NCBI GenBank assembly: GCA_016874005.1
Contig: VGVQ01000002.1
Span: forward strand, 1-64,000
Direction of reading: 5' to 3'
Origin: Gemmatimonadota bacterium
Lineage (GTDB): Bacteria > Gemmatimonadota > Gemmatimonadetes > Gemmatimonadales > GWC2-71-9
DNA length: 64,000 nt
In this document: piece after piece, positions 1 to 64,000 of the stretch
How positions within the stretch are numbered: position 1 is the first letter of the stretch
Layout of the letters: each line of letters opens with the position of its first letter
The notes under the pieces: generated by a model
What the model was told of the DNA's origin: nothing
The model's input: the letters and a program-made list of their open reading frames with translations, nothing else
The model's database searches: none
Made by a program: the position numbers and the translations under genes

Positions 1-422
1 TCGCGCTCATCGGCGGGGTCTGGTTCGTGTGGCTGCTGGGCTACCATTGGTCGGTCGCGGTGGCGATCGGGTTCATCGCGTTGGCTGGAGTCGCCGCGGA
101 AACCGGCGTGGTCATGCTCCTCTACCTCGACCAGGCGTGGCGGGCGCGACAGCAGGCCGGGCAATCGGTCGACGCCGCCGGGTTGCGGGAGGCGATCATC
201 GAGGGCGCCGTCGAGCGGGTGCGGCCGAAGGTCATGACGGTCGCGGCCATCATCGTCGGCCTCTTGCCGATCCTCTGGGGAACTGGCACCGGCGCCAGCG
301 TGATGAAACGGATCGCGGCCCCGATGGTCGGCGGCATGGTCACCAGCACGGTGCTGACGTTGGCGGTCATTCCGGTGCTTTACGCCATCTGGCGGGAGCG
401 AGAGATCGAATCGACCCCCTAG
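1..422 (+). CDS. CusA/CzcA-type RND efflux pump, C-terminal fragment
   Basis: This is the 3' end of a gene that begins before the window; the frame is open from base 3. The visible residues are the last transmembrane block of a heavy-metal-efflux RND inner-membrane protein. A helix with the signature GVAAETGVV is followed by the conserved RPKVMT loop and then by two more helices ending in IPVLYAIW. In the family this trimeric proton-driven pump works with a periplasmic adaptor and an outer-membrane channel to export Cu/Ag or Co/Zn/Cd. The substrate cannot be read from this piece because the metal-binding porter domain lies outside the window. The hydrophilic tail after the last helix is short, as is usual. 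The next gene is 157 bp away and unrelated. Confidence 0.9.
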   Translation, partial: ALIGGVWFVWLLGYHWSVAVAIGFIALAGVAAETGVVMLLYLDQAWRARQQAGQSVDAAGLREAIIEGAVERVRPKVMTVAAIIVGLLPILWGTGTGASVMKRIAAPMVGGMVTSTVLTLAVIPVLYAIWREREIESTP

Positions 423-542
423 CCGCCGCCGCGCGCGATCCGGCCCGCTGTCGGGGAGGAACCACCGGCCCCCGGGGCTGATTCGGCTGGGGAGATCGGC
501 CCCGCTCGGCCCCGCCTGGGGTGCCCAGCCCGGGGCACGGTG

Positions 543-549
543 TTATCAT
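543..549 (+). promoter_or_regulatory. Candidate -10 box (TTATCAT)
   Basis: GTTATCAT lies 30 bp before the ATG at 579. The same octamer lies 35 bp before the ATG at 19805. No convincing -35 element is seen, so this is a low-confidence promoter call. Confidence 0.3.
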
Positions 550-578
550 CAGCCGCCCCCTATTGTCAGAGGCACCCG

Positions 579-1688
579 ATGTCCCGCGTCGTTCTGCCAT
601 TCCTGCTCGGCTGCTCGACCGCGCTCGCCGCGCAGACGATTCCCGCCCCCGCGGTTGCCCGGCAGGCCGCCGACTCGCTGGCCCGCGACTTCGTGGCTCA
701 ACGGGGGGCTCCGAGCGTGGCGGTGGCGGTCGTCCGGGGCCGAGACACCATCTTGCTCCAAGCCTATGGGATGGCGGACCTCGAGAACGAAATCCCCGCC
801 ACCGCGCGATCGGTCTACCGGATCGGTTCGGTGACCAAGCAGTTCGCCGCCGCGGCCGTGATGCAGCTGGTTGAATCGGGTCAAGTCAAGCTGGACGATC
901 CGATCGGCGGCTACCTGGCCAACCTTCCGGAGCCGTGGAAAGCGGTGACGGTGCGGCAGCTCCTCAATCACACTTCCGGCATCCCGAGCTACACCTCACT
1001 CGGCCCGGTGTGGGCGGCCCGGTGGGGCGAGGAAATGGCACCCGACACCATCGTCGCGCTCACCGCCGCCAAACCGATGGACTTCGCGCCGGGAACGAAG
1101 TGGTCGTACAACAACAGCGGGTACGTCCTCCTCGGCATGCTGATCGAAAAAGTCACCGGCCGGTCCTGGGGTGACGATCTCCGGGCTCGGTTCGCGACAC
1201 CGTTGGGCCTCGCCGACACTCGCGACTGCCGGACCGAGCCGATCATCCCGCGACGGGCCCACGGATACGAAAACAAGGACGGTCAATGGGCGAACGCCCA
1301 GTTCCTCGCGATGTCACAGCCGTTCTCGGCGGGCGCAATCTGCTCGACCGTGGGAGACTTGGTCCGGTGGAACCGCGCCCTGCACACCGGCAAGGTGGTT
1401 TCCGCTCAATCGTACCAAGCGATGACCAGTGCGGAGGGCGCCGCCTCTCGAGGTGCCCGGCAGTACGGCTTCGGGCTCCAGGTCGACTCCGTCGGCGGTC
1501 GCCAGGCGATCTCGCACGGCGGCGGCATCCACGGTTTCATCACCGCGAATACCTGGATCCCGAGCGCCGAGCTGTCGGTGACCGTGTTGACCAATTCGGG
1601 ATCGGCGAAGAGCGGCGAGTTGCTGAGGAAACTGGCGAACGCGGCGCTCGGAATGCCGTTGGAATCGCCCAAACCGCTGGTCCCCTGA
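579..1688 (+). CDS. Secreted beta-lactamase-fold serine hydrolase
   Basis: A 369-residue member of the beta-lactamase/D-Ala-D-Ala carboxypeptidase fold (PF00144). The catalytic SxxK is SVTK at residues 84-87, the tyrosine motif is YNN at 177-179, and an HGGG turn at about 313 stands in for KTG. The N-terminus is a signal peptide ending near ALAAQ. The ATG at 579 is preferred over an in-frame GTG at 540 because AGAGG sits 6 bp upstream and the signal peptide then starts cleanly. Family members are esterases, peptidases or amidases; the HxG variant usually goes with esterase-like activity, so true beta-lactamase function is unlikely. Three other members of the fold occur in this window (3983, 7398 and 43512). 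The substrate is unknown. Confidence 0.9.
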   Translation: MSRVVLPFLLGCSTALAAQTIPAPAVARQAADSLARDFVAQRGAPSVAVAVVRGRDTILLQAYGMADLENEIPATARSVYRIGSVTKQFAAAAVMQLVESGQVKLDDPIGGYLANLPEPWKAVTVRQLLNHTSGIPSYTSLGPVWAARWGEEMAPDTIVALTAAKPMDFAPGTKWSYNNSGYVLLGMLIEKVTGRSWGDDLRARFATPLGLADTRDCRTEPIIPRRAHGYENKDGQWANAQFLAMSQPFSAGAICSTVGDLVRWNRALHTGKVVSAQSYQAMTSAEGAASRGARQYGFGLQVDSVGGRQAISHGGGIHGFITANTWIPSAELSVTVLTNSGSAKSGELLRKLANAALGMPLESPKPLVP

Positions 1689-1720
1689 GGATCACCGGGG
1701 CCCGAGAACGGGACTCGGCG

Positions 1721-3130
1721 TCAACGACGCCGGCCGCCCCGCTCGGTCCAAATCAGGATGGCGCCGCAACCGCCTTGGCTCTGGTACTGAGCCGGAGTGC
1801 TGGCGCTGCCGCTGTAGCTTTCGATCCCGTAGATCTCGCCCGGCGTGACCGGGAGCCCGCCGCCCGTCTGCGGGTCGACCACGATCTTCACCCCGTCGAC
1901 GTAAAACTCCGGCGAGCAGCGACCGCTGGTGCCCGTGCCTCGAGTGGACACGACCCTGAACTCGAAACCGCCGGAGGGCTCGATCGAGAAGCCCGGCACC
2001 ACCCGGAATAGCTCCTCGGTCCTCAGCGGATTGCGCCGCGCGATGTCGTCGCGGGTCATGAAATGGCCCGCGCCGGCCATGCTGGTGCGTCGCTGATCGA
2101 ATTCGGCGGTCCGGGCGGGCGCGGTCACGGTGACTTCCGGCAGGACCACCGCCACCCGCGTCAACCGCACGTCGATCTCGGCGGCCTGGCCGGGTCGGAG
2201 GTTCACCAACTGGCGTTGCCGCCCGAACCCGATCGCCCGGATCTCCACCGTGTGGCTGCCGCCCGGCAGGCTGTCGAGCTGGAAGGCCCCCGTCGCGGTG
2301 GTTCTGGCGCCATCGTCGAGGCCAAGCACGAGGACCTGGGCCTCGTTGAGCGGCGAGCCGTCGACGGCGCGGACGGTGCCTTTGAGCTGCGCGGTCCCGC
2401 GGGGTCCGGCCACCGAATCGACCTGACCCCGGGTTCGGTCGAAGGAGAGGGTCCGGATGGCGAGGATCCTTCCCTTGAGGTCGAGTTCCAACGGCGCGCC
2501 ATCGATTCCGTTGACCCGGGCTCGGAACAACATCGCAACGTCGGTCGGCACACCGCAGATGGCGTAACGCCCGAGCGAGTCGGTGGTACCTTTCGCGAAC
2601 TTGACATAGCTGGTCAGGCCGAGCTCGCGGGACACCACTCGCTCGCTCCACTCGACCCGGACTTCCCCTCCCGCGATCGGTCGGCTCGTCGTCACGTCGA
2701 GGAGGCCGCCGAGGACGGCACCACCCGCTTCCGCGCCCGCACCGGGGCAGACGCGCCTGGCGATCTCGTCGCCCGCGGTGCTGCTGAGGAACAGGTTGGT
2801 CACCACGCCCGCGCGGAGGTCCACGGTGCGATCCGGCGGGATGTAGCCGATTTCTTCCCACCGATGGTGGGTGAAGGCGATGGTGTATCGACCGGGGGCG
2901 AGGCTGTCGGAGAAGAACCGGCCCCTTTGGTCGGCGGTGATCGTCCTGTTGGTCGGCCCGCTCAAGGAGACGCTGGCCCCCGGGAGCGTCCCGGTGGTGA
3001 GCAAGCTGTCGAACACGTACCCTCGGACCGCGGCGAACGGCGAGGCCTGCCTCGGGGTTTGGGCCGCGAGCCCGGCCGGCCCGGCGAGGGCCAAACAGAC
3101 GACGGGCCCCAGGACGTTCCGCAGTGTCAT
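1721..3130 (-). CDS. Carboxypeptidase-regulatory / TonB plug-like surface protein
   Basis: A 469-residue exported protein with a signal peptide ending at LAAQTP. Two carboxypeptidase-regulatory-like beta-sandwich domains are visible, near residues 30-120 and 255-340; each has the pattern of a variable segment followed by a G-F/Y-x-x-x-x-L-P-G-x-Y/H turn. They are followed by VVLPEVTVTA, the junction that precedes a plug in SusC/TonB-dependent receptors, and by a plug-like segment (RNPLRTEELFRVVPG). No 22-strand barrel follows, so it is not a full receptor. Two cysteine pairs in the C-terminal part may form disulphides. The start at 3130 has GGGAG 5 bp upstream; longer in-frame starts lack a ribosome site. 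Such barrel-less plug proteins are common in Gemmatimonadota, with no known role. Confidence 0.8.
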   Translation of the reverse strand: MTLRNVLGPVVCLALAGPAGLAAQTPRQASPFAAVRGYVFDSLLTTGTLPGASVSLSGPTNRTITADQRGRFFSDSLAPGRYTIAFTHHRWEEIGYIPPDRTVDLRAGVVTNLFLSSTAGDEIARRVCPGAGAEAGGAVLGGLLDVTTSRPIAGGEVRVEWSERVVSRELGLTSYVKFAKGTTDSLGRYAICGVPTDVAMLFRARVNGIDGAPLELDLKGRILAIRTLSFDRTRGQVDSVAGPRGTAQLKGTVRAVDGSPLNEAQVLVLGLDDGARTTATGAFQLDSLPGGSHTVEIRAIGFGRQRQLVNLRPGQAAEIDVRLTRVAVVLPEVTVTAPARTAEFDQRRTSMAGAGHFMTRDDIARRNPLRTEELFRVVPGFSIEPSGGFEFRVVSTRGTGTSGRCSPEFYVDGVKIVVDPQTGGGLPVTPGEIYGIESYSGSASTPAQYQSQGGCGAILIWTERGGRRR

Positions 3131-3316
3131 TGCCGCTCCCGCCCCCATCTCCCGTTCGTCCCCGTTTCTCGACCCGTGAAAAAGTAACCGCCGAGCCCGC
3201 TTGCCGCCCGTCGGTGCCCTCCGGGCGACCAATCGTCGAACGCCCCCTGGCCGCGCCGCCCAGCTTGCCTAACCATTGGGCCACCGTGGTTCACCCGTCC
3301 TCAACGGAGCATGCCC

Positions 3317-3838
3317 ATGACCCGCAGAACCCTTTCGACGCTGTCGCTCGCGCTGTTCGCGGCCTGCAGCCAGGCCACCACCGATCCGCTCATGCCGTCG
3401 TTCGCCCAGGGAGGGGGTGGCGTCAAGCTGACCGGTTCGGGCCACACCGATCTCCCGATCTCCGGCGAGATGCGGAACTTCACCTTCCACGCCATCACTC
3501 ACCCGGATGGAACCGTCTCGGGCAGCTATCGCTTGGCCCGGCACGACCTCGACATCTGGTTCCGGGTCGAGGTGACCTGCATGAGCACGAACGGCAACAC
3601 CGCGTGGGTCGCCGGGATCATCTCCGAGACCAACGCCCCCAATCTGCTCATCGTGGGAAGGGTGTCCTACTTCTTCGCCGTTGACGGCGGCGAGGGCGAT
3701 GGCGCCGTCGACAAGATCAGTCGCGCCCGCATCAACGATGCTCCCGGCCAGGACCAGGTCTTCTGCGGCCTGCAGCCCACCGCCATCTTCGACCCCAACC
3801 CCCTCACCATTCTCCAGGGGAACGTCCAGCTCCGGTAG
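3317..3838 (+). CDS. Small lipoprotein of unknown function
   Basis: A 173-residue protein with a lipoprotein signal: two arginines, a hydrophobic core and the lipobox FAAC, with Cys17 as the lipidated residue. Two ATGs lie 6 bp apart (3311 and 3317). GGAG at 3306-3309 is 7 bp from the second and only 1 bp from the first, so the second is preferred. The mature part is rich in beta-strand and glycine, with no cofactor or catalytic motif that I recognise. It stands alone between a divergent gene and a serine hydrolase and would sit in the inner or outer membrane facing the periplasm. Confidence 0.75.
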   Translation: MTRRTLSTLSLALFAACSQATTDPLMPSFAQGGGGVKLTGSGHTDLPISGEMRNFTFHAITHPDGTVSGSYRLARHDLDIWFRVEVTCMSTNGNTAWVAGIISETNAPNLLIVGRVSYFFAVDGGEGDGAVDKISRARINDAPGQDQVFCGLQPTAIFDPNPLTILQGNVQLR

Positions 3839-3982
3839 CAACGGGACTGGCTCGGCCATTCGATCGGAGGTTCTCGCCGCGGAAGCGGCGGGAACCCTCC
3901 GGTTCCGGGCCTCATCGGCACGGCAGGCGCCACCAAGGGAGGGCGGGTTAGCTTACCAACGACTCCCTCACCCGGATGCCCA

Positions 3983-5212
3983 ATGCACCAACCGCTCCGC
4001 CAGCTCGGTGTCGCCGCTCTGGTCGTCTCGACGGCCGCCGGTCCGGCCCAAGCCCAACGCCGGGCCACGACCACCCCCGCGCCATACGTACCGGGGGCCA
4101 CTTGGGAGCGGCGGGAGCCCGCGACGGTCGGCCTCGACCCCGCCCGACTCGCCGCGGCGGTCGCCTTTGCCCAAGCCAACGAAGCCAAGACTCCCCGCGA
4201 TCTCGAAGCGGCCCACTACCAGAGTTTCGGCCGGGAGCCGTTCGGCGACATCATCGGGCCGGTCAAGCCCCGCGGCCCCCAAACCGGCCTCATCGTCAAG
4301 GGCGGCTACCTGGTGGCGGCGTGGGGCGACCCCGACCGCGTCGACATGACCTACAGCGTGACCAAGAGCTTCCTCTCCACCACCGTTGGGCTGGCCGCCG
4401 ATCGCGGCCTGATCCGGGTGACCGACACCGTATCGAAGAGCCAGGCCCCGGTCTACCGGCTTCGACTCACCGCGTCCGGAGAGCCCGCGACCAGCTACGG
4501 CGCGACCAAACTGCTCGACCCGTTCGACACGCCCCATAACCGAGCGATCACCTGGGATCACCTACTCCGGCAAACGAGCGATTGGGAGGGCACCCTGTGG
4601 GGCAAGCCGGAGTGGGCGGACCGACCCTCGCCCAACTCCGCCGAATGGGCCACCAGGCCGCGCAAGGCGCCGGGCACCGCTTGGGAATACAACGACGTAC
4701 GGGTCAACGTCCTGGCCCTCGCGGCGACGAACCTCTGGCGGCGGCCGCTCCCGGACGTCCTCAAGGAACTCCTGATGGATCCGATCGGTGCCTCGTCGAC
4801 CTGGCGCTGGTTCGGCTATGACAACGCTTGGGTGACGCTCGACGGCCGGCCGGTTCAGGTCGTCACCGGCGGTGGCCATTGGGGCGGCGGAATGTTCATC
4901 AACGCGTGGGACATGGCCCGCTTCGGCCTGCTGACCCTCCGCCGCGGTCAGTGGGGCGACAAGCGGTTGCTGTCCGAGGAGTGGGTCAAGAGCGCCCTCA
5001 CGCCGACGGGCCCGGAGCCCACGTACGGCTACATGAACTGGTTCCTGAACACCGAGCGGAAGTGGATGCCGGCGGCGCCGGCCAACGCGTTCGGCCACGT
5101 CGGCAACGGCACCAATCTCATCTTCGCTTCGCCGGACCACGACGTGGTCGCCGTGGTCCGGTGGATCGACAACGCCAAGATCAACGAGTTTCTCGGGCTC
5201 CTGCTGCAGTGA
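3983..5212 (+). CDS. Secreted beta-lactamase-fold serine hydrolase
   Basis: A 409-residue exported hydrolase with signal peptide cleavage near AQAQ. The SxxK nucleophile motif is SVTK at 125-128 in the context TYSVTKSF, the second motif is YND at about 236, and HVGNG at about 372 replaces KTG. The order and the long insert before the tyrosine motif resemble the 6-aminohexanoate-dimer hydrolase/EstB branch rather than class C beta-lactamases. That suggests an esterase or small-amide hydrolase with an open pocket, which is inference. No clear ribosome site precedes the ATG. It is convergent with the penicillin-acylase gene, 17 bp apart. Confidence 0.88.
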   Translation: MHQPLRQLGVAALVVSTAAGPAQAQRRATTTPAPYVPGATWERREPATVGLDPARLAAAVAFAQANEAKTPRDLEAAHYQSFGREPFGDIIGPVKPRGPQTGLIVKGGYLVAAWGDPDRVDMTYSVTKSFLSTTVGLAADRGLIRVTDTVSKSQAPVYRLRLTASGEPATSYGATKLLDPFDTPHNRAITWDHLLRQTSDWEGTLWGKPEWADRPSPNSAEWATRPRKAPGTAWEYNDVRVNVLALAATNLWRRPLPDVLKELLMDPIGASSTWRWFGYDNAWVTLDGRPVQVVTGGGHWGGGMFINAWDMARFGLLTLRRGQWGDKRLLSEEWVKSALTPTGPEPTYGYMNWFLNTERKWMPAAPANAFGHVGNGTNLIFASPDHDVVAVVRWIDNAKINEFLGLLLQ

Positions 5213-5229
5213 CGCGGGGGCCGGGGCGA

Positions 5230-7401
5230 CTACTCCGGCCGGTAGGCCCGGGTGGTGTGCCGAGCGAGATCCGCCGGGTAGAAGTAGACCGGCCGCAAAT
5301 CCCCCGTGGCGTACCGCTCCGCCTGGTCGTTGAAGTGCGCCGAGCCTAACAGCCCGCTCGCGCCGCCGGCCGTGACCGCCCGAGCCCGGACGCTGTCGCC
5401 AAACTCGACCACCGCGACGAAACTGTTTCCGCTGGTGCCGTAGAGCCTCTTGGTCCCCCGGTACGATCGCGCCCCGAAAGACGCCAGGCTGCCCCACTGC
5501 GCCGAGGTGAACCCCACCGGGATGCTCGGCTTGGCATCGTCGAACGGGTGGACGATCTCCGCCGAGATCCGCTGGAAACGGTTGATTTCCCCCCATGGCG
5601 TTCGCCAGGTCCCGAAGTCGGCCGTGAGCTTGGCCACCGCCGAGTCGAGAGCCTCGAGCCGAAGGGCCGGCCGAGTGCGGCGCGCCATGTAGTCGTAGGT
5701 CGAGATCCCCTCGGCGTCCTCGGCCGCCTCGGCCCGCCGCCACAACTCCATCCCCCAGTAGACCGCCAGCGAGGTGGCCACCGAGCCGACGCTCCACCGG
5801 CGGTCCCAGGCCCGAAGTTCGGCAATGGGCTCGGCGAGCCGGCCCCTCGCCGCCGGTGAGGCCCGTTCGTAGGCCTCCATCAGCCCGGGTAGCAGCCCAT
5901 CGAACGCCGGCAGATGGCTGTCGTAGGCCGCCTTCACCAGTTCGTCGATCGTGAAGTCCTTTCGGGTACCCAGCACCGCCATCGCGTGGATCCCGCGCGG
6001 ATTCTCGCTGCCTTCGTCGAAATACCGGGCGTATCCCGCCGCCTTCGGACTCACCGACTGCGGCCCGACGCCGGCCGCGCTATAGGGCCAGTTGTTGGTG
6101 TTGTAGACCCAGCCGTTCGGCGGGTTGACCACGTTGGGGCTTTCCTCGTACGAGTGAATCCCCTGCCAGTCGAGCGCCGGGTTGGTCCCGTCCACCGGTA
6201 CCTGGTAGGCGAACCGGGGATCGCGTTTCGGAACGAAGTTGGCGTGGAAGTAGGCGATGGTGCCGTCGCGGTCGGCGTACACGGTGTTGTTCGACGAGTT
6301 GGTGTGGAGTCTGAGCGTCGCGATGAACTCACCGACGTTGCGCGCCTTGGTTCGCGAATATGACTGGGTCAGGGCCTTGATGGGTTCCTCCATCAGCCGA
6401 ACGCTGACCCATTTTCCGCCCTGGGCCCGCACCACCGAGCCCCGGTGGGTTCGAAACGTCCTGAAGGTACGCCGGGTCATGCCGGACTCGGTTTTGACCG
6501 CGATCGCGATCTCCTTCACCGCTATCGCTCGCTGTTCCTGCCCCACCCGGTACCTCGGCCCGTCCGGGGCCTCCGTCACCTCTTCCAGATATTCGTCGAT
6601 GTTGTCGACGTTACTGGAGGTGTGCATCCACCCGGCGTGCTCGTTGAAGCCCTGGTACACGAAGAACTGGCCCCAGGTCACCGCGCCGTACGCGTTGAGC
6701 CCTTCGTCGCTCGTCATCTGGAGCTCGGAGCGGAAGAAGAACGAAGTATGAGGATTGATCAGCAGCAGGGCCCGCTTGTTCACCGTGTTGCCAGGCGCGA
6801 TCGCGATCCCGTTCGAACCACTCGGCTCGACGAACCCGACGGCCGGCTTCGCGGCGACCGTGGTCGAGCCACCATAGAACTTCTCCAACTCGGCGAGCGA
6901 CACCCTTTCGATGTCGCCCCCGATGCTCCCTTCGGTGAAGGCGAGCGCCATCCACGGCTCGAACCGGGCAATGACTCGAGGCTTCACCTCCGGGTGTCGG
7001 TGGAGATAGTAGTTGAGCCCGGCCGCGAAGGCGTCCATCAAGGCCCGGAGCCAGTCTGGGCTCTCGGCATACCTCGCCTTGAGATCGAGGGTGTCCACGA
7101 AGAGCCGCATTCGGAGATCACGGAAGAGCGCCGATGCGCCTTCGGCTTCGGCGAGCCGCCCCATCGCGTTCAGGTAATTGGTCTCGACCCGATTGAAGTC
7201 ATCCTCGGCCTGAGCGAACATGACCCCGAATACCGCGTCGGCGTCGGTGGCGCCCTTGACGTGGGCGATACCCCAGTCGTCCCGGGTGATGATCACTCGC
7301 GCGGCCCGGCGCTCCCAATCCCGGATCTCGGGATCCCCCGGCCCGCCGCATCCGGTGAGCGCCCCGATCAGGCTCGCGACGGTCAACCACCGGCCCCTCA
7401 C
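5230..7401 (-). CDS. Penicillin-acylase-family Ntn hydrolase, lipoprotein
   Basis: A 723-residue precursor of the S45 (penicillin G acylase/AHL acylase) family. The N-terminus has a lipobox LTGC (Cys18). The autocatalytic cleavage site and nucleophile are visible as G195-S196-N197 in SGSNGIAI, followed by the typical beta-hairpin and the NPH motif. Family members self-cleave into alpha and beta chains and hydrolyse amides of penicillins, acyl-homoserine lactones or N-acyl amino acids. The substrate cannot be told from sequence, and quorum-quenching acylases look the same at this level. It starts with GTG at 7401, overlapping the stop of the upstream serine hydrolase as GTGA, so the two are translationally coupled and probably form an operon. 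Length is normal for the family. Confidence 0.9.
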   Translation of the reverse strand: MRGRWLTVASLIGALTGCGGPGDPEIRDWERRAARVIITRDDWGIAHVKGATDADAVFGVMFAQAEDDFNRVETNYLNAMGRLAEAEGASALFRDLRMRLFVDTLDLKARYAESPDWLRALMDAFAAGLNYYLHRHPEVKPRVIARFEPWMALAFTEGSIGGDIERVSLAELEKFYGGSTTVAAKPAVGFVEPSGSNGIAIAPGNTVNKRALLLINPHTSFFFRSELQMTSDEGLNAYGAVTWGQFFVYQGFNEHAGWMHTSSNVDNIDEYLEEVTEAPDGPRYRVGQEQRAIAVKEIAIAVKTESGMTRRTFRTFRTHRGSVVRAQGGKWVSVRLMEEPIKALTQSYSRTKARNVGEFIATLRLHTNSSNNTVYADRDGTIAYFHANFVPKRDPRFAYQVPVDGTNPALDWQGIHSYEESPNVVNPPNGWVYNTNNWPYSAAGVGPQSVSPKAAGYARYFDEGSENPRGIHAMAVLGTRKDFTIDELVKAAYDSHLPAFDGLLPGLMEAYERASPAARGRLAEPIAELRAWDRRWSVGSVATSLAVYWGMELWRRAEAAEDAEGISTYDYMARRTRPALRLEALDSAVAKLTADFGTWRTPWGEINRFQRISAEIVHPFDDAKPSIPVGFTSAQWGSLASFGARSYRGTKRLYGTSGNSFVAVVEFGDSVRARAVTAGGASGLLGSAHFNDQAERYATGDLRPVYFYPADLARHTTRAYRPE

Positions 7402-8918
7402 GGCACTCTCCGAAACTCGATACCGGGCAATGCCGCCTCGAGCGGCAGCCGGACCCGGTCGATGGTCCCATCGGGTCCGGAGAGGAACTCGGCCAAGCCG
7501 CTGAAGGGGACCACCGCGCCCGGATCCGCGAGTTCGAACACGTCGTAGTGATAGTGGCCGAGCGGAGCGACCACGTCATCGATGCTCACTTGCAGCGCGC
7601 TCCCCACCACCGCGATCGTCGCGGCCCCATACCCCGGATGCTCGAATCGCCCGGCATACGCCGCGAGCGGGTGGCTCGGCGCGGTACCCGGCTTTCGTTC
7701 CTTGGCTCTCGTCTCGCGCGCCGTCTGGGCCCGCCCCTGCGCCTCCCGATCGAGCCGACGCTGCCGGCTCACCCAGTCGATCGGAGTGATCCCGAGCAAC
7801 CGGTCGAACACCTGTCGCTGGACCAGCGTGGGGACGGGGTTGTTGCCTGACAGGTTCGTCATCACCATGACGCCGATCCGGTCCTCCGGCAGCCACGCCA
7901 TTGCCGAAATGAACCCATCGATGCCACCCCCGTGTCCCACCTGCCGGCGGCCGCGATAACTGGTGACATTCAACCCGAGCCCGTAGGCCGAGTGGCCCAG
8001 CTCTCGAAAATCGGGAATGGTGGAGAGGTGCATCTGGGGCGCCTGCATCTGGCGCTCGTTGTCGAGCGACAACAGCCGCTTCCCGCCGGCCTCGCCCATG
8101 TCGATCCGGAACTGGATGTACTTGAGCATGTCGTCGATGGTCGAGTTGATCGAACCCGCGGGGCCGACCGGATCGAGGTTGCGGAAGGGCAGCCGGACCC
8201 ACTTCCCGTCCCGCCAGGTATAGGGATGGGAGAAGTCACCGGCCCCCGGCGACTCCCGCACCGAGGTGTTGGACCGAACCATCCCGAGCGGCGCGAAGAT
8301 CCGTTCTCGCACTTGGTCGTCCCAGGACTTGCCGGTGACTTGCTCGGTGAGGTACCCAGCCGCCATGAACATCAGGTTCTGATACTGGTACCGGGCCCGG
8401 AAGGCGGCCGTCGGCTCCAGGAACCGGAGCCGCTGCATCAGCTCTCGCCGAGTGAATGGCCGCCCATACCACATGTTGTCGTGACGAGGGAGACCGGATC
8501 GATGGGTGATCAGGTCCCGCGGGGTCATTCCCCGCGAGGCGAAGTCGTCCCACATCTCGAAATCGGGGAGGTAGTTCCGCACCGGGGTGTCCCAGGCGAG
8601 CCGCTTCTCGTCGACCAGCATGCCCATCAGCACGGCCGTGAACGACTTGCTGTTGGAGCCGATCGCCATCACGGTCCGCGAGGTGACCGGCTCCCTGCTC
8701 TCGACGTCGCGCCAACCATACCCCTTGGCGAGGACTACCTGACCGTCCTTGACGGCACCGACCGCCAGCCCGGGAAGGTGCCACTCGGCCATGGTCGCCT
8801 CGACCCAGCGGTCGAACCCGGTGAAGTTCGCGAAGGTTCGCCGCGGCTGGGCGACCAGGCTGGCCGGAAGCGCGCCGAGCGCCAGCGCGAACAGCGCTCG
8901 ACGGGTGAGGCATCCCAT
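7398..8918 (-). CDS. Secreted beta-lactamase-fold serine hydrolase with C-terminal DUF3471-like domain
   Basis: A 506-residue exported protein. The signal peptide (RRALFALALGALPASLVAQ) is followed by a PF00144 domain with SNSK at 88-91, YQN in the middle and an HGGG turn before the last helix. About 100 residues after the fold form a beta-rich tail of the DUF3471/lipocalin-like kind often fused to these hydrolases. The start at 8918 is well supported: AAGGAGGT lies 5 bp upstream, whereas the open frame runs back to 9017 without a ribosome site. Its stop overlaps the GTG of the downstream penicillin-acylase gene, so the two hydrolases are likely made together and may act on the same class of compound. 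It diverges from the ICMT-like gene across a 79-bp spacer. Confidence 0.9.
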   Translation of the reverse strand: MGCLTRRALFALALGALPASLVAQPRRTFANFTGFDRWVEATMAEWHLPGLAVGAVKDGQVVLAKGYGWRDVESREPVTSRTVMAIGSNSKSFTAVLMGMLVDEKRLAWDTPVRNYLPDFEMWDDFASRGMTPRDLITHRSGLPRHDNMWYGRPFTRRELMQRLRFLEPTAAFRARYQYQNLMFMAAGYLTEQVTGKSWDDQVRERIFAPLGMVRSNTSVRESPGAGDFSHPYTWRDGKWVRLPFRNLDPVGPAGSINSTIDDMLKYIQFRIDMGEAGGKRLLSLDNERQMQAPQMHLSTIPDFRELGHSAYGLGLNVTSYRGRRQVGHGGGIDGFISAMAWLPEDRIGVMVMTNLSGNNPVPTLVQRQVFDRLLGITPIDWVSRQRRLDREAQGRAQTARETRAKERKPGTAPSHPLAAYAGRFEHPGYGAATIAVVGSALQVSIDDVVAPLGHYHYDVFELADPGAVVPFSGLAEFLSGPDGTIDRVRLPLEAALPGIEFRRVP

Positions 8919-8997
8919 CTGGACCTCCTTGCCACGGTGAGGGTGCGGGGAGACAATACGATATCCGGATGGTAGGTCTCCCGCTACCGGAAATCGA

Positions 8998-9729
8998 ATG
9001 ACGAACGCCGCCGCCACGCGGGGAGCGTGGCTGTTCCGTTATCGCAGCTGGATTCCGCCCATGGTACTCGGGGTGCTTCTCGCCGGGTTGTGGTCGGCCA
9101 GGGCTGTTCCCTCCGCGGGGCTGCCACGAATTCCCTTGTTGCTGGGCGTCGGCCTCGCGGCGGTCGGTCTCCTGGTTCGGGGCTACGCCATTGGCACTGC
9201 CGCCCCGGGCACCTCCGGCCGCAACACCCGCCGCCAGGTGGCAGATCACCTCAACACCACCGGCCCCTACTCCATCGTCCGCCATCCGGTGTACCTTGGA
9301 AACCTGTTGACCTGGCTCGGCCTGGCGGTGTCGACCGGGGTCTGGTGGGCGGTGGTGCTGACGGGCGCGGCTTTTGCCGGCTTTTATCGCGACATCGTGG
9401 TGCATGAAGAGCGGTTCCTGGCGGGTAGGTTCGGAGCGAGCTACGGCCAGTGGGCCGCTCGAACGCCGCGGTGGGTTCCCGGTTGGCGTGGTTGGGTTCC
9501 GCCGGCCTGGCCGTTCGCCTGCAGGATCGCCCTGCGGCAGGAGTACTATGGCTGGTTCACGGTGACGTTCTTCTTCGTCGTCCTCGAGATGGCCGCCCGG
9601 GTCATCCACGAGGTCCGGCCGCTGCTCGCGCCGGGGTGGATAGCCGTGTTCGTCGCGGTCGCCCTCGGGGCTGCCGTGCTCCGTTATCTCCAGCGCCGCA
9701 CCACCGTCCTCGACCTTCCTGGCCGATGA
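8998..9729 (+). CDS. Isoprenylcysteine-carboxyl-methyltransferase-like membrane protein
   Basis: A 243-residue integral membrane protein with about five or six helices. The signature NTTGPYSIVRHPVYLGN, then a downstream EERFL stretch, matches the ICMT/PEMT family (PF04191/PF04140) of SAM-dependent membrane methyltransferases. Bacterial members methylate lipids or isoprenoid-like acceptors, and the acceptor here is unknown. The ATG at 8998 lacks a clear ribosome site. Its stop TGA overlaps the ATG of the PAP2 phosphatase (ATGA at 9726-9729), so the two are coupled, which hints at a joint role in lipid head-group or polyprenyl-phosphate metabolism (inference). Confidence 0.85.
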   Translation: MTNAAATRGAWLFRYRSWIPPMVLGVLLAGLWSARAVPSAGLPRIPLLLGVGLAAVGLLVRGYAIGTAAPGTSGRNTRRQVADHLNTTGPYSIVRHPVYLGNLLTWLGLAVSTGVWWAVVLTGAAFAGFYRDIVVHEERFLAGRFGASYGQWAARTPRWVPGWRGWVPPAWPFACRIALRQEYYGWFTVTFFFVVLEMAARVIHEVRPLLAPGWIAVFVAVALGAAVLRYLQRRTTVLDLPGR

Positions 9730-10490
9730 CCAGACTGCCCGCCACGGCGGCCCGGCTGCCGCTCTTCATCGCGTCGCTGTTGCTGGTATCGCGGACCCCC
9801 GACCTGGCATCGCAGACCGCCGCCGCACCAGCCGATTCCCAGTTTGTCCTCCAACCGCGTGTCTTTCCCAAGCCGCTGGTGTCCAAGCAGGACGCCCTGA
9901 TTTGGGGGGCCGCGTTGGCCGCCGCGGCGGTGGCGGACCTTGCCGTTCGCGACTTCGCCCAGGGCCAGCGGAGCGCGTTTACCAACGACGCCGCTTCGGT
10001 GGGCAATTCGTTAGGCACGGCCTACGTCTGGGCCCCTGCCCTGGTGGGCACCTGGCTGGTTGGCGTGGCGGCCGGCGAATCGAAGCTGGCGAAAGCCGCG
10101 GCTTGGGCCGCCGCCTCGGGGACGGTGAGCGGGGGCATCACGGCCCTCGCCAAAGCCACCTTCGGCCGGAAACGTCCGCCCGCGGGTGATGCCACCTCGT
10201 TCGACCCCTTCAGCGGAAACAGCTCGTTTCCCTCGGGCCACACCTCCTTCGCTTTCGCGATCGCGTCGAGCCTGGCTCACGCGACCAAGGACGGCTGGTC
10301 GGATGTCGGGCTGTACGCCCTCGCTGGGTTCACCGGGTGGAGCCGAATCAACCATGATCGACATTGGGTGTCTGACGTTGTCGCCGGGGCGGCCTTGGGC
10401 TTCCTGGTGGGGCGCCAATTGACCCTGGGACGGCTTCGAGCCCGACCGATCGTGGCTCCCAATGGCGCCGGCATCGCGCTGACCTTCTGA
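9726..10490 (+). CDS. PAP2-family phosphatase, exported
   Basis: A 254-residue protein of the phosphatidic-acid phosphatase type 2 family. The three catalytic blocks are present: K-x6-RP as KATFGRKRP, PSGH at 169-172, and SR-x5-H-x3-D as SRINHDRHWVSD. The first histidine is the proton donor and the last is the phosphorylated nucleophile in this family. An N-terminal hydrophobic signal is followed by membrane helices. Likely substrates are lipid phosphates such as undecaprenyl diphosphate or phosphatidate. The start overlaps the stop of the ICMT-like gene by 4 bp. The gene ends 3 bp before the convergent DinB gene. Confidence 0.9.
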   Translation: MTRLPATAARLPLFIASLLLVSRTPDLASQTAAAPADSQFVLQPRVFPKPLVSKQDALIWGAALAAAAVADLAVRDFAQGQRSAFTNDAASVGNSLGTAYVWAPALVGTWLVGVAAGESKLAKAAAWAAASGTVSGGITALAKATFGRKRPPAGDATSFDPFSGNSSFPSGHTSFAFAIASSLAHATKDGWSDVGLYALAGFTGWSRINHDRHWVSDVVAGAALGFLVGRQLTLGRLRARPIVAPNGAGIALTF

Positions 10491-10493
10491 TCC

Positions 10494-11015
10494 TCATTGC
10501 GCCCGTCGCGCGAAGAGGAACCTGGCGTAGCCGATTTCGGCGGCATTCTTGGTCAGTTCCACGTTGACCCAGGCAACCACGTCGGCAAACGGCCGGCCGC
10601 GAAATGGCCACCGGGTCCGCTCATTCGAGGCGAGGTCGTCCGCCGCCAGCCCGGCCACCTCGGCGCGCCACCGGTCATGGAGCCCCCGAATCCACTGGCG
10701 CACCCCACCCGCGGACCCCGGCCAACGGACCTCGTCTTTGGTTAGGGTCCCGCCGCCGAAGCCATGATCGAGCGCCATCGACCACCAGAAACCGATGTGC
10801 CAGGTGGTCCACCCGATACTCGGGGGGCCGAGGTCGTAGCCCTCGTGGTCGGGCCACCCGGCGGCCCACTCCCCGTTGGGCATCGCGATGAGATGGAGCC
10901 CTCGATCCGCTGGCCGCCAGAGGCACTCTTCGTCGGTTAGCGTCTCGAGGTGGTACCAGGCGAGGCCCCAGGCGGTTTCGAGTTGTCTCGCCAAAGTGGT
11001 TGCCACATCGCTCAT
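10494..11015 (-). CDS. DinB-superfamily protein
   Basis: A 173-residue four-helix protein of the DinB/MST superfamily. Histidines in WYHLET near the start, in WTTWHIGFWW and at the following ALDHGF fit the usual three-histidine metal site. These proteins are metal-dependent, and some act as thiol S-transferases; most are uncharacterised. AAGGAG lies 8 bp before the ATG at 11015. It is the last gene of a minus-strand run after DUF4199 and a VOC protein, 88 bp downstream of the latter. Confidence 0.8.
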   Translation of the reverse strand: MSDVATTLARQLETAWGLAWYHLETLTDEECLWRPADRGLHLIAMPNGEWAAGWPDHEGYDLGPPSIGWTTWHIGFWWSMALDHGFGGGTLTKDEVRWPGSAGGVRQWIRGLHDRWRAEVAGLAADDLASNERTRWPFRGRPFADVVAWVNVELTKNAAEIGYARFLFARRAQ

Positions 11016-11087
11016 TCGCTCCGCTCCTTGGGCTTCGCGACCCGGCTGCCGGGTCGGTCCGGGCCAACGCCCCGCGGCTCTCGGGTA

Positions 11088-11111
11088 AAGGTCAGCGATA
11101 AGGTCAGCGAT
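11088..11111. repeat. Perfect 12-bp tandem duplication (AAGGTCAGCGAT x2)
   Basis: AAGGTCAGCGAT at 11088-11099 is repeated exactly at 11100-11111. The second copy contains the stop codon of the VOC gene, and the first copy supplies a second in-frame TGA four codons later. This looks like a recent slippage duplication with no effect on the protein. Confidence 0.8.
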
Positions 11112-11472
11112 GCTGATCGAACAAGACCGGATTGCCGTCGGGGTCCACCACCACGAAACTCGCCGGACCGGTCGTGGCCTCGTCGGCCTCGCTGGAGAAG
11201 GTCAGCCCCTTGGCTCGGAGTTGCCGCTGGAGTTCCCGGACATCGGTGAAGCTGGCGAGCGGCTGGGCGCTCTGGTCCCACCCCGGGTTGAAGGTGAGGA
11301 TATTCTTGTCGAACATCCCCTGGAACAGGCCGATGACGGTCGTCCCGTTTATGAGAATCGCCCACGCCTTGCCATCCCCGCCGGTCATCGCGAAGCCGAG
11401 TTTCTCGTAGAAGCTCTTGGACGCTTGGAGGTCCTTGACTGCCAAGCTGATCGAGAATGCCCCGAGTTGCAT
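11104..11472 (-). CDS. VOC-family (glyoxalase/bleomycin-resistance-like) protein
   Basis: A 122-residue single-unit vicinal-oxygen-chelate protein. The opening strand ([20 protein letters not shown]) and the closing [16 protein letters not shown] are characteristic. The usual first metal ligand (H near residue 5-10) is replaced by a hydrophobic position, so metal binding is doubtful. Two ATGs exist. 11478 overlaps the DUF4199 stop as ATGA, but its AAGGAG is only 1 bp away. 11472 has the same AAGGAG 7 bp upstream and is preferred. Coupling to the DUF4199 gene is clear either way. Confidence 0.85.
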
Positions 11473-11474
11473 GG

Positions 11475-12020
11475 TCATGCTCCTTGAATGGTCGAAGAAA
11501 TGGCTTGCCCGACGAGGGCGGCTTTCCGGCGCCGGAGCACTCCGGCGGTGAACAGGCTCATGACTAGTCCAACCGGCAGCGGCTCGAGAAAAGTCATCGC
11601 GGAGCGGAACACCGGGTTCTGGTACCTCTGCTGGAACACCGCCATCTCGTGACGTTTCCTGGCCAGCTCGGCATCGGTGGCGCCGTCCGCCCTGGCTTGC
11701 TCGATGACGTGTTCCGCGTACTGCTTGCCGAAATCCGGCCACACCGCCGTGTACAGTACGTTCCATGTGGCCACGTAGAAGATCGAGGCGAGGCCCACCA
11801 TCGCCACGCTCATGCCGAAGGAGATCTCGCCTTGGCCAACCCGGTCGCGGTAGGACTTGACCCCGAAAAAGACCATCAAGAACGCGGCGACCATCGAGGT
11901 ATAGCCAAGGACCTCGGCGGAACCGAACCCGACTCGGTCCGCCACCCCCGTACTGAGGACCATCAGACCCGACAGGATCAATCCCGCGATCACGCCGAAC
12001 GTCACCACCGTCTTCCGCAT
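11475..12020 (-). CDS. DUF4199-family membrane protein
   Basis: A 181-residue protein with three N-terminal membrane helices, a cytoplasmic or periplasmic charged segment ([20 protein letters not shown]) and a fourth helix near the C-terminus. The layout and the motif [11 protein letters not shown] match DUF4199 proteins, common in Bacteroidota and Gemmatimonadota and of unknown function. GGAG lies 6 bp before the ATG at 12020. It is followed with overlap by the VOC gene. Its 5' leader is the sequence into which the upstream isoprenoid-enzyme fragment reads. Confidence 0.8.
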
Positions 12021-12079
12021 CTCGAACTCCGAATCGGTTGAAGATGGCGCAAGAATAGGGTCGGCGCGCCCGGCGCGCG

Positions 12080-12762
12080 TGGAGATTGCCGCGTCCCTGT
12101 TGGATATCGTCTCGCCAATCGGTGTAGTCGTCGAGCAGCTGCTCGATCCGGCAGAGCCGCGCCACCAGACCCCGCCATGACTCGAACAGCTCGGGCCGCT
12201 CGGCATGGAAGCAGACCGCGGCGATCGGGATCAGAACGGGTTCGATCCGGCGGACGGCCCGATCGGCGAAGCTCTCGAGGTCCCCGACCGCCGGCGCGAA
12301 CCGGTCGGCGGCGGCGTCCGTGGCCCGCATCCAGTAGCGGCGATAGATCGCCCAGAACGGCGCCGCCGGGCCGAAATAGTCCAGGTACGGCGTCAGGCAC
12401 TCGCTGTGGAGCAGGGCGGTGGCGGGGATCAGTGACAGATCGGCTGTGCTTCCGTCCACGAGATCGTCCACCAACCGGACGAAGTAGTAGGCGCTCATGG
12501 TACTATACACCACCGCCCCGTGAAACCGGGTCTCGCCGCGGGACCCCGCCGCGCCGGCCGCCCACCAGGGCAGCAAGAGCATCGGGAAGCGGCGGGGGTG
12601 GGTGAAGTAGTCCGCCAGGGTTCCGGTCGGGGAAAGCGACTCGAGCCAGGGCAGCAGCGCGGTCCCGAGCGACGGCGTCTCGCGGCGGATCGTGTCCACC
12701 AATCGATCGGCCGCCCGGTGGATCAGGGCCGCGAGAGCCGGATCGTAAGGAGTGTTCGTCAA
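12080..12762 (-). pseudogene. Class 1 isoprenoid enzyme-like gene, truncated, without its own stop
   Basis: About 225 residues of an all-alpha class 1 isoprenoid biosynthesis-type protein are readable. An aspartate-rich motif ([10 protein letters not shown]) lies near residue 100 and a second acidic motif ([12 protein letters not shown]) near residue 215, consistent with prenyl-diphosphate/Mg binding. After QQGRGNL the similarity ends. The frame then runs without a stop through the leader and all of the DUF4199 gene in another frame, and only terminates at the stop of the VOC gene at 11104. The C-terminal helices expected after the second acidic motif are absent. The start is also uncertain: TTG at 12762 or GTG at 12699, with no ATG. 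I read it as a gene cut by a deletion, but a short active form cannot be excluded. Confidence 0.55.
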
Positions 12763-13547
12763 TGTCGACCCCGCGCGCCACGCTCGGCGAGTTGGAGCGG
12801 TTGATGATCCAGGCCGCGGCCTGGGCGGCCGAGGCCGATCGGCTGCTGGAACGGGCCGGTGTCGGCCCCGGCTGGGCCATCGCCGACTTGGGCTGCGGCC
12901 CGGCTGGCATCCTGGCCGAGGCATCCCGGCGGGTCGGGCCGGCGGGCCAGGTGGTCGGGGTCGAAGCGGCACCGGACCGCGCCATCGCGGCTAGGCTCGG
13001 CGCGGCGGCGGCCGGCCTGCCTAACGTCATCGTCCGGATTGGCGACGCGGCCCGGACCGAACTCCCGGCCGGCTCCTTCGATCTGGCCCACGCCCGGTTT
13101 CTCACCCAGGAGGTCGACTGCGACCAGCTCCTCACGGAGATGGTCCGTCTGGTGCGCCCCGGCGGCCTGATCGCGCTGGAGGAGCCCGGCGACCTCCCCT
13201 GGGAAATCGACCCGGAGCCCGCTGGCTACCGCCGGATCGAACCGCTGGTTCGGGCCCGGTTTCTGGCCCGGCCCACCGCCGCCGGCAGCGCCTTGGTGGC
13301 GCGGTGCCGGCGAGATCTGTCCGTCCTCGACGCCCGAGAAGTCCGCCTCGAGTTGGCGGGAGGCGATCAATACGCCGCCACCCCCCGCCACGCCCTGGCC
13401 GCCGCGGCCCCCGCTCTGCTGGCGGCCGGTTCCGCCGATGCCGCCACCCTCCGACGAGCCGATCGCGCCCTCCGCGCGGCCGCCCGGGATCGGGCCGTTC
13501 GCCACCGGAGCTTCTCGGTCGTCCAGATCCTGGCCCGGGCGGCCTAA
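12762..13547 (+). CDS. Class I SAM-dependent methyltransferase
   Basis: A 261-residue cytoplasmic methyltransferase. Motif I is [11 protein letters not shown] (residues 40-50), followed by an acidic residue at the end of strand 2 (GVEAAP). A post-motif [20 protein letters not shown] and the LVRPGG loop complete a UbiE/Methyltransf_11-type Rossmann fold. The substrate is unknown. AAGGAG at 12747-12752 lies 9 bp before the ATG, inside the 5' end of the divergent isoprenoid-enzyme fragment, so the two genes' starts overlap. The stop TAA shares CTAA with the stop of the convergent kinase gene. Confidence 0.85.
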
Positions 13548-15990
13548 CGAGGAAACCCGAACCGGTCCAGCATCGCCCGGAATTTGGGGTCCCGCCGAAA
13601 CTCCCGGAAGAACGGCACGATCATCACCCCGGTGGCGATGGGGCCGTCCTCCCGCACCACCCGCCCCAGCAAGGCGATGGTCCGGTCGAGGTCGCCCACC
13701 GCCGCGGTGGCGTAGCTCTGGATCGTGGGCGGCAGCGCGGCCAGCCGCGCCTCCGACTGCGCCACCAGCCGCCGTGCCTCGGGACGGTAGCCTGGCTCGA
13801 CGTAGGCCCGCATCCACGACCGAGTCAGGGCGGTGGTGTCGCCTAACTGAGCCATGATCCTGACCGCGTCCTGGTACTCGCCGAGCGCGAGATGGGACAT
13901 GGCCGACCCGTACAGCGCGTAGCCCATCAGCAGCTGGCGCCCCGGATCGCCCGCCAGGCCGCCCGAGGACGCCAGCAGTGCCATGGTCCGGGCCGACTGG
14001 GCAATCGCCTCGCGAGGCCGCTCGGCGGCCTGCAGCGCCATCGACAGCGCGTTGCTCGCCGCCGGCGAGACCGGATCCAGCTCCACCGCCCGCCGCGCCG
14101 CCGCGGTCGCCTCCCGCCCCCGCCCGACCAGGGCCAGCAACTCGGCCAACCACTGGTGGGCCGTCGCGTAGGAGGGATCGGGCGCGATGGCCCGGCGGAA
14201 CCGACCTTCCGCCGTCGCGATGTCCCAGTCGGAATAGAAAAGTACCTCGCCCAACGAGGCATGGGCTTCCGCCAGGGTGCTGTCGAGCGCCAAAGCCCGC
14301 TCGGCCGCCTGCTTGGCCCGAGCCCAAGCTACTTGCGGGGGCAGCGCGGCCACCCCGAACTGCTTGTACAACACATACGAATCGGACAGGCCGCTGTAGG
14401 CCCGCGCGAAGGTGCTGTCGATCCGAAGCGCCGCCTCGAACCGCTCGACCGCAGCGACCAGGTCGGCGGGGGTTCGCCGCCGCCACAGGCTGCGACCGAC
14501 CGAGTACTCCCGGTAGGCGTCAGCGCTGACCGACGCCGGCCGGCCCAACGCTCCCCGCTCGACCGATCCCAGCCGCACCGGGAGGGCCTCAGCAACCCGT
14601 TGCGCCACCTCGGACTGGAGCGTGAATACGTCGGACACCGCCCCGGTGAACTCGGCGTCCCCGATCGAGAGCCCGTCCGAGACCCGAATCAGCGAGGTCA
14701 GGACCCGGACCTGCCGGCTGCCACGCTCTTCGTGCCAGCGGATCGTACCGGTCACCAGGTAGTCGCAATTGAGCTCCCGGCCGACATCCGCGACGGTCCG
14801 ACCCCCAGCCAGCGAGATCGTGTTGTTGCGGGCGACCACCGCGAGGTCGCGGAGCTTGGCGAGCCGGAAGGTGATCTCCTCGGTCAGTCCTTCGGCGAAA
14901 AGCTCAGCGTCCTCGAGGCCGAGGCTGCGGAGGGGCAGCACCGCCACTCGAGTGGGCCCGGTGGCCCCGGACCGCGTTGTGGCGAGCCACGCGGCGCCAA
15001 CCGCGACCGCCGCAACCGCTCCCGCGGCAGCCCACACCAGCCACCGGCGGCGAGCCGGCGACGACGCGGACCGGCTTCCGGTGGAGCGGCCGGTGGTCAC
15101 CGAACGAGCCGGCGCCGGCCCGAGTCGCCGAATCCGGTCGAGCTCTGCCGCGAAGGCCCCGGCGGAAGGGAACCGATCCACCGGGTCCTTCGCCAACGCG
15201 GTCGCCAAGGCGGCCTCGAGCTCGTCCCGCACCGTGGCCCGCCCGCTCTGAGCCGGCGGGACGGGGTCCATGGCGTGACGGGCCATCAGCTCCCGGGCGG
15301 TTTGCCCCATGAATGGCGGGTGGCCTACCACCATCTCATAGAGGACGCAGCCGAGACTATAGGTGTCGCTCCGGCCGTCGAGCTCGCGGTCGCCGGTGGC
15401 CTGCTCCGGGCTCATGTATGACGGGGTCCCGAAGATCATTCCGGTCGCGGTCAGGTTGTCGATCCCCTGGTCGAGCATCCGGGCAATCCCGAAGTCCGCG
15501 ACCATGGCCTGGCTGCCGGAGAGGAGGATGTTCTCGGGCTTGATGTCCCGGTGAACCAGGCCACGGTCGTGGGCGTGCTGGAGGGCTTCGGCAACATCGT
15601 GGGCGAGCCGAAGGGCGTCGTCGATCGGCAGTTGGCCTTCTCGGTCGAGCCGATCTCGCAGCGACTCGCCCTAGACGTAAGGCATTACATAGTACTGCAG
15701 TCCGGCCTCAGCCCCAGAGTCCAGCAAGGTCACGATGTGGGGATGTTGCAACCGCCCAGCGATGGTGATCTCTCGCTGGAATCGCTCGCCCATGGCCGCC
15801 CACACTGGCCAGGTCCGGATTCACCACCTTGATCGCCACCGACCGACTGTGCCGGAAGTCCCGAGCCAGGAAGACGGTAGCCATGCCGCCTCGGCCCAAC
15901 TCCCGCTCGACGCGGTAGCGGTCACCAACGGCTTGTTGCAGGCGATCGATCAGGGCCGGTTCTACCTTGGAGGTGACGCGGAAATGTAGC
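13544..15990 (-). pseudogene. Ser/Thr protein kinase-TPR gene, broken by a frameshift and a nonsense codon
   Basis: The reading covers a complete PknB-type kinase, a single membrane helix (about 15000-15060) and a C-terminal TPR sensor half, but in three pieces. The ATP-binding part (GRGGMATVFLA and the VAIKV lysine) is in one frame to about 15800. From there MGERFQREITIAG continues in another frame, consistent with one extra base in the CCC run at 15799-15801. In that frame a TAG at 15671-15673 replaces the glutamate expected in YVEGESL. HRDIKPEN, DFG and the APE-like segment follow intact, and the frame is open to 13544. The first ATG after the nonsense codon is 15505, inside the DFG loop. 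No ATG, GTG or TTG is seen upstream of the glycine loop. The TPR half is undamaged. Sequencing error cannot be excluded for the frameshift. Confidence 0.85.
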
Positions 15991-16075
15991 GCCAGGCCAC
16001 CGGTCTCGGGACAAGCCCCTCCCCCGCCGCGGCTGCCCGCGGTATCCTAGGCGGGTCCCTTCGAGGTGGTCCTCC

Positions 16076-18334
16076 GTGCGTCGTCTCCTGGCAGTCGCGG
16101 CCCTTCACTGCCTGCTCCCGGCCGCCGCCGCGCAGCCGGTTCGATACGACGTCTACTCGAACGGCATCCGAATCGCCGAGCTCACGACGGGACCGACCTT
16201 CGGGATCCGAAAGCTCGACGTCCGAACCAACGGGTGGGGGCCCCGCCGCGCTTCTACCGCCCGTTCGGCCGCCACCGACACCGCGTTCGCGTTGTGGGGC
16301 AGCGCCAGGGACCTGGTGGGTCACCTCGGGTCGTTCGCGACCGTGCCGTGGAGCCGGCTCCAGTTGGTGGGTTGGCCCGACCAGGCGACCCTCTACCAGC
16401 GCCACGGCGACATCTCGGCTATGGTGCGGGGCCGTACCGTGAGGGCGGCGCGCTGGGTCGAGCGAGATGCCACCCGTCCCCTCGACCTGGTCATCGGCCC
16501 CGACGACGCGCTCCTGGCCGCGATCGACGTCTCCGGCGAATTAGTGGTCGTTCGGCCCGGCTACGAGGGGTTCACCAACGTGGCTCGGTGGCGCGATCCG
16601 GCCCGGGTCTCCCAGGCCCGTTTCGGCTACCGATCGTTGGGAAAGATCATGGTCCCGATGCGAGATGGGGTCAGGCTCGCCACCCTGGTCTACCTCCCGG
16701 ACGGCCCCGGCGTGGAGGGACCGTTCCCGGTGGTGTTCATCCGGACCCCGTACGGCATTGGCGACCTGATCGACCGAGGATATCAGTACCCGGCGCGCGG
16801 CTACGCGCTGGTCGTACAGGCCACTCGAGGCACCTCGTTCGCGGATCCGGCGCACCGATCGGAAGGCGACTGGTACCCGGTCATCCACGAGCCCGATGAC
16901 GGGGCCGACGCCCTCGATTGGCTCGGCAAGCAACCGTGGTCCGCCGGCAAGGTCTGCATGCAGGGCGGCTCCTATGTCGGCTACACCCAATGGGCTGCCG
17001 CCATGGCCCGCAATCCCACCCTCAAGTGCCTGATTCCGGAAAGCTCGATGGGAACGGCCTTCTCGGACCAGCCCTACATGGGGGGCAGCTTCGTCGAAGG
17101 GATCGCGTTCTACAGCTTCTGGATGCTGGAGCAGCGGCTCTTGCCGAACCGGACCTGGAACGAGGTCCTTCATCACCGCCCCCTGATCGACATCGATCGG
17201 TTTGGGCTCGGCAAGGAGCTGCCCCAGTGGAACACGCTGTTGGGGAACCTCACCAACAACGACTACTGGAAGCGTCAGGACTGGTATCGAGGGACCCATC
17301 CCCGAGCGTTCTCCGCGTTGCAGATCAGCGGATGGTGGGACGACGACTTTCCCGGGACCGAGAGCAATTGGGCCCTGATGGACAAGTACGGCCAGGGCGC
17401 CCAGCGGTTGCTGATCGGCCCCTGGCGTCACGGCTACAACCTCGACCGGCAGCTCAACGGCTATTCGTTCGGGGCCGACGCCCTTCGAGACGACATCGCC
17501 CTCCAGAAACAGATGTGGTATGACTACATCCTGAAGGGCCTCGCCAATGGCGCCGACCAGCCCCGGGCGACGTACTTCGTGTTAGGCAGCAACGAGTGGC
17601 GCGAGGCTTCCGCTTGGCCGCCGGCGGAAGCCCGGGCCGAGAAGTGGTATCTCCACAGTGACGGCCAGGCCGCCCGACTCCCGACCGTTGGGGCGCTGGC
17701 GCAAGCGCCGCCCTCGGGCGACCAGCCGGCCGATCGGTATCGTTACGACCCGGCCAACCCGCCCCCGAACTGGATGAGCTTCGATCAGATGCTCCGCTGG
17801 GAGGACGTCCAGAGCTACCCCTACGACATGAAGGACATCGAGGCGCGGCCCGACGTGGCCGTGTTCACCTCGGCGCCGCTGGAACGCGATCTCACCATCG
17901 CCGGAGAGTTGACCGCGGTGCTCTACGCCTCGACCGACGTCAAGGACACCGATTGGTGGGTCCACGTCTCCGACGTCGATCCCCGGGGTGGGTCGCACCG
18001 GATCACCCAGGGAATGATTCGGGCGCGGTTCCGCCACAACGACGACCCCCAGCACCACATCTTCGGCTCGAACTTCGAAACCGAACGGCTCTTGTCGGGA
18101 GATCCGGCCGAGGTGGTCCGCTACGAGTTTGGAATCCGCTCGATCGCGAACACCTTCAAGAAGGGCAATCGAATCCGGATCGCGATCATGAACGCGCTCG
18201 ACAACTACTCGTTCCCGAACTCCAACACGGGTGGCAACGAAGCCCTGGTGACCGAGACCGTGGTCGGCAACATGGCGATTCACCACTCGGACAGGTATCC
18301 GAGCCACGTGGTGCTGCCGGTGATGCCGCGCTGA
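16076..18334 (+). CDS. CocE/NonD-family secreted hydrolase (X-Pro dipeptidyl-peptidase-like)
   Basis: A 752-residue exported protein with a signal peptide ending at AAAQP. An N-terminal beta-domain of about 190 residues precedes an alpha/beta-hydrolase (PF02129) with the nucleophile Ser299 in GGSYVGY. After it comes the C-terminal jelly roll (PF08530), recognisable by TSAPLERDLTIAGELTA. The family includes cocaine esterase, glutaryl-7-ACA acylase and Xaa-Pro dipeptidyl-peptidases, so the bond cleaved is an ester or amide that cannot be specified. It starts with GTG; GAGGT lies 8 bp upstream, and TATCCT at 16043-16048 could be a -10 box. The stop is 1 bp from the stop of the convergent sulfatase gene. 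Confidence 0.88.
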   Translation: MRRLLAVAALHCLLPAAAAQPVRYDVYSNGIRIAELTTGPTFGIRKLDVRTNGWGPRRASTARSAATDTAFALWGSARDLVGHLGSFATVPWSRLQLVGWPDQATLYQRHGDISAMVRGRTVRAARWVERDATRPLDLVIGPDDALLAAIDVSGELVVVRPGYEGFTNVARWRDPARVSQARFGYRSLGKIMVPMRDGVRLATLVYLPDGPGVEGPFPVVFIRTPYGIGDLIDRGYQYPARGYALVVQATRGTSFADPAHRSEGDWYPVIHEPDDGADALDWLGKQPWSAGKVCMQGGSYVGYTQWAAAMARNPTLKCLIPESSMGTAFSDQPYMGGSFVEGIAFYSFWMLEQRLLPNRTWNEVLHHRPLIDIDRFGLGKELPQWNTLLGNLTNNDYWKRQDWYRGTHPRAFSALQISGWWDDDFPGTESNWALMDKYGQGAQRLLIGPWRHGYNLDRQLNGYSFGADALRDDIALQKQMWYDYILKGLANGADQPRATYFVLGSNEWREASAWPPAEARAEKWYLHSDGQAARLPTVGALAQAPPSGDQPADRYRYDPANPPPNWMSFDQMLRWEDVQSYPYDMKDIEARPDVAVFTSAPLERDLTIAGELTAVLYASTDVKDTDWWVHVSDVDPRGGSHRITQGMIRARFRHNDDPQHHIFGSNFETERLLSGDPAEVVRYEFGIRSIANTFKKGNRIRIAIMNALDNYSFPNSNTGGNEALVTETVVGNMAIHHSDRYPSHVVLPVMPR

Positions 18335-18335
18335 T

Positions 18336-19661
18336 TTACTGACCGGCCCGGGCCTTGGCCTCCGCGTCGACGGCCGTCTCCCACCCGGTCAGCAGCGGCC
18401 GGAGCCGCGCGGCGACGTCGGACCGGGTCGAGGCCAGGTCGGCCCGCTCCCCGAGATCGCGGCGAACGTCGAACAGGTAGGTGTTGGGCCCGTCGATGAG
18501 GAGCTTCCAGTCGCCCGACCGGACCGCTCGTTGGGTGAGCCCACCCGCGGCCGTGCGCCAGAACAAGGTCCGCTCGATTTCGGGGACATCGCCGGAGAGC
18601 ATCGGCAACAGGTCGATCCCATCGGGCGCGGGATCGGCGACCGCGGCGCCGACCGCGGCCAGAATGGTGGCCGTCAGGTCCATCGTCATCCCGACCTGGC
18701 CGCTGACTCGCCCCGCCGGAATTCGCCCCGGCCACCGGAGCAACGCCGGCACCCGGATTCCCCCTTCCCATAACGTCCACTTCCGTCCGAACAGCGGCGC
18801 GTTCCGGGAGAGCCACTCACCGCCATTGTCGTTGGTGAAGATCACCAAGGTGTTGCTGGCCAGCCCCATGCTGTCGAGCGTCGTCAGGATCCGGCCGACC
18901 CCCTGGTCGGCGTTCTCCACCATCGCCACGTAGTCGGCCCGGGTCCCCGTCGCCGAGTCGTACGGCATGAGGTGAGCGGCGTTCCGCCGCGCGACCGACG
19001 GGCGGCCCGGCGGTTGATAGGGCCAATGGGGCGTGCCGTAGCTGACCTCGAGAAAGAACGGTTGTCGGCCCCGCTCCCTGATGAAGCGGACCGATCGTTC
19101 GGTTATCACGTCGGTGAGGTAGCCCTCGACTCTCACCGCCCGCTCGTTCTCGAACAGGTCGGGCCGGCCGTCCCCACCGGTGTGCTGGTAGTAGTCGACG
19201 TAGCCGCTCTTGAAGCCAAAGAAGTAGTCGAATCCGTGGGCGCCCGGGCTGAACGCGGGTTGGTATCCGAGATGCCACTTGCCGATCAAGGCCGTGGCGT
19301 AGCCACGCCTTTTGACCAGCGCCGGCAGCGACGCCTCCGACGCGGGTAAACCCACCTCGGCATGGCGCGAGGTTGGACCGCCGAGCGGTTCCTCGAGCCG
19401 ATAGCGCTGCTGGTAGCGCCCGGTGATGAGCCCGGCCCGGGTCGGAGTGCAGAACTGGCCGTTGGCGTAGAAGTCGGTGAGTCGGACACCCTCGCGGCCG
19501 ATTCGATCGATGTTCGGCGTTCTGACGTCCGGGGCGCCGTAGCTCGAGAGGTCCCCATAGCCCATGTCGTCGGTAATGATCAGGACGACGTTGGGCCGCG
19601 ATTGCGCGGTCGCGGCGGACCAGAGCCCGACCAGCGCGACCATGACCAGCCACAGCCCCAT
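18336..19661 (-). CDS. Secreted sulfatase, type I (formylglycine)
   Basis: A 441-residue exported arylsulfatase-type enzyme (PF00884). The metal-binding start (PNVVLIITDDMGYGD) and the maturation motif C71-T-P-T-R, in which Cys71 would be converted to formylglycine, are present. Downstream GKWHLG and FTNDNGGE complete the active site. The closest described architecture is N-acetylgalactosamine-6-sulfatase or arylsulfatase A, but no substrate can be assigned. A sulfatase-maturing enzyme must be encoded elsewhere. GGGAGGAG lies just before the ATG at 19661; the longer frame to 19709 lacks a ribosome site and would spoil the signal peptide. No other polysaccharide genes are near. Confidence 0.9.
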   Translation of the reverse strand: MGLWLVMVALVGLWSAATAQSRPNVVLIITDDMGYGDLSSYGAPDVRTPNIDRIGREGVRLTDFYANGQFCTPTRAGLITGRYQQRYRLEEPLGGPTSRHAEVGLPASEASLPALVKRRGYATALIGKWHLGYQPAFSPGAHGFDYFFGFKSGYVDYYQHTGGDGRPDLFENERAVRVEGYLTDVITERSVRFIRERGRQPFFLEVSYGTPHWPYQPPGRPSVARRNAAHLMPYDSATGTRADYVAMVENADQGVGRILTTLDSMGLASNTLVIFTNDNGGEWLSRNAPLFGRKWTLWEGGIRVPALLRWPGRIPAGRVSGQVGMTMDLTATILAAVGAAVADPAPDGIDLLPMLSGDVPEIERTLFWRTAAGGLTQRAVRSGDWKLLIDGPNTYLFDVRRDLGERADLASTRSDVAARLRPLLTGWETAVDAEAKARAGQ

Positions 19662-19763
19662 GCGCTCCTCCCGGTTCGTCTGCCGGACGACCGACCCGGC
19701 GCCCTTCAATCATAGCGATGATGTCGGCAGGGAGCCGCCCCACCCGCCCCGGCCCCGCTCGCG

Positions 19764-19770
19764 TTATCAT
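19764..19770 (+). promoter_or_regulatory. Candidate -10 box (TTATCAT)
   Basis: The octamer GTTATCAT, also seen before the gene at 579, lies 35 bp before the ATG at 19805. It is the only AT-rich stretch in a GC-rich 143-bp gap. No -35 element is recognised. Confidence 0.3.
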
Positions 19771-19804
19771 TGAGGCCCGAGCCATTACCGACGCCCGAGG
19801 ATCG

Positions 19805-21157
19805 ATGACCACAGCGGGCCCAGCGACGGACGCAGACCAGCCGCCTGGCCGCGCCACCGGCCCCCTTTGGCGTTCCGCCCTCGAACGGGTCGTCGATGTC
19901 CGGCCCGACGAATTCCGGTCCCTGGCCCTTGCCTGCGGCTACTTCTTTTGCCTCTTGGCCAGCTGGTTCATCATGCGGCCGATTCGCGAGCAGTTCGGCG
20001 TGGCCGGCGGCACCGTGAACCTGCCTTGGCTCTACACCGGGACCCTGGTCGCCACGCTCGCGGTCCACCCGCTGTTCGCCGCCTTGGTCGCGCGCTGGCC
20101 ACGCCGGGTGTTCATCACGGTGTCGTATCGGTTCTTCCTCCTCAACATCCTGGTGTTCTTCGGGCTTTTTCGAGTCATCCCCGAGGCGAACACGGTGTGG
20201 CTCGGGCGGGTCTTCTTCGTCTGGACCAGCGTCTTCAACCTGTTCGTCACTTCGGTGTTCTGGGCCTTCATGGTCGATGTCTTCCGAACCGACCAAGCCA
20301 AGCGGCTGTTCGGCTTCATCGGAATCGGGGGGACGGTGGGCGGAATCGCGGGGTCGGCGCTCACCGCGTGGTTGGCCCGGCCGATCGGACCAACGCAACT
20401 GCTCCTGGTTTCCGCGGTGCTGCTCGAGCTCGCGGTGCAATGCGTTCGGCGGCTGAACCAGGTCCACCAGCCCGAGGCGGGCGCCGGCCCCTCGACGCGG
20501 GCCGGGGACGAACCGGTCATCGGCGGCACCAGCCTGGCCGGCGTCTGGCACGTGCTCCGATCGCCGTACCTGATCAACATCTGCCTGTTCATGCTGCTGT
20601 TCACCATCGGCTCGACGGTTCTGTACTTTCAGCAGGCCCAGCTCGCGGAGCGCCATTTCACCGATCGGGCCGCCCAGACGGCCTTCTTCGCGAACCTGGA
20701 CCTCGCCGTCCAGGTCCTCACCGGACTCACTCAGGCCTTTCTCACCGGGCGCCTCATCAAACATTTCGGACTCACCTTCACCCTGGCCCTTCTGCCGGCG
20801 ATCTCGGTTCTCGGGTTCCTGACGATGAGCGCGGCGCCGGTGGCGGCCTCTTTCGCGGTGTTCGTCGTGTTCCAGGTGATCCGCCGAGCCGGGGAATACT
20901 CCTATGCCCGGCCGGCTCGAGAAGTGCTCTATACGGTGTTGTCCCGAGAGGACAAGTACAAGGCCAAGCACCTCATCGATACCTTCGTGTACCGCGGCGG
21001 GGATCAGATCGGGATCTGGAGCATGCGGGGGATGACGGCGCTCGGGTTGGGTCTGACTGGTACCGCCGTCGTCGCCATTCCGCTCTCGGCCCTCTGGCTC
21101 GGGATCGCGGTGTGGCTGGGTCGGCGACATCACACTATCGCGGCGGGAGGACGTTGA
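19805..21157 (+). CDS. Nucleotide-exchanger-like (Npt/AAA-type) MFS transporter
   Basis: A 450-residue protein with about 12 membrane helices. It has the pattern of bacterial ADP/ATP-translocase-like carriers (TLC family, PF03219-like): YFF...RPIREQFG in helix 1, YRFFLLN, VFNLFVTSVFWAFM, AKRLFGFIGIGGT between helices 5 and 6, and ARPAREVLYTVLSREDKYKAK in the second half. In obligate intracellular bacteria this family exchanges nucleotides; in free-living bacteria its role is unknown. GAGG lies 4 bp before the ATG at 19805. The stop at 21157 is 2 bp before the GTG of an ATP-grasp ligase, so the two are in one operon. A clear paralogue lies at 34322-35629. Confidence 0.8.
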   Translation: MTTAGPATDADQPPGRATGPLWRSALERVVDVRPDEFRSLALACGYFFCLLASWFIMRPIREQFGVAGGTVNLPWLYTGTLVATLAVHPLFAALVARWPRRVFITVSYRFFLLNILVFFGLFRVIPEANTVWLGRVFFVWTSVFNLFVTSVFWAFMVDVFRTDQAKRLFGFIGIGGTVGGIAGSALTAWLARPIGPTQLLLVSAVLLELAVQCVRRLNQVHQPEAGAGPSTRAGDEPVIGGTSLAGVWHVLRSPYLINICLFMLLFTIGSTVLYFQQAQLAERHFTDRAAQTAFFANLDLAVQVLTGLTQAFLTGRLIKHFGLTFTLALLPAISVLGFLTMSAAPVAASFAVFVVFQVIRRAGEYSYARPAREVLYTVLSREDKYKAKHLIDTFVYRGGDQIGIWSMRGMTALGLGLTGTAVVAIPLSALWLGIAVWLGRRHHTIAAGGR

Positions 21158-21159
21158 TC

Positions 21160-22200
21160 GTGCGCATTGGGGTCGTCTTCGATTCGCCATACCGGGGTTG
21201 GACCGCGGAACAGCACCGCGAGCAGATGGAGAAGGAGATGGCCGGCAAGGTGCCCGAGGTCACCGAGGTGGACATCGAATACCAGGTCGGTCGTACCCTG
21301 ATCGAGCTCGGCCACGAGATGGAGCTGTTCGGCTTCCACGACGACCTCCGCGAGGTCATCGACCAATGCGGCGCCTGGAAACCCGACCTGGTGGTCAACT
21401 GCGCGGAATCCTGCGGAGACTCGGGGCACGACTACGTGGTGCCGGCCCTGTTGGAGACCCACGGGATTCGCTATACCGGCACCTCGCCCTTGGGTTTGCT
21501 CACCACCAGGGACAAGGCGATGAGCAAGAAGGTCCTCGCGTACCACGGGATTCAAGTCCCCGGGTTCGCCACCTGGAGGACCAACGAGGTCGTTCGAGAC
21601 ACCCCGCCGCTCAAGTTCCCGTTGATCGTCAAGCCGCTCGCCGCCGACGCCTCCGAAGGCATCGCCATGGCGTCGGTGGTGAGCGACCGTGACGAGTTGG
21701 CCGAGCGGGTGAACTTCGTCCACCAGCGCTTCGAGCAACCGGCTATCGCCGAGGAGTTCATCGAAGGCCGGGAGCTGTACGCCAGCGTGGTCGGCAACGA
21801 CGAGACCCTGGAGATCTTGCCCCTCACCGAGCTGGTGTTCGACAAGGAGAAGAACGCGCCCGAGGAACGAATCGCCACCCAGACCACCAAGTGGGACGCG
21901 CCCTACCGCCGGCGCAAGGGCATTCGCTACCAGTTCGCCAGGCCGGTCTCCGCGGCCGCGAAGGAGCGAATCGAGCAGATCTGCCGTACCGCATTCGGAG
22001 CGCTGTGGCTCCACGACTACGCCCGGATCGACCTGAGACTCTCGGAGACCGACGAGATCTGGGTGCTCGAGGCCAACGCGAATCCCTTCATCGCCCGTGG
22101 CCACGAGGTCGCGAACGCCGCCGACAAGGCCGGGATGCCTTATCCCCAGTTCATTCAGCGAATCCTCGATGAAGCGGCCAGGCGTTATGCCCGCGCGTAG
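21160..22200 (+). CDS. ATP-grasp ligase, D-Ala-D-Ala-ligase-like
   Basis: A 346-residue ATP-grasp enzyme. The N-terminal domain opens with RIGVVFDSPY and carries NCAESCGDSGHDYVVPALLE. The ATP-grasp core shows TSPLGLLTTRDKAMSKKVL, FPLIVKPLAADASEGI, EEFIEGRELYASVVGN and the metal site EANANPF. This matches D-Ala-D-Ala-ligase relatives, but the N-terminal substrate loop differs from true Ddl (no EG box in its usual form), so it may ligate other amino acids or peptides. GTG at 21160 has GGGAGG 9 bp upstream; a TTG at 21154 is possible. It sits between the nucleotide-exchanger-like transporter and a zinc-ribbon metallopeptidase, 7 bp from the latter. A role in peptide or cell-wall-like modification is inference. 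Confidence 0.8.
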   Translation: MRIGVVFDSPYRGWTAEQHREQMEKEMAGKVPEVTEVDIEYQVGRTLIELGHEMELFGFHDDLREVIDQCGAWKPDLVVNCAESCGDSGHDYVVPALLETHGIRYTGTSPLGLLTTRDKAMSKKVLAYHGIQVPGFATWRTNEVVRDTPPLKFPLIVKPLAADASEGIAMASVVSDRDELAERVNFVHQRFEQPAIAEEFIEGRELYASVVGNDETLEILPLTELVFDKEKNAPEERIATQTTKWDAPYRRRKGIRYQFARPVSAAAKERIEQICRTAFGALWLHDYARIDLRLSETDEIWVLEANANPFIARGHEVANAADKAGMPYPQFIQRILDEAARRYARA

Positions 22201-22207
22201 GCGGGAC

Positions 22208-23191
22208 ATGAACCCGCTGGACGATCCCCGCTGCCAATGCGGGTACCCGCTCCAGCGCTTCTGGCCGCACTGCCCCGATTGCGGCCGGGCCCAGGTCTGG
22301 CGCGACACCGCGGAGATCTCGGGGGACAGCTGCCACCACTGCGGCTGGGCCATCTCGCCGAAGTTCACCTACTGCCCCTGGTGCGCCACGATGGTGTACG
22401 ATGAGCGGTTCTCCGCCAAGGAACCGCTCAAGGCGCCCAAAGGGTTCCGGATGGACGCCAAGTGCGACTGGGGCTGCGGCGGCGGGGTGCAGTATCCGAT
22501 GCCCAACTGCCCCTGGTGTGGGCGCCGTCAGACCTGGAACGAGGACGCCCAGTTCGAGGGCGACTGCCCCCATTGCGCCCGTGGGGTCGACGACTGGATG
22601 GACTATTGTCCCTGGTGCGGAGAGGACGCCACCGGCCGCGACCTGATCCCCAAGGCCATCCGGCAGGTGCGCCGCCTCCTCAAGGTGAGTGCCGTCGCGG
22701 ATTGGGGCTATCGCATCCTCCTCCGACCCGGCGTGTCCGGCGTCGATCCGAAGTACCCCAAGGTCGTCGAGATCGAGCAGCGTTACGTCACCCGGGCCCG
22801 CCGCCGCGACGAAATCCCTTGGCCGACGCTGATCGGCCTGGTCAGCCACGAACTGGGGCACAGCTTCCTCTACCACCACTGGCATTGGGCCCAGTCGCGC
22901 CGGTTCCAGCGCGCCTTCGGCGAGGTCCGGAAGGCGTACCGTATCAACGACGACGCCTGGGTCGACTTCCAGCGGCGCCGGGTGGCCAATCGCCCGGTCA
23001 ACCACGTCAGCGGCTACGCCGCCCGCCACCCCCAGGAAGACTTCGCCGAGACCTTCCGCTACTACATCACCCGGCGGGGGCGCCTTCGAGAGCTGTTCGC
23101 CGAGCTCGGCAGCAAGCGCAAGGGCGTCCCGGTCTACGAGAAATTCCTGGTGCTGCACGACTACGTGCGCTCCCTCCGGGACTGGCGCTAG
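22208..23191 (+). CDS. Multi-zinc-ribbon metallopeptidase-like protein
   Basis: A 327-residue protein without a signal peptide. The first 150 residues hold a string of zinc-ribbon CxxC knuckles: CQCG/CPDCG, CHHCG/CPWC, CDWGC/CPWCG and CPHC/CPWCG. The second half contains the gluzincin motif HELGH at 214-218 and, about 60 residues later, HPQEDFAETFRYY, which can supply a third ligand. The ending resembles the putative zinc-binding metallopeptidase family COG4307/PF15887. The ATG at 22208 is chosen because it follows the ligase stop by 7 bp; 22187 and 22169 are in frame but overlap the ligase. It could process or sense a product of the ATP-grasp enzyme. No function is established. Confidence 0.75.
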   Translation: MNPLDDPRCQCGYPLQRFWPHCPDCGRAQVWRDTAEISGDSCHHCGWAISPKFTYCPWCATMVYDERFSAKEPLKAPKGFRMDAKCDWGCGGGVQYPMPNCPWCGRRQTWNEDAQFEGDCPHCARGVDDWMDYCPWCGEDATGRDLIPKAIRQVRRLLKVSAVADWGYRILLRPGVSGVDPKYPKVVEIEQRYVTRARRRDEIPWPTLIGLVSHELGHSFLYHHWHWAQSRRFQRAFGEVRKAYRINDDAWVDFQRRRVANRPVNHVSGYAARHPQEDFAETFRYYITRRGRLRELFAELGSKRKGVPVYEKFLVLHDYVRSLRDWR

Positions 23192-23223
23192 ATTCTCCCC
23201 GACCCCTTCACCTGTCGGGCCCG

Positions 23224-25635
23224 ATGCTCCGCTCCTTGCCGTTGGGCCATGGCGTCGCCACGGTCCTCTCGCTCGCGTTAGGTATCGGCGCCGGCACCGC
23301 CGCCTTCGGAGTGATCGACGCCGTCCGGCTCCGGTCGCTTCCGTTTCCCGACGGCGACCGCCTGGTGGTCATCAGCGAGATCCCGGCGGCGGGCGCCGCC
23401 GAGGGAACCGAGCCCTGCCCCGGCGGCTGCGACGTCGGCTACGAGCTGTTCGCCAACCTCCTCCGACGGCACCCGTTCCGGTCGGTGGACCAGGTCGCCG
23501 GCTACACCTCCGGGGGCAAGGCGCTCACGGTCGGCGGCGAGCCGATCCTCCTCTCCGGGGGGGTGGTGAGTCCCAATCTCTTCGGGCTGCTCGGGGCGAA
23601 GCCGATGTTGGGCCGGCTCCTCACCGAGCAGGACGATCGCCTCGGGGTCGGCCTTGCCACGGTGATCAGCCACGAGATGTGGACGAACTACCTCGGCCGA
23701 CGCCCCGACATCGTGGGGCAGACCGTCAAGCTTTCGGATTCCCGATATACCGTCGTCGGGGTGATGCCCCCTGGCTTCGACCACGAGACCGGCAACCGGT
23801 TCTGGCTTCCCGCCGTGCCGACGCTCGATCCGAGCACCCGGCTATCGATCCGCTCCCTCACCGCGATCGCTCGGCTCACACCGGGCACGACCGTCGACCA
23901 GTTCTCGGCCGAGCTTGCCTCGATCGATCCCGCGCTCCTGACTCGGGAGGCCGGCGGTGCGGTCGTGACGAGCCGGTTCGTCGCCGTTCCGCTCCGGCAA
24001 CGGTACGCGGCCTCGACCAGATCGCACGACCTGATCTTCGCCGCGATCGTCGCCGGGCTGATCCTGATCGCGGCGGCCAATGTCGCCAATCTGGTCTTGG
24101 TGCGAAGCCTCGCTCAGCGCCGAGTGTTCGCGATTCGGGCGGCGCTCGGGGCCGATGTCCGGCGGATCGTGGCGGGCGTCTGGGGTGAACAAGCGGTGCT
24201 CGTGGGTCTTGCCGCCTTGCTCGGACTCGGGATCGCCGCCGGGCTCCTCGGGGTCCTCCGAGACGTCGCGGTGCTCCAGTCGATCCGGCCGGCGGGCATG
24301 GAGTACCGGCTCGACCTGCGGGCCGCCTCGTTCGCGGTCGCCCTGGCGGCCGGGTTGGTGCTCGTCTTGAGCGCGGTGCCCGTCAGGCTGGCTCGCCGCA
24401 CTGACGTGCAGGGCGTGCTCCGAGAGGGAGGCCCGCGGACCGGCGGGGCCGGGTGGCTCGGGGCGCAGCGGGCCTTCGTGGTCGCCCAGCTCGCGATCGC
24501 AGTGGTCCTCTTGACCGCCGCGGGCCTCCTGGCCAAGACCGTGTCTCGGCTTGGTCGCCTCGATCTCGGATTCGAGCCGGCCAAGCTGATCGAGGGGACC
24601 CCCAGTTTCCCTCACCCCTGGCGTGTCGAGGAGAAGTACCTCCCGGTGACCCGTCAGATCGTCGCCGAACTCGGCCTCCTGCCCGGGGTCGCGCGGGTGG
24701 CCGTCCGGGCCGAGGCCCCGCTCGCCCCCCGGGGCGCCCCGGTCACCATTACCCTGGACGGGCAAGCCAACCCCTTGCCGGGGTCGGTAGTGCCGCGGAC
24801 CGGCTTCGCCATCGACACGGCCTATCTCGGCACGCTAGGCATCCCCGTGGTGCGGGGTCGCGGGTTCGGACCGATCGATGGTCCCCAATCGCCCCCGGTC
24901 GTGCTGGTGAACGTTTGGGCCGCGGCCCGGTGGTGGCCGGGCCAGGACCCGGTCGGCCGGACCATTCGGATCGACTCGGCACCGGGGCTCCCGGCTGCCT
25001 ACACCGTCGTGGGAGTGGTGGCCGACAATCGGGCCGCCCAGCCCGGCCTGCTGCTGGCCCAGCCTGGCGCCGAGCTCTACCGCCCGCTCGAGCAGGCCCC
25101 TTCGGCGTTCCCCACCTTCCTCGTCGCCACCAGCGGCGGCACCGCTCCCCTCGTCAAGCCGGTCAGGGAAACCTTGGCCCGGCTGGTGCCCGACCGGCCG
25201 CTCTTCGCGGGGCCGGTCACCGATCGGATCGACCGGCAGCTGGCCGGGGTCCGAACCAACGAGTATCAGATCCTGGGCTTCGCGGGGATCGGCCTCCTCT
25301 TGGCGGTGATCGGGGTCTACGGGGTGTTGGCCTTTGCGGTGGGACAACGAACCCAGGAAATCGGGATCCGCGGCGCGCTCGGCGCCCGACGAGGCGACCT
25401 GATCCGGCTGGTCCTCGTCGATGCCTGCCGGCTGGTCGGGCTCGCGATCCTCATTGGCGTCCCGCTCGCGGTCCTGGCCGCCCGGGGAATGGCGGGGTTA
25501 CTGCACGGCACCGACCCGGCGGACCCCGCGGTCATCGCCGGCGTGGGGCTTGGTCTCGCCGCCATTGCCCTGGTCGCGGCGTGGATACCCGCGAGGCGCG
25601 CGGCCAGCGTCGATCCCCTGGTCGCGCTCCAGTAG
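23224..25635 (+). CDS. MacB/FtsX-type ABC transporter permease (ADOP family)
   Basis: An 803-residue permease with two copies of the MacB_PCD plus FtsX module. A first helix near residue 10-30 (LSLALGIGAGTAAFGVIDAV), a periplasmic domain, and a block of three helices (LIFAAIVAGLILIAAANVANL) are followed by a second periplasmic domain and a last block ending IPARRAASVDPLVALQ. The N-terminus is shorter than in most ADOP permeases, lacking the roughly 80-residue cytoplasmic helical domain before helix 1. No ATPase gene is nearby, so the partner must be elsewhere or the protein is an orphan. Such permeases drive mechanotransmission or lipoprotein/antimicrobial export. The gene follows the metallopeptidase by 32 bp and may be cotranscribed. 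Confidence 0.85.
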   Translation: MLRSLPLGHGVATVLSLALGIGAGTAAFGVIDAVRLRSLPFPDGDRLVVISEIPAAGAAEGTEPCPGGCDVGYELFANLLRRHPFRSVDQVAGYTSGGKALTVGGEPILLSGGVVSPNLFGLLGAKPMLGRLLTEQDDRLGVGLATVISHEMWTNYLGRRPDIVGQTVKLSDSRYTVVGVMPPGFDHETGNRFWLPAVPTLDPSTRLSIRSLTAIARLTPGTTVDQFSAELASIDPALLTREAGGAVVTSRFVAVPLRQRYAASTRSHDLIFAAIVAGLILIAAANVANLVLVRSLAQRRVFAIRAALGADVRRIVAGVWGEQAVLVGLAALLGLGIAAGLLGVLRDVAVLQSIRPAGMEYRLDLRAASFAVALAAGLVLVLSAVPVRLARRTDVQGVLREGGPRTGGAGWLGAQRAFVVAQLAIAVVLLTAAGLLAKTVSRLGRLDLGFEPAKLIEGTPSFPHPWRVEEKYLPVTRQIVAELGLLPGVARVAVRAEAPLAPRGAPVTITLDGQANPLPGSVVPRTGFAIDTAYLGTLGIPVVRGRGFGPIDGPQSPPVVLVNVWAAARWWPGQDPVGRTIRIDSAPGLPAAYTVVGVVADNRAAQPGLLLAQPGAELYRPLEQAPSAFPTFLVATSGGTAPLVKPVRETLARLVPDRPLFAGPVTDRIDRQLAGVRTNEYQILGFAGIGLLLAVIGVYGVLAFAVGQRTQEIGIRGALGARRGDLIRLVLVDACRLVGLAILIGVPLAVLAARGMAGLLHGTDPADPAVIAGVGLGLAAIALVAAWIPARRAASVDPLVALQ

Positions 25636-25668
25636 CTCGCGGGCAGCCTCGGGGCTGGATGCCGTCTC

Positions 25669-26550
25669 TCAGTCGAACAAGAAATACTTCCAGTGAGCCC
25701 GCCCGGCGTCGCCCGAGGCGTACCAGCCTTGGATCGGCTCGGCGGCGGCGCTTGGAAGCAGCAACCACGAAGTGTGACTGTAGACCCGGTGCTCGCCGCG
25801 GGGGTTGTAGACGACCCATTCGCGGGTGCCAATGTCGTCGAGCAGAAAACGCGGCTGCTCGAAGGCGAGGTTGTAGGACCCGCCACGGCGCATATAGTGG
25901 TAGCGGTCGATTCCCACCCGGTTCGGATCGTAGTCTCCGTACTGCGCCTGGAGCGAAGCCGGGTACTGGGCATGTCGGTCGTAGTAGGCCTCGATCCTGG
26001 CGATGAGTTCAGCGGCGTTCGCCATCGCCCGATCCCTGCTCCACCGGGTCAATGAATCGGCCAGGGCCAGCTGCGAGGCGAGCGCCAGTAGGGGCAGGCA
26101 CAGCAGGTAGAGCGGCACCGGGTGGAGCCGGCGCTGGTCGGGGTCCTTGAGACGCCGCAGCCGCGGCAACAACCCGAGGAGCGCACCGGTCAGACCGGCC
26201 AGCGTCAGCACGCCGAGCAGGTTACCGGAGCTGAGAGCCGCGACCAGTGCGAGGATCAGCCCGGCCCCCGTTCCGACGGCGGTGCTCGCCACGGCGAGCC
26301 CGAACTGGCGTCGCGGCATCGCGAGCCACAGCAATGCCCCGGGGACGAGCGCCAGTCCTGCCACGCCAACCAACTGCGCCATGGTCGAGAGGGGCACGCT
26401 GAGCTGGTCGTACCTGCCGGGGAAGAAGGGATAGGCCATCGCGCCGGCGAGGATGGCCGCAATGGCGACGATGAGGGCAAGGTGCCCGGCGATACTCTGC
26501 GCTGGGGGCCTCATTGAAAGCGAGTCCCGAGTGAGGGGCTGTCGCGCCAT
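25669..26550 (-). CDS. Membrane protein of unknown function
   Basis: A 293-residue protein with four or five helices in the first 165 residues and a soluble C-terminal domain of about 125 residues. The soluble part begins with an alpha-helical segment (AELIARIEAYYDRHAQYPASLQ) that resembles the start of type II secretion/pseudopilin-like globular domains, then has many aromatic residues. I do not recognise the family. The start is uncertain: 26550 or 26514, neither with a ribosome site. It is convergent with the permease gene, 33 bp apart. Confidence 0.65.
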   Translation of the reverse strand: MARQPLTRDSLSMRPPAQSIAGHLALIVAIAAILAGAMAYPFFPGRYDQLSVPLSTMAQLVGVAGLALVPGALLWLAMPRRQFGLAVASTAVGTGAGLILALVAALSSGNLLGVLTLAGLTGALLGLLPRLRRLKDPDQRRLHPVPLYLLCLPLLALASQLALADSLTRWSRDRAMANAAELIARIEAYYDRHAQYPASLQAQYGDYDPNRVGIDRYHYMRRGGSYNLAFEQPRFLLDDIGTREWVVYNPRGEHRVYSHTSWLLLPSAAAEPIQGWYASGDAGRAHWKYFLFD

Positions 26551-26707
26551 CGTCGACCCAACATCGGGATCGGCCCTGGCGCTGTCAACGGTCCGCTGAC
26601 CGGCGGGTCAGGTCCGACGCTCGACGGGTACCGGGCGCTGGCGGCGTTCGGTGCGCCACGTCGTCCCTTGGTGGCGATGACCGGCCCGCTGACTGGACCC
26701 CCGGAGC

Positions 26708-26723
26708 AACAGTTGGTACTGTT
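26708..26723. promoter_or_regulatory. Inverted repeat AACAGT-TGGT-ACTGTT upstream of a lipoprotein gene
   Basis: A perfect 6-bp inverted repeat with a 4-bp spacer lies 40 bp before the ATG at 26763, in a position that could be an operator. It is short enough to be chance. Confidence 0.3.
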
Positions 26724-26762
26724 CCCGGGTCGGAGGCGCCCAGCCCGCTTCGGGAGGGCCTC

Positions 26763-27161
26763 ATGCGTGGTACCTGTCTCATCATCGCCGCCGTACTCCT
26801 GGGTTGCACCAGCGCGGATGTTCTCGTAGTCGACCTCACCCCCCGCGCGGTCACCGCCGACAGCGTCCCGGTGCTCCTCGAAGACCCGAAGGAGCCGTAT
26901 CACCCGATCGCGATGATCGAGGTTTCGAGCGGATACTGGGGCGCTTCGCTCCAGAAGATGGGGCGCCGACTCGCTACCGAAGCGGCGAAGTTGGGCGGCG
27001 ATGCGGTGGTCCTGACTCGGCGGATCGCGTCCTCGGCCTCGACACTCCTTCCCGTCGGCGACACCTTCATGCCCCTCGCCACCGAAGACTCGAGGTTGGT
27101 GGGGATGGTCATCGTCTATCGGAGACAGGCGGAGGCGGCTTTCGACCGTCCCCCACGGTAA
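26763..27161 (+). CDS. Small lipoprotein of unknown function
   Basis: A 132-residue protein with a clear lipobox LLGC (Cys15). The mature part carries YHPIAMIEVSSGYWG, then a helix (ASLQKMGRRLATEAAKLGGDAVVL), a pattern shared with YbjQ/DUF4156-like small lipoproteins in which a helix ends in GADAVV. The likeness is to fold only and the role is unknown. GGAGG lies 5 bp before the ATG. It stands alone between two minus-strand genes. Confidence 0.75.
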   Translation: MRGTCLIIAAVLLGCTSADVLVVDLTPRAVTADSVPVLLEDPKEPYHPIAMIEVSSGYWGASLQKMGRRLATEAAKLGGDAVVLTRRIASSASTLLPVGDTFMPLATEDSRLVGMVIVYRRQAEAAFDRPPR

Positions 27162-27267
27162 CCGCGGCTCGGGCGCATGGCATCCGAACGGGATTTCAGC
27201 CGAGAGACAGACAGGTCGGTTCAGACCGGGATCCCCCGCGGTCGACCTCCCCCGTCCCTCCTACCGC

Positions 27268-29115
27268 TCAGCGACCGCGGAAATACACCGCCCCACCGCC
27301 GGACGTCCCGACGATCAGGTCCACTCGCCCATCTCCGTCGAGGTCCGCGGCCGCCGGCGCGCTGATCACCGGAACATCGACCCGGAAGCCGGAATCCGCC
27401 ACGAACCTGGCCTCCGAGCGACTGCCCTGATTCCGGAACAGCACGAGCCCTTGATCGTCTGACCCCATCAGCAGGTCGAGATCGCCGTCGCCATCGAGGT
27501 CCACCAGCGCCGGAACGCTCCGCCGGCCGACGTCGATTCCGCCGTACTCGTCGCTGATCAGCACGAACCGTGGGGCCGACGCCGTTCCCTCGTTGCGATA
27601 GAGGTTGAGGGTTCCGGATGCCTCGCCGATCAAGAGGTCGAGGTCGCCGTCGCCGTCGAGGTCGCCGAGCGCGGGCGTGGTATTGCTGCCCCTGGTGATC
27701 CTGACCAGCGCCGAATCGGCCTCGACCCACCGGGGCGACGTCTTGGTGCCGTCGTTCCGCCACCAGCCGACCGCGGCGCCGTAGGATCCGAGGACCAGGT
27801 CGAAATCACCGTCGCCGTCGAGATCGCCCCAGGCGGGCGCCTGGTGATATCGGCCCCGAATCGGCAGCGACCCGCGCATCGCGAACGCGGGTGCCCGGGC
27901 GGTGCCGACGTTCTCGAAGCGGTAGATCCGCGAGGTCTGCCGCTCGAACGGCTCGATCTTGTTGGCGAGATAGAGGTCGAGATCGCCGTCGCCGTCGGTA
28001 TCCGCGAGACTCGGGATCGCCTCACTGCCGACGTCGATCATCGAGAGGAGTTGCTCGCGCCGGTGGACCCACCCGCCGGCCGGCGTCCGGGTGAAGAGAT
28101 GGAGATTGGCGATGGTGGTCTTGATCGGATCGTAGGAGCCGCCGAGCACCCCGACCACCAGGTCGAGCCTCCCATCGCCGTCCAAGTCGGAGAACGCCGG
28201 CGCGTTGTAACCGCTCGTCACCAGTGGCGCGTCCGCCGGGAAGCGAACCGGCTCCCGCCGAAGCCTCGGCTCACGGCAACTGCCGGCATTCTCGAACAGG
28301 AGCAGCCCGGCCTCGAAGAAGTCGCCCCAGAAGAGGTCGAGGTCGCCGTCGACGTCGTGGTCGACGAAGGCCATGGTGTTGGCCCCGTGCATGCTGCCCT
28401 GACCGGTGATGATCTCGAGGTCCTGGAACCGATCGCTCACCAACCGAAAGCGGGGCACGGCCGCCCCCGGATCGACGATCTCGTAATGAAGGATGGTGCC
28501 TTGAATCCGACCGATGAACAGGTCGACCTTGGCGTTGCAGTCGATGTCGACGAATTGGGCGATGTTCTGCCGATCGGCGAAGATCGGCGCCCCGCTCGCG
28601 TCTCGCAGCGTGTCGGCCAGGGCTTGGTAGCGAGGCACCGCCCGACTTCCGACGTTCCGATACATCCGGATGTAGCTGCTGGGCCACTCGGCGAAGAGAT
28701 CGAGGTCGCCGTCGCCGTCGACGTCGACGAACCGCGACCATTCCCCGACGTCGATGCCCTGGTATTGGCTGGTCCGGTACCGGTAGTGAGGCAGGCCCTC
28801 GGTGTCGGAGCCGTCTCGGGCGAGCCAGAGCATCGCGCCGCTGTATTCCTGAATGATGAGGTCTTCGTGGCCGTCGCCGTCGAGGTCGGCCAACTGGGGA
28901 CGGGGGATGTTGAGCCCGCCGAGGAACGGCAGTTCGACCGCTCGCCCGGTCGAGTCGCGGACCGGAAACGGCGCCGCCTGATACTCGAACGTCCCGGCAC
29001 CGGCCCGGGGGCCGGGGCCTAACGCCGCGGGATTCCCTCCCCCCCCGACACAACCGATGAGAGCGGCCGCGCCGGTCAGCCATGCCGCGGTCCGTTTGGG
29101 ACCGGCGCCGGTCAT
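27268..29115 (-). CDS. VCBS/FG-GAP repeat lipoprotein
   Basis: A 615-residue protein with an N-terminal lipobox ALIGC. The rest is a set of about nine FG-GAP/VCBS blades, each with an acidic calcium-binding loop of the form DLDGDGDLDL. The loops give a strong DNA-level repeat (variants of gccgtcgccgtcgaggtc on the plus strand at about 27485, 27645, 27805, 27985, 28335, 28705 and 28870). Such proteins form seven- or more-bladed propellers at the cell surface that bind sugars or proteins. The ATG at 29115 overlaps the stop of the upstream YncE-like gene as ATGA; a GTG at 29121 is also possible. It is the last gene of a three-gene run starting at 32641. Confidence 0.85.
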   Translation of the reverse strand: MTGAGPKRTAAWLTGAAALIGCVGGGGNPAALGPGPRAGAGTFEYQAAPFPVRDSTGRAVELPFLGGLNIPRPQLADLDGDGHEDLIIQEYSGAMLWLARDGSDTEGLPHYRYRTSQYQGIDVGEWSRFVDVDGDGDLDLFAEWPSSYIRMYRNVGSRAVPRYQALADTLRDASGAPIFADRQNIAQFVDIDCNAKVDLFIGRIQGTILHYEIVDPGAAVPRFRLVSDRFQDLEIITGQGSMHGANTMAFVDHDVDGDLDLFWGDFFEAGLLLFENAGSCREPRLRREPVRFPADAPLVTSGYNAPAFSDLDGDGRLDLVVGVLGGSYDPIKTTIANLHLFTRTPAGGWVHRREQLLSMIDVGSEAIPSLADTDGDGDLDLYLANKIEPFERQTSRIYRFENVGTARAPAFAMRGSLPIRGRYHQAPAWGDLDGDGDFDLVLGSYGAAVGWWRNDGTKTSPRWVEADSALVRITRGSNTTPALGDLDGDGDLDLLIGEASGTLNLYRNEGTASAPRFVLISDEYGGIDVGRRSVPALVDLDGDGDLDLLMGSDDQGLVLFRNQGSRSEARFVADSGFRVDVPVISAPAAADLDGDGRVDLIVGTSGGGAVYFRGR

Positions 29116-30194
29116 CGACACCGGCCCGGCGGTCCCTTCCCGTCGCGAGACCGAACGCCCATCCCCGCCGCGTAATGGCCCACCGCGATGGGAGTCTCGG
29201 CCGTCCGGCTCGCCACGCAGATCGGCACCACCGTGCCGGTCCCGGTCGCCTTGTGACCGTCATGGTCGTGCGCCCCGCCCGATTGGTGCCGGTTGCTGAT
29301 GTAGAGGTACGCCCCATCGGGGCCCAGGGCCACGCCGTGCGGCTGGCCGAACCCGGGCGACTCGATGAGGCCCGTCACGGTCCAGCTCGCCACGTCGACC
29401 ACCGAGACCAGGTTGGCATCGAGATTGGTGACGAACACGGTGGCGCCGTCGAGGGTGAAGATCGGCTCGAACGGCCCCTTGGCCATTGGCACCGCCCGAG
29501 CGAAGACCGGCTTGCCGGGGTCGCTGACGTCGTACACCAGGAGCCGGTTGGCCGACTGGGCCGTCACCACCAGCCAGCGGCCGTCGCCGGAGACGGCGAA
29601 CTGGGTGAGCGACTGCGGCTCACCGTCGACATCCACCAGCGTCGACTGCCCGTCGGCGAGCCGCACGCTGGCGAGCTGATTGGTTCCGAGACTCGCGGTG
29701 TAGACGTACTCGCCCCGCGGGTCCGCGATCAGAGCGTGAGGCCGAGGGAAGAACACCTCGATCTCGTCCACCAGCCGCATCTCGGACGGGCGAATGATCG
29801 CGAGCCGCCGAGGCGGATTGACCGCGCTCATCGACCGGCCCACGATCAGCCGGTCGCGGCCGGCATCGAGACTCATCAGCCCCGGGACCTCCAGCGCCAC
29901 CAACCCGACCACCCGGTTCTGGCGGTCGAACTTGACCACCTTCCCGGCCCCGATCATGGTCAGGTACCAGAACTGTCCATCGGGCGACACCTGGGCATGG
30001 TGAGGCTTGGCGTTCGGCCCGAACCCGAGCGGCTCGAGCCGGAGGGTCTCGACCACCCGATGGCTCGCCAGGTCGACGATCGACACCGTGCCGTCGTCCT
30101 GGTTGGCGACGTAGAGCCGATCCTGCCCGGCGAGGCGGGTGACCGACCCCGCCCCGATCACCGCGACGCCGAGGATACCCCGCAGGAACCGCAT
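29112..30194 (-). CDS. YncE/cytochrome-D1-like secreted beta-propeller
   Basis: A 360-residue exported protein made of about seven propeller repeats of the YVTN/NHL type: LYVANQDDGTVSIVDLASHRVVETL, then WYLTMIGAGKVVKFD, YVYTASLGTNQLASV and VFVTNLDANLVSVVDVAS. Near the C-terminus is a His/Asp-rich loop (SGGAHDHDGHK) that could bind metal. Such proteins bind DNA or act as periplasmic scaffolds in other bacteria; the role here is unknown. The start at 30194 has GAGGAGG about 6 bp upstream; the frame extends to 30308 inside the upstream gene without a ribosome site. It is 11 bp from the upstream gene and overlaps the downstream one. Confidence 0.85.
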   Translation of the reverse strand: MRFLRGILGVAVIGAGSVTRLAGQDRLYVANQDDGTVSIVDLASHRVVETLRLEPLGFGPNAKPHHAQVSPDGQFWYLTMIGAGKVVKFDRQNRVVGLVALEVPGLMSLDAGRDRLIVGRSMSAVNPPRRLAIIRPSEMRLVDEIEVFFPRPHALIADPRGEYVYTASLGTNQLASVRLADGQSTLVDVDGEPQSLTQFAVSGDGRWLVVTAQSANRLLVYDVSDPGKPVFARAVPMAKGPFEPIFTLDGATVFVTNLDANLVSVVDVASWTVTGLIESPGFGQPHGVALGPDGAYLYISNRHQSGGAHDHDGHKATGTGTVVPICVASRTAETPIAVGHYAAGMGVRSRDGKGPPGRCR

Positions 30195-30205
30195 GACCCG
30201 CCTCC

Positions 30206-32641
30206 TCACGGCACCGGCGACAGCTTCCGGTGCTTGACGATGAAGAGCCCCTGGCTGATGCTCGACACCACGATCGTACCGCTCTTGAAATACGGGTAGT
30301 TGCTCCACGATCCGTCGAAGCCCGGGGCGTTCTCACCCCAGGGCACCGTGTCGAGGTACCCAACTTCGACCGGGTTGAGCGGATCGGCGACGTCCACCAC
30401 CCGGAGGCCCGCGATATAGTTCGACTGGTACATGTAGCGGCCCCGGATGTACAGATTGTGGTCCGAGGCGGCCGTCGTCCCGTAGAACTCCTTGACCAAC
30501 ACCGGCTCGTCGAGCTTGGTCACGTCCCAGATCAGGGTTCGGGTCTTCGGGGCATGGCCCGCGATCTCGTCGCCCTCGTCGTCCAGGAAGAAGTAGCGAT
30601 GATCCTCGCTCAGCCACCCCTGGTGGGCGTACGAGGTATTCGGGTATTCGGCGACGGAGATCCGCTTGGGCGCGGTTTTCTCGGTCACGTCGGCGATGCC
30701 CACCGCGGTCTCGGACGAGTTGAAGCAGATCTCGCGACCAGCGTACCGGGCGTCCGGGCCCCGGTAGGTCACGCACTGCGAGTCGTGGGTGTACCCGGTT
30801 TTGGCATTGCCGGTCGACCGATCGGCCCAGCACCCCGCGAACTTGGGCACCTTGGGGTCCCGGATGTCGATCATGTGAAGCGCCCCGCCGCAGGTTTCGC
30901 CGCCGCCGCTGTTACCGATCGGATAGGCGAATCCGGTTTCCTCATTGATCGCGATGTTGTGGGCGCTGGCGATCTTGTCGTACACGGTGTCCGGTTTGAA
31001 CGTCACCGGCGCGCCGCTGGTGCTCCGCAGCCGAGTCAAGTCGAAGACCTGGACCCCGTGCGGACCGGCATTGTCGGCCACCACGAACATGTGGTCCTTG
31101 TAGACCTTCATGTCACGCCAGTTGCTCGGCCGGGCCCCGGTCGTCAGCGGTAACTCGCCCGCGTATCGCGGGTTGACCGGGTCGGTGACGTCGACGAACG
31201 CGGTCCCGTCCACCCGACCGACCAGCGCCCACTCCTTGCCGGTGATTGGATCGGTCCAGCCCCAGATGTCGTTGAGCTTGATGCCGCGTTGTCCGCCCAG
31301 GGCCCGGATCGGCAGGAACGCCTGGAGATCGACCTCCTGGCAATTGAATCCCTGGGCATCTCCTTCCTGGCACTTCTTCTCGGTTCCGCCAGTGATCGTG
31401 GGTAGGACGAACGGCTTGTCGACCAGGCGGCCGGCCGCCCGCCAGGTGGTGCCTTCCCGGACGAACACGTGGGCGAGCCCTTCCGCGAACTCCGCCGCCG
31501 GGGCGCCGATCACGGCCATGGTGGGACTCGCCGCCATGGCGAGCCCGAGCCCGTTTTGACCCTGCGATTCGACGGTCAGCTTCTGGCGCTCGACCCAACC
31601 AGTCCCTTCCCTGCCGAACACGTAGACGGCGCCGGCGAACTGGCCAGTGAACGGGGCGCCGGCGAGCAACTGATCGCCGGCGGCGACCAAGGTGAGTCCG
31701 AGCGCTTGGAACCCCGTCGCCGGGGCCGACGTGGTCGAGAGCCGACCGGTTGACGCCCAGGCCCCGTCTGCCTGCCGCTCGAAGCGGTAGACCGCTCCGG
31801 CGCCCCGAGCCGCGCCCGGCGCCGTCGCAAACGCTTCTCGGCCAGCCAAGTGTACGGCGCTCCCCAAACCCGTTACGCTGTCGGTCGGCGGGAGGGCGAG
31901 GATGCCGTCCGGCGAGAAGCTGGCGCCGTTCATTCGATAGACCGTAGCGGTCCCGGGCTTCGGACGGCCGCCGCCAGAGCCCCCGGTAGCCGCGGGGCCA
32001 GGCGAGGCGACCAGCACCCGGTCGCCGTCGACCGCGAGCGCCCCGCCGAGGCGGTCGCCCGGTTCCCGCCCGGTGAGCACCGCGATCGGGGCGCCCCATT
32101 TCGCTCCGCTCCGTCGAACGACGTAGAGGGCACCGCGCGCCGAGTCGCGTCCGGGGGCGCCGATCAGGAGGGCGTCGCCGGCGAACGCCAACCGAGCGCC
32201 GAACTGATCGCGGCCGGTTCCATCGGAGAGCACGAGCCGGGCGACCTCGCGAAACTGCCCGCCGGATCGCTGGAACAGATAGACGGCGCCGCCGCCGGAG
32301 CCGGCCCCGCCGACCGCCATCCAGTCGCCCAGGGCGGCGAGACTCGCTCCGAAAGCGTCGCCGGGTTTGGCGTCGCTGGGCGCCAGGGCCGCGTACTCGG
32401 CCCAGTTGCCGTCAGCGCCGCGCCGGAAGAGGTGTACCCCGCCGCCGCGCGGCAGTTGCACCACGTTGCCGAACGCGCCAGACTCGCTCCGACCGACCGC
32501 GATCTCGTCGCCGATGATCGCCATCGAGGACCCGAAGCCAGCCATGGCGCTCGGCCGGCTGCGGTCCCCGGCCCAGGTCTGCCCGGCGGCGCTGGTCACG
32601 CCGAAGACCATCAATCCGCCAACCATCCACCGTCCCACCAT
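30206..32641 (-). CDS. Choice-of-anchor B family protein with FG-GAP N-terminal half
   Basis: An 811-residue exported protein. A signal peptide ending at SAAGQ is followed by about seven FG-GAP-like repeats (FGASLAALGDWMAVGG, FGARLAFAGDALLIGAP and others) to residue 400. The second half is a choice-of-anchor B/LVIVD domain: WGWTDPITGKEWALVGRVDGTAFVDVTDP, SAHNIAINEETGFAY, THDSQCVTYRGPD and SDHNLYIRG. The conserved histidines and aspartates in that half are typical. Proteins of this kind in other phyla are surface-anchored; no anchor is seen here. GAGGGGG precedes the ATG by 6 bp. It is the first gene of the run to 27268. Confidence 0.85.
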   Translation of the reverse strand: MVGRWMVGGLMVFGVTSAAGQTWAGDRSRPSAMAGFGSSMAIIGDEIAVGRSESGAFGNVVQLPRGGGVHLFRRGADGNWAEYAALAPSDAKPGDAFGASLAALGDWMAVGGAGSGGGAVYLFQRSGGQFREVARLVLSDGTGRDQFGARLAFAGDALLIGAPGRDSARGALYVVRRSGAKWGAPIAVLTGREPGDRLGGALAVDGDRVLVASPGPAATGGSGGGRPKPGTATVYRMNGASFSPDGILALPPTDSVTGLGSAVHLAGREAFATAPGAARGAGAVYRFERQADGAWASTGRLSTTSAPATGFQALGLTLVAAGDQLLAGAPFTGQFAGAVYVFGREGTGWVERQKLTVESQGQNGLGLAMAASPTMAVIGAPAAEFAEGLAHVFVREGTTWRAAGRLVDKPFVLPTITGGTEKKCQEGDAQGFNCQEVDLQAFLPIRALGGQRGIKLNDIWGWTDPITGKEWALVGRVDGTAFVDVTDPVNPRYAGELPLTTGARPSNWRDMKVYKDHMFVVADNAGPHGVQVFDLTRLRSTSGAPVTFKPDTVYDKIASAHNIAINEETGFAYPIGNSGGGETCGGALHMIDIRDPKVPKFAGCWADRSTGNAKTGYTHDSQCVTYRGPDARYAGREICFNSSETAVGIADVTEKTAPKRISVAEYPNTSYAHQGWLSEDHRYFFLDDEGDEIAGHAPKTRTLIWDVTKLDEPVLVKEFYGTTAASDHNLYIRGRYMYQSNYIAGLRVVDVADPLNPVEVGYLDTVPWGENAPGFDGSWSNYPYFKSGTIVVSSISQGLFIVKHRKLSPVP

Positions 32642-32679
32642 TCGCGCCCCCTCTAGTCGTTGACTGAGCTTCTCATCGT

Positions 32680-33129
32680 TCAGACGAACTTCGCCACGCC
32701 GAGTCGAATCCCCTTACCGGGAAGGACCATCATGGTCGACGCTCCCCGAGCGACCAGGCGTGCCCGGTCATCCAGGATCGTCGCCTCCGCGTAGACCACC
32801 GACCGGCCCCCCCGAACCAACCGACCTTCCGCCACCAGCCGCCCGTCGGTCACGCTTTCGAGATAGTTGAGCTTCAAGTCGACGTTGACCAGACCGACCC
32901 CATCCGCCAGACCGCCGAACCCGGCCCAGAACGTCGCCGTGTCGACGAGCGTGGCGATCACTCCTCCATGTACGATGCCGAACGGCTGGATGTGACAGCG
33001 GGCCACCTCGAGTTCCACCCGGGCCCCGTCGATCCGGACCTCCGCGAGCCGCATCGGAAGATGGCTGACGAACGGACTCGCGTTGACCGTTCGATAGAGC
33101 TCTTCGAGATACTTGGGGTTGAGGATCAT
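32680..33129 (-). CDS. PaaI-type hotdog thioesterase
   Basis: A 149-residue single hotdog-fold protein (PF03061). The signature HGGVIATLVDTATFWAG gives the central helix with its catalytic Asp position, followed by the strand LVNVDLKLNYLE and the final VVYAEATILD. Family members hydrolyse phenylacetyl- or other aryl/medium-chain acyl-CoAs. The ATG at 33129 is chosen because it starts the domain; the longer frame to 33222 has no ribosome site. It diverges from the epimerase-like gene across 107 bp. Confidence 0.85.
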   Translation of the reverse strand: MILNPKYLEELYRTVNASPFVSHLPMRLAEVRIDGARVELEVARCHIQPFGIVHGGVIATLVDTATFWAGFGGLADGVGLVNVDLKLNYLESVTDGRLVAEGRLVRGGRSVVYAEATILDDRARLVARGASTMMVLPGKGIRLGVAKFV

Positions 33130-33185
33130 CCGCCCAAATCTACTCGGACTCGAGGCCCCCCGTTCCCCTGTTCCCGTCGGGCCCG

Positions 33186-33191
33186 TATACT
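33186..33191 (+). promoter_or_regulatory. Candidate -10 box TATACT
   Basis: TATACT lies 45 bp before the ATG at 33237 in a divergent intergenic gap. The -35 position (33163-33168) reads TTCCCC, a weak match. Confidence 0.35.
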
Positions 33192-33236
33192 TGAGGAATT
33201 GCATCCAATTTTGTCTGCTCACGCCGAGTCGCCATC

Positions 33237-34343
33237 ATGCCAACCACCCGCCGCAACTTCATTCAATCGAGCGCCGCCGCCGGCGCCGCCCTGGCCCTGG
33301 CCCCCCAAGTGAGGGCCGAGTCGCTCTTTGGCCGAGCCCCGATGCGCGTCCTCATTCTCGGCGGGACGGGTTTCATCGGCCCGCACCAAGTCGAGTACGC
33401 TCTGGCCCGGGGCCACAAGCTCACGCTCTTCAACCGGGGCAAAACCAACCCCAACCTGTTCCCCAAGGCCGAGAAGCTCGAGGGCGATCGCGACGGCAAG
33501 CTGGACGCCCTCAAGGGCCGCACCTGGGATCTGGTGATCGATAACTCCGGCTACGTCCCCCGCCACGTCCGCGACTCGGCCCAGCTGCTCAAGGGTAAGG
33601 TCGGCCGCTATCTCTTCGTGTCGACCCTGTCGGTTTTCGCCGATTTCTCGGTGAAGGGCCTCGACGAGAACAGCCCCACCGCCCCGCTGACCGAGCCGGG
33701 ATCCGAGGACAGCCGGAAACACTACGGGCCGCTCAAGGCGCTTTGCGAGCAGGAAGTGCTCACCGCCTACGGCGACAAGGCCACGATCGTGCGCCCTGGC
33801 CTGATCGTCGGCCCCGGCGACACCACCGACCGCTTCACCTATTGGCCAGTTCGGATCGACAAGGGTGGCGAGGTGCTGGCCCCGGGACAGCCCGACGAGC
33901 CGGTCCTCATCATCGACGTCCGGGACCTGTGCGAATGGTGCGTCCGGCTGGGCGAATCCGGGGTCGGCGGCATCTTCAACGCGGTCGGACCCAAGGCGCA
34001 GCTGTCGATCGCCGAGATGCTCTATGGCATCAAGAGCGTCACCACCAGCGGCGCCCAGTTCACCTTCGTCCCGGCCGATTTCCTCGAACAGCATAAGGTC
34101 CGGCCTTGGTCCGACATGCCGGTGTGGTTCCCGCCCAAGGGCCCGATGGCCGGGTTCGGGTTCTTCAGCCGGGAGAAGGCCATCGCCAACGGGCTGACCT
34201 TCCGCCCTCTCGCCGACACCGCCAAGGCTACCCTCGACTGGTGGAAGACCTTGCCCGCCGAGCGCCGGGCGACCTTGAAGGCCGGCATCTCGGCGGAGCG
34301 CGAAGCCGCGGTGTTGGCCGCGTGGAGGAACCGGACCCCATAA
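33237..34343 (+). CDS. Tat-exported NAD-dependent epimerase/dehydratase-like protein
   Basis: A 368-residue extended-SDR protein preceded by a twin-arginine signal (TRRNFIQSSAAAGAALALA). The Rossmann start GGTGFIG, with the following basic residue (FNRG) for NADP or NAD discrimination, is clear. The family's catalytic Tyr is probably in HYGPLKALCE, a YxxxK-like arrangement. An exported SDR needs its cofactor loaded before Tat transport. Similar Tat-linked epimerase-like proteins are known in soil bacteria with no assigned substrate. Its end overlaps the GTG of the next gene by 22 bp, linking it to the transporter at 34322. Confidence 0.82.
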   Translation: MPTTRRNFIQSSAAAGAALALAPQVRAESLFGRAPMRVLILGGTGFIGPHQVEYALARGHKLTLFNRGKTNPNLFPKAEKLEGDRDGKLDALKGRTWDLVIDNSGYVPRHVRDSAQLLKGKVGRYLFVSTLSVFADFSVKGLDENSPTAPLTEPGSEDSRKHYGPLKALCEQEVLTAYGDKATIVRPGLIVGPGDTTDRFTYWPVRIDKGGEVLAPGQPDEPVLIIDVRDLCEWCVRLGESGVGGIFNAVGPKAQLSIAEMLYGIKSVTTSGAQFTFVPADFLEQHKVRPWSDMPVWFPPKGPMAGFGFFSREKAIANGLTFRPLADTAKATLDWWKTLPAERRATLKAGISAEREAAVLAAWRNRTP

Positions 34344-35629
34344 CCGCCACCCCGGAAACTCAGCCGAACTGGTTCGACAAGCTGGTCCACACCAAGCCCG
34401 GCGAACTCAAGCCGGCGCTGTGGGCGGCGAGCTATTTCTTCTCGATCATGGCGGCGTATTTCATCCTCCGCCCGATTCGCGACGAAGCGGCGGTGGCGGG
34501 CGGGATCCGCAACCTGCCCTGGATGTTCACCGCCACGATGATTGCGATGCTGATCGTCAACCCAGCGTTCGCGGCCCTGGTGGCCCGGTTGTCTCGGCAG
34601 CGGTTCGTCTCGCTCGCCTATCGCTTCTTCGTGGTCAACCTGCTGATCTTCTTCGCGCTCTTCAAGGGTCTCCCGGAGGCCCACCAGATCTGGGTCGGCC
34701 GGGCGTTCTACATCTGGGCCAGCGTGTTCAATTTGTTCGTGGTCTCGGTTTTCTGGGGCTTCATGGCGGACGCCTTCACCTCGGAGCAGGGGAAGCGGCT
34801 CTTCGGGTTCATTGGCGTGGGAGGTACGTTAGGCACGATCGTCGGCTCGACCATCACCGCGAGCCTGGTCCAGGCGGTTGGCAGCGCGGCGCTGCTGTTG
34901 GTCTCGGCGGTGTTCCTCGAGGTGGCGGTCTTGCTGGTGCGACGGCTCTCGTCCTTGTTCCGAGAACGCGCGGCGGCGGGCGGAGCCGCCCCGGCCGAGG
35001 CGGCCATCGGTGGGGGGGTGCTCGACGGGATCAAGCACGTCTTGGCCTCGCCGTATCTGCTCGGCATTGGCCTCTACATGCTGCTCTACACCATCGGCTC
35101 CACCTTCCTCTATTTCCAGCAGGCCTACGTGGTCGAGGCGGCCTATCAGGACCGGGCGGCCCGCACCGCGTTGTTCGCCCGGATCGACCTCGCGGTCAAT
35201 ACCCTGACCATCGTGGCTCAGCTGTTCCTCACCGGCCGCCTGATGCAGCGGCTTGGGATTGCCGCCATGCTGGCGATCGTGCCGGCGATTTCGGTCATCG
35301 GGTTTGCCGGTCTCGGGTTGTGGCCCACCGTGGCCATGTTGGTCGGCTTCCAGGTCCTCCGGCGCGCCGGCAATTTCGCGGTGGCGCGGCCCTCCCGCGA
35401 GGTGCTCTACACCGTGGTGAGCCGCGAGGACAAGTTCAAAGCCAAGTCGTTCAACGACACCTTCGTCTACCGACTCGGCGATCAGATCGGCGCCTGGACC
35501 GACAAGGCAGTCGGGGCCCTCGGCTACGGCATGGGCGGGTTGGCGCTGCTCGCCGCCCCGCTCGCCGCGCTCTGGCTCGTGGTCGGGGTCTGGCTGGGAC
35601 GCCGCCAGGCGCAAATGGCCAAGGCGTAG
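34322..35629 (+). CDS. Nucleotide-exchanger-like (Npt/AAA-type) MFS transporter, second copy
   Basis: A 435-residue protein with about 12 helices, plainly a paralogue of the protein at 19805-21157. RPIRDEAAVAGGIRNLPW, YRFFVVNLLIFFALF, VFNLFVVSVFWGFM, KRLFGFIGVGGT and REVLYTVVSREDKFKAKSF line up position by position. The start is GTG at 34322, inside the epimerase gene. It has no ribosome site; GGAGGAA just after it raises the possibility of a non-ATG start at 34340. The substrate is unknown, as for the first copy. Translational coupling to the Tat-exported SDR is likely. Confidence 0.78.
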   Translation: MEEPDPITATPETQPNWFDKLVHTKPGELKPALWAASYFFSIMAAYFILRPIRDEAAVAGGIRNLPWMFTATMIAMLIVNPAFAALVARLSRQRFVSLAYRFFVVNLLIFFALFKGLPEAHQIWVGRAFYIWASVFNLFVVSVFWGFMADAFTSEQGKRLFGFIGVGGTLGTIVGSTITASLVQAVGSAALLLVSAVFLEVAVLLVRRLSSLFRERAAAGGAAPAEAAIGGGVLDGIKHVLASPYLLGIGLYMLLYTIGSTFLYFQQAYVVEAAYQDRAARTALFARIDLAVNTLTIVAQLFLTGRLMQRLGIAAMLAIVPAISVIGFAGLGLWPTVAMLVGFQVLRRAGNFAVARPSREVLYTVVSREDKFKAKSFNDTFVYRLGDQIGAWTDKAVGALGYGMGGLALLAAPLAALWLVVGVWLGRRQAQMAKA

Positions 35630-35693
35630 CTGCAACGGTTGGCAGCACGGGGCCACCGCGGCCGGTAGCCCATGAAATTTGCTTTCCATGTGT

Positions 35694-35724
35694 GCCCGGG
35701 GGGCGGATCGTTCGTCCCCCGGGC
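35694..35724 (+). promoter_or_regulatory. Strong hairpin in the leader of the DUF4382-like gene
   Basis: GCCCGGGGGGCG and CGTCCCCCGGGC can pair over 12 bp, with one G-U wobble and a 7-base loop. It lies 26 bp before the ATG at 35751, with no T-run after it. It may be a leader structure affecting translation or mRNA stability, or the terminator region of the preceding gene. Confidence 0.4.
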
Positions 35725-35750
35725 GCATCGTTACCAAAGGGAAAGCAACC

Positions 35751-36485
35751 ATGAACGGCAAAGCATTGACGGTTCTCGCCCTCGTCGCGGGAGCAGCCTG
35801 CTCGTACGGCACCAGCGGACCCGAGGGGACCGGCCAGGTGGTCGTGCAACTCGCCAATCGGGCACCCGGTGGCGCCGGAGCGGCCGGTTCCGCGGTCGAC
35901 ATTCTCGCCATTACCAAAGTGCAGCTTGTTGCTCGGAAGGTTCGGCTGGCCCGGGCCTCGGGGTCGTGTCCGTCGAACGAGGCGGCCGGCGAGGGTAGCG
36001 AGGCCGCGGGCGAAGTCGGCTGCCCGGTGGTCAAGGCGGGCCCGCTGCTGTTGGAGCCCCCGATCACCGACGGCGCCATTGCCGCCTTCACCGCGGATCT
36101 GCCCGCTGGCAGCTACAGTCGGCTTCGCTTACAGGTCCACAAGCCGACCGGCGGCAATGACCAGGCGTTTCTCCAAGCCAACCCAACCTTCGACGGGGTC
36201 AGCATCAGAGTCGAAGGCAGCTACAACGCAGCCCCGTTCACGTTTGTCACCGGCTTGACCACGGTTCAGGAGATCCCGCTCGACAGCCCCATCGAGGTGG
36301 TCGAGGGCACGCCAGTGGAGGTCACCCTGCTGCTCGACGTGAAGGCCTGGTTCGCCGCCCCGGGAGGGACGGGGTGGGTCGATCCGACCGGGCTGACACA
36401 ACAGCAGCGGGCTCGGGTCGAGCAGAACATCCGCACCGCGTTCCGGGCGTTTCGGGACAAAAATCGAGACGCAACAGCCGACTGA
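35751..36485 (+). CDS. DUF4382-like lipoprotein
   Basis: A 244-residue protein with a lipobox GAAC followed by SYGTSGPEG. The mature domain begins with a TGQVVVQLAN strand and contains LPAGSYSRLRLQV, the hallmark turn of DUF4382, then a long beta-region and a C-terminal helix (QQRARVEQNIRTAFRAFRDK). A short low-complexity insert (EAAGEGSEAAGEVG) sits at about residue 80. The function of DUF4382 is unknown; members are surface lipoproteins. The ATG at 35751 is preceded by AAGGGAAAG. The gene ends 20 bp before a strong intrinsic terminator. Confidence 0.75.
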   Translation: MNGKALTVLALVAGAACSYGTSGPEGTGQVVVQLANRAPGGAGAAGSAVDILAITKVQLVARKVRLARASGSCPSNEAAGEGSEAAGEVGCPVVKAGPLLLEPPITDGAIAAFTADLPAGSYSRLRLQVHKPTGGNDQAFLQANPTFDGVSIRVEGSYNAAPFTFVTGLTTVQEIPLDSPIEVVEGTPVEVTLLLDVKAWFAAPGGTGWVDPTGLTQQQRARVEQNIRTAFRAFRDKNRDATAD

Positions 36486-36505
36486 GTCAGGAGTCCTGGG
36501 ACAAC

Positions 36506-36537
36506 GAGAGGGCCCGCTTCGGGCCCTCTCTTGTTTG
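36506..36537 (+). terminator. Intrinsic terminator
   Basis: GAGAGGGCCCG, loop CTT, CGGGCCCTCTC: a perfect 11-bp stem followed by TTGTTTGT. It ends the DUF4382-like gene. Confidence 0.9.
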
Positions 36538-36584
36538 TCGGGCTGCGACTCGCCTACCTTGCCGTCCCCTTCTACGGCCGACCC

Positions 36585-37466
36585 ATGAAGCGATTCCTAT
36601 TGGTGGTGTCGGGGATGATCGCTGCCGGCGCCGGTCGCCTCGCCCCGCAAGGCCCGGGGCCACTCGCCGCCACCCCGAATTGCGGTGCCTGCGGCGAGTG
36701 GAACACGCCCCAACAGCCCTTCAAGCTGCATGGTGACACCTACTATGTCGGGACCCGGGGCCTCTCGGCTCTCCTGATCGTGTCCGAGGCAGGCCACATT
36801 CTGATCGATGGTGGGCTTCGGGAGTCAGCGCCATTGATTGCCGCCTCGGTCCGCTCGCTCGGCTTTCGGCTTGAGGACGTCAAGGCGATCGTCAACTCCC
36901 ACGTCCACTTCGACCACGCCGGAGGCATCGGGCTCCTCGCCCGGGCCTCGGGGGCGCGGGTCCACGCCTCGTCGCCGGCGGCCGAGGTGTTCCGGACCGG
37001 ACAGCCCGGCCGCGACGACCCTCAGTTCGGTGTCCTTCAACCCATCGACGCGGTGTCGGAGGTCACCGTCGTGCCTGACAGCGGGTCGGTCCGAGTGGGC
37101 CGCCTTGTCCTCACCATGCACCTGACCGGGGGACACACGCCGGGAGGCACCAGCTGGTCGTGGCGGAGTTGCGATTCGGCTGGCTGCGTCGCCGTGGTCT
37201 ATGCCGACAGCCAGACCCCGATTTCCGCCGACGGCTTCTCGTTCAGAACCGCCCCCCGGCTGCTGGAGGCGTTCAGGCGCGGGCACGACCGACTCGAGGG
37301 GATCGACTGCCAACTGCTCATCACTCCCCATCCTGACGGATCGCGGCTCTGGCAGCGGGTCGGTCCGGGGGCTACCGAGCCGCTGCTCGACTCCGTCGCC
37401 TGCCGCCAGTACGCGGGTCGGGCCCGGGCGCGGCTGGCCGCCCGCCTCGAGTCGGAACCTCGCTGA
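36585..37466 (+). CDS. Subclass B3 metallo-beta-lactamase
   Basis: A 293-residue exported protein. After a signal peptide and the B3 lead-in (a CGACGEW...PF segment, then YYVGTRGLSALLI and GHILIDGGL), the zinc-1 motif is H106-V-H108-F-D110-H111, in SHVHFDHAGG. The third zinc-1 histidine is H184, in TGGHTPGGTSW, and H249, in ITPHPD, completes the zinc-2 site with D110 and H111. All B3 zinc ligands are therefore present, in the order HxHxDH, H, H. The DDPQF motif after the first site is also typical of B3 enzymes such as THIN-B and BJP-1. Known members hydrolyse penicillins, cephalosporins and carbapenems; activity here is inferred. It stands alone, 47 bp after the terminator, with no mobile element. 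Confidence 0.9.
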   Translation: MKRFLLVVSGMIAAGAGRLAPQGPGPLAATPNCGACGEWNTPQQPFKLHGDTYYVGTRGLSALLIVSEAGHILIDGGLRESAPLIAASVRSLGFRLEDVKAIVNSHVHFDHAGGIGLLARASGARVHASSPAAEVFRTGQPGRDDPQFGVLQPIDAVSEVTVVPDSGSVRVGRLVLTMHLTGGHTPGGTSWSWRSCDSAGCVAVVYADSQTPISADGFSFRTAPRLLEAFRRGHDRLEGIDCQLLITPHPDGSRLWQRVGPGATEPLLDSVACRQYAGRARARLAARLESEPR

Positions 37467-37530
37467 CCAGCCCCTTGCCGGGGTGGCCGGGAGGTCCGAT
37501 CATTGCCAACCCCCAATCCCACTTAGCCCG

Positions 37531-38919
37531 ATGATCGGCGTCTTCGGAATCCTCCTGTCGCTGGTGCTGTTGATGTGGTTGGCCTACCGCGGCATCAACG
37601 TGTTGGTCTTGGCCCCCACCCTCGGGCTCCTCGCGGCGCTCTTCGGCGGCGAGCCGCGGCTCCTGGCGAACTACACCCAGGTGTTCATGGTCGGCTTGGG
37701 CGGTTTCCTGATCAAGTATTTCCCGCTCTTTCTCCTCGGCGCGATTTTCGGCAAGCTGATGAGCGATTCCGGGGCCGCCGCCACCATCGCGGAATGGATC
37801 GTCGAGAAGCTGGGAGCCCGGCGGGCAATCGTCTCGGTGATCCTTTCGGCCGCGATCCTCACCTACGGCGGGGTGTCGGTCTTCGTGGTGGTGTTCGCGG
37901 TCTATCCGTTAGGCGTGGCCTTGTTCCGCCGGGCCGACGTCCCCAAACGACTCTTCCCGGCCGCGTTGGTCCTGGGCGGCGCGACCTTCACCATGACCGC
38001 GCTGCCGGGGTCGCCCGCGATCCACAATGCCATCCCGATGCCGCACTTCGGCACCGACGGTTTCGCGGCGGCGGGCCTCGGGATCATCGCCGGGGTGGTG
38101 ATGTTCGGGCTGGGGACCTGGTGGCTGATCCGGCGGGAACGGCTGGCGCGCCAGGCGGGCGAGGGCTACGGCCACCACCCGCTCGACGCCGCGGAGGTCC
38201 CGATCGGCCAACACCGTCCCGGTCTTGCCCTCGCACTGCTCCCGATCGTGATCGTCATCGCGGTGAACTTCGCGATGACCAAGTGGGGCATCCGAGCCAT
38301 GGACACGAGCTACCTGGCCGAGAAGAAGTTCGGTGCAACCACCCTGGACGACGTCCGGGGTATCTGGGCCCTGGTCGTGGCCTTGGTCTCGGCCATCGTG
38401 ACCCTGGTGGCAGTCAACTGGCAGCGTTGGACCGACCTCACCGGCGCGGTCAACCACGGCACCATGAGCTCGCTGCTCCCGATCTTCAATACCGCCTCCG
38501 AGGTGGGCTATGGCACCGTGATCGCCTCGCTCACCGCCTTCGGCGCGATCCAAGCCTTCCTGATCGGAATCGCGCCGAATAACCCGCTCATTTCGGAGGC
38601 CATCTCGGTGAACGTCCTGGCCGGGATCACCGGCTCGGCCTCCGGGGGGATGAGCATCGCGCTCAACGTCTTGGGCGCCAAGTACCTCGAGCTGGCCACC
38701 GCGGCGGGGATTTCGCCGGAGTTGCTCCACCGAATCGCCGCCATCGCCTCGGGCGGCCTCGATACCCTGCCCCACAATGGGGCTGTCATCACCCTCCTCG
38801 GCATCTGCCGGCTGAGCCACCGCGACTCCTATTTCGACATCTTCGTCGTTTCCCTGGTCATCCCGATCGCCGCCCTGGTCGTCGCCCTCTTTCTGGGTAC
38901 CGCCCTCGGGGCGTTCTAG
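37531..38919 (+). CDS. GntP-family permease
   Basis: A 462-residue membrane protein with 12-14 helices of the GntP/ion-transporter superfamily (PF02447-like). Diagnostic stretches are GINVLVLAPTLGLLAAL, LGAIFGKLMSDSGAA, LTYGGVSVFVVVFAVYP, TALPGSPAIHNAIPM, GSASGGMSIALN and LPHNGAVITLL. The family takes up gluconate and related sugar acids or hydroxy acids by proton symport. No sugar-acid genes are near, so the substrate is open. The start ATG at 37531 lacks a strong ribosome site. It follows the metallo-beta-lactamase by 64 bp. Confidence 0.88.
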   Translation: MIGVFGILLSLVLLMWLAYRGINVLVLAPTLGLLAALFGGEPRLLANYTQVFMVGLGGFLIKYFPLFLLGAIFGKLMSDSGAAATIAEWIVEKLGARRAIVSVILSAAILTYGGVSVFVVVFAVYPLGVALFRRADVPKRLFPAALVLGGATFTMTALPGSPAIHNAIPMPHFGTDGFAAAGLGIIAGVVMFGLGTWWLIRRERLARQAGEGYGHHPLDAAEVPIGQHRPGLALALLPIVIVIAVNFAMTKWGIRAMDTSYLAEKKFGATTLDDVRGIWALVVALVSAIVTLVAVNWQRWTDLTGAVNHGTMSSLLPIFNTASEVGYGTVIASLTAFGAIQAFLIGIAPNNPLISEAISVNVLAGITGSASGGMSIALNVLGAKYLELATAAGISPELLHRIAAIASGGLDTLPHNGAVITLLGICRLSHRDSYFDIFVVSLVIPIAALVVALFLGTALGAF

Positions 38920-39096
38920 AACCCCGCCGCGCCGGCGCCGCCGTTCTGGCGAGGCTGCAACCTTTTCTTCCCGGCTCCGGTAGTAGCGTAAGCGCGCGAG
39001 CGGCGGGCCAAGTCGGCCCCCCAGCCCGGTGGCGGGAGCCGCCTGGGACCGGCCGGACGAAGGAGGGCGCCGGCAGACTGGGCCGCTCGAACGAAG

Positions 39097-39102
39097 TATT
39101 AT
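39097..39102 (+). promoter_or_regulatory. Candidate -10 box TATTAT
   Basis: TATTAT lies 49 bp before the GTG at 39151, in the 231-bp gap after the GntP gene. The rest of the gap is GC-rich with no gene or hairpin-plus-T-run that I can support. Confidence 0.35.
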
Positions 39103-39150
39103 TCAGCCCGTGGGAAGTCCAGTCCGTTACATCGCTCAGGAGCGTTTCGC

Positions 39151-39825
39151 GTGACCCGTTGGATCGCTGTCAGCTGGCTGGCTCTTGGCTGCGCGGGGCA
39201 GTCGGCGCCCGTCACCGCCCCGACACCGGCGGCCGACCCGGCCCCGGCCCGCACCGGCCAGCCAAGTCAGGAAGCCCTCGAGCGCGGGATCGCCCAGGCA
39301 CGGGCCGATAGCGCTCGGTACCCGTACACCAAGGCGGACATCGCCTTCATGACCGGGATGATCGGCCATCATGCCCAAGCCATCACCATGGCCCAGATGG
39401 CCGCGACCCACGGAGCCCGCCCCGAGGTAGTGACCCTGGCCGGCCGGGTCATCAACGCCCAGCGCGACGAGATCGCGCTGATGGAGAACTGGCTTCGCGA
39501 CCGCCGGCAGCCGGTTCCCGACGCGGCCCACGCCGGAATGGGCCATGGCCCCGGCGGCATGATGCCGGGCATGCTGACGCCGGAGCAGATGGCCCAGCTC
39601 GACCGGGCCCGGGGTCCGGAATTCGACGAGCTGTTCCTCCGCCTCATGATCCAGCATCACAACGGCGCCGTGAGAATGGTAAAGGACCTCTTCGACAGCT
39701 ACGGCGCCGCGCAGGATAACCTGGTCTTCAAGTTCGCGGCCGACGTCAACATCGATCAGACGACCGAAATCGCCCGGATGGAAAAACTGTTGTTCTCGAT
39801 CATCACCCAGAAGAACTCCAAATGA
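39151..39825 (+). CDS. DUF305 lipoprotein
   Basis: A 224-residue lipoprotein (lipobox ALGC, Cys14) with two copies of the DUF305 helical motif: TGMIGHHAQAITMAQMA and MIQHHNGAVRMVKDL. The HH pairs and nearby Met/His-rich loop (AGMGHGPGGMMPGM) suggest copper or other soft-metal binding, as proposed for the CopM-like branch. It starts with GTG; AGGAG lies 8 bp upstream. Its stop overlaps or abuts the next gene's start, so it is made together with an LVIVD protein. Confidence 0.9.
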   Translation: MTRWIAVSWLALGCAGQSAPVTAPTPAADPAPARTGQPSQEALERGIAQARADSARYPYTKADIAFMTGMIGHHAQAITMAQMAATHGARPEVVTLAGRVINAQRDEIALMENWLRDRRQPVPDAAHAGMGHGPGGMMPGMLTPEQMAQLDRARGPEFDELFLRLMIQHHNGAVRMVKDLFDSYGAAQDNLVFKFAADVNIDQTTEIARMEKLLFSIITQKNSK

Positions 39826-39836
39826 GGAATCGTTCC

Positions 39837-41804
39837 ATGATGGTAGCCCGCAGGTCTTCGTTCGCCGCGTTCGGCCTCTTGGGGCTCGCGGCCTGTTCGA
39901 GTTCGACGAACTCGCCCGGGTCGATGCCGAGTCCCCGGACCGCGCTGTCGATCACGCCGCCGACGCCCGACCCGCGGGTCGGCCTCAAGCCAGGCCTCCA
40001 CGATGCCGGCGAGGCGATCTGGAACATGCGGCTGGTCTCGAACTCCAAGCCGGCAGGCAAGTTCGTCGGGAGCACCAACTCCGACCTCGCCTTCAAGGGC
40101 AACCTGGTGTTCCAAGGCAACTACAACGGCTATCAGATCTGGGACATCACCGACCCGGCCAAGCCGGTCCTCCGCTACAGCAAGTATTGCCCCGCCTCGC
40201 AGAGCGACGTATCGGTCTACCAGAACCTCCTGTTCGTCTCTGCCGAGGGCAACTCGGGCCGGATCGACTGCAGTGACCAGGGCGTCAGGGATCCGGTCAG
40301 CACGGAACGGATCCGGGGGATCCGGATCTTCGACATCACCGACGTGGCCAACCCACGCAACGTCGCCAACGTGCAGACCTGCCGCGGATCCCACACCCAC
40401 TCGGTCCTGGTCGACGCGAAGGACGCCGAAAACGTCTACGTCTACGTCTCCGGCTCGGCCCCGAGCCGGTCGGAGCGGGAACTGCCGGGATGCGTCCGGG
40501 ACAAGAACGATCCAAACACGGCCGAGTTCCGCATCGAGGTGATCAAGGTACCGCTCAAGGATCCGTCCAAGGCGGCCGTGGTCAGTTCGCCGCGGATCTT
40601 CAACGAGTTGGCGCCGGTCAAGTCGCACGGGGCTGCCCCCGACGACATCGCGGCCATCGAGGCGGCCAAGAAGACGGGCGCTTTCGTGGTGAGCTTTGGC
40701 GGCTCTGAGCAGGTCCTGTCGTCCGGCTTTGCCCGCTTCCTGCTCGACTCGATCGTCCGGCAGCGCAACGGGTCCGGCCCGCCCAACTCGGCCGATAGCG
40801 CGGCACTCCGGGCCGGATTGCCGGCGTTGGTTGCCCGGATGGTGGGCCGAGAGGAAGCCGACGGTCACAGCCACCCCGGCGTTACCAGTTGTCACGACAT
40901 CACCCTGTACCCCGAGATCGGTATGGCGGGTGGCGCTTGCGAAGGCTACGGTCTCTTGATCGACATCAAGAATCCGGCGGCTCCCCGACGAACGGCGGCG
41001 GTCTCCGATACCAACTTCTCGTACTGGCACTCGGCCACGTTCAACAACGACGGGACCAAGATCCTGTTCAGCGACGAGTGGGGCGGCGGCGGCGCGCCAA
41101 AGTGCCGCGCCACCGATCCCAAGGAGTGGGGCGCCAACGCGATCTACACCATCGAGAACGGCCGGATGGTGTTCCAGAGCTACTACAAGATCTCCGCGCC
41201 GCAAACGCCGCTCGAGAACTGCGTCTCCCACAACGGCTCGCTGATCCCGATCCCGGGGCGCGACGTGATGGTGCAGTCGTTCTACCAGGGAGGCCTCACG
41301 GTGTTCGATTGGACCGACCCGAAGAACCCGAAGGAAATCGCCTTCTTCGATCGGGGCCCGATCGATGGCGCCCGGATGGGGAACGGTGGCTCGTGGTCGG
41401 TGTATTGGTACAATGGCCTGATCGTCAGTTCCGAGATCGGCCGGGGCCTCGACGTTCTCGAGCTCACTCCGAGTCCGGCCGTGACCCAAAACGAGATCGA
41501 CGCGGCCAGGACCGTGCGGTTCGATTACCTCAACGCTCAAGGCCAGCCCAAACACGTCTGGCCGCCGAGCTTTGCGTTGGCGCGCGCCTATGCCGATCAG
41601 TTGGAGCGGTCGGGCGGCCTGTCTGGAACCCGATTGACGGCGGTTCGGCAGGCGCTGTCGCAAGCGGAGAGCGCCTCGGGCGCGGCTCGATCGTCCGCGT
41701 TGGGCACCCTGGCGAACGGGCTCGGGTCCGAAGCCGGCCGGTCGTCGGACGGGGCCAAGGTCCGGATGTTGGCGGAGGCGGTCAAGGCACTGGCGGGCCG
41801 CTAG
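39837..41804 (+). CDS. LVIVD-repeat lipoprotein
   Basis: A 655-residue lipoprotein (lipobox LAAC) built from LVIVD-type propeller repeats: GNYNGYQIWDITDPAKPVL, GIRIFDITDVANPR, GYGLLIDIKNPAAPRR and GGLTVFDWTDPKNPKEIAFFD. Conserved HTHS, CHDIT and SHNGS patches carry histidines that may bind metal. The C-terminal 90 residues are helical and not part of the propeller. An ATG at 39822 overlaps the DUF305 stop as ATGA, but the ATG at 39837 has GAGGA 8 bp upstream and starts the signal peptide better. The gene ends at a strong terminator. DUF305 plus LVIVD pairs recur in this phylum to my knowledge; their joint role is unknown. Confidence 0.85.
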   Translation: MMVARRSSFAAFGLLGLAACSSSTNSPGSMPSPRTALSITPPTPDPRVGLKPGLHDAGEAIWNMRLVSNSKPAGKFVGSTNSDLAFKGNLVFQGNYNGYQIWDITDPAKPVLRYSKYCPASQSDVSVYQNLLFVSAEGNSGRIDCSDQGVRDPVSTERIRGIRIFDITDVANPRNVANVQTCRGSHTHSVLVDAKDAENVYVYVSGSAPSRSERELPGCVRDKNDPNTAEFRIEVIKVPLKDPSKAAVVSSPRIFNELAPVKSHGAAPDDIAAIEAAKKTGAFVVSFGGSEQVLSSGFARFLLDSIVRQRNGSGPPNSADSAALRAGLPALVARMVGREEADGHSHPGVTSCHDITLYPEIGMAGGACEGYGLLIDIKNPAAPRRTAAVSDTNFSYWHSATFNNDGTKILFSDEWGGGGAPKCRATDPKEWGANAIYTIENGRMVFQSYYKISAPQTPLENCVSHNGSLIPIPGRDVMVQSFYQGGLTVFDWTDPKNPKEIAFFDRGPIDGARMGNGGSWSVYWYNGLIVSSEIGRGLDVLELTPSPAVTQNEIDAARTVRFDYLNAQGQPKHVWPPSFALARAYADQLERSGGLSGTRLTAVRQALSQAESASGAARSSALGTLANGLGSEAGRSSDGAKVRMLAEAVKALAGR

Positions 41805-41828
41805 GCCTGGTTGGTTGCCCTAGTTGGG

Positions 41829-41867
41829 GGCGCCGGCTTTCTGACCGAAAGCCGGCGCCATTCTTTT
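41829..41867 (+). terminator. Intrinsic terminator
   Basis: GGCGCCGGCTTTC, loop TGACC, GAAAGCCGGCGCC: a perfect 13-bp stem followed by ATTCTTTT. It ends the DUF305-LVIVD operon. The remaining 170 bp before the serpin gene show no other feature. Confidence 0.9.
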
Positions 41868-42039
41868 GATGTCAGCCCTGATGGCGGGAATCGGCCACCG
41901 GACTCGGGAGCGAGCCTGCCGTCCGCCGGCGGAAACGCCGCGATCGGTCCCGGGGTATGTAGGGGGGACGGAATGCCGGCCAGGCGTCCAGTCTCCCATT
42001 TCGTTACTGGCTCGAGCGCGACATGACCGGAGGTCTCCC

Positions 42040-43284
42040 ATGAAGGCAGCGTCTCCCCGAGGCGTGCTGGCGGTGCTCCCCATCCTGGCGGCGTGCCAAC
42101 CGGTTACCAACAACTCAGGGCCGGACCCCCTGCTCGACGCCTTGCCACGGCCCCTCACCGCGGCGGAAATTCGCCTGTCGGAGGCGGGGAACCAGTTCGC
42201 CTTCAAGCTCTTCCGCGAGGCCACCCGGGCCCTCCCCGCCGATTCGAACGCCTTCATCTCGCCGCTGTCGGCGTCGTTTGCCCTAGGGATGACCCTGAAC
42301 GGGGCCTTGGCCGAGACCTTCGCCGCGATGCGGACCGCGCTCGAGTTCCCCGGGATGGCGCAGCCGGACATCAACGCCGGCTACCGTGGCCTCATCGACC
42401 TCCTGGTGGGGCTCGATCGGACCACCGAGGTGCGGGTCGCCAACGCGGTGTTCCCTCGGATGGGGCTCGCGGTGAAGCCGCCCTTCCTCGACGCGGTCCG
42501 ATCGTCGTTCGACGCCGAGGTGTCGACCCTCGACTTCGGCTCCCCGGCCGCGGTGACGTCGATCAACGACTGGGTCGCCAGGAAAACCAGCGGCCGGATC
42601 CCCAAGCTTCTCGATCGTTTGGACCCCGACGAGGTCATGTTCCTGATCAACGCGATCTACTTCAAGGGCCGGTGGCGAAGCACCTTCGATCGCCGAGAGA
42701 CCCGGCCGGCACCGTTCACCGGTGCCGACGGCCAGGTCCGGTCGGTCGAAACCATGTCCAAATCCGACGCACCGGTGATGATGGGGTCGCTGCCCAATGC
42801 CGCGGTCGGGGAGCTGCTCTACGGCAACGGCGCGTTCGCGATGACCATTCTGTTACCGCGTGAAGGCAGCACCCCCTCCGCCGTTCTGGCGAGCCTCGAC
42901 GCGGCGTCGTGGTCGCAGCTCGTCACGGGCCTGACCGAGCGCAAAGTCGAGCTTCGGTTACCGAAGTTCAAGATCGAACACAGCCGCCTCATGAAAGACG
43001 ACCTCACCGCCCTGGGCATGGGGATCGCGTTCGACCGCGGGAGAGCGGACTTTTCCGGGATCGCGGACGTAAGCCCGGAGCGGCTCTTCATCTCGCGGGT
43101 GATTCAGAAGGCATTCGTCGAGGTGAACGAGGAGGGAACCGAGGCGGCGGCCGCGACTGGCGTCGGGATCGGGGTCACCTCGCTTCCGCCGTCACTGGTC
43201 GTCAATCGGCCCTTCGTCTTCGTCATTCGGGAGCGGCTCTCGGGGACGGTGCTGTTCATTGGCCAGGTGAATCGACTGGGGTAG
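42040..43284 (+). CDS. Serpin, lipoprotein, inhibitory type
   Basis: A 414-residue serpin (PF00079) with a lipobox LAAC (Cys19), so membrane-anchored and periplasmic or surface-exposed. Breach and shutter motifs are present (NAFISPLSASFALGMTLNGA, INAIYFKGRW). The reactive-centre hinge is GTEAAAATG: Gly366 is P15, Thr P14, Glu P13 and four alanines P12-P9, the pattern of inhibitory serpins. Counting the canonical loop length to the conserved NRPFVF places the scissile bond at Thr380-Ser381 (P1-P1'). A small P1 suggests an elastase-like or subtilisin-like target protease. GGAGG lies 6 bp before the ATG. Bacterial serpins may guard against host, predator or self proteases; the target is unknown. 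Confidence 0.92.
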   Translation: MKAASPRGVLAVLPILAACQPVTNNSGPDPLLDALPRPLTAAEIRLSEAGNQFAFKLFREATRALPADSNAFISPLSASFALGMTLNGALAETFAAMRTALEFPGMAQPDINAGYRGLIDLLVGLDRTTEVRVANAVFPRMGLAVKPPFLDAVRSSFDAEVSTLDFGSPAAVTSINDWVARKTSGRIPKLLDRLDPDEVMFLINAIYFKGRWRSTFDRRETRPAPFTGADGQVRSVETMSKSDAPVMMGSLPNAAVGELLYGNGAFAMTILLPREGSTPSAVLASLDAASWSQLVTGLTERKVELRLPKFKIEHSRLMKDDLTALGMGIAFDRGRADFSGIADVSPERLFISRVIQKAFVEVNEEGTEAAAATGVGIGVTSLPPSLVVNRPFVFVIRERLSGTVLFIGQVNRLG

Positions 43285-43476
43285 ACGAGGCGCCGGCCTC
43301 CCTCATCTTCGCTCGTCCTCACGCTGTTCGCGGGCTCGGCTCCTGGAGGTGTGATGGCCCAGGAGCCCGAGCCCATCGGGTCGAGCCAGCCTCCGACCGT
43401 CGCGACGCGATGATCCCGATGCCCGACCGGTGGGGTTCTCTTTCCGGACCCGGCTGGCACTCTACCCGATAACCGC

Positions 43477-43482
43477 TAAGAT
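43477..43482 (+). promoter_or_regulatory. Candidate -10 box TAAGAT
   Basis: TAAGAT lies 14 bp before an ATG at 43497 and 29 bp before the ATG at 43512, so the transcript leader would be very short. No -35 element is recognised. Confidence 0.25.
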
Positions 43483-43511
43483 CTACCCGAATCCAGATGA
43501 TCGAGTCTCCG

Positions 43512-45239
43512 ATGCGACGTCTCCCCGCGGTCACCCTCGGCGCGCTCGCCGGGCTCACGCTGGCAACCCCGGCGTCCGGCCAGCACATCATCGGCAACCG
43601 CGACGACCTGGCCTTCCGAACCGACAGCGTCTTTCGGGCGTTCGACCGGACCGACTCGCCCGGCTGTGCCCTTGGCGTCTATCAGAACGGCGCCATTCGC
43701 TACGCCCGAGGCTACGGCCTGGCCAGCTTGGAGCTCGGGGTACCGCTTTCGCCGCGGACCGTGCTCGACGTCGGTTCGATATCGAAACAGTTCACCGCGA
43801 TGGCGATGTTGCTCCTCGAGAAGGACGGCAAGCTCTCGCTCGACGATCCGATCCGGAAGCACTTCCCGGAGATGCCGGGGTACGCCGACCGGATCACTTG
43901 GCGGCGCGCCCTGAGCCAAACCAGCGGCCTGCGCGACCTCTGGACGATGTGGGGCCAGACCGGGCGGACCTTCGCCGGCGACACGGTCGACGCGATTCAC
44001 GTCATCGTCAAGTCGGCCGAGCCCAACTACGAGCCCGGCGACCGCTACCTCTACACCAATTCCGGCTGGATCCTGGCGGCGCAGGCGGTCTATCGCTTGA
44101 CCGGTAAGACCCTCGCGCAGTTCGCCGAAGAGCGGATCTTCGCGCCGCTCGGGATGCGAGACACCCGCTTCTTGGTCGACCGCAACGCGATCATTCCCAA
44201 CCTGGCGGAGAGCTACTCGGTTCGGGACAAGAGCTACCGAGTGCAACGGAACCCCTACGACGGCGCCATCATGGGGGCGGGCGGGATCCACTCGACGGTG
44301 GAGGACTTCGGCCGGTGGCTCGACAACTACGACCACGCGACGGTTGGCGGACGGGACGTCGTCGGCGCGATGACGACCGCGACAAAGCTGAACAACGGAT
44401 CGCCGGCCGGATCCGGACCCGGGCTGGCCTATGCCTTGGGCCTAACGGTCGGGACGGTGCGTGGGCTGCGAGTGGTCTCCCATGGTGGCGCCTGGGGTGG
44501 CTTCCGCGGCCATTTCCTCCGCTTCCCTGATCAGCGGTTCGCGGTCGCGACCTTCTGCAACCTGACCACCTCCGGCCCGGATTCACTGGCTCGGAAGGTG
44601 GCCGGGATCTACCTGGCCGACCAGATGCAGCCTGACACCGCGGCGGCCTGGGCCGAGGCTCTCGCCAAGACGCCCAGCGTCCCCGTGAGCGGGACTGTGC
44701 TCAGACCGCTGGCGGGGGTGTGGCGCAACGTCGAGGCCGGGGAAGTTCGCCGAACCCGGCTGAAAGGCGATACCCTGGTGTCGGATGGACAGACGCCGAG
44801 CCCACTCGTGCCGCTGGGCGGTGGTCGTTTCCGCCTCGAGAACGCCACCGAGATTCGCTTCGAGCCGGACGTTGCCGCGCCGAAGCAGATGGTGGTCCGG
44901 ACCCTCGGTGGGACCACCGTCTATCTCCGGGCCGACACCACGGCGCTCGATTCGGTTCGGCTGGCCCAGTACGCCGGAGACTACCGCAACGACGAGGTCG
45001 AAGTCACCCACCGCTGGAAGGTCGAGAAGGGCAAGCTGGTCGTCTACGCCGACTATCGCCGCCTTGCTGAGGTGGAGCCGACATACCAGGATGGCTTCAC
45101 CCGGGGCGGAAGCGTGATCGACTTTGTCCGCGACAACAGGGGGCGGATAACCGGGTATCTGGTCCAATCGGGCCGGGTGAGAAACCTCCGGTTCACCCGG
45201 GTGGGACCCGGGGGCTCGATCGCCCGAGGGCAGCGGTAG
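43512..45239 (+). CDS. Secreted beta-lactamase-fold serine hydrolase with C-terminal beta-domain
   Basis: A 575-residue exported hydrolase. A signal peptide ending at PASGQ precedes a PF00144 domain with SISK at 89-92, YTNSGW in the middle and SHGGAWGGF near residue 325. About 200 residues follow as a beta-rich tail with two repeats (LAGVWRNVEAGE and LAQYAGDYRNDEVEV) of the DUF3471/lipocalin-like type. Such enzymes are esterases or D-aminopeptidase-like; the tail may gate the active site. The ATG at 43512 starts a normal signal peptide; 43497 is also in frame, and neither has a good ribosome site. Confidence 0.88.
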   Translation: MRRLPAVTLGALAGLTLATPASGQHIIGNRDDLAFRTDSVFRAFDRTDSPGCALGVYQNGAIRYARGYGLASLELGVPLSPRTVLDVGSISKQFTAMAMLLLEKDGKLSLDDPIRKHFPEMPGYADRITWRRALSQTSGLRDLWTMWGQTGRTFAGDTVDAIHVIVKSAEPNYEPGDRYLYTNSGWILAAQAVYRLTGKTLAQFAEERIFAPLGMRDTRFLVDRNAIIPNLAESYSVRDKSYRVQRNPYDGAIMGAGGIHSTVEDFGRWLDNYDHATVGGRDVVGAMTTATKLNNGSPAGSGPGLAYALGLTVGTVRGLRVVSHGGAWGGFRGHFLRFPDQRFAVATFCNLTTSGPDSLARKVAGIYLADQMQPDTAAAWAEALAKTPSVPVSGTVLRPLAGVWRNVEAGEVRRTRLKGDTLVSDGQTPSPLVPLGGGRFRLENATEIRFEPDVAAPKQMVVRTLGGTTVYLRADTTALDSVRLAQYAGDYRNDEVEVTHRWKVEKGKLVVYADYRRLAEVEPTYQDGFTRGGSVIDFVRDNRGRITGYLVQSGRVRNLRFTRVGPGGSIARGQR

Positions 45240-45380
45240 CCTGAGCACTCCGGTGCTCGGGCCAATCGTTCCACGTGATGGGGTTCCCTGCCCCGGGCCC
45301 CGGCTACTCGACCCCGGTGTCGTCGATCGAGAGAGGTGGCGACCAGCCGGAGTGCGCGCCGCCGCTACGAAGGAGTGGCT

Positions 45381-45779
45381 ATGAGCGGAGTCGATCCGGC
45401 AACGGGAAACCCTCTCTTCTGGTACGCCCGGCCGGTGTTCTTCGTGGCAAGCCTGCCGGCCGCGCTCAAGTTCTACCTCAACCGGCTCGGCTTTCGGAAG
45501 GCCTGGCACTCCGAGGCGGGCAACGGCACGGTCTGCCAGGTCGATCGCGCCGATTGCGAGATCATCTTGGCCGAGGATCCTGACCGCCGCGATCGGGGCC
45601 GTCTGTTCATCGAGCTGACGAGGGCCGGTATCGACGAGCTCCGCGGCGAGATCGCCGAGCGCGGCGTGCCGACCGAAAAGGCTTGGTGGGGCTACGATGT
45701 AATCAAGATCGTCGACCCGAGCGGCAACGAGCTCTTGTTCCCCTTGGACGAGACCAACGATCGAGAACGGCGCGGCTAG
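45381..45779 (+). CDS. VOC-family (glyoxalase-like) protein
   Basis: A 132-residue one-module vicinal-oxygen-chelate protein. It shows FFVASLPAALKFYLNRLGF near the start, a central GNGTVCQVDRADCEIIL strand pair, and VIKIVDPSGNELLF at the end with the Glu ligand. Bleomycin-resistance-like binding proteins and lyases share this layout. AAGGAG 5 bp before the ATG at 45381 rules out the longer frame starting at 45336. It lies 38 bp before the TolB-amidohydrolase gene. Confidence 0.85.
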   Translation: MSGVDPATGNPLFWYARPVFFVASLPAALKFYLNRLGFRKAWHSEAGNGTVCQVDRADCEIILAEDPDRRDRGRLFIELTRAGIDELRGEIAERGVPTEKAWWGYDVIKIVDPSGNELLFPLDETNDRERRG

Positions 45780-45817
45780 GCCGTAGGCCCGAGCGAAGAC
45801 GCCCGTGGGAGGGACCA

Positions 45818-48800
45818 ATGAATGAGGCGGGGGTTGCCGTCAGGACCGTTGAATCACGCATGGCCAGCCGGGTCGCCCGGAAGTCGCTTCGTTGGCCCAC
45901 TTCGAGCTTGGCCCTGGGGTGCCTTTGGGCCGCGGTACCCCTCGCGGCCCAATCGAGATCGGTTGCCGTCACGATCACCGAAGGGACGAACCTCGCGGCC
46001 GATTTGTCGCCCGACGGCCGCACCATCGCCATGGACCTGCTTGGCCGGATCTGGACGGTACCGGCAGTCGGCGGCCGAGCCACGCCGCTCACCGACGAGT
46101 TGGGCGACGCTCGGCAGCCGGCATGGTCGCCGGACGGCCGCCGAATCGCCTTCCAGTCCTACCGCGACGGAACCTGGCACGTCTGGAGCGTCGCCGCCGA
46201 CGGCAGCGGACTCAGGCGGCATTCCACCGGGGAGTACGACCACCGTGAGCCGGCCTGGTCACCCGATGGGCGATCGCTCATCGTGGCCTCCGACCGAGCC
46301 GGCAACTACGACGTCTGGCGCCTCGACATCGCGACCGGCGAGGTCGAGCAGCTGACCGACGATCCGGCCGACGATTTCGGCCCCCACGTCCGTGGCGACG
46401 GCGCCATTGTCTTCGTCACAACTCGGAGGAGCGGTCCCGGCATCTGGCTTCTCGATCGCGGCGTCGCGACCCCGTGGGCGCGGGTCGACGGCCAGGTCGC
46501 GGCCCCCGCGTTCAGCAAAGACGGCCGGACCGTCACCTTCAACCTCTTCAGCAACAACCAGAGCCGCCTGATGGTGGCGAACCAAGGAGAGGAGCCCCGA
46601 CCGGTCAGCGAGCCCGGCGGCGACGCCTTCCCGTTTCGAGCCAGCTGGCTCGGGCCAGGCGACCTTCTCTACACCGGCGACGGCCAACTGCGGCGGGTCG
46701 CTCTCGACGGCACCAGCAATGGCGCGGTCCCCTTCGAGGCCCGGCTCGAGTTCACTCGGCCCAGCTACCGCCGGGCGGTACCCCGGTTCGACGACATCGC
46801 CCCGGTACCGGTCCGCGGCATCGCCTCGCCCACCATCGCGCCGGACGGCCGCTCGTTCGTGTTCGCCGCGTTAGGCGACCTCTGGTCCCTGGCGGACGGG
46901 GCCGTGACCCGGCTCACCGATTCGCCCGCCGTCGAGACCGATCCGCAGTTCGCTCGCGACGGCCGACATCTGGTCTACGCCAGCGATCTCGGCGGGACGA
47001 TGGACCTCTGGCTCCGCGACATGGCCACGGGTGCCACGAGACCGCTCACCGCCAATACCGGCGGGGCGGCGCTGCCCGCCTGGACACCCGACGGAACCCA
47101 GGTGGTATTCCAAGTCCAGCGGGGCTTGGGCACCGAGATCCAGGCGGTCGCGGTGGCCACCGGTGCCGTTTCGGTGATCCGGCGCAATCTCTTCCAACCG
47201 TCGCGAGTCTCGTTCTCACCAGACGGCCGAGTCCTCGCGGTGACCGCGCTCAAGGCAAACTCCACCAAATACCGCGAGGGCCGCAACGACCTGCTCTTGC
47301 TCGACGCCACCGGCGGTGGGGACCGTTGGGTGACCCTCCCGGGCGGCCGAGGCATCGGAGCCCGCGGGATCGATGGCCCGGCGTGGTCACCCGACGGCCG
47401 TCAGCTGGCCTTCATCATGGATGGACTGCTTTGGCGGATGCCGGTGACACCGAATGGCACCCCGGCCGGCCCGCCCATCCGCCTCAGCAACGAACTGGCG
47501 AACTCGGTGTCGTGGACGAGGGACGCCACGACCATCGGGTACCAAGCCACCGACGGCCTTCGGGCGGTGGCCGTCGCCACCGGCGCGGTCACCCCGTACT
47601 CGGTGCCGCTGACCTGGCGGCGCTCCAACCCGAAGGGTCGGATCGTGATCCATGCCGGCCGCCTCTGGGACGGCCACGGCGATCGGGCCCGCGCCAACGT
47701 CGACATCGTCGTGGTCGGCCATCGGATCGCCCAGGTCGTCCCCCACCGCGCGGCGCTGCATACCGGCCGGGTGGTCGACGCCTCGGCGCAGACCGTGCTG
47801 CCGGGCCTCGCCGATGCCCATGCCCACCTGGGATTCGGGACCGGGGAGGCGCTGGGAAGGACGTGGCTGGCGTACGGCGTGACCACGATCCGCGACCCGG
47901 CGTCCGACCCCTTCCAGATCCGGGAGCGGCGCGAGGCGGTCGAATCGGGACGTCGGGTCGGGCCGCGGGAACTGGCAACCGGGCGGATCTTCGACGGCGA
48001 ACGGATCTACTACGGGTTCAACAACGCCATCGCCGCCGGCGGCCAGCTGGAACTCGAGTTGGCCCGCGCCGCCGAGCTTCGATTCGATCTGATCAAGACG
48101 TACGTCCGGCTTCCCGACGTCGTCCAGCGCCGAATCGTCGAGGTGGCCCACCGCCACGGCATCCCGGTCAGCTCACACGAATTGTACCCCGCCGTGGCTT
48201 ACGGGACCGATCACGTCGAGCACATTCGCGGCACCAGCCGGCGGGGGTACTCGCCCAAGGTGACGGCCCTCTACCGATCGTATCAGGACGTAACCGCATT
48301 GCTGACATCCTCGGGGATGAGTATCACGCCGACGATCGGTATTCAGGGCGGATTCGCGGCGCTAGTCGCCAAGGACCCTTCTCTGCTCGATGATCCCCGG
48401 CTCCTGATCGCCTATGGTCCGGAGTACGTGGCCAATCTCAAGCGACCGGCCAGCGTATCTGGCCCGTTCGCGCCGAACTTGGCAGGGATCGCGTCGCAAG
48501 GGGAAACCGTCCGGCGCGTGGTCAGGGGCGGTGGGCGGGTGATCGCCGGCACCGACGCGCCCATCGTGCCCTATGGTCTATCGCTCTTGACCGAACTGCA
48601 GCACTACGTGGAGGGCGGCCTGACTCCCGTCGAAGCGCTCAAAACCGCGACATCGGGTTTCGCCGCCGCCATGGGACTCGAAGCCGAGTTGGGATCGGTT
48701 GCGCCTGGGCGGCTCGCGGACCTGACGATCGTCGAGGGAGACCCGCTGGAACGAATCGCCGACCTCCGCCGCACCTGGGGCGTGATCAAGAACGGCCGGG

Positions 48801-48853
48801 TGTACCGACTGGGGGAGCTGCTCGCGACAGCTCGACCGGCCGGGCCACCATGA
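45818..48853 (+). CDS. TolB-propeller/amidohydrolase fusion protein
   Basis: A 1011-residue exported enzyme. After the signal sequence (ending near PLAAQ), residues 50-600 form TolB/DPP-IV-like propeller repeats with the pattern WSPDGRxIxF. Residues 610-1000 are an amidohydrolase (PF01979): H668-A-H670 in DAHAHLGF, a lysine in DLIKTYVR, histidines in SSHELY and VEHIRG, and the final aspartate in AGTDAP, the full binuclear metal set. Family members cleave dipeptides or cyclic amides (imidazolonepropionase/prolidase branch). The propeller may restrict substrate size. GGGAGGGA precedes the ATG. The gene's last 68 bp overlap the convergent DUF1460 gene. Confidence 0.9.
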   Translation: MNEAGVAVRTVESRMASRVARKSLRWPTSSLALGCLWAAVPLAAQSRSVAVTITEGTNLAADLSPDGRTIAMDLLGRIWTVPAVGGRATPLTDELGDARQPAWSPDGRRIAFQSYRDGTWHVWSVAADGSGLRRHSTGEYDHREPAWSPDGRSLIVASDRAGNYDVWRLDIATGEVEQLTDDPADDFGPHVRGDGAIVFVTTRRSGPGIWLLDRGVATPWARVDGQVAAPAFSKDGRTVTFNLFSNNQSRLMVANQGEEPRPVSEPGGDAFPFRASWLGPGDLLYTGDGQLRRVALDGTSNGAVPFEARLEFTRPSYRRAVPRFDDIAPVPVRGIASPTIAPDGRSFVFAALGDLWSLADGAVTRLTDSPAVETDPQFARDGRHLVYASDLGGTMDLWLRDMATGATRPLTANTGGAALPAWTPDGTQVVFQVQRGLGTEIQAVAVATGAVSVIRRNLFQPSRVSFSPDGRVLAVTALKANSTKYREGRNDLLLLDATGGGDRWVTLPGGRGIGARGIDGPAWSPDGRQLAFIMDGLLWRMPVTPNGTPAGPPIRLSNELANSVSWTRDATTIGYQATDGLRAVAVATGAVTPYSVPLTWRRSNPKGRIVIHAGRLWDGHGDRARANVDIVVVGHRIAQVVPHRAALHTGRVVDASAQTVLPGLADAHAHLGFGTGEALGRTWLAYGVTTIRDPASDPFQIRERREAVESGRRVGPRELATGRIFDGERIYYGFNNAIAAGGQLELELARAAELRFDLIKTYVRLPDVVQRRIVEVAHRHGIPVSSHELYPAVAYGTDHVEHIRGTSRRGYSPKVTALYRSYQDVTALLTSSGMSITPTIGIQGGFAALVAKDPSLLDDPRLLIAYGPEYVANLKRPASVSGPFAPNLAGIASQGETVRRVVRGGGRVIAGTDAPIVPYGLSLLTELQHYVEGGLTPVEALKTATSGFAAAMGLEAELGSVAPGRLADLTIVEGDPLERIADLRRTWGVIKNGRVYRLGELLATARPAGPP

Positions 48854-49742
48854 TCCCGTCCTGACTCTTGATCGAGACGATCCGCGCGGCCAACGGCTGG
48901 ACCGAGATCTCCACGCTCTTGCCGACCAGCGGCGCGTGGAGCAGGTGGAGCCGGCCGCCTTTCCAAAGGGCAAACCCGGTGTGGGCCACGTCGAGCCCGG
49001 CCAAAGTGCTGGTCGCCGCGATCAGATCGCCGTCTTTGATCCGTCGCGCCGCTGCTGCGATCCGCCCTTCGGGGAGAAACCAACGTCCGTCCGCCGCGCT
49101 GAGGCGTTTCTCCATCGAACGGATCTCCTCCAGCACCAGCGAGTCGGCCAGCTGGCGGTACGATCCGGGATGGGCGGACATGAAGTCGATCGGCTCCCGG
49201 TCGAGCCGCCCGCCGAGATCGCGGCTCACCTGCCTGAGGTTGCCCCGCCGCTCGTTGTCGGCCAGCCATTCCGAGAAGTAGTGCAGCCGGCTCGGGTAGC
49301 CGGCCAGGATGCCGCCCCGGTATCGCAACCCGCGGAGATACTCCTCGAATCTGGCCCGGGCCAGCGCCGGGTCGCCGAGGCCAGCGATCCCATCGTGCCG
49401 AATGAACCTGACCAGGGCGAGGACGTTCTCGACGAAGGTGACGCAATCGAGCTCGCGGAGGTTGATCACCAGACGTTCCGGCCCCGGCACCTCCAGCGTG
49501 CCCGGCGTGTACCTCGCGCCGACGAAGGTCTCGCCCAGTCGGGCGATGGCGCGACCGAGTGGATCGCGAGCCAGCCCCCGGGCCACGCCCCAACGCACCT
49601 TCTCCTCGAAGATGCGGTAGTCCGTGGCCGTCCAGTTGGTACCGGGGATCGTGTCGGACACGCCGGCAACGTCGCGGGGGTTCGCTGTTCCCGACCCCCC
49701 TACCCCAACCACGCTGAGCAGGGCTAGCGCCAACATCGGCAT
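48786..49742 (-). CDS. DUF1460 family protein (NlpC/P60-like amidase candidate)
   Basis: A 318-residue exported protein of the DUF1460 family. The expected cysteine of the papain-like fold is in LDCVTFVENVLAL and the histidine in DVAHTGFALWKGGRLHLLHAP, an arrangement seen in AmiA-like and NlpC/P60 peptidoglycan amidases. A role in muropeptide processing is likely but not shown for this protein. ATGs at 49742 and 49736 are both possible, and neither has a ribosome site. TAAATT at 49750-49755 may be a -10 box giving a leaderless mRNA. The 3' end overlaps the TolB-amidohydrolase gene by 68 bp. Confidence 0.82.
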   Translation of the reverse strand: MPMLALALLSVVGVGGSGTANPRDVAGVSDTIPGTNWTATDYRIFEEKVRWGVARGLARDPLGRAIARLGETFVGARYTPGTLEVPGPERLVINLRELDCVTFVENVLALVRFIRHDGIAGLGDPALARARFEEYLRGLRYRGGILAGYPSRLHYFSEWLADNERRGNLRQVSRDLGGRLDREPIDFMSAHPGSYRQLADSLVLEEIRSMEKRLSAADGRWFLPEGRIAAAARRIKDGDLIAATSTLAGLDVAHTGFALWKGGRLHLLHAPLVGKSVEISVQPLAARIVSIKSQDGIMVARPVELSRAAPPVGTPGRS

Positions 49743-49828
49743 GGCTGTGAATTTAGCCGCGGTCAGGCCGCCGGTGCGGCCCTGGAGCGGAAGTGGGTCG
49801 ACTGGACCCACTGCCGGCCCCGAGGCCG

Positions 49829-50818
49829 TCAGCCGATTTCAGCCGGATTCGAGCGGGCTCCGAAGCGAGCCCGCAGGGTCACGAAGAGCCATGAGGCCAC
49901 CACCGCCATCCCGATCCAACGGACCACCTCTCCGATGACCGGCGCGACGGCGAGCTCCCGGGCGACCACCGGTCCGGTGAACCAGTAGTACAGAACCCCC
50001 GCGGTCGCGGCGATCCCGATCGGCACCAAACGGGCCTCGACCCGCCCGACGATCGTGATCCCGGCCACCACGACGAGGCTGGCGAGGGACCATCCGAGCG
50101 TCGTACCGTAGACCACGAACGCTTGGTCGATTGGTCCGTTGGGTAAGGTGCTGTAGCCGATGATGAACCCGGGCAGAGCGGCGATGAACAAGCCGAAGGG
50201 TTTGGTCAGCCATTGCCACTCGCGGCCGGTCCCAGTGACCTGAGTGAAGGCTCGGCCCTGCGACAGGTCGATGCAGCCGCGTGGGGTGCAGGTGGTGCAG
50301 GTTTCGCACCGTCCTCGGCGAAGTCGGACGACCGGCGCTTGGCCGTAGAGGAGCTCGACCGGAAGCACCGGACAGAGGTCGTTGCAGAAGCCGGACCGAA
50401 CCGAATAGACGACTCCAAGCCCCACGGCGAGGAGGCCCACGGCCGCCACCGTCACGGCCAAGACGAGGCCATGCTCGTTGAAGAGGAACCGGCGCGCCGG
50501 TACCATGAGATGGAAGAGCACCAGGCCCAGGCCGGTCAGCCACGCCACCTCGCGAGCCGTCGGAGCCCGCTGACGACCGATCAGGTTACCCCATTCGTTG
50601 AGTGTGGCCAGGGGGCAGACGCTGCGCCACGGGATCGGGCTCAGGAAGAATGTCGCGGGAAGCAGGGGAATCGCGCCGTACCAGAGCACCGCGAGGGCGT
50701 TGCCCGGCCAGACGACCAACGCCCCGAGCAGCGCCACCGTGGCAAGCATCGCGAACACCCGGCTGGAGGCCCAGAACCGCGCTTCCCGTTCGCTCCGCAC
50801 TACGACATGAGTCGCCAT
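49829..50818 (-). CDS. Polyferredoxin-like 4Fe-4S membrane protein
   Basis: A 329-residue membrane protein with about eight helices. It has two CP motifs at membrane boundaries (SVCPLATLNEW and FCNDLCPVLPVELLYG) and one ferredoxin-type cluster (CETCTTCTPRGCIDL) with four closely spaced cysteines. This is the NapH/NosR/RdxA-like layout used to pass electrons across the membrane. No partner reductase lies nearby. The ATG at 50818 is chosen over a GTG at 50827; neither has a ribosome site. It is convergent with none and separated from the DUF5916 gene by 74 bp. Confidence 0.82.
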   Translation of the reverse strand: MATHVVVRSEREARFWASSRVFAMLATVALLGALVVWPGNALAVLWYGAIPLLPATFFLSPIPWRSVCPLATLNEWGNLIGRQRAPTAREVAWLTGLGLVLFHLMVPARRFLFNEHGLVLAVTVAAVGLLAVGLGVVYSVRSGFCNDLCPVLPVELLYGQAPVVRLRRGRCETCTTCTPRGCIDLSQGRAFTQVTGTGREWQWLTKPFGLFIAALPGFIIGYSTLPNGPIDQAFVVYGTTLGWSLASLVVVAGITIVGRVEARLVPIGIAATAGVLYYWFTGPVVARELAVAPVIGEVVRWIGMAVVASWLFVTLRARFGARSNPAEIG

Positions 50819-50892
50819 CGGTCGCACCCGGTTGTCGATGCCACCAAGCTATTTCAGACCCGATGAAGGAATCGTGAAGGCCTCGCTGCCGG

Positions 50893-53063
50893 TCAGCGGA
50901 GGGCCACCCGCAGCTTGGTCGACAGCAGATTCGAGTCGAAGGACCACCGATCGAGCCGATCCCTGATGTTGTGGTTGTAGACCACGAAGAGGTCGACGGT
51001 GGGGCTGACGATCCATCGAACCAGCGAATTGGCGCCGACCGAGGCCGACTCGTTGTCGTACTGAACGAGCGAGCTCACTTGCAGGTCGGCCGACGGATTG
51101 AACCGGAGCCTGCCGCTCACCACCGTCGCCTCGAACCGACCGGCCGGTAGTCGTCCCACGTTGTGGTCCACCTCGACCTCGAAGCCGAGGACGTTGGACG
51201 GCCGCCAGCGACCCTCGATCTCGTACTGGTGGAGTCGGCCATCGTAGAAAGTGCCGAACCACCACCTGATTTGCCCGCTCACCCGCCTGGTGGGCGACGC
51301 CTCGGCTTCGAGTCGGTACCGGGTGAATCGGTAGGTCCGCGGGGCGATGACGATGCCGTCGCTCACCTCGAACGGCTCGGTGAGCCGCTCACCCTGAGGA
51401 TTGGCGTTGACCTCGATCCGATCGCCCGACTCGAAGCGCCAGTTCAGCGGGGCGAAAAACATCCGATACGACTCCCACCGCCCGCCGAGGTCAGTCGCGA
51501 GGGTGAACCGGTTCTCGAAGAACATCTGCCGGATCCCCCAGCGACCCGGGCGGGGCGAAATGTCGGCATTGATGTTGAAGAGCTGGACCGAGCGGCGGGG
51601 GACGAATCCGAGGGGCGGATCGAACCCGGGGCCAATCCGCTTGTAAGTCAGCGCCGCATCGATCAGGTCGTTGGGGTAGTCGATCTTGAAGGACAACGCG
51701 CTCCGATCCCCCGTGGCGCCGTCCCGATCCGCCCACAGTGCCGAGGCCCCCACCAGGAAGCTCCTCCCGCCGAGGAACCGGGTCGTCCGATAGGTGGCGT
51801 CGAGGCCACCCAGCCAGCCGCCACCGCCAAGCGGATCGCCGACCGTCATGATCGCGCCAACCGACGACTCCCGAAGCACGTTCTGGCGGAGGCGAACCAC
51901 GCCGAGCGCGCTGCCCTCGACACCGAGACCATCGCCGGTGCGAGCGACGATCGCGCCGACCCGGGTCGAGCCGAACTGGCCATTCAGCTTGCCGCCCAGG
52001 CGCACCGGGACCTGGGTCCCCTCGATCAAGCCGATCCGCCGACTGAAGAACGGAACGATCTCGGTGCCGAGCCCGAGCCCGAATTCGAACACGTCGCTCC
52101 CCTCGAGGAAGAAGGTGCGCTTCTCGGGGAAGAAGAGCGCGAACCGGGTCAGGTTGGTCCGCCGACTATCGACCTCGGTCTCGGCGAAGTCGGTGTTGAC
52201 GGTGAGCGTGGCCAGGGCGTTGGCGCCAATCCGCTGTTCGACGTCGAGACTAGCGTCCGCCTCGGCGTCGAAGGAGGCATCCGGCGCGGGGACGCCGCCG
52301 CTCGCGGTGACCGATGGCCGAACGGTGAGACCGCGTCCGAGACTGAATCGCGGCAGGCCAGTGATCAACCCCGCCTGACCGGTCATTCCGATCCGGACGT
52401 CCTGTCGCGGCGAGGCCCATCGATCGACCGCGAGGGCGGCTTGGATCCGCCGCTGGACGTTGAAGGCCCAGACATCGCGGCCAGCCGGGAAGGACAGGCT
52501 GGCCACGGGGATCCGAATCTCGGCGGTCCACCCGGAATCGGTCCGGGAGGTCGCGGCCTCCCAAATCGCGTCCCAGTTGCTGTTCTCGCCCTCGCCCTGG
52601 TTGGTGATCAGGGCGTCGTACCGAGCCCCGTTAGGGTTGACGGCGAAGAGGTAGCCGGATCGGCCGTCGCCGAACGGGTCGAGAACGATCCGGAGGTGAT
52701 CCTCGTTGCCCAACGAGGCGTCGCGGGCCCGGGCAAACGCGGTGACCGGATGCACTCCGGCAGCCGCTTCGACCCCGATCGCTATCCACCGTGGGGCCGC
52801 CAGGACCCGGACCACCGTTCGGGCCGTGGCGGCCGCACCTTGGACCGGATCGACCTGGGTCAGGCTCGGAACGAGTCGGCGGCGCGCCAATCGGGCTCGT
52901 CGAGCCGACCGTCGACCTGGATCGGCTCCGCCAGGCGGGCCTTGATGGTTGGCCGGTCTTGCCCCCCCGCCAGACCCGGCGTCGCCGCGACGACGGCGAG
53001 CACGGCACCGAATTGGATCCGACGCCCCGCCGAGCCCGTTCGCGAGGTTACCCTAGCGCGCAC
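50893..53063 (-). pseudogene. DUF5916 outer-membrane-type protein with a frameshift near the N-terminus
   Basis: The gene would encode about 720 residues: a signal peptide (ending at LAGGQ), a CBM9-like domain of DUF5916 proteins (RLAEPIQVDGRLDEPDWRAAD) and a long beta-barrel-like C-terminal half ending in an aromatic-rich strand (TKLRVALR). The N-terminal 65 residues are in one frame from a GTG at 53063 and hit TGA at 52860-52862. The rest is in another frame from about 52870. Restoring one base in the GG at 52863-52864 rejoins the two as DSFRALTQVDP. The lesion is a single-base loss, either real or a sequencing error. The protein is the last gene of a minus-strand run; its start overlaps the S9 peptidase stop by 11 bp. 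Confidence 0.85.
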
Positions 53064-55467
53064 TCGGTGCGCCGCGCCCGCGGAGATACCGATCGAAGAA
53101 CCGAATGGCCCGCTTCGACTGGTCGAGTCGGCTCGCCTCGGTTTCGACCGTGTGCGGCTCCGCCGGGTAATACATCACCTCGAAGTCCTTGCCCAGTTCG
53201 ATCAACCGCTGGACCAAACGGGCGGCATCCTGGAAGTGAACGTTGTCATCGACCAGACCGTGTTCGATGAGGAGCCGGTCCCGGAGCCCCTCGGCGAAGT
53301 AGATCGGACTCGACCGGCGATAGGCGGCGGTGTCCCGTTGCGGCAAGCCGAGGATTCGGCTGGTCCACTCGTCGCTGTAATGGGCCCAATCGGTCACCGG
53401 GGCTCGCGAGATCCCCGCGGCGAACACGCCGGGATGGCGGAACTGACTCATCAGGGTCATGAAGCCGCCGTAGGATACTCCGTACATCCCGATGCGGGTG
53501 GAATCCACGCCTAACGTGCGGACCAGATACCGCGCGGCCGCGACCGCGCCGTCCACGTCCTTCCATCCCATCGCGCCGGTCACGCCGGTCCGGTAGGCCT
53601 TGCCGAATCCGGCGCCGCCGCGATAGTCGAAGTCGAGCACCGGGTAGCCGGCCTCGAGCAGGTAGTGGAGAAAGCCAAGGTGCAGTCCCCAGCCGTAGAC
53701 CGACCAGCCCCGATGGGCGAACTGCCGGTAACCTCCGCCGTGCACGTGGATCACCGCGGCCCGCTCCGGGTTCATCCGGGCCGGCCGGTAGAGGGCCGCC
53801 CAGACCGGCCGGCCGTCCGGATGAGGGAAGGAGACGATCTCCGGATCGACGAGGCGGGTCCGCCGGAAGGCGTCCGTGCCACTCACGGTGACCCGGCGCC
53901 GGCCCGAGGCCTCCCCGGATCTCGGAGCCAGCGGCCCCACGAACAGGTCGGGCAACCGAGCGGTGGTCGAGTGGACGACCGCCAGGCGCTCGCCGTTAGG
54001 CGACCATGCTCCGCTCGCCCGGCCCACGCCGTCCGAGACCACCTCGAGCCGGCCGCCGGTCGCCGGCAACGCCTCGAGCCGATCGTCGGCCGGGTGGCCG
54101 CGGCTCGTCTGAAGGAGCCACCGGCGGCGGTCCGGCGACAACGCCGCCCCGCGAACCTCCCAGTCCCCCTCGGTGAGCGGTCGAACCGCCTCGACCCCAC
54201 CGAGGTAGAGATGGCTCCAGCCGCTGCGCTCCGAGGCGTAGACGTAGCGATCATCGTCGACCCACTCGAACAGCGCGGGCCCCCGATAATTCGACTGCAC
54301 CGGCGGCCCCCCGATCCAGCCCCGCGGCTCGTGGTCATGCGCCACGACCCAGACCCGGCCGGTGGAGACGTCCAACTCCGCCAGCCACCAATCCCGGGCA
54401 TGCTCCCCGACGAACTGCACCATGGCCCTGGTGCCGGACCCGTTCCAGTAGGGCCCGTGCGGCACCGTGGCCTGATCCCCTGCCTCCGGAAGGCTTACCC
54501 ACCGAATCGCGAGGCTGTCGTCGGGAATGGCGGGGTCCGAAGGCACGATTCCCAGTTTGGCCACATCGCGGGGCTCACCCGTCTTGGACCGCGCGTCTCG
54601 AACTTCGCTGTAACCCGACCCGGTCACATAGGCCAGGTACTTGGTCACTGGCCGCCGAACGTCGCGCGTCGTTGCACGGAAGGTGTACCAGCGACCGTCC
54701 GGCGAGCGCTGCAACTGGTCCACGGCCGTCCGGGCAGCGATCGGGATCGACCGGGCCCGGCCGGGCACTCCGCGAGCGAGTTCCGCTCGTTCCGCCCGAA
54801 TCCGATCCAGCTCCCTGATGCTCGGCAAGAGTTCCCGTTGCTGGGCCGCGAGCCGCCGTTGAGCATCGGTCTCCGCCACTTCCGCGGCGGTGACCCGGTG
54901 AGCCAGCAGGCTGAGCCCGCCGGAGATGAGGTCGTACCGATAGAGCGCTTCTCCCACCTCGACCAAGAGGGCCTGATCGGCATCGGCGAACCGCGGTTGC
55001 CCCATCGGGCCGTTCAAGGTGACGGGTCGGCGCACCGCGGGCCGCTCGGCGGGATCGTAGACGAGCAACGAACTGCCCGAGGTCCAGGCCGCCCGCCGCG
55101 TCGCGCGGTCCCATACCACGTTGTCGGCAGGGATGAGCCCGGCCTCCGCGGCAGGCACCTCCTCGGCCCAGGTCCCCGACGAATCGGCCCGAAACCATGG
55201 GTCGGCGTCGGGGAGGTCGCCAGAGCGTGGCGATCGGTGCCACCGGAAATACACCACCGAACCATCGGGCGCCCACCGGACGTCTCGGACGCCGAGCCCG
55301 AGCCAGCGATCGTTCCGTGAGGCGTCCTCGATGCTGAGGCGGCGAACCTGAGGAGCCGGGCCTTCGGCTTGCCGGAGTGGAGTGGGCGCGCGGGTCTGGG
55401 CCGCCGCCCCACCGGCACTCGCCACCAGCCCTCCCACCAGGGCCCCTCTCTGCCAGCGCGTCCTCAT
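53053..55467 (-). CDS. Secreted S9 (prolyl-oligopeptidase/DPP-IV-type) peptidase
   Basis: An 804-residue exported peptidase. A signal peptide ending at AAAQT precedes an eight-bladed propeller-type N-terminal half (residues 50-560) and the S9 catalytic domain. The domain has Ser665 in GVSYGGF, aspartate in GLVDDNVHF and histidine in AEPHTVET. VHGGGYRQF and DYRGGAGFG give the oxyanion loop. Substrates are short peptides, often with proline at P1. The ATG at 55467 overlaps the stop of the upstream acyl-CoA synthetase as ATGA, so the two are coupled. A second S9 peptidase lies two genes upstream in the same run. Confidence 0.9.
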   Translation of the reverse strand: MRTRWQRGALVGGLVASAGGAAAQTRAPTPLRQAEGPAPQVRRLSIEDASRNDRWLGLGVRDVRWAPDGSVVYFRWHRSPRSGDLPDADPWFRADSSGTWAEEVPAAEAGLIPADNVVWDRATRRAAWTSGSSLLVYDPAERPAVRRPVTLNGPMGQPRFADADQALLVEVGEALYRYDLISGGLSLLAHRVTAAEVAETDAQRRLAAQQRELLPSIRELDRIRAERAELARGVPGRARSIPIAARTAVDQLQRSPDGRWYTFRATTRDVRRPVTKYLAYVTGSGYSEVRDARSKTGEPRDVAKLGIVPSDPAIPDDSLAIRWVSLPEAGDQATVPHGPYWNGSGTRAMVQFVGEHARDWWLAELDVSTGRVWVVAHDHEPRGWIGGPPVQSNYRGPALFEWVDDDRYVYASERSGWSHLYLGGVEAVRPLTEGDWEVRGAALSPDRRRWLLQTSRGHPADDRLEALPATGGRLEVVSDGVGRASGAWSPNGERLAVVHSTTARLPDLFVGPLAPRSGEASGRRRVTVSGTDAFRRTRLVDPEIVSFPHPDGRPVWAALYRPARMNPERAAVIHVHGGGYRQFAHRGWSVYGWGLHLGFLHYLLEAGYPVLDFDYRGGAGFGKAYRTGVTGAMGWKDVDGAVAAARYLVRTLGVDSTRIGMYGVSYGGFMTLMSQFRHPGVFAAGISRAPVTDWAHYSDEWTSRILGLPQRDTAAYRRSSPIYFAEGLRDRLLIEHGLVDDNVHFQDAARLVQRLIELGKDFEVMYYPAEPHTVETEASRLDQSKRAIRFFDRYLRGRGAPSAR

Positions 55468-57059
55468 CGCTTCCCTCCCTCTCGATCCCAGGCTCCCGCC
55501 ATGCCCCGTTTCCGGAGCACGGCGCGCTGGACCTTGTCGGTCGCGGTCTTGGGAAGGCTCTCGACGATTTCGAAGTAACGCGGGCGGGCAAATCGCGGGA
55601 CCACCTCGTCGGCGAACCCGGCCAGCGCGGCGAGGTCGATCACCTCGCCCTGCCGAGCCACCACCGCCACCATCAGCTCGTCCTCGCCGCCCGGAATGTC
55701 CGACGGGACCGCGTAGACCGCGAGTTCCGAAATCCCGGGGAACTTGCCGATCGCCGCCTCCACTTCCGAGGCCGAGATGTTTTCGCCTCGGCGGCGGATC
55801 CGATCCTTGAGTCGATCGACGAAGGTCAGAACATCCTGCTCGTCGAGCGTCCCGGCGTCGCCGGTGTGAAACCAGAGGTTCCGCCAGGCTTCGACGGTTT
55901 CCTTGGGCATCCGGTAGTAACCCTGCATGAAACCCCACGGCGTCTTGGGGCGAACCAGGATCTCGCCGACCTGACCTGGGGGCAGCGGCGCGTCGGTTTC
56001 GGGATCGGCCACCACCACATCGAAGTGTTTTCGGTAGACCCACCCCGCGCCTTTCAGTCGATGTCCGACCCGGCCCCACACCGGGATGTTCACCTCCGTC
56101 ATCCCGAACCCCGAGATCACGTCGCGCACCCCGAAGCGGTCCCGGAACGCCGCCTCATGCTCGGGGAGGTTCGGGGCCGAGAGAATGGCTCGGAGCCGAT
56201 GATCGCGGTCGCGCGGGGTGGGCGGTTGCGCGACGATGTACGCCGCGACCGCGCCGAGGCTGTTGGTCACGGTGATGTCGTGGCGTCGAACGTCTTCGAG
56301 CCAGGCCGAGGCACTGAACTTGCCACGAACGACCGCCGGCATGCCGGCGATCATGGTCGCGGCAAGCTGCATCAGCAGGCCGTTGGCATGGAACAACGGC
56401 AGGGTGATGTAGTAACGGTCGTCCGGAGAGAGGCCGATCGCTTCCGCCGCCCCGATACCGTAGAGGGCGCAGTGGGCGTGCGGCATCAGCACTCCCTTCG
56501 CTGGGCCGCTGGTACCCGAGGTGTACATGATGCAGGCGATCTCGTGCCCTTTGGGGTACCCTCCGGTGAACGGCGCCGCCGCGCGCCAGCCGGCCCAGTC
56601 GATCGCCTCGAGCCGCCCGATTCCGGCCTCGGGCCCTCGACCGACGATCGCGATCCGGCGGAGTTGGGGAGCCTCGTCCGCGACCGCGAGCATCGCGGGG
56701 AGCAGGGTCTCATCCACCACCGCCAACTCGACCTCCGAGTTGACCAACTGGTGCCGCAGGAAGGCGCCCCGCAATTCGGTATTGAGTAGTACGGCCGTGG
56801 CGCCGAGCCGTCCGAGTCCCAGCCAGGCCCGGAGGAAGGCGGTCCCGTTGGGAAGAAACACGGCCACCCGATCGCCCCGGGCGACCCCTAACGACGCGAG
56901 GAAGCCGGCCGCCCGATCGACATCCTCGGCCGCCTGTCTCCAGGTGAGCGCTTCGCCGTCGGTGGTGGAAAACCAGACGGCATCGGGCCGCACCGCTGCC
57001 TGCTCCGCCAGGACCGCCGGCAGCACCCAGCGCGCCGGATTGTCAATCCCACTCCACAT
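55464..57059 (-). CDS. Acyl-CoA synthetase (AMP-binding)
   Basis: A 531-residue member of the ANL superfamily. The P-loop is YTSGTSGPAKGV, followed by the A4/A5 region GFGMTE, the A8 hinge WFHTGDAGTLDEQD and RLKDRIRRRGENIS, and a C-terminal catalytic lysine in PKTATDKVQR. It has no signal peptide and would activate a carboxylic acid as an acyl-CoA, in the CaiC-like branch. The acid may be released by the amidohydrolase upstream. The ATG at 57059 has GGAGGG 7 bp upstream. It lies 32 bp after the amidohydrolase gene and overlaps the S9 peptidase gene. Confidence 0.88.
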   Translation of the reverse strand: MWSGIDNPARWVLPAVLAEQAAVRPDAVWFSTTDGEALTWRQAAEDVDRAAGFLASLGVARGDRVAVFLPNGTAFLRAWLGLGRLGATAVLLNTELRGAFLRHQLVNSEVELAVVDETLLPAMLAVADEAPQLRRIAIVGRGPEAGIGRLEAIDWAGWRAAAPFTGGYPKGHEIACIMYTSGTSGPAKGVLMPHAHCALYGIGAAEAIGLSPDDRYYITLPLFHANGLLMQLAATMIAGMPAVVRGKFSASAWLEDVRRHDITVTNSLGAVAAYIVAQPPTPRDRDHRLRAILSAPNLPEHEAAFRDRFGVRDVISGFGMTEVNIPVWGRVGHRLKGAGWVYRKHFDVVVADPETDAPLPPGQVGEILVRPKTPWGFMQGYYRMPKETVEAWRNLWFHTGDAGTLDEQDVLTFVDRLKDRIRRRGENISASEVEAAIGKFPGISELAVYAVPSDIPGGEDELMVAVVARQGEVIDLAALAGFADEVVPRFARPRYFEIVESLPKTATDKVQRAVLRKRGMAGAWDREGGKR

Positions 57060-57091
57060 CTCGGAGCCCTCCGCCTGCCCGGGTTTTCGGC

Positions 57092-58813
57092 TCACCGGCT
57101 GAACACGACCTTCCCGGCCACGATCGTCGTGGTCACCCCGAGTTCGCCAATCGCGGCCGGATCGACCTTTCCGATCGTCCCATCGAGCACCACCAGATCG
57201 GCCGCCATGCCGGTTTCCAGCGTTCCCTTCCAGGTCTCGGCCCTGTCCTGCCAGGCACCGGCCGCCGTGTGCGATCGGATCGCCTCATCCAGGGTAATCC
57301 GCTCCGACGCTCCGGAGACCCGATTCGACTGCTTGCCCAGTCGAGTCACGCAGGTGGCGATCCCCTGCCGCCAGTTGCCATCGGTGACCGGGGCGTCCGA
57401 GCCGGTCGCGACCACCACGCCGGCGTCGATCGCGGTGCGATACGGCCATTCGTAGGCCGCCCGGGTGGACCCCAGCGCCTCGACCTGGCCATCGGCGATC
57501 AGGAACTTGATCGTGGAGTTGAAGTTGGCACCGACGCCTAACGCGGCCATCCGTTGCAGCGCCTCGGGACTGATCAAGTCCGCGTGAATCAGGTAATGGC
57601 GCCGATCCCGGTCGGGCCGGGCCCCGAGGGCCTTCTGGTAGGCGTCGATCACCGCGTCGAGCGCTCGATCGCCGGTGGCGTGGGTGCCGATCTGCCAACC
57701 CCGGTCGTGGGCCATCGCCACCATCGTCTCGAGTTCCCGGACCCGCTCGGCGTCGTCGCCCTTTCCGAGTACCAAGGTTCCGTTGCCGCCCCCCTGGTAG
57801 GGCTCGTGGAGCCACGCGGTCTTGTTCCCGGTTGGAATCCCATCGGCGTGGATCTTGATGCCCGCCAGCCGAACCCACCGCGGATCGGCGCCCACCGGAG
57901 CCCGATATCCGTCGAGCAGGGGGCGGAACGCGTCGACCGAGCGGCCAGCGTTCATCAACGCGGTGAGCCTGGCGGTGAGTCGACCGGCGGCCGCCATCTC
58001 GGCGTAGAGGGCAAGCGTCTCGGAGTCGATCCCCGGCTCCGTGAAACTCGTGATCCCATTGCTGGCCAGCAGGTCCATCGCGGCGGCGAAGGCGTTGGCC
58101 CGGTCCTCCGCCGACCAGGGTGGAACCATCCGGCGGATCAGCCCGGCCGCTCCCTCGAAGAAGACGCCGGTCGGCTCCCCGGCGGCGTCCTTGACGATGA
58201 CCCCGCCGGGCGGCGCCACCGATTCGCGGGTTACCCGGGCCAGCTCGATCGCCTTCGAGTTCACCCAGACGGCGTGCCCGGAGAACTCGGTGAGAATCAC
58301 CGGGTGGTCGGGCGAGACCCGGTCGAGGTCGTGCCGAGTCGGCGGTCGCCCCTCGGCAAAGTAGGGCTGGTCCCAGCCGCGGCCCTGGATCCACGAACCG
58401 GCTGGCCTGGTCCGGGCCGCCTCGCCGACCCGGGCCGCGATGTCGGCGATCGACCGGACCGCCGGGTAGGCCAGATCCAGGGTGAAGGGCGGCCGCCCGA
58501 AGGCCCACCAGAGGGCGTGAAGATGAGAGTCGTTGACCCCCGGCAGCGCGGTGCGGCCCGCCAGGTTGATGGACTGGGTGCGAGTTCCGGCGAACCGCCG
58601 CACCTCGGCGGTGGTCCCGGAGGCGATCACCTGGCCACCGCCTAACGCGATGGCGGGGACCTTCCGGAAACCCCGGTCGACCAGATGGACGTCGCCATCG
58701 TAGAGGATCGAGTCGGCGGGACCCTGCCACCGATCGGGGGGGACCCGGCCGGCGAACGCCGCCGCCGCGGAGGCGCCGAGGAAACCGCGCCGCGAAACCG
58801 ATCGTTCGGCCAT
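57092..58813 (-). CDS. Tat-exported YtcJ-type amidohydrolase
   Basis: A 573-residue amidohydrolase family 3 protein (PF07969) with a twin-arginine signal (SRRGFLGASAAAAFA). Metal ligands are HxH in NDSHLHALW, an IKIHADG stretch (in place of the bridging carbamylated lysine of other branches), THATGDRAL and the final ATGSDAPV. Relatives deacylate N-acyl amino acids or hydrolyse long-chain amides. The ATG at 58813 overlaps the stop of the upstream S9 peptidase by one base (TGATG), with GGAGG 7 bp before it. A GTG at 58816 is an alternative. Tat export implies metal is loaded in the cytoplasm. Confidence 0.88.
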   Translation of the reverse strand: MAERSVSRRGFLGASAAAAFAGRVPPDRWQGPADSILYDGDVHLVDRGFRKVPAIALGGGQVIASGTTAEVRRFAGTRTQSINLAGRTALPGVNDSHLHALWWAFGRPPFTLDLAYPAVRSIADIAARVGEAARTRPAGSWIQGRGWDQPYFAEGRPPTRHDLDRVSPDHPVILTEFSGHAVWVNSKAIELARVTRESVAPPGGVIVKDAAGEPTGVFFEGAAGLIRRMVPPWSAEDRANAFAAAMDLLASNGITSFTEPGIDSETLALYAEMAAAGRLTARLTALMNAGRSVDAFRPLLDGYRAPVGADPRWVRLAGIKIHADGIPTGNKTAWLHEPYQGGGNGTLVLGKGDDAERVRELETMVAMAHDRGWQIGTHATGDRALDAVIDAYQKALGARPDRDRRHYLIHADLISPEALQRMAALGVGANFNSTIKFLIADGQVEALGSTRAAYEWPYRTAIDAGVVVATGSDAPVTDGNWRQGIATCVTRLGKQSNRVSGASERITLDEAIRSHTAAGAWQDRAETWKGTLETGMAADLVVLDGTIGKVDPAAIGELGVTTTIVAGKVVFSR

Positions 58814-60639
58814 CACCCCGCCTCCCCACCCCTGAGGTATCGATCCAGGAATCGTTCCAGCCGCTGGTACATGTCGATCCGGTTGGCCGCGCTGCGGAAC
58901 CCGTGCGGCTCGCCGGGGTAGCTCTTGGCTTCGAACACTTTGCCGAGGATCCGGAGGGTGTCGACCGCCATCTGATATTGACGGTAGGGCGCCCGAACGT
59001 CCGCTTCGCCATGGATGATCAGCACCGGCGTGGTGACGTGACGGATTCGGGCCAGGGTGTTGCTGACGGCATAGGTCGCTCGGCGGGTCGCTGGATCGCC
59101 GCCGTGCCCGGTGCGGATGAAGATCCGCCCGAGGCGATCGGCGTTGCCGTAGGCATCTCCGAAATCGTAGATCCCGGCCATCGGCACCGCCGCGTCGAAT
59201 ACGCCGGGTTCTCGCGCGATCGCCGCCATCGTCGTGATCCCGCCGTAACTGTAGCCGTAGATGCCGACTTTCCCGTTGACATAGGGCAAGGTCCGGAGGA
59301 ACCCGGCGGCAGCGGCCGCGTCACGGGCCTGTCCGTTGGCCCAATCGTTGATGGCGAGATCCTGAAAGGCCCGGCCGAAGCCCGATCCGCCCCGGTAGTT
59401 GACGGCGAGCACCAGGTATCCGCGGCTCGCGAGGTATTGCTCGAGCAGGTTGCGGCCCCGAAGGTATGAATTGGTGCCGCCCCCGTGTACCTGGACCACC
59501 GCGGGGTAGCGCCGGGTCGAGTCGAACTCCTTGGGCCGGTAGAGGAATCCCTGGATGTACATCCCGTCGTGACTGCGGAAGGCGATCTCCTCCGGCGTTT
59601 GGGCGTCCGCCCACTGGTCGGCGAACGCCGTCAGCCGCCGCGGCGATCCCCCGATCAGGTCGAGCAGAAACACATCGGGGCCGTCGGTTTCGGTCGAACG
59701 GACGTAGACGACGCGGTCGCCTTTGGCCGAGAAACTGAGGGGACGAAACGCGCCGCCATGATGGCTGACGCGGGTCGCCACGCCGCCGCGCGCGTCGACG
59801 CTCCAGACGTGGAAGTCACCTCGTTCGAGATAGGGAAACAGCAGGCGCCGATCGCCATCGCTCCAGCCGACCCGCTGGCTGTGGAGCCAGTCCGAACCAT
59901 GGACCTGCATCGGGACGACCCGCTCCACCGCGGTTCGAACATCGATCACCACCAGGTCGGCGAGGTCTTCGTACCAGTAGCCAGCCTTCTGGGTGGCGAG
60001 CAAGGCGAGGCGAGTGCCGTCGCTCGACCAGGTCGGTGTCGTCGACGCCATCAGCCGGCGGGACAACTGTCTCGACCGTCCGCTCGGGACATCGACGACC
60101 CAGAGGTCGTCGCTCCAGTAGCCGGCTCGATTGCTGACGTAGGCGATCGAGCGGCTGTCCGGCGACCAGGCTGGAATGAACCGGGGATCGTCGGCTGGCA
60201 TGGCCCGGTCGGTCAGTCGCCGCGGGGTGCCGCCATCGGCGGGCACGATCCAGATGTCCTGCCAACCGCTCCGCTCGGAGTAGAAGGCCACCCAGCGCCC
60301 GTCGGGCGACACCGCGGCAGCCCGCTCGTCGAGGGAGTCCGTCGTGAGGCGGGTGGCCGCGCCGGTCCAGTCGACCCGCCAGAGGTCGCCGCCACGGCTG
60401 ACGACGATCGAGCGGGAATCGGGGAACCAGGCCGGGCCGGCGCCGTCCGCCCAGTGGATTGGCGGCCCGCCTAACGAGGGCACCCGGAACACCCCGCGAC
60501 CCTCGGCGGCCGCGGCCACCACCGCCACGGTGGCGCCGTCCGGCGAGAGCACCGCCTCGAACGCGCCCCGGCCCCGCGTCTGGATGTTCTCGATCGTCAG
60601 CGGTACCACCTGCAGCAGGCCGAGCAACCAGTGTCCCAT
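58813..60639 (-). CDS. S9-family peptidase
   Basis: A 608-residue peptidase. A TolB/DPP-type propeller (residues 20-370, repeats like AWSPDSRSIAYVS) precedes an S9 domain with Ser464 in GYSYGG, aspartate in HGEADVRAP and histidine in GEPHGF. VHGGGTNSY and NYRGGSGFG surround the oxyanion hole. The N-terminus is short and hydrophobic (MGHWLLGLLQVVPL) but poor as a signal peptide, so location is uncertain. It leads the run peptidase, amidohydrolase, ligase, peptidase and DUF5916. GGAGAG precedes the ATG by 6 bp. Confidence 0.9.
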   Translation of the reverse strand: MGHWLLGLLQVVPLTIENIQTRGRGAFEAVLSPDGATVAVVAAAAEGRGVFRVPSLGGPPIHWADGAGPAWFPDSRSIVVSRGGDLWRVDWTGAATRLTTDSLDERAAAVSPDGRWVAFYSERSGWQDIWIVPADGGTPRRLTDRAMPADDPRFIPAWSPDSRSIAYVSNRAGYWSDDLWVVDVPSGRSRQLSRRLMASTTPTWSSDGTRLALLATQKAGYWYEDLADLVVIDVRTAVERVVPMQVHGSDWLHSQRVGWSDGDRRLLFPYLERGDFHVWSVDARGGVATRVSHHGGAFRPLSFSAKGDRVVYVRSTETDGPDVFLLDLIGGSPRRLTAFADQWADAQTPEEIAFRSHDGMYIQGFLYRPKEFDSTRRYPAVVQVHGGGTNSYLRGRNLLEQYLASRGYLVLAVNYRGGSGFGRAFQDLAINDWANGQARDAAAAAGFLRTLPYVNGKVGIYGYSYGGITTMAAIAREPGVFDAAVPMAGIYDFGDAYGNADRLGRIFIRTGHGGDPATRRATYAVSNTLARIRHVTTPVLIIHGEADVRAPYRQYQMAVDTLRILGKVFEAKSYPGEPHGFRSAANRIDMYQRLERFLDRYLRGGEAG

Positions 60640-60682
60640 CGGGTCTCTCCGCGATCAGTCCGCCCGCAGCTACCTCGGTCGG

Positions 60683-60946
60683 TTAGGTGGCCATCCGTCG
60701 AACCACGGTGCCGAGCGACCAGGTGGTCCGGCTCCAGCCCTCGTCGCCGCGCCGAACCAGAACGTCCGCGGATCCGAGCCCTCTGTGGACCAACTTACCC
60801 TCGAGTCCGGACCCGTCCAGCACGAACCGGTCGCCGGTGTCGAGCGAGGACAACGGAGCGGGCGGCGCGAGCGCGACGGCGAGTTCGAGCGGAAGCTGCG
60901 ATCCGGCTTCGCGATCCGGGATCAGGCGATAGCGGTCGGTCGACAT
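60683..60946 (-). CDS. Small hypothetical protein
   Basis: An 87-residue soluble protein without a recognised domain. It is predicted to be mostly beta-strand, with a basic C-terminal stretch (RRGDEGWSRTTWSLGTVVRRMAT). There is no good ribosome site before the ATG at 60946, but codon use matches the neighbours. It lies 43 bp before the S9 peptidase and may lead that operon. Confidence 0.45.
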   Translation of the reverse strand: MSTDRYRLIPDREAGSQLPLELAVALAPPAPLSSLDTGDRFVLDGSGLEGKLVHRGLGSADVLVRRGDEGWSRTTWSLGTVVRRMAT

Positions 60947-61051
60947 GACGGATTGAAGGGTGGTGCCGGCCCGGCGACGGCCGCAAACTAACGGCGGTCG
61001 CCCGGGCGGGCCAGGCATTACTTTCCCTCCCGGCCCCGTCGAAGGAGCGGC

Positions 61052-61600
61052 ATGGGTTTCGGACTGCTGATCATCGCCCTGGCGGTCATCCTGGGCGTCG
61101 TGTTCCTCTACAATGCCCTCACCAAGCTCACCCTCCTGGCGGACAACGCCTGGTCCGACATCGACGTCCAGCTCAAACGCCGTCACGAACTGGTGCCCAA
61201 CCTGGTGGCCGCCGTCCAGGGCCACGCGGGCTACGAGCGCACCACGCTCGAGGCGGTGGTCTCGGCCAGGAACCGGGCGATGGCCGCCCACGGCCCCGGA
61301 GAGGCCGGCGCCGCGGAAGGGCTGCTGGCCGGTGCGGTGGGCCAACTCCTGGCACTGGCCGAGGCGTATCCGGACCTCAGGGCCGCCGCCAGCTTCCTCG
61401 AGCTGCAACGGGGTCTCGTCGAGATCGAGGATCAGGTGCAGCAAGCCCGGCGCTACTACAATGCCGTGGTCCGGGACCTCAATACCAAGATCGCGCAGTT
61501 CCCGGCCAACCTCGTGGCGAAGACCATGGGTTTCCGACCGCGAGAGTTCTTCGACCTCGACGACCCCAATCAGCGGGCGGCGCCGGAGGTCCGGCTATGA
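61052..61600 (+). CDS. LemA-family protein
   Basis: A 182-residue LemA protein. One N-terminal helix (LIIALAVILGVVFLYNAL) is followed by the coiled, highly conserved soluble part with WSDIDVQLKRRHELVPNLV, LEAVVSARNRAM and RRYYNAVVRDLNTKIAQFP. LemA is an inner-membrane protein of unknown function often paired with DUF2207 or TPM-domain genes, and the same pairing is seen here: its stop TGA overlaps the ATG of the DUF2207 gene. AAGGAG lies 4 bp before the ATG. Confidence 0.93.
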   Translation: MGFGLLIIALAVILGVVFLYNALTKLTLLADNAWSDIDVQLKRRHELVPNLVAAVQGHAGYERTTLEAVVSARNRAMAAHGPGEAGAAEGLLAGAVGQLLALAEAYPDLRAAASFLELQRGLVEIEDQVQQARRYYNAVVRDLNTKIAQFPANLVAKTMGFRPREFFDLDDPNQRAAPEVRL

Positions 61601-63345
61601 TCGCGCCCACGGTCCGACGTTCCCCTCGCTTCGCCCGCCCCACCGGCCTTCGCCTGGCGCTGCTCGCCTTGGCCCCGGTCCCGGCCGCGGCGCAGGAACG
61701 GACGCTGGCGATCCAGGCCTTCCACGCCGCCATCAGCGTCAACCCCGACGCGTCGATCGAGGTCACCGAGACGATCACCGCGAGATTCACCGGCTCGTGG
61801 AACGGGATCTATCGGACCATTCCGGTCGTCTACCGGACGCCCCAAGGCTTCAACTGGACCATCAAGCTCAGGCCCGGCGCGATCACCGACGACGCGGGCA
61901 ATCCGTTGAAAACGGAGGTCGGACGGGAGCGACACTACCTCAAGTTCAAGATCTGGGTTCCCGGCGCGACGGACGCCGTCAAGACGATCCGGCTCCGCTA
62001 TCGGGTGACCAACGGCCTCCGCTTCTTCGAGGAACACGACGAGCTGTACTGGAACGTCACCGGCGACGAATGGGAGGTGCCGATCGAAGCGGCCTCGGCC
62101 ACGATCCGCCTGCCCCCGGGCGCCGGCGGCATCCGGGCGACGGCCTTCGACGGCTCCTACGGGTCGACCTCCCAACGGGCCTCGGTTGCGACCGGCCCGG
62201 GAACGGTCGACGTCACCCTTCCCACTCCCCTCGGGTTCCGCGAAGGCCTCACCGCCGTGGTCGGCTGGAACAAGGGATCCGTGATCCCGACGTCGACCGC
62301 GGCGAGATCGTTAGGTTTCGTCGCGGCCAATTGGCCGCTCGTCATCCCGATCCCGGTCTTCTTCCTCATGTGGCGAATCTGGCGCCGCCGCGGAAAGGAC
62401 CCCGACCCCCGCCCGGTCGCGGTCCAGTACCAGCCGCCCCAAAACCTCACCCCGGCGGAGTGCGGCACGCTGGTGGACAACACCGTCGACATCCGCGATA
62501 TCACCGCCACGGTGGTCGACCTGGCCGTCAAGGGATACCTGACGATCGACGAGCGGGAAGATCCCAAGCTGTTTGGCTTGGTGAAGGATCGGGAGTTCGT
62601 CTTCGCCCCGGCCAAACCGCGCCATCAGTGGTCCGCCCTGGCGCCGCACGAGAAGACCCTCCTCGAAGGAATCTTCTTCCGAGGCGACCAGCCGGTGGAG
62701 TTGTCCGACCTCGAAAACCGGTTTTACCAGTCGATCGCGACCATCCGGTCGGATGTGTTCGCCGGCTTGGTTCGCCACGGCTACTACGCCGCTCGGCCCG
62801 ATTCGGTCCGGGGCCGGTGGTTGTTCCTGGCCGGTCTCGCCGGGGTCGTGCTCGCGGCGGGAGGAGTCATCCTGTCGGGCAACCTGCTTCTCTCGCCGGT
62901 CCCCTTCCTCGTCCCCGCGGCCCTGACCGCGATCATCATCGGCCTCTTCGGTTTTCAGATGCCGGCCCGCACCGTCGCGGGGGCCCGGACCCAGGAGCAC
63001 ATCGCCGGCTTTGCCGAATTCCTCCAGCGGGTCGAGGGCGACCGGCTCCGCGACTTCGTCAAGACGCCGGAGATGTTCGAACGGTTCCTGGCCTACGCGA
63101 TGGCCTTCGGAGTGGAGAAACAGTGGGCCAAGGCGTTCGAGGGGATCTACACCACCCCGCCTTCATGGTACCATGGGGGCAATCTCAGTCACTTCAACGC
63201 CAGCACCTTCTCGGGTCGGATGGCGGAGCTATCGACCCAAGCCGGCTCCACCATGTCGTCGGCACCGAGAACCTCGAGCGGATCCGGGTTCAGCGGCGGC
63301 TCGTCGGGAGGAGGCGGTGGCGGCGGAGGCGGCGGTGGCTTCTAG
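61597..63345 (+). CDS. DUF2207 membrane protein
   Basis: A 582-residue protein. A signal peptide ending at AAAQE precedes an extracytoplasmic beta-domain (residues 40-225), a membrane helix (WPLVIPIPVFFLMWRIW), a cytoplasmic winged-helix-like region (DNTVDIRDITATVVDLAVKGYLTIDE) and two further helices near 410-455. The tail is a glycine run, (G)11 before the last Phe, after SSGGG repeats. This is the full DUF2207/YciQ layout, of unknown function and associated with LemA. The start overlaps LemA. The stop shares CTAG with the stop of the convergent TetA-like gene. Confidence 0.9.
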   Translation: MIAPTVRRSPRFARPTGLRLALLALAPVPAAAQERTLAIQAFHAAISVNPDASIEVTETITARFTGSWNGIYRTIPVVYRTPQGFNWTIKLRPGAITDDAGNPLKTEVGRERHYLKFKIWVPGATDAVKTIRLRYRVTNGLRFFEEHDELYWNVTGDEWEVPIEAASATIRLPPGAGGIRATAFDGSYGSTSQRASVATGPGTVDVTLPTPLGFREGLTAVVGWNKGSVIPTSTAARSLGFVAANWPLVIPIPVFFLMWRIWRRRGKDPDPRPVAVQYQPPQNLTPAECGTLVDNTVDIRDITATVVDLAVKGYLTIDEREDPKLFGLVKDREFVFAPAKPRHQWSALAPHEKTLLEGIFFRGDQPVELSDLENRFYQSIATIRSDVFAGLVRHGYYAARPDSVRGRWLFLAGLAGVVLAAGGVILSGNLLLSPVPFLVPAALTAIIIGLFGFQMPARTVAGARTQEHIAGFAEFLQRVEGDRLRDFVKTPEMFERFLAYAMAFGVEKQWAKAFEGIYTTPPSWYHGGNLSHFNASTFSGRMAELSTQAGSTMSSAPRTSSGSGFSGGSSGGGGGGGGGGGF

Positions 63346-64000
63346 CCTCGAGAGGCCACCGTCCGCTTGAGGCTCGTCCGAGCCAAGCCGGCCGCCACGA
63401 GCACCAGACCCGAGCCGAGCAGCATCGCCGCGCCGGGGAGGTGGACCGGCGCCTTGGGACCCGTGAAGAACGCGAAGACGTTGGCCATGATCAGCGGCCC
63501 GACCACGGAGGTCAGGCTCATCAAACTGGTCAACGCACCCTGCAGCTCGCCCTGCTCGTTGGCTGGGACCTGGGAGGAAATGAGCCCCTGGATCGCCGGC
63601 CCGGCGATGCCCCCCAAGCAGTAGACGAGGGTGAACGCGAACATCATCCAGGTCGAGGTCGCCACCGCGTAGAGCAGGAGCCCCAGACTATTGAAGCCGA
63701 GACCGGTGTAGACGCTTCGAACCTGGCCGAGCCTCGGAATGGCCACCCGGACCAGGCCGCCCTGAACGAGGGCGATGGCGGCACCCACCACCGCGAGCGA
63801 CCACCCCACCGTCCGCTCGGTCCATTGGAACTTCTCGATGGTGTAATAGGACCAGTTGCTCTGCACCGCGTGGGCGGCGATCGACATCAGCACGAACGAG
63901 ACGATCATCCCGGCGACGATCGGATGCCGGCGCAGCGCCGCGAGCGACCCCACCGGATTGGCGCGGGCCCAATCGTATCGCCGTCGGTTTTCCGGCTTGA
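63342..64000 (-). CDS. TetA-like MFS efflux transporter (C-terminal part)
   Basis: The C-terminal half of a drug-efflux MFS protein; the 5' end lies beyond the window, so the frame is open at 64000. The edge reads KPENRRRYDWARANPVGSL, the cytoplasmic central loop and start of helix 7 typical of TCR/Tet transporters. It is followed by five or six helices, with the TetA-type TLVYCLGGIAGPAIQGLISSQVP and NEQGELQGALTSLMSLTSVVGPL. In this family these export tetracyclines or other drugs by proton antiport. The substrate cannot be set from half a protein. The stop is shared in CTAG with the DUF2207 gene. Confidence 0.85.
   Translation of the reverse strand, partial: KPENRRRYDWARANPVGSLAALRRHPIVAGMIVSFVLMSIAAHAVQSNWSYYTIEKFQWTERTVGWSLAVVGAAIALVQGGLVRVAIPRLGQVRSVYTGLGFNSLGLLLYAVATSTWMMFAFTLVYCLGGIAGPAIQGLISSQVPANEQGELQGALTSLMSLTSVVGPLIMANVFAFFTGPKAPVHLPGAAMLLGSGLVLVAAGLARTSLKRTVASRG

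Follow-up and report, generated by a model that had tools for sequence, protein, structure and literature searches.

Three genes at the locus

The window, a 64,000-nucleotide stretch from a 3.88-Mb draft genome of the Gemmatimonadota, carries three co-directional ORFs whose Pfam domain assignments all exceed the gathering score (Table 1). They encode a transporter, an ATP-grasp protein related to D-Ala-D-Ala ligase (Ddl) that is called LIG here, and a zincin of the Peptidase_Mx family with four zinc ribbons, called ZRP. The original prediction described three tightly packed genes, and the ORFs are indeed present with spacers of 2 bp (transporter to LIG) and 7 bp (LIG to ZRP) as called. However, the second spacer applies only if ZRP starts at position 22208. 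An in-frame ATG at position 22187 would cause ZRP to overlap LIG by 14 bp. Because this overlap and the corresponding N-terminus are the most common arrangement among homologues, the upstream start is preferred, and the apparent spacer is probably an overlap instead.

Table 1. Features of the LIG-ZRP locus and of neighbouring genes in the window
Feature	Position	Strand	Basis and remarks
CocE/PepX-type hydrolase gene	16076-18334
Sulfatase-like gene	18336-19709	-	By sequence
MFS/TLC-like transporter	19805-21157	+	Pfam MFS_1/TLC; judged outside the module
LIG, Ddl-related ATP-grasp ligase	21160-22200	+	Dala_Dala_lig_C; GTG start, 346 aa
LIG C-terminal Mg/ATP motif, R289-D291...E304-N306	22024-22083	+	Alignment to Ddl
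ZRP, four-zinc-ribbon Peptidase_Mx zincin	22187 (or 22208)-23191	+	PF15887, DZR; adjacency and overlap geometry
Four ZRP zinc ribbons	22232-22618	+	16 Cys, C9 to C137 (counted from the 22208 start)
ZRP HELGH, zinc-binding/catalytic motif	22847-22861	+	Invariant; HExGH in MXH
ZRP HPQEDFAETF, with E281 as probable third zinc ligand	23027-23056	+	Invariant residues; motif also in MXH
Second TLC/MFS-like transporter	34346-35620

The transporter gene is a bystander

The transporter scores 26.6 bits against the Pfam TLC profile (cut-off 21), but only 22.6 bits against TIGR00769, the NCBIfam model for NTP/NDP exchange (cut-off 387). The description of this protein as 'nucleotide-exchanger-like' is therefore compatible with the Pfam result, but the label is weak. 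A second transporter gene of this kind in the window encodes a protein that is 54% identical to the first.

Although this TLC-like transporter is common in the phylum, it adjoins LIG in none of the other genomes seen, those of the same genus among them. In the same-genus genomes G132, G037 and G041, the transporter gene resides on other contigs and is not followed by LIG. Its recurrent neighbour is a gene for a CocE/PepX-type hydrolase. A homologue of this gene flanks the transporter on one side in G167 (at a distance of 15 bp), G132 and G041, and a partial homologue is located on its other side in G147. In the window, the sulfatase-like gene lies between the two.

A three-gene operon, in which the transporter would export or import the product of LIG, is suggested by the 2-bp spacing in the window and by the presence of a different MFS gene ahead of LIG in one subclade (L024, L026-L028, L031, L032, L037, L038 and L068). 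However, the latter gene is unrelated, which indicates that the transporters are local additions. Given also that the arrangement in the window recurs in no other genome and that the linkage to the CocE/PepX-type gene is found instead, we consider such an operon to be highly unlikely. Judged from these gene neighbourhoods, the transporter is a chance neighbour and does not belong to the functional set in which it had been placed. In L027, L028, L031, L032, L037 and L038, the MFS-LIG-ZRP genes are preceded, in constant order, by genes for an aminotransferase V, a LOG-type protein and a deoxyhypusine-synthase-like protein.

LIG retains the ATP site of Ddl but not its acceptor residues

LIG matches PF07478, the C-terminal ATP-grasp domain of Ddl, with 81 bits (cut-off 24), and its best score among the NCBIfam Ddl and Van models is 120 bits, which is below the cut-off of 243. 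Its active-site positions were compared with those of the host genome's own Ddl (L004). The latter is an ordinary Ddl with canonical motifs, encoded separately at C1:468254. Among 29 LIG sequences, the ATP/Mg positions K119, K158, E198, E205, K244, R289, D291, E304 and N306 are invariant. In E. coli Ddl numbering, we take S150, Y216, G276 and S281 to be the acceptor residues. The corresponding positions in the 29 LIG sequences are mainly occupied by A, W/H, F/Y/E/D and H/E, respectively. The acceptor comparison consists of these four positions, since the equivalent of Ddl E15 in LIG is without a confident alignment. In addition, F310...H315, just past the Mg/ATP motif, stand where Ddl has G-x-T-x-x-S.

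LIG thus shares with Ddl its fold family and its ATP/Mg residues, but the acceptor positions are lost. This combination of sequence features indicates that LIG is an ATP-dependent ligase with an acceptor other than that of Ddl. The possibility that LIG is an ordinary Ddl, which the original prediction had named as the case against it, is ruled out by the altered motifs, the missed cut-offs and the true Ddl encoded elsewhere in the genome. AlphaFold models from four sequences gave pLDDT values (36 for ZRP and 42 for LIG) that are too low for inspection of the acceptor site. Some LIG genes carry apparent in-frame stops, and the stop in the G022 copy sits at the natural C-terminus. The host genome also contains two other Ddl-like ATP-grasp genes in tandem, together with a GNAT-like ORF (G000:C14:70771-72644; L002 and L003).

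ZRP combines four zinc ribbons with a zincin core

ZRP scores 52.8 bits against the Peptidase_Mx profile PF15887 (gathering score 27) and 31.1 bits against DZR. As originally predicted, four ribbons precede the HELGH core: the 16 cysteines form eight knuckles, and their columns are invariant or nearly so among 21 homologues. Likewise, HELGH and the HPxEDFAE residues H274, P275, E277, D278, F279, A280 and E281 are invariant in this set. By analogy with the ATLF-type gluzincins, the third zinc ligand is likely to be E281. The match of ZRP to the ATLF profile PF07737 has an E value of 0.16.

Inspection of the ZRP sequence revealed no apparent export signal, and the protein begins directly with the zinc ribbons. 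For this reason, we infer that ZRP is cytosolic. This arrangement bears on the possibility that the genes serve a Van-type remodelling of the cell wall, wherein LIG would be a D-Ala-D-X variant ligase and the zincin a cell-wall peptidase. LIG does produce weak matches to Ddl and Van models, but every one of the NCBIfam cut-offs is missed widely and the Ddl acceptor residues are gone. Together with the N-terminus of ZRP, these observations render a role in the cell wall very improbable.

LIG genes adjoin Peptidase_Mx zincins throughout the phylum

The original prediction called for an examination of co-occurrence and synteny, which we addressed with a scan of 200 Gemmatimonadota genomes. Full-length ZRP is found in 29 of the 200, and LIG is located directly upstream on the same strand in 28 of these. 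The exception is G050, where LIG resides on another contig and ZRP adjoins a gene that appears, by sequence, to be Fpg-like. In a profile scan, another 50 LIG genes adjoin MXH, a ribbonless Peptidase_Mx protein of approximately 345 aa. These genes are LIG relatives from other lineages, at approximately 37-46% identity. In total, 78 of the 83 LIG places in the 200 genomes adjoin a Peptidase_Mx zincin (28 ZRP and 50 MXH), and one of the five unpaired places (G154) is at a contig end. Both partners are present in 74 genomes, LIG alone in three, a zincin alone in one and neither in 122, counts that are non-independent because the species share ancestry.

The geometry of the pair is variable. MXH is usually located upstream of LIG with a 4-bp overlap, but order and strand vary and some pairs are convergent. 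Four genomes of one genus (g3) carry both a LIG-ZRP and an MXH-LIG pair, and an MXH-LIG pair is also present on a prophage-edge contig (L079). The genes that flank the pairs differ from genus to genus, such that the adjacency of LIG and zincin is more than long-range synteny. Hence, the proposed link between ligase and metallopeptidase is strongly supported, whereas the transporter is unlinked in relatives. The neighbourhood in these soil Gemmatimonadota points to a shared job of the two enzymes on one substrate.

Several other occurrences were noted. In G020, a remnant of 32-38 codons from the C-terminus of ZRP is present at L059:4460-4555 and no LIG was found in the genome, which is likely to represent a decayed pair. 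Two genomes of genus g27 (L040 and L042) carry a TldD/PmbA pair near MXH-LIG. Also, 25 viral contigs from IMG/VR (L080-L104, some of them near-identical) encode an MXH-like zincin domain with HExxH and HPDEDWAETF motifs, for example at L084:3563-5263 and L091:3971-4594. The fetched stretches around these viral genes contain no LIG, and none of three tested gave a PHROGs match. A search of plasmids for MXH and for f2-type LIG likewise gave no match.

The peptidase partner was probably exchanged

In the LIG tree, whose root depends on long outgroups, the ZRP-paired genes form a single clade (97/95) that is nested among the MXH-paired genes and includes the unlinked LIG of G050. In the zincin tree, which is unrooted and has long branches, ZRP falls with Peptidase_Mx proteins from Pseudomonadota that bear a zinc ribbon (98/99), and MXH and phage homologues lie on the opposite side. 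A comparison of ZRP and MXH with hhalign confirms a common catalytic domain (96.9% probability, E value 1.9e-10). The nesting of the ZRP pairs in one tree and the affiliation of ZRP with the Pseudomonadota zincins in the other suggest that the ligase retained a Peptidase_Mx partner, but that one peptidase branch was probably exchanged for another.

Relationship to known systems

The nearest zincin-tree branch to ZRP comprises Pseudomonadota proteins termed 'putative zinc-binding metallopeptidase' (PF10005 and PF15887), which similarly join a ribbon to a zincin. They differ in having a single PF10005 region rather than four ribbons, and in having mostly other neighbours. In Caballeronia, a zinc-ribbon Peptidase_Mx gene is located among genes for alpha-E, transglutaminase and circularly permuted ATP-grasp proteins, and in Eleftheria and Bradyrhizobium a ZRP-related zincin adjoins transglutaminase genes. 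No such neighbours (alpha-E, transglutaminase or circularly permuted ATP-grasp) were present in several examined among further plasmids with a related zincin.

Alpha-E, a circularly permuted ATP-grasp protein, transglutaminase and Anbu constitute a predicted peptide-synthesis system (Iyer et al. 2009, as outlined in PMC5666114). As outlined there, this system resembles LIG-ZRP in that a predicted ATP-grasp ligase is linked to peptidases, whereas LIG is of the Ddl type and is not permuted. None of the four families was among those identified beside the Gemmatimonadota pairs, whose neighbours were partly scanned. LIG-ZRP belongs to a known predicted class, the ATP-grasp ligases linked to peptidases, or amidoligase-peptidase systems. 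A literature search found no description of the LIG-Peptidase_Mx pair itself, although an earlier mention may exist, as in the 2009 amidoligase work. For ligases of the RimK or tubulin-tyrosine-ligase type, the likeness is confined to the suggested mode of action, because their ATP-grasp family differs from that of LIG.

Graspetide loci also pair ATP-grasp ligases with zincin peptidases (PMC8939145), which raises the question of whether LIG might cyclise a ribosomal precursor whose leader is cut off by the zincin. However, LIG is of the Ddl type, and a search for conserved small ORFs up to 1.5 kb away from 26 LIG-ZRP pairs found none, apart from shadow frames that larger genes produce in one subclade and a match that three to four loci near the genus share. 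The absence of a conserved precursor argues against this route, and a graspetide-like product thus seems very unlikely. A defence system was ruled out, as PADLOC models for anti-phage defence produced no match at the locus.

A proposed two-enzyme module

We propose that LIG and ZRP form a translationally coupled module of two cytosolic enzymes, one making and the other cutting an amide bond on a shared substrate, with a probability that we place at slightly below one half (approximately 0.45). LIG would use ATP to activate a carboxylate as an acyl phosphate, and would then couple this intermediate to an amine to yield a peptide or isopeptide bond. The role of the zincin would be to hydrolyse an amide of this shared substrate, as an eraser that removes what LIG has written or as a trimming enzyme. 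The adjacency of the genes fits both opposed and sequential action, but does not show which of these occurs. The four ribbons probably anchor ZRP on a macromolecular target, and this presumed docking favours a protein substrate over a free dipeptide.

Alternatively, the pair might operate on small molecules, with LIG building a dipeptide or amino-acid conjugate that the zincin recycles. Ddl-like ligases use free amino acids, and plasmid ATP-grasp genes with approximately 33% identity to LIG sit beside genes for unusual diamino acids. These neighbours of the more distant ATP-grasp genes (L054 and L056) are found in Thioflavicoccus (KamA-type, SbnA and ornithine cyclodeaminase) and in Mesorhizobium (KamA-type). 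The MFS gene before LIG in one subclade is also consistent with this route. However, transporters are not conserved beside LIG, the sampled MXH and ZRP loci have no conserved neighbour for amino-acid synthesis, and four zinc ribbons suggest docking on a macromolecule. A small-molecule route is thus possible, but rather unlikely.

The two-enzyme module might serve a peptide or modification pathway. In its most specific form, the proposal is a reversible modification of bacterial proteins, wherein LIG would be the writer that adds amino acids and the zincin an eraser that finds its target via the ribbons and was swapped once for a different branch of its peptidase family. We offer this version as a speculative one that is unlikely to hold in full. 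Regardless, an enzyme that makes amides and an enzyme that cuts them have remained together despite changes in partner, order and strand, and this persistence argues strongly that they share a substrate. Being small, the pair lends itself to direct assay, and it offers a role both for the uncharacterised Peptidase_Mx proteins and for an anonymous family of Ddl-like ATP-grasp proteins that are likely annotated as D-Ala-D-Ala ligases.
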